From: a virus
Strand: one strand, 5' to 3'
Virus record (IMG/VR): IMGVR_UViG_3300025154_002520
Location: 1 to 21,204 of that record
DNA length: 21,204 bases
Every line of letters starts with the position of its first letter. Position 1 is the stretch's first letter. Below are positions 1 to 21,204 of this stretch, one piece after another. Both the position numbers and the translations under genes were made by a program. The notes beneath the pieces are model-generated. The model worked only from the letters and a program-made list of their open reading frames with translations. It was not told where the DNA came from and made no database searches.

Positions 1-311
1 TATCGGAATTAATCCGCGACGGCGTATTTCTTCAACTGGAATTTTATGGATGACCGTTCGGTCGATTTCATCAGCTTCAAAAAGAGTCCTGTTATGTTTG
101 GGATGTCCGATTTGGCCGCCGATTTTTCGTTTCTTCTTCTTGTTTGTCGGTTGCGGATTGCCACCAAAAATCTTGACCCTCTGAAAATCTCTGGCAATTT
201 ATCCTTAATTTGGTAATTATAGTACAGCGGTTTGGAAAATTTGCCCCAAACTGCCACAAAATGACCTTTGCGAAAAGTGGTGTTTTGCAAGTGCTTGTGA
301 ATAAATAACTT
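1..311. other. Left chromosomal flank, no confident gene
   Basis: This stretch lies outside the putative prophage, upstream of the tRNA-Gly gene. A 93-codon minus-strand frame (9-290) is open, but it starts on TTG, has no recognisable Shine-Dalgarno sequence, and its Arg/Lys-rich product matches nothing I know. I see no RNA gene, terminator or repeat here. It may be non-coding sequence or decayed remnant. Confidence 0.4.
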
Positions 312-383
312 GCGGGCGTAATTCAGCGGTAGAATGTCAGCTTCCCAAGCTGAAAGTCGAGAGTTCGAATCTCTTCGCCCGCT
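312..383 (+). tRNA. tRNA-Gly (anticodon CCC)
   Basis: The 72 nt fold into a full cloverleaf. The acceptor strands GCGGGCG and CGCCCGC pair over 7 bp. The anticodon stem TCAGC/GCTGA closes the loop TTCCCAA, which puts CCC at the anticodon, and the T arm contains TTCGAAT. The sequence closely resembles Escherichia coli tRNA-Gly(CCC) as I remember it. The discriminator is T and no CCA is encoded; a T run follows. An integrase gene and clustered heptamer repeats lie immediately downstream, so this tRNA is the likely integration site of the element to its right. Confidence 0.96.
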
Positions 384-385
384 TT

Positions 386-473
386 TTGTAACTATTTATA
401 TAGTCTATAGTTACAAACTAAATATTACCGACAAAAACATTCCATAATACGAATTGTAACCAAAATTGTAACC
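386..473. repeat. Four TTGTAAC heptamers, candidate integrase/excisionase arm sites
   Basis: TTGTAAC occurs at 386-392, 455-461 and 467-473, and inverted as GTTACAA at 410-416. The first two copies form a perfect 8-bp inverted repeat (GTAACTAT 388-395 with ATAGTTAC 407-414). The last two sit within a direct repeat ATTGTAACCA (453-462 and 465-474) with 12-bp spacing. Four copies in 88 bp, starting 3 bp past the tRNA 3' end, is the arrangement expected for arm-type sites of a tyrosine recombinase. The role is inferred. Confidence 0.5.
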
Positions 474-485
474 ACGCCGCCAGAT

Positions 486-541
486 TATAATGAGTAGCAA
501 CCATTAAAAAAATAATTGGCTACTTATCAAGTAATTGGCTA
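486..541 (+). promoter_or_regulatory. Candidate promoter and operator repeats upstream of the Fic gene
   Basis: A perfect -10 hexamer TATAAT lies at 486-491, though no good -35 is visible at the right distance. Downstream, a 10-bp direct repeat TAATTGGCTA occurs at 513-522 and 532-541, 19 bp apart, between the presumed start of transcription and the Fic start codon. That position would suit an autoregulatory operator. GTAGC at 494-498 is a partial inverted match to the repeat. Confidence 0.35.
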
Positions 542-571
542 TTATTAAGCTACTATATGAAAGGACGTTAC

Positions 572-1663
572 ATGCTAAACCTGACAATCGAACGGCTCAA
601 CAAGACCATGGTGCCTATTAGCACAACATGGCTGCTCAGTGCATGCATGGAAGCAAAAGGCAAACAAGACCTTTGGAGCAAACAGAAACCAGAGGTACTG
701 ACAGCGCTGCGGCAGCAGGCAATCATCCAAAGCGTGGAGTCCTCAAATCGAATCGAGGGAGTGACTATTGCGCCTGAGCGACTACGTCCGGTCATACTGG
801 GAAAATCAAAGCCGCGTGACCGTTCAGAAGAAGAACTTGCCGGCTATCGCAGAGTACTGGACTGGATTTTTGCAAGGACACAAAATATCGATATCGCCCC
901 GGAAACACTGCTTCATCTGCACAGGGTTGCACAAGGAGAACATAGCGGCGATGCAGGTCAGTGGAAAAAGCGAGACAATGAGATTATTGAAATCCTGCCC
1001 AATGGCGACCGCACAGTACGTTTCAAACCAACTCCGGCAAAAGATACGCCCAAAAGGGTTGACATGCTCTGCAACAATTATGAAATCATCTCCAGAGATA
1101 ACTATATTCCAGCGATATTAGCAGCAGCAACGTTTGTGTTTGACTTTTTATGTATTCATCCATTCAGAGATGGTAATGGACGGGTATCACGCCTGATAAG
1201 CACAGTACTTTTGCAGAATCATGGTTTCCAAATAGCCAGGTATATCAGTATGGAACGGCTTATCGAGGAAGAAAAGGCAGAATACTACAGTGTGTTGGCC
1301 GTATGCTCAAAAAAATGGCACGAAGGTAAGAATGAGATTGTTCCATGGTGGAACTTCTTTTTGGGTATTGTGCAACGCGCGTATGCTGAATTTGCTCGTA
1401 AGGTTGAATCCGTTGAAGCACATCCTGCTAAAACAGATATGGTGCGGAAAGTAATATTAGAACAGTTATCGCCATTTTCCCTTGCAGATATTACCGTACA
1501 ACTCCCATCCGTAAGCACGCAATTGGTCAAAAAAGTGTGTGCCGAGTTAAAGGAGTCGCAAAATATCAAACTGAATGGTCGTGGACGAGGTGCACGCTGG
1601 GTGGTTGTCCGTCAACATAAAAAAAACGGTAACATCCTATCCACCAATATGTTACAAGATTAA
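572..1663 (+). CDS. Fic domain protein (probable AMP transferase)
   Basis: Fic enzymes transfer AMP or another phosphate-containing group to hydroxyl side chains of target proteins. The diagnostic motif HPFRDGNGRVSR lies at about residues 196-207, giving the catalytic His and the phosphate-binding DGNGR loop. Near the N-terminus SSNRIEG (about 57-63) matches the (S/T)xxxE(G/N) inhibitory helix, so this is a class II, self-inhibited Fic protein. The C-terminal third looks like a winged-helix domain, as in many Fic proteins of this length. I chose ATG 572 because AAAGGA lies 6 nt upstream; the in-frame ATG at 557 has no ribosome site. It sits between the tRNA and the integrase, a usual place for cargo genes. 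No separate antitoxin is needed for this class. The target is unknown. Confidence 0.9.
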   Translation: MLNLTIERLNKTMVPISTTWLLSACMEAKGKQDLWSKQKPEVLTALRQQAIIQSVESSNRIEGVTIAPERLRPVILGKSKPRDRSEEELAGYRRVLDWIFARTQNIDIAPETLLHLHRVAQGEHSGDAGQWKKRDNEIIEILPNGDRTVRFKPTPAKDTPKRVDMLCNNYEIISRDNYIPAILAAATFVFDFLCIHPFRDGNGRVSRLISTVLLQNHGFQIARYISMERLIEEEKAEYYSVLAVCSKKWHEGKNEIVPWWNFFLGIVQRAYAEFARKVESVEAHPAKTDMVRKVILEQLSPFSLADITVQLPSVSTQLVKKVCAELKESQNIKLNGRGRGARWVVVRQHKKNGNILSTNMLQD

Positions 1664-1719
1664 GTTGCTTTCTTAAAAATTTGTTGTACTCATGACCCCA
1701 ATAAAAGGAAGGAATGTGT

Positions 1720-2958
1720 ATGACAAAAAAAAGTAAGCTTCCGGGATGCCTATACTCGCGTAATGGACGGTGGTATTGGAAAATTCAGCTGCCGGGTGAG
1801 CCGCGTTTCAAAATGAGACCACTGATCCCCAAGGGCAGCCATTTCGCAACAAAAGACCGTGGCGTTGCAGAATCTCTCGCCCGCGACATGTTCGCAAAAT
1901 CTGTGGTCGATTCAAAAACATCTAATCAGTTGGAATATGATGGCACGTTTGCATCGGTCATTACCCAGTACATGAATCACGCGCGTGAATACTACCGAGG
2001 CCCCGATGGCAAAGTTTCCGGCGAGCTTAGGAATATCACATCAGTTGTAAATGGCCTTATTGACGTGTTTGGACAAATGCTGGCAGAAGATTTCGGCCCG
2101 TTGCGATTGCAGGAATTCCGTCGCACATTGATTGACCGTGGACTCTGCCGCAGTACGATCAACCAGCGAGTGAATATTGTAAGAAGAATTTTTAAATGGG
2201 CGGCAGCTCAGCAGATTATTTCTGCAAGCATATTTTATGGACTTTCTGCCGTCGAGGGCTTGCGACGAGGAAGAACAAGTGCAAAAGAAAGCAAAAACAT
2301 AAGACCTGTCACCGAAACTGTAGTGCGGAAAGTTCTGCCGTTTTCATGTCCTACCATTGCAGCGATGATTGAACTGCAAATGCTTACCGGGATGCGTTCT
2401 GGGGAGTTGTGCCGGATGCGGCCATGTGACATCGATATCAGTGGTCACATCTGGCAATATTTGCTACAGCAGCATAAGACCCAGCATCATGGCATACAGC
2501 GTGTCGTTCCAATTGGCCCGCGTGGTCAGCGGATACTTCGAACATTTCTCAATCGCAAGCCGAATCAATTTTGCTTCTCGCCTCGCGAGGCCATGGCACA
2601 GCGGTTCATCGATCGTTACCAGAGACGAAAGACTCCGCTGTCTTGTGGAAACAGCCCAGGAACGAATATTAAACTCCAGCGGCATATTGACATTCGTAAT
2701 TGTTACGACCCAAACACCTACTGTCAAGCGGTCAAGTACGCAATCAATGCCGCTATAAAATCCGGCAAATTTAAGGCCGATGAAATTGTTTCATTCCATC
2801 CGCACCAGCTGCGTCACACGGCCGCTACTCTGGTTCGTAAAGAGATTGGCCTCGATGCTGCACGGGCGCTCTTAGGGCACAGGTCGCTCGCTATGACCGA
2901 TGACTACGCCGAGATTGACAGGGAGCTGGCAGATAGAGCTGCGCAGAAGCTGGGATGA
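1720..2958 (+). CDS. int: Tyrosine recombinase, phage integrase
   Basis: This enzyme would catalyse site-specific insertion and excision of the prophage. The catalytic set appears complete: Arg226 in TGMRSGEL, HxxR at His362/Arg365 (HPHQLRH), the second His387 in LGHRSL and the nucleophile Tyr396 in TDDYAEI; a Lys in QQHKTQ may be the beta-hairpin lysine. The N-terminal half (about 70-170) looks like the SAM-like core-binding domain. At 412 aa the length is normal. ATG 1720 is preferred because AAGGAAGG is 7-8 nt upstream, whereas ATG 1714 abuts the ribosome site. It follows the Fic gene by 56 bp and ends at a strong terminator. Its nearness to tRNA-Gly supports that tRNA as the attachment site. 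Confidence 0.96.
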   Translation: MTKKSKLPGCLYSRNGRWYWKIQLPGEPRFKMRPLIPKGSHFATKDRGVAESLARDMFAKSVVDSKTSNQLEYDGTFASVITQYMNHAREYYRGPDGKVSGELRNITSVVNGLIDVFGQMLAEDFGPLRLQEFRRTLIDRGLCRSTINQRVNIVRRIFKWAAAQQIISASIFYGLSAVEGLRRGRTSAKESKNIRPVTETVVRKVLPFSCPTIAAMIELQMLTGMRSGELCRMRPCDIDISGHIWQYLLQQHKTQHHGIQRVVPIGPRGQRILRTFLNRKPNQFCFSPREAMAQRFIDRYQRRKTPLSCGNSPGTNIKLQRHIDIRNCYDPNTYCQAVKYAINAAIKSGKFKADEIVSFHPHQLRHTAATLVRKEIGLDAARALLGHRSLAMTDDYAEIDRELADRAAQKLG

Positions 2959-3216
2959 TCAGGATTCATTCTGCGAATATCCACCAATGCCGCTGGGGCC
3001 AATACTGACCAGCGGCATTGTTTTTTGAGTCCGCATGGTGTTGTGGCATGTGTTGCGTTTAAATTTATTGTGCAGGGCTTCAAATTGGTCAGCATTAAGT
3101 TTTCCGACAGCGCGACACACATACGCCCATTCAGCTGGGTCTATTGCGGGATTGAGATCGCACCAGACACCGGTTTGTGTAAATGATGGTTCTGCAAATA
3201 ACAACTCTTTTATCAT
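2959..3216 (-). CDS. Small hypothetical protein, convergent with the integrase
   Basis: An 85-codon reading frame points back toward the integrase and ends 1 bp from its stop codon. With the start at 3216, AAAGGA lies 9 nt upstream, a good spacing; an in-frame ATG at 3225 sits directly against that site. The first 55 residues look plausible for a small soluble protein (NPAIDPAEWAYVCRAVGKL). The last 30 overlap the integrase terminator, which counts against a conserved C-terminus. I do not recognise a family. It may be a small lysogeny-module protein or a chance frame. Confidence 0.4.
   Translation of the reverse strand: MIKELLFAEPSFTQTGVWCDLNPAIDPAEWAYVCRAVGKLNADQFEALHNKFKRNTCHNTMRTQKTMPLVSIGPSGIGGYSQNES
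2986..3026 (+). terminator. Rho-independent terminator after the integrase
   Basis: AATGCCGCTGG (2986-2996) pairs perfectly with CCAGCGGCATT (3009-3019) across a 12-nt loop and is followed by G and six T. It starts 27 nt after the integrase stop codon. It lies inside the 3' part of the minus-strand ORF 2959-3216. Confidence 0.85.
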
Positions 3217-3783
3217 ACACCGCATTCCTTTCGAATATAAATTTCATTAAGGAAGGGCTTGGGAGGGAGATGGTATCCAGAGCTCGGTGCCACCCTTGAA
3301 CGTGAATGATTCTAATTGCAACAGTCCAATCTGTCAAGCCTGTGATAGCCAAAAAGGAGCTAAAAAAGCGGTATAATTATACATCGATAAGTCGTTGTAA
3401 TTACATCGCTTATAAGAGCCGTAAAATTTCGTATTTTTTTGTAATCTGTTAATAAAAAAATTATTTTTCGTATGTATCCGCTACTTATGCAGTTATGTGA
3501 GACCAAAATTTTCATCGATTTTTTGCTATTGCTTTTGCAAGGTTAAATAATATATTTCATTGTGAATAGTGGTTGCACCGACCTCGGCCAGTTGAGATGG
3601 CATGTCAAACCGAAGCCCAAAAAAAAATGGAGATATTACGCGCACGGAGATTCTATGCGTATATGGATACACAGAGGTTTATGCAGTGCTGGGTATAACG
3701 TAATTTTTTTTTAACTTTAATAAAGAAAGGCCAATGCGCTAACACTGGCCCAGCGCCCCATATCCTGTGTCCGGTCAGACATC
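3217..3783. other. Gene-poor control region between divergent ORFs
   Basis: This 567-bp AT-rich stretch has no convincing gene. It contains a perfect TATAAT at 3372-3377 without a clear -35, the related strings ACATCGATAA and ACATCGCTTA around 3380-3412, and a direct repeat TTTCGTAT at 3427-3434 and 3466-3473. A 33-codon plus-strand frame (3597-3698) lacks a ribosome site. Near the right end GGCCA and TGGCC could form a weak hairpin. Position and composition suit the lysogeny/early control region of a phage, but no operator set can be assigned. Confidence 0.4.
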
Positions 3784-4161
3784 ATGGAGATACAGCGCAC
3801 AAATAATACTACAGAAAAAACGCAGAGTCGTCAACGTCTTACTAATAAAACGCGTGCTGCATTATTGGCCGAGCAGGAGACTCTGGTAGAACGACTCTCC
3901 GAGGTTACAGCCATTCTATCTGGTAAAGCCAGTACTAAATCGGTCCAGCACACTCCCCGAACCTGGCCAGAGGATTTCAATATTCAAGCCTATGCCATCG
4001 GTATCATCTGGAAAAAACATGATATTGGAGTAACTGAATTGGCAAATCAATTAGGTGTATCCCGCAGCACTATTTATTCACCACAATGGTCTGATGTCGC
4101 ACGACTGCTTGCCGGTCGCAAGAATGAGACACCCCCCAGCGGCCGTACAAATTCGGAATAA
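3784..4161 (+). CDS. Small helix-turn-helix protein, possible early regulator
   Basis: This is a 125-aa protein. Residues about 20-47 are charged and likely helical (NKTRAALLAEQETLVERL). Residues about 79-108 look like a helix-turn-helix: VTELANQLGVSRSTIY followed by WSDVARLL, which matches the usual spacing of the turn and recognition helix. I see no ligand or catalytic domain. The ATG at 3784 has no strong Shine-Dalgarno sequence. It is the first plus-strand gene after the control region and precedes the replication operon, so a regulator of early genes is plausible. The family is not recognised. Confidence 0.6.
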   Translation: MEIQRTNNTTEKTQSRQRLTNKTRAALLAEQETLVERLSEVTAILSGKASTKSVQHTPRTWPEDFNIQAYAIGIIWKKHDIGVTELANQLGVSRSTIYSPQWSDVARLLAGRKNETPPSGRTNSE

Positions 4162-4225
4162 TTTTTTTTTTTTACAACACCCATAAATATAAGCTATAGC
4201 GATAGATACGGAATAATTTTTTTTT
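4154..4225. repeat. Direct repeat CGGAATAA plus poly-T
   Basis: CGGAATAATTTTTTTTT begins at 4154 (12 T) and again at 4209 (9 T), 55 bp apart. The first copy contains the stop codon of the upstream HTH gene. The self-complementary GCTATAGC lies between them. The copies may be remnants of a local duplication or factor-independent termination signals without a stem. Confidence 0.45.
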
Positions 4226-4340
4226 GGTGATACCATTTTTGGTGATTTCGGCGCGATTCTTCCGATTTTGACCATTTTTCTGCAAAAAACCATTGCCATA
4301 ACTCATTGCAACTGCTCGACTTACAGAACAAGAGAAAAAA

Positions 4341-4457
4341 ATGAGCGCGCAAATGGGCGCGCAAAACGCGTTTTTCTGCGTTTCTGCTCTGAAAACAGCG
4401 ATTTTGACGAATCCCATTGTGCGCTATGCCAACTTATGGAGGGCCATCATGCGATAG
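4341..4457 (+). CDS. Possible 38-aa leader-like ORF
   Basis: An ATG at 4341 opens a 38-codon frame ending 36 bp before the start of the next gene. It starts with a direct repeat of GCGCGCAAA, giving SAQMGAQ. The sequence AAGAGAAAA upstream is only a weak ribosome site. The rest of 4162-4493 contains the poly-T repeats, the direct repeat GGTGAT near 4226 and 4241, and no other coding signal. It may be an uncharacterised small protein, a leader peptide or chance. Confidence 0.25.
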   Translation: MSAQMGAQNAFFCVSALKTAILTNPIVRYANLWRAIMR

Positions 4458-4493
4458 CCCGCAGTATTAAGAAACCCATATTTGGAGGCATAT

Positions 4494-4982
4494 ATGAAAA
4501 AAACAACCCAGTCACCATCAGCAATTATTCGGCGTGTTGAGCAGGAGCGCAGGGCAAGGATTATATTGCGTAAGGTCGATTCTCTTCTCAAATCAGAGAG
4601 CATTGAAGCAGCGCTTGTGGCGCTTACCAAAGCCAGAGTCGAGGCGCCATTGATCGCAACCACGCTGTGCTGGTTCAATCGATATCGTGATATGCTCCTT
4701 GACTGGCAGGCAGATATCATGCCTGAGGTCGTTGATGAATTCGAGGAATACGGTTTTCGCCGCGCCAGCAATGTTGCGCATCGCTCAATGGTGGCCATAT
4801 CGAATCCGCGAATACTCTCATTATATGGCAACTGCCAGGAAGCGCTTGCCGATATGGCCGATCGTTCCCGCCTCTCAATCTCCGACCAGGAACGCGACAG
4901 CATTCCTAATCGTCCAGATCCCCAGGAGATTTCACTGGAAGATGTTTCCGAAGAAGAACTCCAGCGGGGAGAAAAACTGTGA
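4494..4982 (+). CDS. Hypothetical phage protein, first gene of the early operon
   Basis: A 162-aa soluble protein. The N-terminal 45 residues are basic and probably helical (VEQERRARIILRKVDSLL). The middle contains a Trp/Tyr-rich segment (CWFNRYRDMLLDWQADIMPE), and the tail is acidic (QEISLEDVSEEELQ). The start at ATG 4494 is supported by GGAGG about 6 nt upstream; a longer frame from TTG 4482 would include that site. The stop overlaps the next start (GTGA), so the two genes are probably translationally coupled. No family is recognised. Its place before the excisionase-like gene and the primase suggests an early function. Confidence 0.75.
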   Translation: MKKTTQSPSAIIRRVEQERRARIILRKVDSLLKSESIEAALVALTKARVEAPLIATTLCWFNRYRDMLLDWQADIMPEVVDEFEEYGFRRASNVAHRSMVAISNPRILSLYGNCQEALADMADRSRLSISDQERDSIPNRPDPQEISLEDVSEEELQRGEKL

Positions 4983-5203
4983 GCGAGTGTCTGCTTACTA
5001 TCAGCGAAACCGCCCGGCGACTGGGCATGAGCAGAACGCATCTGTATCGCATAATGCCGCAACTATGTGCCGATGGACTGCAGCGCGTTGCCGTAGGCAG
5101 CCGCACACGGTTCCGCGAGGCAAGCCTCGACAGACTCATTAGAGAAAGCGCTGAGCACGAGCAGCCGCTGGTGTTGCCTATGAGAGGAGGCTTCAAATCA
5201 TGA
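4979..5203 (+). CDS. Excisionase/MerR-like HTH DNA-binding protein
   Basis: This 74-aa protein is essentially one winged helix-turn-helix. LTISETARRLGMSRTHLYR (about residues 6-24) is the typical HTH_17/excisionase pattern, and RVAVGSRTRFREASLDRLI supplies the wing and closing helix. Small proteins of this kind act as excisionases or early regulators by bending DNA. It starts on GTG overlapping the previous stop, and its own stop overlaps the next ATG, placing it in a tight operon. It is not next to the integrase, so a transcriptional role is as likely as excision. Confidence 0.8.
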   Translation: MSECLLTISETARRLGMSRTHLYRIMPQLCADGLQRVAVGSRTRFREASLDRLIRESAEHEQPLVLPMRGGFKS

Positions 5204-5553
5204 ACACTAAAATGCCCCGTATCACCTTTGAGCAGTATGACCTTCAAAACCCACGAGTGTGGGATTTGTTCAAACAATTCACGTTTGATGTTATACGGGC
5301 AGGTCATACTCGGTTTTCAGCGAATTCGATACTGCGCAGAATTCGCTGGGAGACAACAGTTGTTACTACTGACAGCCATTACAAGATAAATAACAATTTT
5401 TCCGCCGACTACGCATGCAAGTTCACGCAGGAATGTCCACTCTTGCGGATTTTATCGTCAGAGAAGATGTGCAGATTGAAGCACTCGATGCTGCACTCAA
5501 AGAACGTAAAAACAATCTTGATCTGTGCAAAACACAGCTTGCCCAGATGCTGA
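5200..5553 (+). CDS. Small conserved-type phage protein with an apparent frameshift
   Basis: The first about 80 residues (NPRVWDLFKQFTFDVIRAG, then RRIRWETTVVTTDSHYKINN, then ADYACKF) resemble a small protein of unknown function that I recall from prophages, whose usual end is a YAR.F...P..GFFR.R segment. In this frame the end is replaced by a Lys/Cys-rich tail. Skipping one base near 5437 would restore HSCGFYRQRRCAD and a stop at 5477-5479, which fits the family far better. ATG 5200 overlaps the previous stop (ATGA). Either the gene carries a +1 frameshift mutation, there is a sequence error, or frameshifting occurs. The function is unknown. Confidence 0.55.
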   Translation: MNTKMPRITFEQYDLQNPRVWDLFKQFTFDVIRAGHTRFSANSILRRIRWETTVVTTDSHYKINNNFSADYACKFTQECPLLRILSSEKMCRLKHSMLHSKNVKTILICAKHSLPRC

Positions 5554-5612
5554 TGCAGGCGGGACATGAATCCATAAAGCTCGAAGGTGGTCTGACAGTG
5601 GGCCGCCGCTAA
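5433..5612 (+). CDS. Small predicted helical protein, possibly truncated
   Basis: A 59-aa frame starting MSTLADFIVREDVQIEALD overlaps the previous gene. It is predicted to be a long amphipathic helix (ALKERKNNLDLCKTQLAQML) followed by GHESIKLEGGLTVGRR. This resembles the coiled-coil front part of small phage accessory proteins related to Gp157. An upstream in-frame ATG at 5415 is also possible; neither start has good ribosome-site spacing. It stops abruptly, and the sequence continues in another frame (see 5596-5763), so the gene may be frameshifted. Confidence 0.45.
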   Translation: MSTLADFIVREDVQIEALDAALKERKNNLDLCKTQLAQMLMQAGHESIKLEGGLTVGRR

Positions 5613-5763
5613 GACCATTGGTTTCTGCCATGCTGTTGGCTGGTTTGCTGACCGCATCTCAGGTGAATATGATGGAGGATACTACGGCGTTCAGCGGATT
5701 GAACGAGCACATATTGAGCAACTGTGGGCTCAAGCCAAAAATACGACTCAATGGATGAAATAA
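5596..5763 (+). pseudogene. Headless coding-like fragment before the primase
   Basis: After a stop at 5593-5595 this frame is open for 55 codons and looks like protein (TIGFCHAVGWFADRISGEYD, then IERAHIEQLWAQAK). It has no start codon until its last residues. It ends 1 bp before the primase ATG, as the last gene of an operon would. It may be the true C-terminus of the preceding frame (a +1 shift near 5600 joins them) or the remains of a deleted gene. The family is not recognised. Confidence 0.35.
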
Positions 5764-5764
5764 T

Positions 5765-8092
5765 ATGGATAAACGAATGTTAGACTGCGCATTACATTAT
5801 GCCAGCTTCGGCTGGCGAGTGCTGCCGCTTCATACTATCATCGATGGTAAATGCAGCTGCGGCGATATCTCCGGTGCATGTAAGCCCGGCAAACATCCTT
5901 ACACACCGCTTGTACCAAATGGCTCCAAGAATGCCACTACCGATGAATCTACCATTCGCTTGTGGTTTGACGGCAGTATTGCATTAAATATCGGCATCTG
6001 CGCTGGCGAAGAGTCAGGGCTGGTTATTCTTGATATTGACCCCACCCATGGTGGTGATGAAGCACTTGCAGCACTTGAGCAAAAATACGGCCCGCTGCCG
6101 CAGACAACGGAGGTCATCACCGGCTCCGGCGGCAGGCATTTCTATTTCAAACATCCCGGCGGCGATATTCGCAACTCGGCAGGAACGCTTGGAACAGGGC
6201 TCGATGTACGCGGCCACAACGGATATGTGGTTGCGCCACCCTCTATGCACCTATCTGGCAATGAATATAAATGGAAAATAGACCCTCGCGGCCTCATGCC
6301 GGTCTTGCCACCGCCGTGGCTGATAGCGGCTAAAGAGACTACACCGCAATCGACAAGCGAACAGTCCGACGACAAAATCACAGAAGGTAATCGCAATGAC
6401 CGGCTCTATCGAATGGCCTGCTCAATGAGGCATAAGGGCTTTGACCAGGAGGCTATCTATCAGGCACTGGATATATTTAACAATAAAAACTGCTCGCCAC
6501 CGCTGGATAATAAAGAACTCAGTAATGTCGTGCAAGGCGCGTGCAAATATAAACCAGCTCCTCCGCCTGATGACCAACATATCCACCTGCCAGATGACAA
6601 CCCAGATACCATGGCCGAGGCATTTGAAGCATGGAGCCGTGATACCTGCGGTGTTATGCACCGCTACAACCAGATTGATGGCTGGAGTCTGTACTCAAAC
6701 AATAAGTATCAGCTGGTGGACAGCGAAGCGGAAATTGAAAAATATATCCGCGACTTCATTCGCGACCACGTCAAGTTCAAGGCAAAAAGAAAAAACGATG
6801 ATGGTACGTTCACCACCTATTACGCCAAGCCAGACAGGAAGCAAAAATCAGCCCAGTATGTCAACAACATAATAAAGTGGCTCCGCGATATGCCCGGTGT
6901 TCATCTGCGGCCGGGCCAGAAGGCGCCGTATTCATTAGATGGCAGCCTTAATCCGAGAAATGTCCTTGCGATGCAAAACGGCCTGCTGGATATAACCAAT
7001 CGTAAAAAACCTGTCCTGCTGCCCTTTACACCTGATTTTTACACGTTCAACTATTATCGGTTTCCCTACGACCCAACCAGGAAAGCGCCAAAATGGCTCT
7101 GGGTACTGGGTGAGTATTTTCAGGATGAAGATGGCAACCCGGATACTCTGGTTCCGGATATTCTGCACAGCCGCATAAAAAAATACCTTCTGCGAGATAC
7201 ACGGGACCATAAAATTCTTGCCATTGTCGGCAGATGCCGCTCGGGCAAGGGAACTATCGCCAGAACGATTCAAGAGCTTCTGGGCGGTGAGCGAAACGTC
7301 GCTACCATAACCATCTCAATCCTGGCATCGGACTTCGGACTCCAGCCGCTCTTAAATAAACAGCTTGCCATTATGTGGGACGCATCGCTGGCCGGCAGGA
7401 ACGGCGATACCAACAAGGCGGTTGAAATACTCAAAAATATATCCGGTGAGGATGGCATCCAGATTAACCGTAAGGGAAAGCCGCACCTGAATCTCGAAAA
7501 AATGCCAATCAATATAATGGTGGTGGCAAATAAGGTGCTCGACCTGCGTGATTCAAGCGGTGCTCTTGCCGGGCGTTTTACATTCCTCGAGACAACCAAG
7601 AGTTTTTACGGCCATGAAGATAGCAGTATTGAAGATCAGATTAGAGACGAAATACCCGGCATATTCAACCTCATCCTGGCAGTGCCGGAGGGCGAAATAC
7701 TCGAGCATCCAAAGAGCCATATACTCCAGACTGAATTTGAGGAACTGTCCAGTCCCTACATCGCATTTATCAATGAATGGTGCGTAATCGATCCGGACGA
7801 GTTTATACCTACTAATGTACTGTGGAAATACTATTGCCAGTGGTGCAAGCGTAACAACCATCAGGCGCCCAGCGCCCAGAAATTTAAGATAGATTTTAAT
7901 GGCGTTCATGACGGTATAAAACGCTACCGCCCGCAGCTCACCGAGCAGCAACTTTCCAATCTAAAGCTCGAATACAACCTGGACGCAAGAGCCGAAAGAG
8001 ACTTGGACGTAACCAATCGACCGCACTGTTATCGCGGGATAAATGTCGATCCCGTTGTCAAAAACATCTGGAACCAGGAGAAAAACGTATGA
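5765..8092 (+). CDS. PrimPol/D5-like primase-helicase
   Basis: This 775-aa replication protein would make primers and unwind DNA at the phage origin. Residues 1-190 form a bifunctional primase/polymerase domain: a Cys cluster CSCG...C..PGKHP (30-45), the metal-binding DID at 90-92, SGGRHFYFKH around 121-130, and GLDVRGHNGYVVAPP about 147-161. Helices for a primase C-terminal domain follow, then a D5-type N-terminal region. The superfamily 3 ATPase has the Walker A GRCRSGKGT (489-497, Lys495), IMWDAS and a sensor-like VVANKVLDLRD. The length and domain order match P4/D5-family phage primases. The start lies just after a decayed frame and has a weak ribosome site. The stop overlaps an ATG that leads into the origin-like repeat region. 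Confidence 0.95.
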   Translation: MDKRMLDCALHYASFGWRVLPLHTIIDGKCSCGDISGACKPGKHPYTPLVPNGSKNATTDESTIRLWFDGSIALNIGICAGEESGLVILDIDPTHGGDEALAALEQKYGPLPQTTEVITGSGGRHFYFKHPGGDIRNSAGTLGTGLDVRGHNGYVVAPPSMHLSGNEYKWKIDPRGLMPVLPPPWLIAAKETTPQSTSEQSDDKITEGNRNDRLYRMACSMRHKGFDQEAIYQALDIFNNKNCSPPLDNKELSNVVQGACKYKPAPPPDDQHIHLPDDNPDTMAEAFEAWSRDTCGVMHRYNQIDGWSLYSNNKYQLVDSEAEIEKYIRDFIRDHVKFKAKRKNDDGTFTTYYAKPDRKQKSAQYVNNIIKWLRDMPGVHLRPGQKAPYSLDGSLNPRNVLAMQNGLLDITNRKKPVLLPFTPDFYTFNYYRFPYDPTRKAPKWLWVLGEYFQDEDGNPDTLVPDILHSRIKKYLLRDTRDHKILAIVGRCRSGKGTIARTIQELLGGERNVATITISILASDFGLQPLLNKQLAIMWDASLAGRNGDTNKAVEILKNISGEDGIQINRKGKPHLNLEKMPINIMVVANKVLDLRDSSGALAGRFTFLETTKSFYGHEDSSIEDQIRDEIPGIFNLILAVPEGEILEHPKSHILQTEFEELSSPYIAFINEWCVIDPDEFIPTNVLWKYYCQWCKRNNHQAPSAQKFKIDFNGVHDGIKRYRPQLTEQQLSNLKLEYNLDARAERDLDVTNRPHCYRGINVDPVVKNIWNQEKNV

Positions 8093-8300
8093 AGCGTCCA
8101 AGCCAGTCCAACCATGTCCAAGTAGAAGTTGGACGCAAAAAAGCGTTTATCACTATTAAAAACGTCGAAAAAGTCGTCCGCGTCCAAGTGTCCAGGTATT
8201 TATCTATATTCTACATATATACATATACATGTATATATGCGCTATATATATACATAGCGACTACAAGTCAACTTGGACGCAACTTTGGGGGACACCTGAT
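7980..8300. other. Candidate iteron-type replication origin
   Basis: Copies of TGGAC/GTCCA cluster here: TGGACGC 7980, ACTTGGACGT 8001, GTCCA at 8096, 8106 and 8116 (exactly 10 bp apart), AGTTGGACGC 8127, GTCC 8176, GCGTCCAAGT 8180, GTCCA 8190 and ACTTGGACGC 8271. The consensus is ACTTGGACGC in both orientations. Between the last two groups lies about 70 bp of almost pure A+T, with the palindrome ATACATGTAT and a hairpin CGCTAT/ATAGCG. Iterons flanking an AT-rich unwinding element directly downstream of the primase-helicase is classical origin layout. A 71-codon frame (8089-8304) crosses it but has low-complexity Tyr/Ile content and is probably not a gene. Confidence 0.6.
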
Positions 8301-8711
8301 ATGAGAATTTCCCAGATAGAAAAAGCACAGACAAAAACGGCTGAAGCTGATGTCGATTTTGCCGCCCAGACATTTGCAATGCATGAGTATCTCTACGGCT
8401 GCATGGAGGATATGAGGTCGACATGGCGGAACAAATGGGATGCAGCGCTGGCTGAGGAGCGATGGGATGACATTCAGAAACTTATGTCGGCAATAACTCT
8501 ACTGCTGCCGGCATCAGAGCAAAGCATTATGGTTCCGGTGATGCTGAATTTTACACCGTGGCAAGACCACATGAAAATGTACTGGCCTACTGTGTGGATC
8601 GTTGACAGAGGGGGCAACAGGCATGGCCACATTGGAATGTTGATCTATGCTAGAAGCAAAGAGGCAGCACTCAAAAAAATACCAAAAGGATTTGAACTGA
8701 AAAATTGGTAG
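8301..8711 (+). CDS. Hypothetical phage protein
   Basis: A 136-aa protein from ATG 8301, preceded by GGGGGA at good spacing. The N-terminal 75 residues are predicted helical and acidic (EYLYGCMEDMRSTWRNKWD, LAEERWDDIQKLMSAI). The C-terminal half looks like alternating strands (PTVWIVDRGGNRHGHIGML) and ends in a helix and FELKNW. No motif identifies a function. It lies directly after the putative origin, so a replication accessory role is possible but unsupported. An upstream extension in the same frame runs through the repeat region and is rejected. Confidence 0.7.
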   Translation: MRISQIEKAQTKTAEADVDFAAQTFAMHEYLYGCMEDMRSTWRNKWDAALAEERWDDIQKLMSAITLLLPASEQSIMVPVMLNFTPWQDHMKMYWPTVWIVDRGGNRHGHIGMLIYARSKEAALKKIPKGFELKNW

Positions 8712-9142
8712 GGAAATGAACAAGAGCATAAATTTTTATCAGTGTGTCACAAAGACAAACAGAACAATATCGGTGATGTTGCCGGTAGCAGATAACAGTT
8801 TTTTTAACATAGGAGAACATGGTGATGTACATCAGGCAATTGTTACAAGGCAAACAAACGCACCACGTTTGCGCAGGTTCAAAAGAAATATCAGTACGCA
8901 GGTGTGTCCGAATACACAGACATCGAGCCACCTGTCGCAACGTGGTGCGAGTGTCGTTGCAAATAAAAAATTGGTTCCTCCGGACGCGAAAATTTTTTGA
9001 GACCACAGCGAGAACGGTTGCGTCATAAAAGAGATTCGGTCGCAGAACACACTTTTTTTAGAAAGGTATGAAAAATATCGTTTTTGAAATGAAAACGCAG
9101 TTTTTATCTTGAACGGTTAATTTTTTTTAAGGAGTACATATC
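8712..9142. other. Gene-poor stretch with a doubtful 94-codon ORF
   Basis: The only plus-strand frame of note, 8716-9000, starts GGGAAATG with the ribosome-like bases 2 nt from the ATG, and its product (MNKSINFYQCVTKTNRTISV...) matches nothing I know. Its second half coincides with a nested inverted repeat at 8860-8948, so coding is doubtful. After 9000 the sequence becomes A+T-rich and ends in AAGGAG (9130-9134), the ribosome site of the ParB-domain gene. No promoter can be assigned with confidence. Confidence 0.4.
8860..8948. repeat. Nested inverted repeat, potential structured RNA or DNA element
   Basis: The outer arms GCACCACGTTTGCG (8860-8873) and CGCAACGTGGTGC (8936-8948) pair over 13 bp with a one-base bulge. 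Inside, CAGGTG (8899-8904) pairs with CACCTG (8929-8934), the latter one base from the outer right arm, and GTGT/ACAC (8904-8907, 8914-8917) can form an alternative apical stem. The nesting suggests selection for a folded RNA or cruciform, not chance. It lies between the replication and methylation modules. The function is unknown. Confidence 0.5.
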
Positions 9143-9670
9143 GTGAAAATTGAAATGATGAAAATCAGTGAAATCAAGGCTTATTCGGGTAATCCGCGTG
9201 ACAACAGCGGGGCTATTGCCGCGGTGGCCGAGTCCATCCGCCAGTTCGGATTTAAGGTGCCGGTGATAGTTGACACGAACGGCACTCTTATCGCCGGCCA
9301 TACCAGGGTTCTGGCGGCCAAGGAACTTGGCATGACCGAGGTTCCCGCGATTCGCGCTGACGATTTAACACCTGAGCAGGTCAAGGCATTCAGAATTGCC
9401 GACAACAAACTGCACGAATTATCAAAGTGGGATTACGAACTGCTGCCGATAGAACTGGCGCAGTTGCAGGAGATGGACTTTGACCTTGGCGTACTCGGTT
9501 TTGATGAGAAAGAGCTTGCCCAGCTGCTTGCCTCGGATGTGGAAGAGGGTCTGACAGATGAAGATGCGGTTCCGGAGCCGCCAAAGGTTGCCACTACAAA
9601 GCCCGGCGATTTGTATCTTCTCGGCGGTAAGGTCAAATGTCCCAAATGCGGAAAGGAGCACAAGCTATGA
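9143..9670 (+). CDS. ParB-like N-terminal domain protein of a DNA-methylase module
   Basis: This 175-aa protein has the ParB/sulfiredoxin-like fold: a strand ISEIKAYSGNPRDN, the helix IRQFGFKVPVIV, then GTLIAGHTRVLAAKELG with the G-HxR nucleotide-binding motif (Gly52-Arg55), and a C-terminal helical part (VKAFRIADNKLHELS). In phages this domain is usually fused in front of a DNA methyltransferase and ends KPGDL.L...H.LLCGDS. Here the chain keeps KPGDLYLLGG and then ends in a Cys knuckle CPKC (166-169); the rest of that junction is found in the next two genes. GTG 9143 is the start, with AAGGAG 8 nt before. The stop overlaps the next ATG. It probably serves as a DNA-binding or NTPase partner of the methylases. 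Confidence 0.88.
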   Translation: MKIEMMKISEIKAYSGNPRDNSGAIAAVAESIRQFGFKVPVIVDTNGTLIAGHTRVLAAKELGMTEVPAIRADDLTPEQVKAFRIADNKLHELSKWDYELLPIELAQLQEMDFDLGVLGFDEKELAQLLASDVEEGLTDEDAVPEPPKVATTKPGDLYLLGGKVKCPKCGKEHKL

Positions 9671-10473
9671 TTTGCGAACATTGCCAATACGAGTTTGACA
9701 TATCAGAAGCCAATGTATCCGGTGGGCACCGCCTGCTCTGCGGTGATTCCACCAGTGGTGATGACCTTGCATACCTGATGCAAGGCGAAATTGCGGACAT
9801 TGTGTTTACCAGTCCTCCATATAACGCGGGTGATAATTCGCTCGGCGGTAATAAGAACATGACCGAGCAGAAGTATGCCAACGACAGCGATGACAAGCCA
9901 TCCGAGGAATATTTATCATTTCTCATGTCGGCAATTCTGAATGTTCAAAAACACAGTCTGTATCAGTTCATCAACATCCAGCAGCTGGCAGGCAACAAAA
10001 TCGCTGTTATTGACATGCTGTATGCGCTTCGCGAGCATTTTTGTGATGTTGCTATATGGCATAAGGGTGGCGGCCAACCGGCGATGTGTGAGTCGGTCAT
10101 GAATTCCCGCTTTGAGTACATCTTTATCTTTGCCACCGAATCCAACCCGAAGCGTCAGATAAAGACAAATGCGTTCAGGGACATATCAAATGTCTTTGAG
10201 CTTAATCCATCCGGCAAGAACTCGTTCTCCGAGGTTCACGCGGCGGTATTCCCCGTTGAGTTTGCCGAACACTTCATTTCGATGGGCGCAAAACAGGGCG
10301 CAATTGTACTTGAGCCATTTTGCGGCTCCGGTACGACGATAATCGCCAGCCATAAAAACAACCGGCGGTGTATGGCAATAGAAATAGACCCACTGTATGT
10401 GGATATTTGCGTGCAGCGATGGGAGGATTTTACCGGCAAGAAGGCAATTCGAATCAGAAAGGAACAACAATGA
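9667..10473 (+). CDS. DNA methyltransferase, N4-cytosine/N6-adenine type (SPPY motif)
   Basis: A 268-aa amino-methyltransferase that would transfer a methyl group from S-adenosylmethionine to DNA bases. The catalytic motif TSPPY lies at 48-52 and the AdoMet-binding EPFCGSGTT at 216-224. This beta-class order and the Ser before PPY are commonest in N4-cytosine enzymes, although some N6-adenine enzymes share it. The N-terminus holds CEHC (3-6) and GGHRLLCGDST (Cys25), the hinge normally joining ParB and methylase domains. ATG 9667 overlaps the previous stop. I see no restriction enzyme beside it, so it is an orphan methylase, perhaps protecting phage DNA. Confidence 0.9.
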   Translation: MICEHCQYEFDISEANVSGGHRLLCGDSTSGDDLAYLMQGEIADIVFTSPPYNAGDNSLGGNKNMTEQKYANDSDDKPSEEYLSFLMSAILNVQKHSLYQFINIQQLAGNKIAVIDMLYALREHFCDVAIWHKGGGQPAMCESVMNSRFEYIFIFATESNPKRQIKTNAFRDISNVFELNPSGKNSFSEVHAAVFPVEFAEHFISMGAKQGAIVLEPFCGSGTTIIASHKNNRRCMAIEIDPLYVDICVQRWEDFTGKKAIRIRKEQQ

Positions 10474-11330
10474 AAGCTAAATGTGAATGTGGACATGAAT
10501 TTGAATATACCCGCCAGGATGTAAAGGGCGCTCATGTGCTTTTATGCGGCGACAGCACCAAAGAAGAAGATGTCGAGCGACTGATGGCAGGCAAAAAGGC
10601 AGATATGGTTTTTACCGACCCACCGTACAATGTCGATTACGAGGGGTACACAGAGGATGCTCTGACAATTAAGTCTGATGCCATGACCGAGGCGCAATAT
10701 ATATCGTTCATGGAGGCATTCTTTGCGCGCTACCGGGAATGCGTATCGGACAATGCGGCGTTGTATATCTGTCACGCCTCGGCATGGCAGCGTGAGACAG
10801 AATGCGCAATGAACAGTGCCGGAATCGAGTCCCGCTGCCAGATCGTCTGGGTCAAGAATACCTTTGCATGGGGATTCGGCCGTTATAAGTTTAGGCATGA
10901 ACCCATCTTTTACGCTCATATTAAAGGCAAGCCGGATAATTGGTATGGTGATAAGACGCAGAACACTGTCTGGGAAGAGAAGAAGCCATCTGCCAGTCGC
11001 CTACACCCTACAATGAAGCCTGTTGAAATCGTAGAGCGGGCGATGGTGAATAGCTCGGTCGCCGGAAATATCGTATTGGATTTGTTCATGGGGTCGGGTA
11101 CGACATTGATTGCCGGCCATAAGAATGGCCGTGTAAGCTACGGCATGGAGATTGACCCGATTTACATGGATGTGATAGTCAAACGGTGGGAGGAGTTTGC
11201 GGGCAAGAAGGCAGTTCTGGACACAGAGTATAATTATGCCGCCGGAAGAGTTGATTATAGAAAGCACATGGAGCAAATCAACGACAAAACCCCAACCGCT
11301 ACGGCTGGGGTGTGTGAGGAGCAAAAATAG
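10470..11330 (+). CDS. DNA adenine-type methyltransferase (DPPY motif)
   Basis: This 286-aa enzyme has DPPY at 50-53, typical of N6-adenine methylation, and LFMGSGTT with Gly208/Gly210 as the AdoMet loop. LHPTMKPVEIVERAM precedes it, as in the beta class of phage methylases. The N-terminus again has a Cys knuckle (CECGHEF, 5-11) and HVLLCGDST (Cys26). It is a distant paralogue of the preceding methylase. ATG 10470 overlaps the previous stop (ATGA), and AAAGGAAC supplies the ribosome site. Its last codons coincide with the terminator of the opposing operon. Two active sites of different type suggest two target sequences. Confidence 0.92.
   Translation: MKAKCECGHEFEYTRQDVKGAHVLLCGDSTKEEDVERLMAGKKADMVFTDPPYNVDYEGYTEDALTIKSDAMTEAQYISFMEAFFARYRECVSDNAALYICHASAWQRETECAMNSAGIESRCQIVWVKNTFAWGFGRYKFRHEPIFYAHIKGKPDNWYGDKTQNTVWEEKKPSASRLHPTMKPVEIVERAMVNSSVAGNIVLDLFMGSGTTLIAGHKNGRVSYGMEIDPIYMDVIVKRWEEFAGKKAVLDTEYNYAAGRVDYRKHMEQINDKTPTATAGVCEEQK
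11286..11310 (-). terminator. Minus-strand terminator inside the methylase C-terminus
   Basis: Read on the minus strand, CCCCAGCCG, a 3-nt loop and CGGTTGGGG form a 9-bp stem (one G-U pair) followed by TTTTG. On the plus strand the same position is an A-C mismatch, so the hairpin is better for minus-strand transcripts. It lies 28 nt beyond the HARE-HTH stop codon. Confidence 0.7.
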
Positions 11331-11338
11331 TGGTCACA

Positions 11339-11824
11339 TCACTTAACCAATTCGAATTTGCCGCGCTCGGTTTTACGAAACCGGGCGTCGGCACCTTTTT
11401 CTTTGATTTCGCGCAATATTGCGGAATAAATCGTAGCCGATGGAGTCTTGCCAGCGGTCTTCCAATAGCCTTTTTCCAGCATCAGATTGACCATATTCTT
11501 GCAATTGAGCGGCTCGTTTGCTTCTTGGAGAACACACACCGCCGCACTCAAACCGCCAGTCTTGGTCGTGGTGCGTTCTTTCTTCTTGGTTTCGTCTTTG
11601 CTTGGCTCGGCGGTGTTTTTTATACCCTGCGTCGCCCTGTTGGCTTTGGCGTGATACAATCCACAGAGGCGGTCGGGAGACTTGATGATAACCTCCTTGT
11701 TGGTGTTGACGTTGACACCGACCCAATGGCCATCTGGGTTTCGACTCATGATGCGAATACCGACGGTATTCTTGCCGATCTTCATGGCGTAGATACTGCT
11801 GATTTTGATGTCTGCTTTTTCCAT
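11339..11824 (-). CDS. HARE-HTH (winged-helix) domain protein
   Basis: A 161-aa protein. Residues about 92-161 match the HARE-HTH pattern: LSAAVCVLQEANEPLNCKNM, ML...GYW, GKTPSATIYSAILREIKEKG and the wing RFRKTERGKFEL. The N-terminal 60 residues look beta-rich (GIRIMSRNPDGHWVGVNV), and a Lys/Thr-rich linker joins the two. HARE-HTH domains have been proposed to link DNA modification to chromatin or transcription (Aravind and Iyer). Its ATG (11824) has AAAGGA upstream. It is the second gene of a minus-strand pair that converges on the methylase operon. That setting fits a factor recognising or controlling methylated phage DNA, which is inference. Such proteins are numerous in Planctomycetota, from memory. 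Confidence 0.82.
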   Translation of the reverse strand: MEKADIKISSIYAMKIGKNTVGIRIMSRNPDGHWVGVNVNTNKEVIIKSPDRLCGLYHAKANRATQGIKNTAEPSKDETKKKERTTTKTGGLSAAVCVLQEANEPLNCKNMVNLMLEKGYWKTAGKTPSATIYSAILREIKEKGADARFRKTERGKFELVK

Positions 11825-11857
11825 AGTACTGGTCCTTTCAAAAAAATAATTATTTTT

Positions 11858-12016
11858 TTATCTGACTTCTTTACACACGGTCATCTTGACGATCATCTGT
11901 TTTGGTTGTCCCGGACGCGGCTTTATTACGTTGATGTCGTACCGACCATCCGTGTAAACACCAACCACTCGTCCGCGAATTCCTTTATTTTTACCTTTTG
12001 TAATCTGAATCTTCAT
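11858..12016 (-). CDS. Small KOW-like beta-barrel protein
   Basis: This 52-aa protein (MKIQITKGKNKGIRGRVVGV, then DGRYDINVI) looks like a KOW or SH3-like barrel: a basic strand, a G.RG turn, and a second strand, as in ribosomal L24/NusG C-terminal motifs. KOW domains bind RNA or protein partners. The start at ATG 12016 is well supported by GAAAGGAC upstream; a longer frame to 12097 has no better start. It lies 33 bp upstream of the HARE-HTH gene in the same minus-strand operon, and both have the same type of ribosome site. An RNA- or nucleoprotein-binding role is plausible but untested. Confidence 0.7.
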   Translation of the reverse strand: MKIQITKGKNKGIRGRVVGVYTDGRYDINVIKPRPGQPKQMIVKMTVCKEVR

Positions 12017-12126
12017 TTTTTTGTCCTTTCTAAATTTATGTTCTATGTTGATTACATCAGGCCAAGTTTTTCCGAACACATCAAGGCAAATAATCAATTA
12101 TTTTTAAAAATATGTGAGTTTTTTTT

Positions 12127-12333
12127 ATGACAGAATCAAACGATGTTAAACAGGGTAGCCCCCGGCTAAACCCTGCGGCATTAACCGTGGAAATAGCCGC
12201 TAAGATGCTTGGAATCCAAGTACAGATTATCCAGAAACATATCGAAGAAGGCGCTCCGGTAGCGGTGGATGGGACTATTAATCTGGTGCACTACGCAGCA
12301 TGGTTAAATAGCAGGATACAACATGGCTCTTGA
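12127..12333 (+). CDS. Putative small terminase subunit (HTH)
   Basis: A 68-aa protein with a helix-turn-helix: LTVEIAAKMLGIQVQIIQKH followed by GTINLVHYAAWLN. It overlaps the large terminase start by 11 bp. This is the place and size of a small terminase such as lambda Nu1, which binds the packaging site. The segment TINLV.Y..WL recurs at the N-terminus of the large subunit, showing a shared domain. The ATG at 12127 follows a run of eight T and lacks a Shine-Dalgarno sequence, which is odd. An alternative is a recombination-generated duplicate of the large subunit's domain. Confidence 0.65.
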   Translation: MTESNDVKQGSPRLNPAALTVEIAAKMLGIQVQIIQKHIEEGAPVAVDGTINLVHYAAWLNSRIQHGS

Positions 12334-14569
12334 TATAAGTAAACTTACACAGATACAGCTTGTGCGGCTGATGAACGCAACGCCGCTGGGTAGAGTCCTT
12401 ACATTAAACCAGCTTCGTTTGCGGATGATCACGGACGCATACAGCATCGGCGATGGAAAAACCATTAACCTTGTCCGGTATGTTTCCTGGTTAGCCAAAG
12501 AATATGAAAATCCAAAAACCCAAAAGCAGTCTGTCGAAGATTTGCGACTCAAAGACCTGCTTTCAAAGAATGCCGCTCGCAAAGCCTCGCAGGACATCGG
12601 TGAAATACCCGCCGTTGAGAATACCGAACGAAGAGAGCGGGCATGTCATGATTTCCGGTTCTTCTGCGAGACATATTTCTATGATGTGTTCTATCTGCCA
12701 TGGTCGGATGACCATTTGAAAGTGATATCTAAAATTGAACAATCGGTTCTTCATGGTGGGCTCTTTGCATTTGCGATGCCACGCGGAAGCGGCAAATCCG
12801 CTCTTACCCGCTCGGCTGCGATATGGGCAATACTCATTGGAGCAAGGAAATATGTCTGTCTCATCGGAAGCGCTACGCGGCAATCGCTAAATCTGTTCCA
12901 GAGTGTCCAGGCTGCTATGCTGGGTAACAATTTGTTATTAGCCGATTTCCCTGAAATAATCTATCCAATCCAGTGCCTTGAAAACTCTGCCCATAAGCAG
13001 CGCGGCCAGCGATATAATGGTCAGCTCACATATCCCGTATGGGGAACGCACAAAATTGTCATTCCGACAATTGCGGGAAGTTGTGCATCCGGTTCTGTGA
13101 TTGCGGTCGATAGCCTGGACAGTAATATTAGAGGCCAGATGCATACCACGATGGATGGGCGTATTATCCGGCCTGATTTGGTGCTTGTTGATGACCCGCA
13201 GACAAGGGAATCTGCCAAATCAGTTGACCAGACCAATCAAAGGATAAGTACGTTAAATGGCGATGTCCTTGGTATGGCAGGACCCGGCAAGAAAATGTCC
13301 GGACTACTTACCTGTACGAAAATCTACTGCAACGACCTTGCCGACCAGTTGCTTGATTCTGAAAAGAATCCCGAATGGCAGGGTCAATGTACAAAGATGG
13401 TCTATGCGTTCCCGATAGACACGAAACTGTGGGACCAATATGAGCAGATTCGAGCGGATAGTTTACGCGCTGGCAACGGTGGCAAGGAAGCAACCGAGTT
13501 CTATATCGAAAACCGTGATGCAATGGATGCCGGCAGCAAGGTTGCATGGGACCAGCGTCATAACGAAGATGATGTCTCCGCCATTCAGCATGCGATGAAT
13601 TTAATGCTTCGTGATGAAGTAGCGTTCTTTGCCGAATACCAGAACGATCCGATTGCCGAGCAGAGTGATGAGCAGGTTCTTACACCGGAGCAGGTATTGG
13701 AAAAAGCCAATGGCCGCAAACGAGGCGAGGTTCCGCTTTCTTGTCAGCATCTTACTATGTTCATTGACGTTCACGATAAATTGCTTTTCTACACGGTGTG
13801 TGCATGGTCGGAGGATTTTACAGGCTATGTCGTAGATTACGGTACCTATCCTGACCAGAAGCGTCTCTCATTTACACTCCGCAAGGCACAGATAACATTG
13901 CAAAATATCTACCCTGACATGGAAAAAGAGGGCGCTATACAGGCGGGAATGGAAGATTTATGCCGCGACTATCTAAGTCGAGACTTTTCCCGCGGCACCG
14001 GTGCTATGAAAATCGACCGCTGTCTTATCGATGGTGGGTATATGCCCGGCATTGTTGAAAATATTCGTCATAAATTTGGCGGAAATATTATGGCATCCAA
14101 GGGTGTCGGTATCAGAGCCGCCAGTAAACCAATGTCCACCTACAAGCGCAAGCCCGGTGAACGTCACGGCCACCACTGGTATATCCCAAACATAAACAAG
14201 ACTGGTGAATTTCAGCATGTGGCAATCGATACCAACTACTGGAAGACATTTGTCCATGAGCGATTCTTTGTCGCCGCTGGTGACCACGGCTCTATGACAC
14301 TATTCGGCAAAGGTGGCCATCAGCACGCGTTATTTGCCGAGCATGTTGCCGGTTCCGAGACATGGGTGCGCACCGAAGGTCACGGCCGAACAGTTTATCA
14401 ATGGTCGCCCAGGATTGGCGGTATCGATAATCACTGGCTGGATTGCATAGTCGGATGCTCGGTAGCAGCATCGATGTGCGGATGTACACTGACAGGCCAC
14501 AGTGTGAAAAGTGTTTCCAAGAGAGAAAGAATAAAACTATCAGATATTCAGAGAAAGCGGGAATCATGA
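12323..14569 (+). CDS. Phage terminase large subunit (GpA-like)
   Basis: This 748-aa motor protein packages DNA into proheads. The Walker A motif PRGSGKS is at 153-159 and the Walker B motif LVLVDDP has Asp290/Asp291. The nuclease domain shows MFIDVHD (Asp482) and LIDGGY (Asp570), the acidic residues of the RNase H-like fold. About 60 N-terminal residues form an extra domain ending TINLVRYVSWLAKEY, homologous to the preceding small protein. The size suits GpA-type terminases with such an extension. It starts at ATG 12323 inside the preceding gene, and its stop overlaps the start of the zinc-ribbon gene. Confidence 0.95.
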   Translation: MALDISKLTQIQLVRLMNATPLGRVLTLNQLRLRMITDAYSIGDGKTINLVRYVSWLAKEYENPKTQKQSVEDLRLKDLLSKNAARKASQDIGEIPAVENTERRERACHDFRFFCETYFYDVFYLPWSDDHLKVISKIEQSVLHGGLFAFAMPRGSGKSALTRSAAIWAILIGARKYVCLIGSATRQSLNLFQSVQAAMLGNNLLLADFPEIIYPIQCLENSAHKQRGQRYNGQLTYPVWGTHKIVIPTIAGSCASGSVIAVDSLDSNIRGQMHTTMDGRIIRPDLVLVDDPQTRESAKSVDQTNQRISTLNGDVLGMAGPGKKMSGLLTCTKIYCNDLADQLLDSEKNPEWQGQCTKMVYAFPIDTKLWDQYEQIRADSLRAGNGGKEATEFYIENRDAMDAGSKVAWDQRHNEDDVSAIQHAMNLMLRDEVAFFAEYQNDPIAEQSDEQVLTPEQVLEKANGRKRGEVPLSCQHLTMFIDVHDKLLFYTVCAWSEDFTGYVVDYGTYPDQKRLSFTLRKAQITLQNIYPDMEKEGAIQAGMEDLCRDYLSRDFSRGTGAMKIDRCLIDGGYMPGIVENIRHKFGGNIMASKGVGIRAASKPMSTYKRKPGERHGHHWYIPNINKTGEFQHVAIDTNYWKTFVHERFFVAAGDHGSMTLFGKGGHQHALFAEHVAGSETWVRTEGHGRTVYQWSPRIGGIDNHWLDCIVGCSVAASMCGCTLTGHSVKSVSKRERIKLSDIQRKRES

Positions 14570-14739
14570 ATCAGATGAAGCAGGAAAAGAAAGAGCCGGT
14601 GGGCTTGGAATGTCGTAACTGTGGCTGCCGGCATTTTTCTGTCGAAGGCACCCGTATCGCAAACAAGCAGATTATCAGGTATCGTATCTGCAAAAATTGC
14701 GGACAACGAATGACGACACGAGAACACGCAATTACTTAG
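14566..14739 (+). CDS. NrdR-like zinc-ribbon protein
   Basis: A 57-aa protein with CRNCGCRHFSVEGTR, then IIRYRICKNCGQRMTTRE: two CxxC pairs about 20 residues apart and a basic stretch. This is the zinc-ribbon layout of NrdR N-termini (CPFC...RRRR.C..C..RFTT.E), without the ATP-cone that NrdR needs. It may bind DNA or act as a late-gene regulator in the manner of Ogr/Delta proteins. ATG 14566 overlaps the terminase stop, so expression is coupled to packaging genes. Confidence 0.75.
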   Translation: MNQMKQEKKEPVGLECRNCGCRHFSVEGTRIANKQIIRYRICKNCGQRMTTREHAIT

Positions 14740-14839
14740 TCTCTACTATAAACCAATTATTATCAATGGGTTATAAAATTTTTAAAGATTTGTCTTCCTA
14801 ATGCCGAAATTATATCGTATAATCTATTAAGAATCACGA

Positions 14840-14892
14840 TGGCTGGCTATACAAAGGGTTTCGTCCCGCGTTAATGCCAGCCAATTTTATTT
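14840..14892 (+). terminator. Hairpin after the packaging genes, probable terminator
   Basis: TGGCTGGC (14840-14847) pairs with GCCAGCCA (14876-14883), with a small GGG/CCC stem in the loop, followed by ATTTTATTT on the plus strand. It would end transcripts from the terminase operon; for the opposing NYN gene the U tract is poor. It starts 100 nt after the zinc-ribbon stop. Confidence 0.5.
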
Positions 14893-15366
14893 GTACTCCA
14901 GCTTGTTTTTCAGGCCATTCATAAACACCGAATTAGGCAAGAACTCTCTCAAAAGCGATGAAAATCTGTTCTGGTCAGGAATAATCAGTTTTTCGAGTTT
15001 ATTCTGCTTCAATAGGTATTTTACGAGACAATAAAAATCCCCATCACATGACACTATTACGGCTTTATCGTAATTGGGATATTCAATCATGGTATGAAGA
15101 ACTAACTCGGCATCGACATTTCCCTTCGTTTTCCCATATACTGCTAAAGTCGGTTTAAAAACCAGAATAAAACCGGCTTGCTGCAAAGCTGTGTACATGT
15201 TCTGATTTGTAGGTAGAAATCCCAAAAATAGAAATGCCTTGTTGACGTGATACTTGTCAGTCAAGTATTGTCTGAATCTATTGTAATTGAGCTTCCACCC
15301 TTGGTCTCTAATTGCAAGATTCAGATTCTGGCTATCAATAAATGCATAATTGTTCATTTTTGACAT
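14887..15366 (-). CDS. NYN domain (PIN-like) putative ribonuclease
   Basis: Encoded opposite to all structural genes. The protein begins NNYAFIDSQNLN, the first acidic motif of the NYN/LabA (DUF88) family, then has NVDAELVLHTM and VIVSCDGDFYCLVKYLL, giving the other acidic residues of the metal-binding site. At about 159 aa it is a single-domain member. Members of the family are presumed RNases, some with roles in defence or RNA turnover. The start at 15366 coincides with the predicted transcription start, suggesting a leaderless mRNA; ATG 15357 is an alternative. An upstream ATG at 15384 would lie inside the promoter. The gene looks like a moron inserted between the terminase and portal regions. 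Confidence 0.85.
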   Translation of the reverse strand: MSKMNNYAFIDSQNLNLAIRDQGWKLNYNRFRQYLTDKYHVNKAFLFLGFLPTNQNMYTALQQAGFILVFKPTLAVYGKTKGNVDAELVLHTMIEYPNYDKAVIVSCDGDFYCLVKYLLKQNKLEKLIIPDQNRFSSLLREFLPNSVFMNGLKNKLEYK

Positions 15367-15372
15367 GCAGGC

Positions 15373-15401
15373 ATAGTACAACATAAGCGATGATTTGTCA
15401 A
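15373..15401 (-). promoter_or_regulatory. Sigma-70-type promoter of the NYN gene
   Basis: On the minus strand TTGACA (15401-15396), a 17-nt spacer and TACTAT (15378-15373) form a good promoter: perfect -35, four of six at -10, ideal spacing. The start of transcription would be about 15366, at the NYN ATG. Confidence 0.65.
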
Positions 15402-15409
15402 TTCAGCTT

Positions 15410-15487
15410 CTTATAACGTAAAATTTACTTGTTATAAGCACCAGTCGCACTTGACAGCCGATTCACTACTATCGAAATATCGGCTGT
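15410..15487. repeat. Two perfect inverted repeats upstream of the NYN promoter
   Basis: CTTATAAC (15410-15417) and GTTATAAG (15431-15438) form an 8-bp inverted repeat with a 13-bp spacer. ACAGCCGAT (15454-15462) and ATCGGCTGT (15479-15487) form a 9-bp one with a 16-bp spacer. They lie just upstream of the NYN -35 and may be regulator sites or hairpins. No protein is assigned. Confidence 0.5.
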
Positions 15488-15632
15488 ACAGTAAAAAAGT
15501 TTCTACTAATAGAAAGAGCCTTACAAAATATCATCAAAATTATTGCATGATAAATTGACATCTCAAACTGATAGTATAAATTGCACGAGACAAGTTAATA
15601 CGCTTGACGACTAGCTATCGGGCAGGCAAAAA

Positions 15633-15686
15633 CCAAAAGTAATAAAGCCGTACAGGGCTGTACCCCTGCACGGCTTTTTCTTTTGG
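15633..15686 (+). terminator. Strong bipartite terminator hairpin before the tRNA
   Basis: CCAAAAG (15633-15639) pairs with CTTTTGG (15680-15686), AAAGCCGT (15644-15651) with ACGGCTTT (15670-15677), and CAGGG with CCCTG inside, making a long interrupted stem. Five T follow the inner stem. It ends 20 nt before the tRNA, leaving little space for another promoter. The rest of 15488-15632 contains TTGACA 15555 with TATAAA 15575 (14-bp spacing, weak) and no gene. Confidence 0.75.
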
Positions 15687-15706
15687 CTCGCATAAATGGT
15701 TGTTAC

Positions 15707-15778
15707 GGCGGGATAGAGCAATGGCAGCTCGCCAGGTTCATGACCTGAAGCGTGAAGGTTCGAATCCTTCTCCCGCAA
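15707..15778 (+). tRNA. Initiator-like tRNA-Met (anticodon CAT)
   Basis: The acceptor GCGGGA pairs with TCCCGC, but position 1 (G) faces position 72 (A), unpaired as in bacterial initiators. The D stem GAGC/GCTC gives A11-T24, another initiator mark. The loop TTCATGA carries CAT, and the T arm is GAAGG TTCGAAT CCTTC. The anticodon stem has AGG/CCT where initiators have GGG/CCC, and 27-43 is a C-A mismatch. The sequence otherwise resembles bacterial tRNA-fMet. No CCA is encoded. It lies within the phage late region and ends 2 nt before an ATG. An Ile (lysidine) tRNA is unlikely but not excluded. Confidence 0.85.
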
Positions 15779-15780
15779 TT

Positions 15781-15978
15781 ATGGCAGATGATTTAAATAA
15801 TTCGATTTTAGAAAATGCTCAAAGCCCGGCAAAAGTTTCCAGTGACGGAGTTTCCGTTGAACAACACCCTTTGTCTGAGCAAATTGCAGCAGATAAGTAT
15901 TTGGCCAGTAAGAATGCCAGCCAATGCAAAGGGCTGGGTTTGAAATTCACAAAATTATCTCCTCCAGGAGCAGATTAA
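15781..15978 (+). CDS. Small head protein, gpW-like position
   Basis: A 65-aa protein (MADDLNNSILENAQSPAKVS, then HPLSEQIAADKYLASKNA). Small proteins of this size sit between terminase and portal in lambda-like phages, where gpW is the head-tail joining protein; a pattern of the type Q-H-x-L-x-x-x-I-x-A-D-x-Y is what I recall in this slot. The match is by position and resemblance only. ATG 15781 lies 2 nt after the tRNA, so there is no Shine-Dalgarno sequence; a TTG-started frame from 15700 would read through the tRNA and is not believed. The stop abuts the portal start. Confidence 0.7.
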   Translation: MADDLNNSILENAQSPAKVSSDGVSVEQHPLSEQIAADKYLASKNASQCKGLGLKFTKLSPPGAD

Positions 15979-17370
15979 ATGTTCTCGTGGTTCAAAAATA
16001 AAGAACGTAAAGTTGTTCATCCCGCAGGACGTATCCTGCGGGCGAGGTTCGATGCCGCGCAAACCACCGCCGACAACGCCCGCCACTGGGCCAATGCCGA
16101 CTCGCTTTCGGCAGATGCCGCAGCAAACGCAGATGTTCGTAGCAAACTTCGCGAGCGGAGCCGCTACGAGATTGCCAATAATTCATATGCCAAGGGCATT
16201 ATTCTTACAATTGCCAATGACTGTATCGGAACCGGGCCGCGATTGCAGCTTCTTACCGATAGTCCTGAAATCAATCGTCGCATCGAGACCGAGTTTAGTC
16301 GCTGGGCCGATAGTACCAACCTGGCTGAAAAACTTCGCACAATGCGTATGGCCAAGGCCGGCGATGGTGAAGCGTTCGGTATGCTGGTTGCCAATATGCA
16401 GCTTCGATGCTCAGTAAAACTCGATCTTCAACTCGTAGAGGCTGAAAGAGTTACCAGCCCGCAGCTTACGCTGGTGGCTAATAATTCTGTCGATGGTATT
16501 GAATTTGACGCATGGGGTAATCCGGCTATGTATTATGTCCTCAGGCAGCATCCTGGCGACAGTGGATACTTTTCTATGGACTGCGACCGTATCAGCGCAG
16601 CGGCGATGATTCACTGGTTCCGCATAGACAGGCCCGGCCAGCATCGTGGTATCCCGGAGATCACACCCGCCTTGCCGCTCTTTGCGCAATTACGCAGATA
16701 TACCTTAGCTGTCCTTGGCGCTGCTGAGACAGCAGCTGATTTTGCCGCGGTACTTTATACTGACAGTCCTGCCAACGGAGAAGCAGCAAATTTAGAGCCG
16801 ATGGATATTGTCGGACTTGAAAAAAGAATGGCAACTACACTTCCTGATGGCTGGAAGCTCGGTCAGATAGAAGCCCAGCAACCTACAACCACCTATTCAG
16901 AATTCAAGCGTGAGGTCTTAAATGAGATCTCACGCTGTATGAATATGCCGCTCAATATCGCACTGTGCAATTCCAGCGGCTACAACTACGCATCCGGAAG
17001 GCTCGACCATCAGACGTATTATAAGAGTATCCGTGTCGAGCAGGCACACATGGGTGAGGTGGTATTAGATAGGATTTTTGAGGCGTGGTTATATGAAGCG
17101 CAGCTTTTAACAGAGTTTGCATTCCTAAGAAGACAGCCATATCTGCCAAGGCAGTGGTTCTTTGATGGTGTCGAGCATGTCGATCCTGCCAAAGAAGCCA
17201 ATGCCCAGGCAAAGCGTCTTATCTCTAATACAACAACCTTAGCCGCTGAATTCGCCCGCCAGGGCAAAGACTGGGAAGTTGAACTTCGCCAGCGTTCAAA
17301 AGAAAAACTACTCATGGCCGAACTTGGCCTGTTACCAAAGGAGAATACAAATGCAAAACAAGTTGCCTGA
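15979..17370 (+). CDS. Phage portal protein, lambda family
   Basis: This 463-aa protein forms the dodecameric ring at the capsid vertex through which DNA is packaged. The N-terminal run from RFDAAQTTADNARHW (about 24-38) to SRYEIANNSYAKGII (about 62-76) is a hallmark of the lambda-type portal family, followed by NDCIGTGPRLQL. Later segments (RPGQHRGIPEITPALPLF; SGYNYASGRLDHQTYY) also fit. Length is slightly below lambda gpB. The start follows directly on the previous stop with CCAGGAGCA as ribosome site. Its 3' end overlaps the next start by 20 nt. The protein looks intact. Confidence 0.96.
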   Translation: MFSWFKNKERKVVHPAGRILRARFDAAQTTADNARHWANADSLSADAAANADVRSKLRERSRYEIANNSYAKGIILTIANDCIGTGPRLQLLTDSPEINRRIETEFSRWADSTNLAEKLRTMRMAKAGDGEAFGMLVANMQLRCSVKLDLQLVEAERVTSPQLTLVANNSVDGIEFDAWGNPAMYYVLRQHPGDSGYFSMDCDRISAAAMIHWFRIDRPGQHRGIPEITPALPLFAQLRRYTLAVLGAAETAADFAAVLYTDSPANGEAANLEPMDIVGLEKRMATTLPDGWKLGQIEAQQPTTTYSEFKREVLNEISRCMNMPLNIALCNSSGYNYASGRLDHQTYYKSIRVEQAHMGEVVLDRIFEAWLYEAQLLTEFAFLRRQPYLPRQWFFDGVEHVDPAKEANAQAKRLISNTTTLAAEFARQGKDWEVELRQRSKEKLLMAELGLLPKENTNAKQVA

Positions 17371-17530
17371 TTCGTTTGAATTTACATGCCCGCTTTCCAT
17401 TGCAGCTTCAGCAGATAGTAAGGCTATTCCTAAATTCGCAATGGTAGCCTATACCGGTGGCCCGATGACTATCGAAGGATTTCCGCATCCTGTGGTAATG
17501 CCGGCCAGACAAATGAAGCCTGGGAGCTGA
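17351..17530 (+). pseudogene. Truncated prohead-protease-like gene
   Basis: The 59-codon frame reads MQNKLPDSFEFTCPLSIAAS, then KFAMVAYTGGPMTIEGFPHP. The segment MVAYTGG.M...G...PVV is, from memory, the start of head maturation proteases following lambda-type portals in planctomycete prophages, normally continuing for 200 residues or more. Here it ends after VVM with an unrelated ten-residue tail. The natural place (overlapping the portal 3' end) is kept. The catalytic part is absent. I interpret it as the left side of a deletion junction near 17495-17500. Confidence 0.6.
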
Positions 17531-17673
17531 CGGGGAAAGTCGAGTCTATCAGGCTGGATGATATTGAGCATCTTGATGAAGATTTGGCTTCATTACAAGC
17601 CTCAGTAGGTCAGGTATTTGCCGGTATTCTCGGTCTTGTGCATGGGATGAACACTATTCGCAAGGTGATTTAA
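17497..17673 (+). pseudogene. Headless C-terminal fragment of a deleted phage gene
   Basis: In a different frame from the protease remnant, 58 codons read like a real C-terminus (NEAWELTGKVESIRLDDIEH, later HGMNTIRKVI). The frame is open upstream only through the remnant and has no usable start. Its stop overlaps the next ATG (TAATG), as in an intact operon. It is probably the end of a head or tail gene whose first part was removed together with the capsid genes. The family is not identified. Confidence 0.5.
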
Positions 17674-20126
17674 TGCCTAACGTTTATCTATGTAGCAGCG
17701 GTGTCAATTGGAGTACGTCTGTTTGGTCGGACAGTCCCGGAGGCAGCTCTCTTGGTCGCGCTCCGGTAGACGGTGAGACGGTATTCTTATGCAGTTACTG
17801 GGTTAATTTAGATTGTGACACCGCAAATCTTGCTGGCCTGTATGCGGGTCAAGCTGCTGATGCAACAGGGAGTGGCACGATTTTTGTTTATGCCGACAAT
17901 AAAACCCTACGATGCTCTGGTACAATACAAGCGGGAACCAGTTATATCGTCTATCTGATCAGCAATTACACATTCACCTTAATTTGTGCCAATATGTACG
18001 CAGGAACCGGCAACAGCGCCTTATACACAGCCGCTGGAACACAGACCATAAATTTCACTGGAAACATCTGCGCCGGGCAATCGGCAGTAGGATATATTTA
18101 CGGATTCAACTTTGGTGGTTCTGGTATCACCCTCAATATGACCGGTGACGTTCATGGCGGCACGGTGAATAATAACTACGGAATCTGGATGGGCTGCGGC
18201 GGTGCTCTGAATATCACAGGCAATGTGTATGGCGGTACTCAGTCGTACGCGAAGGGTGTATTTGGTAAAGGCACGGTTACTATCACAGGAAATGTTTATG
18301 GCGGCTCAGCGAGCAATGCAGATGGTATAGGAACTAATGCGGGTGCATCGATAACGGTTTCAGGTAATGTTACAGGGGGGAACAATGGAGCACATGGAAT
18401 CCGCATTAGTAACTCTAATTCTAATGTTACCGTTGGCGAACTTATTATTGGAGGAGCAAATTCATCATCTTATGGTGTAACAGTGGCAAGTGGAGCAGTT
18501 ACCGGATGTACCATTAACGCAAATGGCGGTGTCTATGGTGCTGCGGGCTGCGGTATAGTTGCTCCGGCCGGCACGGTAAATGTCATCAGAAGCAGCAGCG
18601 AACTTATAGCTGTTGCAGGAGGCTCGGCAAATTCGGCGTACGGAGTTTCAATTTCCGGAACTACGATTTTGACAATTACCGGAAGCGTCACTGGCGGAAC
18701 CGTTGACGCATCAGCGTGTGGCGTATATGCCGCTGGAAGCGGGTCTGTAACTATCACAGGTGATGTAACCGCCTCGTTAATTGCCAGTGCTATATGGAAT
18801 AACAGTTCTTCGGCGATAACCGTTACAGGCAATATTTACTCCGGTAGTGGCGCGGCAAGCGGTATCACTAATAATGGTTCAGGAAAAATTATTGTTATAG
18901 GGAATGTAACCGGAGGAAGCAGCGCCAATGCTACCGGCATCAGTAATTGGAATACCGGCATGTTATTGATAACAGGTAATGTAACCGGCGGTACGCTCGA
19001 CACTACCGCATATGCCGTCAGGAACAATTCTACTGGCCGAATATACTATGGCGGCGATAAGACTAACAACACGGCCAGCGCGTTCAGCAGTGAAACCTAT
19101 GTATTACAAGCCGTTATAGCAAAGACTGCGGGCAATTGGAGCACAGGGTCTAATTGGTACGGTAATGCTGCCCCCACGGCAGAACAAAACACATATTTGA
19201 ATAATCTTGTTATGGTAATGGATGTAGCAACCATTACTGTCAGAGATGTATATGCGATAGGAGCGATGTCAAGTCAACTCATTATTGATGCGTCCGCGGG
19301 TGTTAAGACTCTCAATGCCGGTATTATCAGTGGTTCCGGTTCAACCGGTTTAATACGAGTAAATAACTCTGGAAACAAGGTAACTGTAAATTGCACATCG
19401 ATAGTCGCAGGAACCTCCACGTGTGCCGTATATATCGCCGCAAGCGCTATAGTCGAGCTAAATGTCAGTGACAGCATCTACGGCGGGATAGGATTAAATA
19501 CGTATGGAGTATATGCCGCAGGAGCGGGAGCAACTTTAACAATCAATGGAACATTGAGGGCAGGAGCAGGAACAACACATACTGAAGCCGTATATCTTGC
19601 AGCAGCAAATCTTATTGTAACTATCACTGGGAATATGTGGGCTGCGCAATCTGGTATAGGAACGTATGGCATGGCATTATATGCTAATACATCTGCGTCA
19701 GGATTGATTTTAACAATAGTCGGCAATCTCTATGGCGGCAACTCAAATGGAGACCAGTGTTTTGTTATGCGGTTAGATGGGACCGGCACCGTTGTAACGC
19801 AGAGCGGCGGCAGTTTAATAGCAGGCAACGGGATTTATAACTCAGGATGCATCTACCTGGTAGGAGTAAATTCATACGCGGATGTATCGGGCGATTTATA
19901 CGCCGCAGCAGCGAACAGGTCAAACTGGGTACTGGGCGCCGCAGCAAGTGGCACATACTTTATTGTTCGCGGCAGCGTCTATAATACCACTGCTAATAAT
20001 GCTTTGGCCGGACCAATAAAATGGGCGCCGGCGGCAGGAAAGACAATTCATTATCAAAATCTGGCAGGCGACGACGTAACAATAGCTCAGCAGAATGCGT
20101 TTCGGCGGCTTTCGGTTTGTGCGTAG
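17673..20126 (+). CDS. Large beta-solenoid repeat protein, putative virion fibre/adhesin
   Basis: An 817-aa Gly/Ser/Thr/Asn-rich protein made of about 25-35-residue repeats of the type ITGNVYGGT...A.GI, with more than ten recognisable copies (for example near 18210, 18280, 18360, 18830, 18900 and 18970). Such repeats predict a right-handed beta-helix. It has two halves: each starts with a Trp cap (NWSTSVWSD at the N-terminus; GNWSTGSNWYG near residue 490), like autotransporter-associated repeat proteins. No signal peptide or enzyme motif is seen. In a phage structural cluster it is probably an exposed fibre or receptor-binding protein. Its place before the tail-completion genes is unusual; fibres normally lie after the tape measure. 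Confidence 0.75.
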   Translation: MPNVYLCSSGVNWSTSVWSDSPGGSSLGRAPVDGETVFLCSYWVNLDCDTANLAGLYAGQAADATGSGTIFVYADNKTLRCSGTIQAGTSYIVYLISNYTFTLICANMYAGTGNSALYTAAGTQTINFTGNICAGQSAVGYIYGFNFGGSGITLNMTGDVHGGTVNNNYGIWMGCGGALNITGNVYGGTQSYAKGVFGKGTVTITGNVYGGSASNADGIGTNAGASITVSGNVTGGNNGAHGIRISNSNSNVTVGELIIGGANSSSYGVTVASGAVTGCTINANGGVYGAAGCGIVAPAGTVNVIRSSSELIAVAGGSANSAYGVSISGTTILTITGSVTGGTVDASACGVYAAGSGSVTITGDVTASLIASAIWNNSSSAITVTGNIYSGSGAASGITNNGSGKIIVIGNVTGGSSANATGISNWNTGMLLITGNVTGGTLDTTAYAVRNNSTGRIYYGGDKTNNTASAFSSETYVLQAVIAKTAGNWSTGSNWYGNAAPTAEQNTYLNNLVMVMDVATITVRDVYAIGAMSSQLIIDASAGVKTLNAGIISGSGSTGLIRVNNSGNKVTVNCTSIVAGTSTCAVYIAASAIVELNVSDSIYGGIGLNTYGVYAAGAGATLTINGTLRAGAGTTHTEAVYLAAANLIVTITGNMWAAQSGIGTYGMALYANTSASGLILTIVGNLYGGNSNGDQCFVMRLDGTGTVVTQSGGSLIAGNGIYNSGCIYLVGVNSYADVSGDLYAAAANRSNWVLGAAASGTYFIVRGSVYNTTANNALAGPIKWAPAAGKTIHYQNLAGDDVTIAQQNAFRRLSVCA

Positions 20127-20155
20127 AGTAAAAAAATGCAGAAAGGGTTTTAAAT

Positions 20156-20638
20156 ATGGGAATTCATAATCAGGGTTGGCAGAAAATACGGTCAGTTGAA
20201 GCCGTCGATACACCTCTCGCTGCCGGCACGATGGATTGCAAACCGGCGTATGCGATGAATATTGCATCATCATTGATACGAGGCATGCAATTTCTTGTCG
20301 CCGCTGCCGGAGATAATAATGGCGTTGTTCAGACACGACTGTATGGCGGCAGAGGCAGTGCGGGGCCTGCAATACTAATTGCTGATATTACCTGGACGCT
20401 TGGCCAGATGTTAGTCCTCAAAGACCCGCAGACCCAGGAATCATCTGATTTGCAGCGGTATGCAGATACGGCGGCTGTTACAGCGTATTGGCCGCTCGAC
20501 ATAAAAACACCAAACAGCGGCAACGATATGGTTTGCGTTGCGAGTTTTGATGGTCTTGACATTGATTGGATTGCCGCAGAGGTATTGACGCTCACCAATG
20601 CTACAAAGGCAAATGTTTATATGGGCTACTTTGGATAA
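20156..20638 (+). CDS. Hypothetical phage structural protein
   Basis: A 160-aa protein with AGAAAGGG before ATG 20156. It contains beta-rich, small-residue segments (IRGMQFLVAAAGDNNGVVQT; YGGRGSAGPAILIADITWTL), DTAAVTAYWPLDIKTPNSG and a C-terminal NVYMGYFG. The pattern suggests a small beta-sandwich as found in decoration or head-tail proteins. No family is recognised. It lies between the solenoid gene and the gp10-like gene, 6 bp from the latter. Confidence 0.7.
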   Translation: MGIHNQGWQKIRSVEAVDTPLAAGTMDCKPAYAMNIASSLIRGMQFLVAAAGDNNGVVQTRLYGGRGSAGPAILIADITWTLGQMLVLKDPQTQESSDLQRYADTAAVTAYWPLDIKTPNSGNDMVCVASFDGLDIDWIAAEVLTLTNATKANVYMGYFG

Positions 20639-20644
20639 AACCTA

Positions 20645-21118
20645 ATGGCAAAAAGCATAATCCAATTTAAGAAGATGTTCTTTGACAGTAAGGAAGTGAT
20701 TGCCGCCACGGACAAGGCGGCTCGTAATGTGCTGAGTAAAATCGGTGCATTTATTCGCAGAGAGGCAAAGAGCAGTATCAAGCCGGGCGGCAGGAAACAT
20801 AAGACCAGTCTTCCTGGTGAGCCGCCAAGAAGTCAGACCGGACTACTGAAACGGTTCATCTTCTTTGGCTACGATAAATCGACACAGTCGGTTGTCGTTG
20901 GCCCGGCAAAACTCGGCGGTGTCAAGGGAAAGGATGCGCCGCATACACTCGAGTATGGTGGTTCGACGGAATCAAGTTCGTTTTACGCGAACAAAAACAG
21001 TGCTCGGCCAACACAGAGAGTTACTATCGCCGCACGACCGTTTATGAACCCGGCGCTCAATAAGAATTTACCAAAACTGCCCGCGATGTGGGCGAATAGT
21101 ATTAAAAAAATCTTATAA
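20645..21118 (+). CDS. HK97 gp10-like tail-completion (neck) protein
   Basis: This 157-aa protein begins with a basic helix (FIRREAKSSIKPGG) and has SLPGEPPRSQTGLLKRFIFF, a VVVGPAKL strand, HTLEYGGS and a final AARPFMNPAL followed by a helix. The string GEPP..QTG.L, the E.GG turn and the RPFM.PA end are typical of HK97 gp10/lambda gpZ-type proteins, which close the head-tail connection. Length is normal. ATG 20645 follows the previous stop by 6 bp. Confidence 0.8.
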   Translation: MAKSIIQFKKMFFDSKEVIAATDKAARNVLSKIGAFIRREAKSSIKPGGRKHKTSLPGEPPRSQTGLLKRFIFFGYDKSTQSVVVGPAKLGGVKGKDAPHTLEYGGSTESSSFYANKNSARPTQRVTIAARPFMNPALNKNLPKLPAMWANSIKKIL

Positions 21119-21130
21119 GGAGTTTTTAAA

Positions 21131-21204
21131 ATGGCAACAACACCTGATTTTATGCTCGGTATCGATGCGAAACTGTATTACAACGCAACGTTGGGTTCGG
21201 CATT
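21131..21204 (+). CDS. Major tail tube protein, 5' end only
   Basis: The window ends after 24 codons: MATTPDFMLGIDAKLYYNAT and four more. The start has AAGGAG at good spacing. The LGIDAKLYY opening and the position after a gp10-like gene fit a tail tube protein. The assignment rests mainly on gene order. Confidence 0.5.
   Translation, partial: MATTPDFMLGIDAKLYYNATLGSA

Follow-up and report, generated by a model that had tools for sequence, protein, structure and literature searches.

In E. coli, an initiator tRNA heads the mRNA operon metY-rimP-nusA-infB, and tRNA punctuation of animal mitochondrial transcripts was reportedly described by Ojala et al. in 1981. In animal mitochondria, tRNAs abut open reading frames (ORFs), and cuts by RNase P and RNase Z release mRNAs that have almost no 5′ UTR and no Shine-Dalgarno (SD) sequence (PMC5474008, PMC5203842). 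Bacterial 70S ribosomes can be used by leaderless messages, and the accepted marks of a bacterial initiator tRNA are a 1:72 mismatch and three G:C pairs, with G2:C71, C3:G70 and A11:U24 helping formylation (PMC7949028). Here we analyze a viral record of 21.2 kb (the whole of which is referred to as the window), whose nearest relatives in the genome collection are prophages of planctomycete metagenome-assembled genomes such as GWC2_45_44 (portal identity 98%). In this record an initiator-like tRNA is joined almost directly to the start codon of a head gene, an arrangement for which we found no report on phages or bacteria in the open-access literature that we searched. We propose, with a probability of about 0.65, that this is tRNA punctuation in a phage, in which trimming of the tRNA makes the head mRNA translatable. 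By analogy, the arrangement would work like mitochondrial tRNA punctuation, with the cleavage in the phage predicted from sequence.

Gene order and the initiator-like tRNA

On the plus strand of the window, the gene for the terminase large subunit, the upstream packaging gene (12323-14569; Pfam PF20454, PHROG 38), is followed by a gene for a small NrdR-like Zn-ribbon protein (14566-14739). The latter was assigned by a match to Pfam PF22811 below the curated cut-off and by synteny, as such a gene follows the terminase in many relatives. Further downstream on the same strand lie a sigma70-type promoter (TTGACA-16-TAAATT, 15555-15582), recognized from its sequence and from relatives, a structured leader RNA of about 120 nt (15588-15706), the tRNA directly 3′ of it (15707-15778), a 2-nt junction (15779-15780), a 65-aa ORF (15781-15978) and the portal gene (15979-17370; PF05136), which has its own SD. 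An NYN-domain gene on the minus strand (14887-15384) is inserted between the terminase and the tRNA; two relatives (L003/L004) retain only a 57-nt remnant of its end, and a third (L086) has an intact copy with 89% identity. Amid the structural genes, positions 17673-20126 encode a repetitive 817-aa protein with NVTGG repeats that look β-solenoid-like by eye and with no Pfam match. At the other end of the window, a Fic gene and a tyrosine integrase gene (1714-2958) come after a tRNA-Gly (312-383), and this region is probably the attachment-site end of the prophage. The possibility that the tRNA-Met is the integration site was rejected, since it sits within the late genes and the integrase gene lies near the tRNA-Gly.

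Like lambda gpW, the 65-aa ORF is placed between terminase and portal, and we call it the head gene on the basis of this position and the neighboring portal gene. Searches of its product detected no Pfam or PHROG family and, by profile search, no homology to gpW. Set against the helix-hairpin-helix fold of a gpW head-completion protein, the protein is predicted to fold as H-E-E-H (pLDDT 76), with a weak match to the lambda portal adaptor (8k38_M, E 4.7). Relatives of the gene are present in 93 of the 397 genomes of the class; one of these, a 7.4-Mb genome (G355), has 12 copies, unusually many related prophages. In L012, L017, L506 and others, the palindromes TTACATATGTAA and TTCTACCGGTGGAA stand directly after the NrdR-like Zn-ribbon gene and 60-100 nt before the head gene; they are perhaps operators of a late activator, and none was seen in the window.

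The original prediction held that the tRNA ends 2 nt before the ATG of a head gene without an SD, and both statements are borne out. The tRNA ends with A73 at 15778, followed by TT and by the ATG at 15781, and the SD duplex energy upstream of this ATG is +0.1 kcal/mol, versus -6.6 kcal/mol for the portal gene. Alignment with relatives that are 62-98% identical, many of which have an SD, places their starts at residue 1 and so supports use of the ATG at 15781.

ARAGORN calls a tRNA-Met(cat) at 15707-15778, and the Rfam family RF00005 scores 54.9 bits. We read the tRNA as GGCGGGA TA GAGC AATGGCA GCTC G CCAGG TTCATGA CCTGA AGCGT GAAGG TTCGAAT CCTTC TCCCGCA A, with no encoded CCA. Position 1:72 is unpaired (G1/A72), as had been predicted, and the stem reading confirms that A29:U41 takes the place of a third G:C pair. 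The window tRNA is thus without the full set of three G:C pairs at 29-31/39-41 that its close relatives L425/L440 possess, and the change within this family is compensatory (G29:C41 in L425/L440, A29:U41 in the window). All of the formylation elements, G2:C71, C3:G70 and A11:U24, are present; A11:U24, put forward earlier as an initiator mark, is found in the window copy but is not fixed in the family, some members having C:G or U:A instead. Three features had been overlooked: the anticodon loop has G37, positions 27 and 43 are mismatched (C27/A43), and the D-loop is short (7 nt). Among 43 copies of the tRNA, 41 have no Watson-Crick pair at 1:72, with six different mismatch types; G2:C71 and C3:G70 are kept, A73 is nearly always kept, and G30:C40 is invariant wherever the anticodon arm is intact. 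One copy (L454) has the anticodon UAU, and the same related phage carries a type II hammerhead ribozyme (L454:8210-8277). Judged by these features, most copies still look like working initiators.

A host or elongator tRNA was considered and rejected, since host initiators differ in their A37 and their D-loop of 9-10 nt, and the 5′ half of the phage tRNA was confined to prophages in the three genomes searched for it, one of which gave no match. To that extent, the same tRNA was not met outside phages as an elongator. Across the 397 genomes of the class, the type with a 7-nt D-loop is phage-associated, and the other matches are ordinary host initiators or tRNA-Gln. The host fMet genes (L111-L113) likewise encode no CCA and continue U72 A73 TT, which matches the context A73-TT-ATG of the phage join, suggesting that the phage copies a site already processed by the host. 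All eight hosts checked have a formyltransferase and an RNase Z-like protein, the latter scoring below the curated family cut-off.

The leader RNA and the proposed processing

The leader RNA consists of a long closing helix, a hairpin with a palindromic loop, and a long arm capped by a terminator-like hairpin, and it forms a three-way junction in relatives. The loop palindrome spans 4-6 nt and reads CUGAUCM, UAGCUA in the window clade or UAAUUA in L419. Most of 28 leaders fold alike independently, and covariation lies above that of shuffles and slid controls; the window leader has a fold z-score of -4.3 and a weaker closing helix. For the terminal hairpin, P4 (15647-15674), covariation supports two mutually exclusive pairings equally well. 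A covariance model, R1, matches the window at 15605-15705 with 55.2 bits, and at the loci searched the element directly precedes the tRNA or, where the tRNA is missing, the head gene. R1 matches occur in 38 of the 397 genomes of the class, a few of the genomic copies not being followed by the head gene, and no Rfam family matches the leader at gathering level. In most AT-rich members, the leader is preceded by a sigma70-type promoter (TTGACN-16-TAAATT/CATAAT) whose end lies 5-6 nt upstream of it. The leader may act in attenuation or antitermination, or as a released small RNA. The terminator-like hairpin between the promoter and the tRNA is a point against punctuation.

We propose that the promoter at 15555-15582 drives a transcript that would run through the structured leader, the initiator-like tRNA, the gpW-position gene and the portal gene. 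RNase P would cut at the 5′ end of the tRNA and, because no CCA is encoded, an RNase Z-type endonuclease would cut after A73, leaving an mRNA that starts 5′-UUAUGG. With two bases before the AUG, such a message would be near-leaderless rather than strictly leaderless; it would be SD-independent and may start on 70S ribosomes with a formyl-Met initiator tRNA. In the unprocessed transcript, by contrast, ribosome binding should be blocked by the acceptor stem, only 3 nt away from the AUG, and expression would depend on processing.

An elaboration that we advance only tentatively places the tRNA between two products, a released noncoding RNA of about 120 nt and the near-leaderless head mRNA, with the tRNA itself supplying a nuclease-resistant initiator. 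RNase P would then give the leader a defined 3′ end, and RNase Z would release the head mRNA. If true, three RNAs would come from a single precursor: a regulatory or packaging RNA, an initiator tRNA and a late mRNA.

Spacing and Shine-Dalgarno sequences among relatives

We gathered tRNA/head-gene junctions by tRNA, protein, combined-pattern and GTDB-genome searches, with the tRNA and the head gene required to lie within 80 nt of each other. The 41 junctions found, from planctomycete phages, show a bimodal spacing. In 21 of them, belonging to about six lineages (14 junctions in the window clade plus L419, L564/L595, L620, L633/L654 and L643), the spacing is exactly 2 nt and the SD energies range from +0.1 to -2.5 kcal/mol; the other 20 are spaced by 11-71 nt, and all have an SD (-4.2 to -12.6 kcal/mol). 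None of the 41 has a spacing of 0-1 or 3-10 nt. The two spacing classes differ with a Mann-Whitney p of 3e-8, a value that ignores relatedness within lineages and serves as a guide only. A U precedes the start codon (position -1) in 21/21 two-nucleotide junctions, and the portal genes of the same phages keep their usual SD (-3.8 to -10.8). Within the close family, the tRNA and CGCAA-TT-ATG are present in every relative whose tRNA region is complete. The nearest relatives without the tRNA have an SD (GGAG in L022/L058, GAGGG in L008/L010/L011), as do most tRNA-less relatives. On a portal tree of 197 sequences, the 22 two-nucleotide tips fall into several separate clades and imply 10 parsimony changes; given that the nearest tRNA-less relatives possess a leader with an SD, the leader/tRNA module has been swapped. 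Half of the relatives that carry the tRNA rely on an SD downstream of it, which counts against punctuation as a necessary companion of this tRNA.

As a control free of bias toward the head gene, 88 distinct phage initiator-type tRNAs were collected regardless of the downstream gene. Sixteen of them are followed by an ORF of at least 55 aa that starts 0-20 nt downstream, and an ORF within 0-5 nt occurs only in copies beside the head gene, always at 2 nt. Chance adjacency is rejected on the strength of this control together with the spacing statistics. An assembly artefact is rejected because many viral contigs, independent of one another, share the join, as do several GTDB genomes. Extended codon-anticodon pairing of base 37 with the U at -1 is no more than an idea, as G37 would give only G.U. 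The pattern scan found unrelated abutting tRNAs as well, including those in L221 and L246; in the latter, an initiator-like tRNA (L246:1219-1293; CCA encoded) has its 3′ end right at the ATG of an ORF whose 300-aa product by eye resembles a Dam-type DNA methylase.

These data bear most directly on the simplest rival, namely that the two genes are merely juxtaposed in a compact genome and that the head gene uses non-SD initiation on an unprocessed or partly unfolded transcript. Initiator-type tRNAs are common in phages, the initiator identity elements are kept in most copies, and a third of the tRNA-less relatives (54 of 151 portal tips without the tRNA) fail a simple SD filter, which suggests that non-SD initiation may occur in these hosts. 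We nevertheless consider juxtaposition unlikely: it is hard to reconcile, without constraint, with one exact spacing and an unvarying U at -1 across about six lineages, an SD is present whenever there is room for it, and the other phage initiator tRNAs of the control have no ORF within 5 nt.

In three relatives, the internal arms of the tRNA have decayed while the acceptor/T-arm side and the 2-nt join are retained: L564 has a bulged arm and no CAU, L595 has no anticodon loop, and L643 has lost the D-arm. This pattern indicates that the 3′ boundary of the tRNA is selected in cis, and it is preserved even where decoding has been lost. The idea that maturation of the tRNA defines where the SD-less message begins is strongly supported by comparison, namely by the exact spacing in about six lineages, by the strict exchange of SD for join and by a join that outlives the tRNA arms, with the processing steps themselves as predictions. 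Its corollary, that the message favors the phage's own initiator, finds no support, since the decay of the anticodon arm in some relatives shows that the join may persist after the tRNA has ceased to decode.

The same decay could also mean that the tRNA is mainly a cis-acting, tRNA-like switch of head-gene translation, bound for example by methionyl-tRNA synthetase, formyltransferase or a translation factor, with cleavage incidental. The bistable, covarying leader RNA directly upstream would suit such a switch. It is nonetheless a rather improbable account, as the 1:72 mismatch maintained through six types and the invariant G30:C40 are what working initiators show, and a regulatory fold does not predict a spacing of exactly 2 nt.

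A further proposal, that the tRNA is primarily an anti-defence initiator whose altered anticodon loop (G37, variable 38) resists anticodon nucleases of the host, VapC among them, and that the join is secondary, draws on the presence of G37 in 8/9 head-gene-linked initiators versus 0/78 of the remaining phage initiators whose loop could be read. Changes in the anticodon loop that confer nuclease resistance are known from phage tRNAs, and VapC cleaves initiator tRNA; however, where tRNA-fMet is cut by VapC, phages as a rule do not encode it (PMC10264068). Moreover, the proposal leaves the 2-nt join and the loss of the SD unexplained and does not fit the decayed arms of three relatives, and we regard it as highly improbable as the main explanation. 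Nuclease resistance is possible as a second pressure on the tRNA, and such a role can coexist with punctuation. Finally, an N-terminally extended head protein, starting at TTG 15700 and read in frame through the tRNA, is rejected on account of in-frame stops within the tRNA of L578 and L595, even though the frame is open in 19/21 two-nucleotide junctions and in the window; Met at residue 1 is conserved in SD-bearing relatives, and the tRNA evolves by compensatory stem changes.

Comparison with known systems

The gene order and the small size of the head protein are like those of the lambda gpW region (terminase-W-portal), but the 65-aa protein has no sequence match to gpW and the fold support is weak. 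In contrast to the phage join, no start codon follows metY at 2 nt, and the genes of its operon have leaders. With the bacterial initiator tRNA-fMet, the phage tRNA shares the 1:72 mismatch, G2:C71, C3:G70, A11:U24, CAU and G30:C40; it differs in A29:U41, G37, the C27/A43 mismatch and the 7-nt D-loop, and in being phage-borne and joined to an ORF (PMC7949028). Like other phage-encoded tRNAs, it is a phage tRNA gene with an altered anticodon loop, but it is set apart by a position, and a distance to one gene, that stay the same even in distant phages (PMC10264068).

MALAT1/mascRNA offers a parallel of another kind, in that a tRNA-like structure that does not always decode follows a structured RNA and is a substrate of tRNA-processing enzymes (PMC11693755). 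The decayed phage members resemble mascRNA-type processing elements, whereas most phage copies look like working initiators and the downstream product in the phage would be an mRNA.

If the punctuation reading is correct, head-protein synthesis would be coupled to host tRNA-processing enzymes, and the module would provide a portable cassette for SD-independent expression. The relatives form a natural series, with a spacing of 2 nt and no SD, a spacing of at least 11 nt and an SD, a decayed tRNA, or no tRNA, which makes the question of translatability by tRNA trimming directly testable. As in mitochondrial punctuation, the phage tRNA all but touches the start codon of an mRNA without an SD. Unlike in mitochondria, a single, initiator-like tRNA is involved, in one phage head operon in bacteria, and ordinary SD-bearing genes follow. 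The arrangement would thus bring tRNA punctuation, the hallmark of animal mitochondria, to a bacterial virus.
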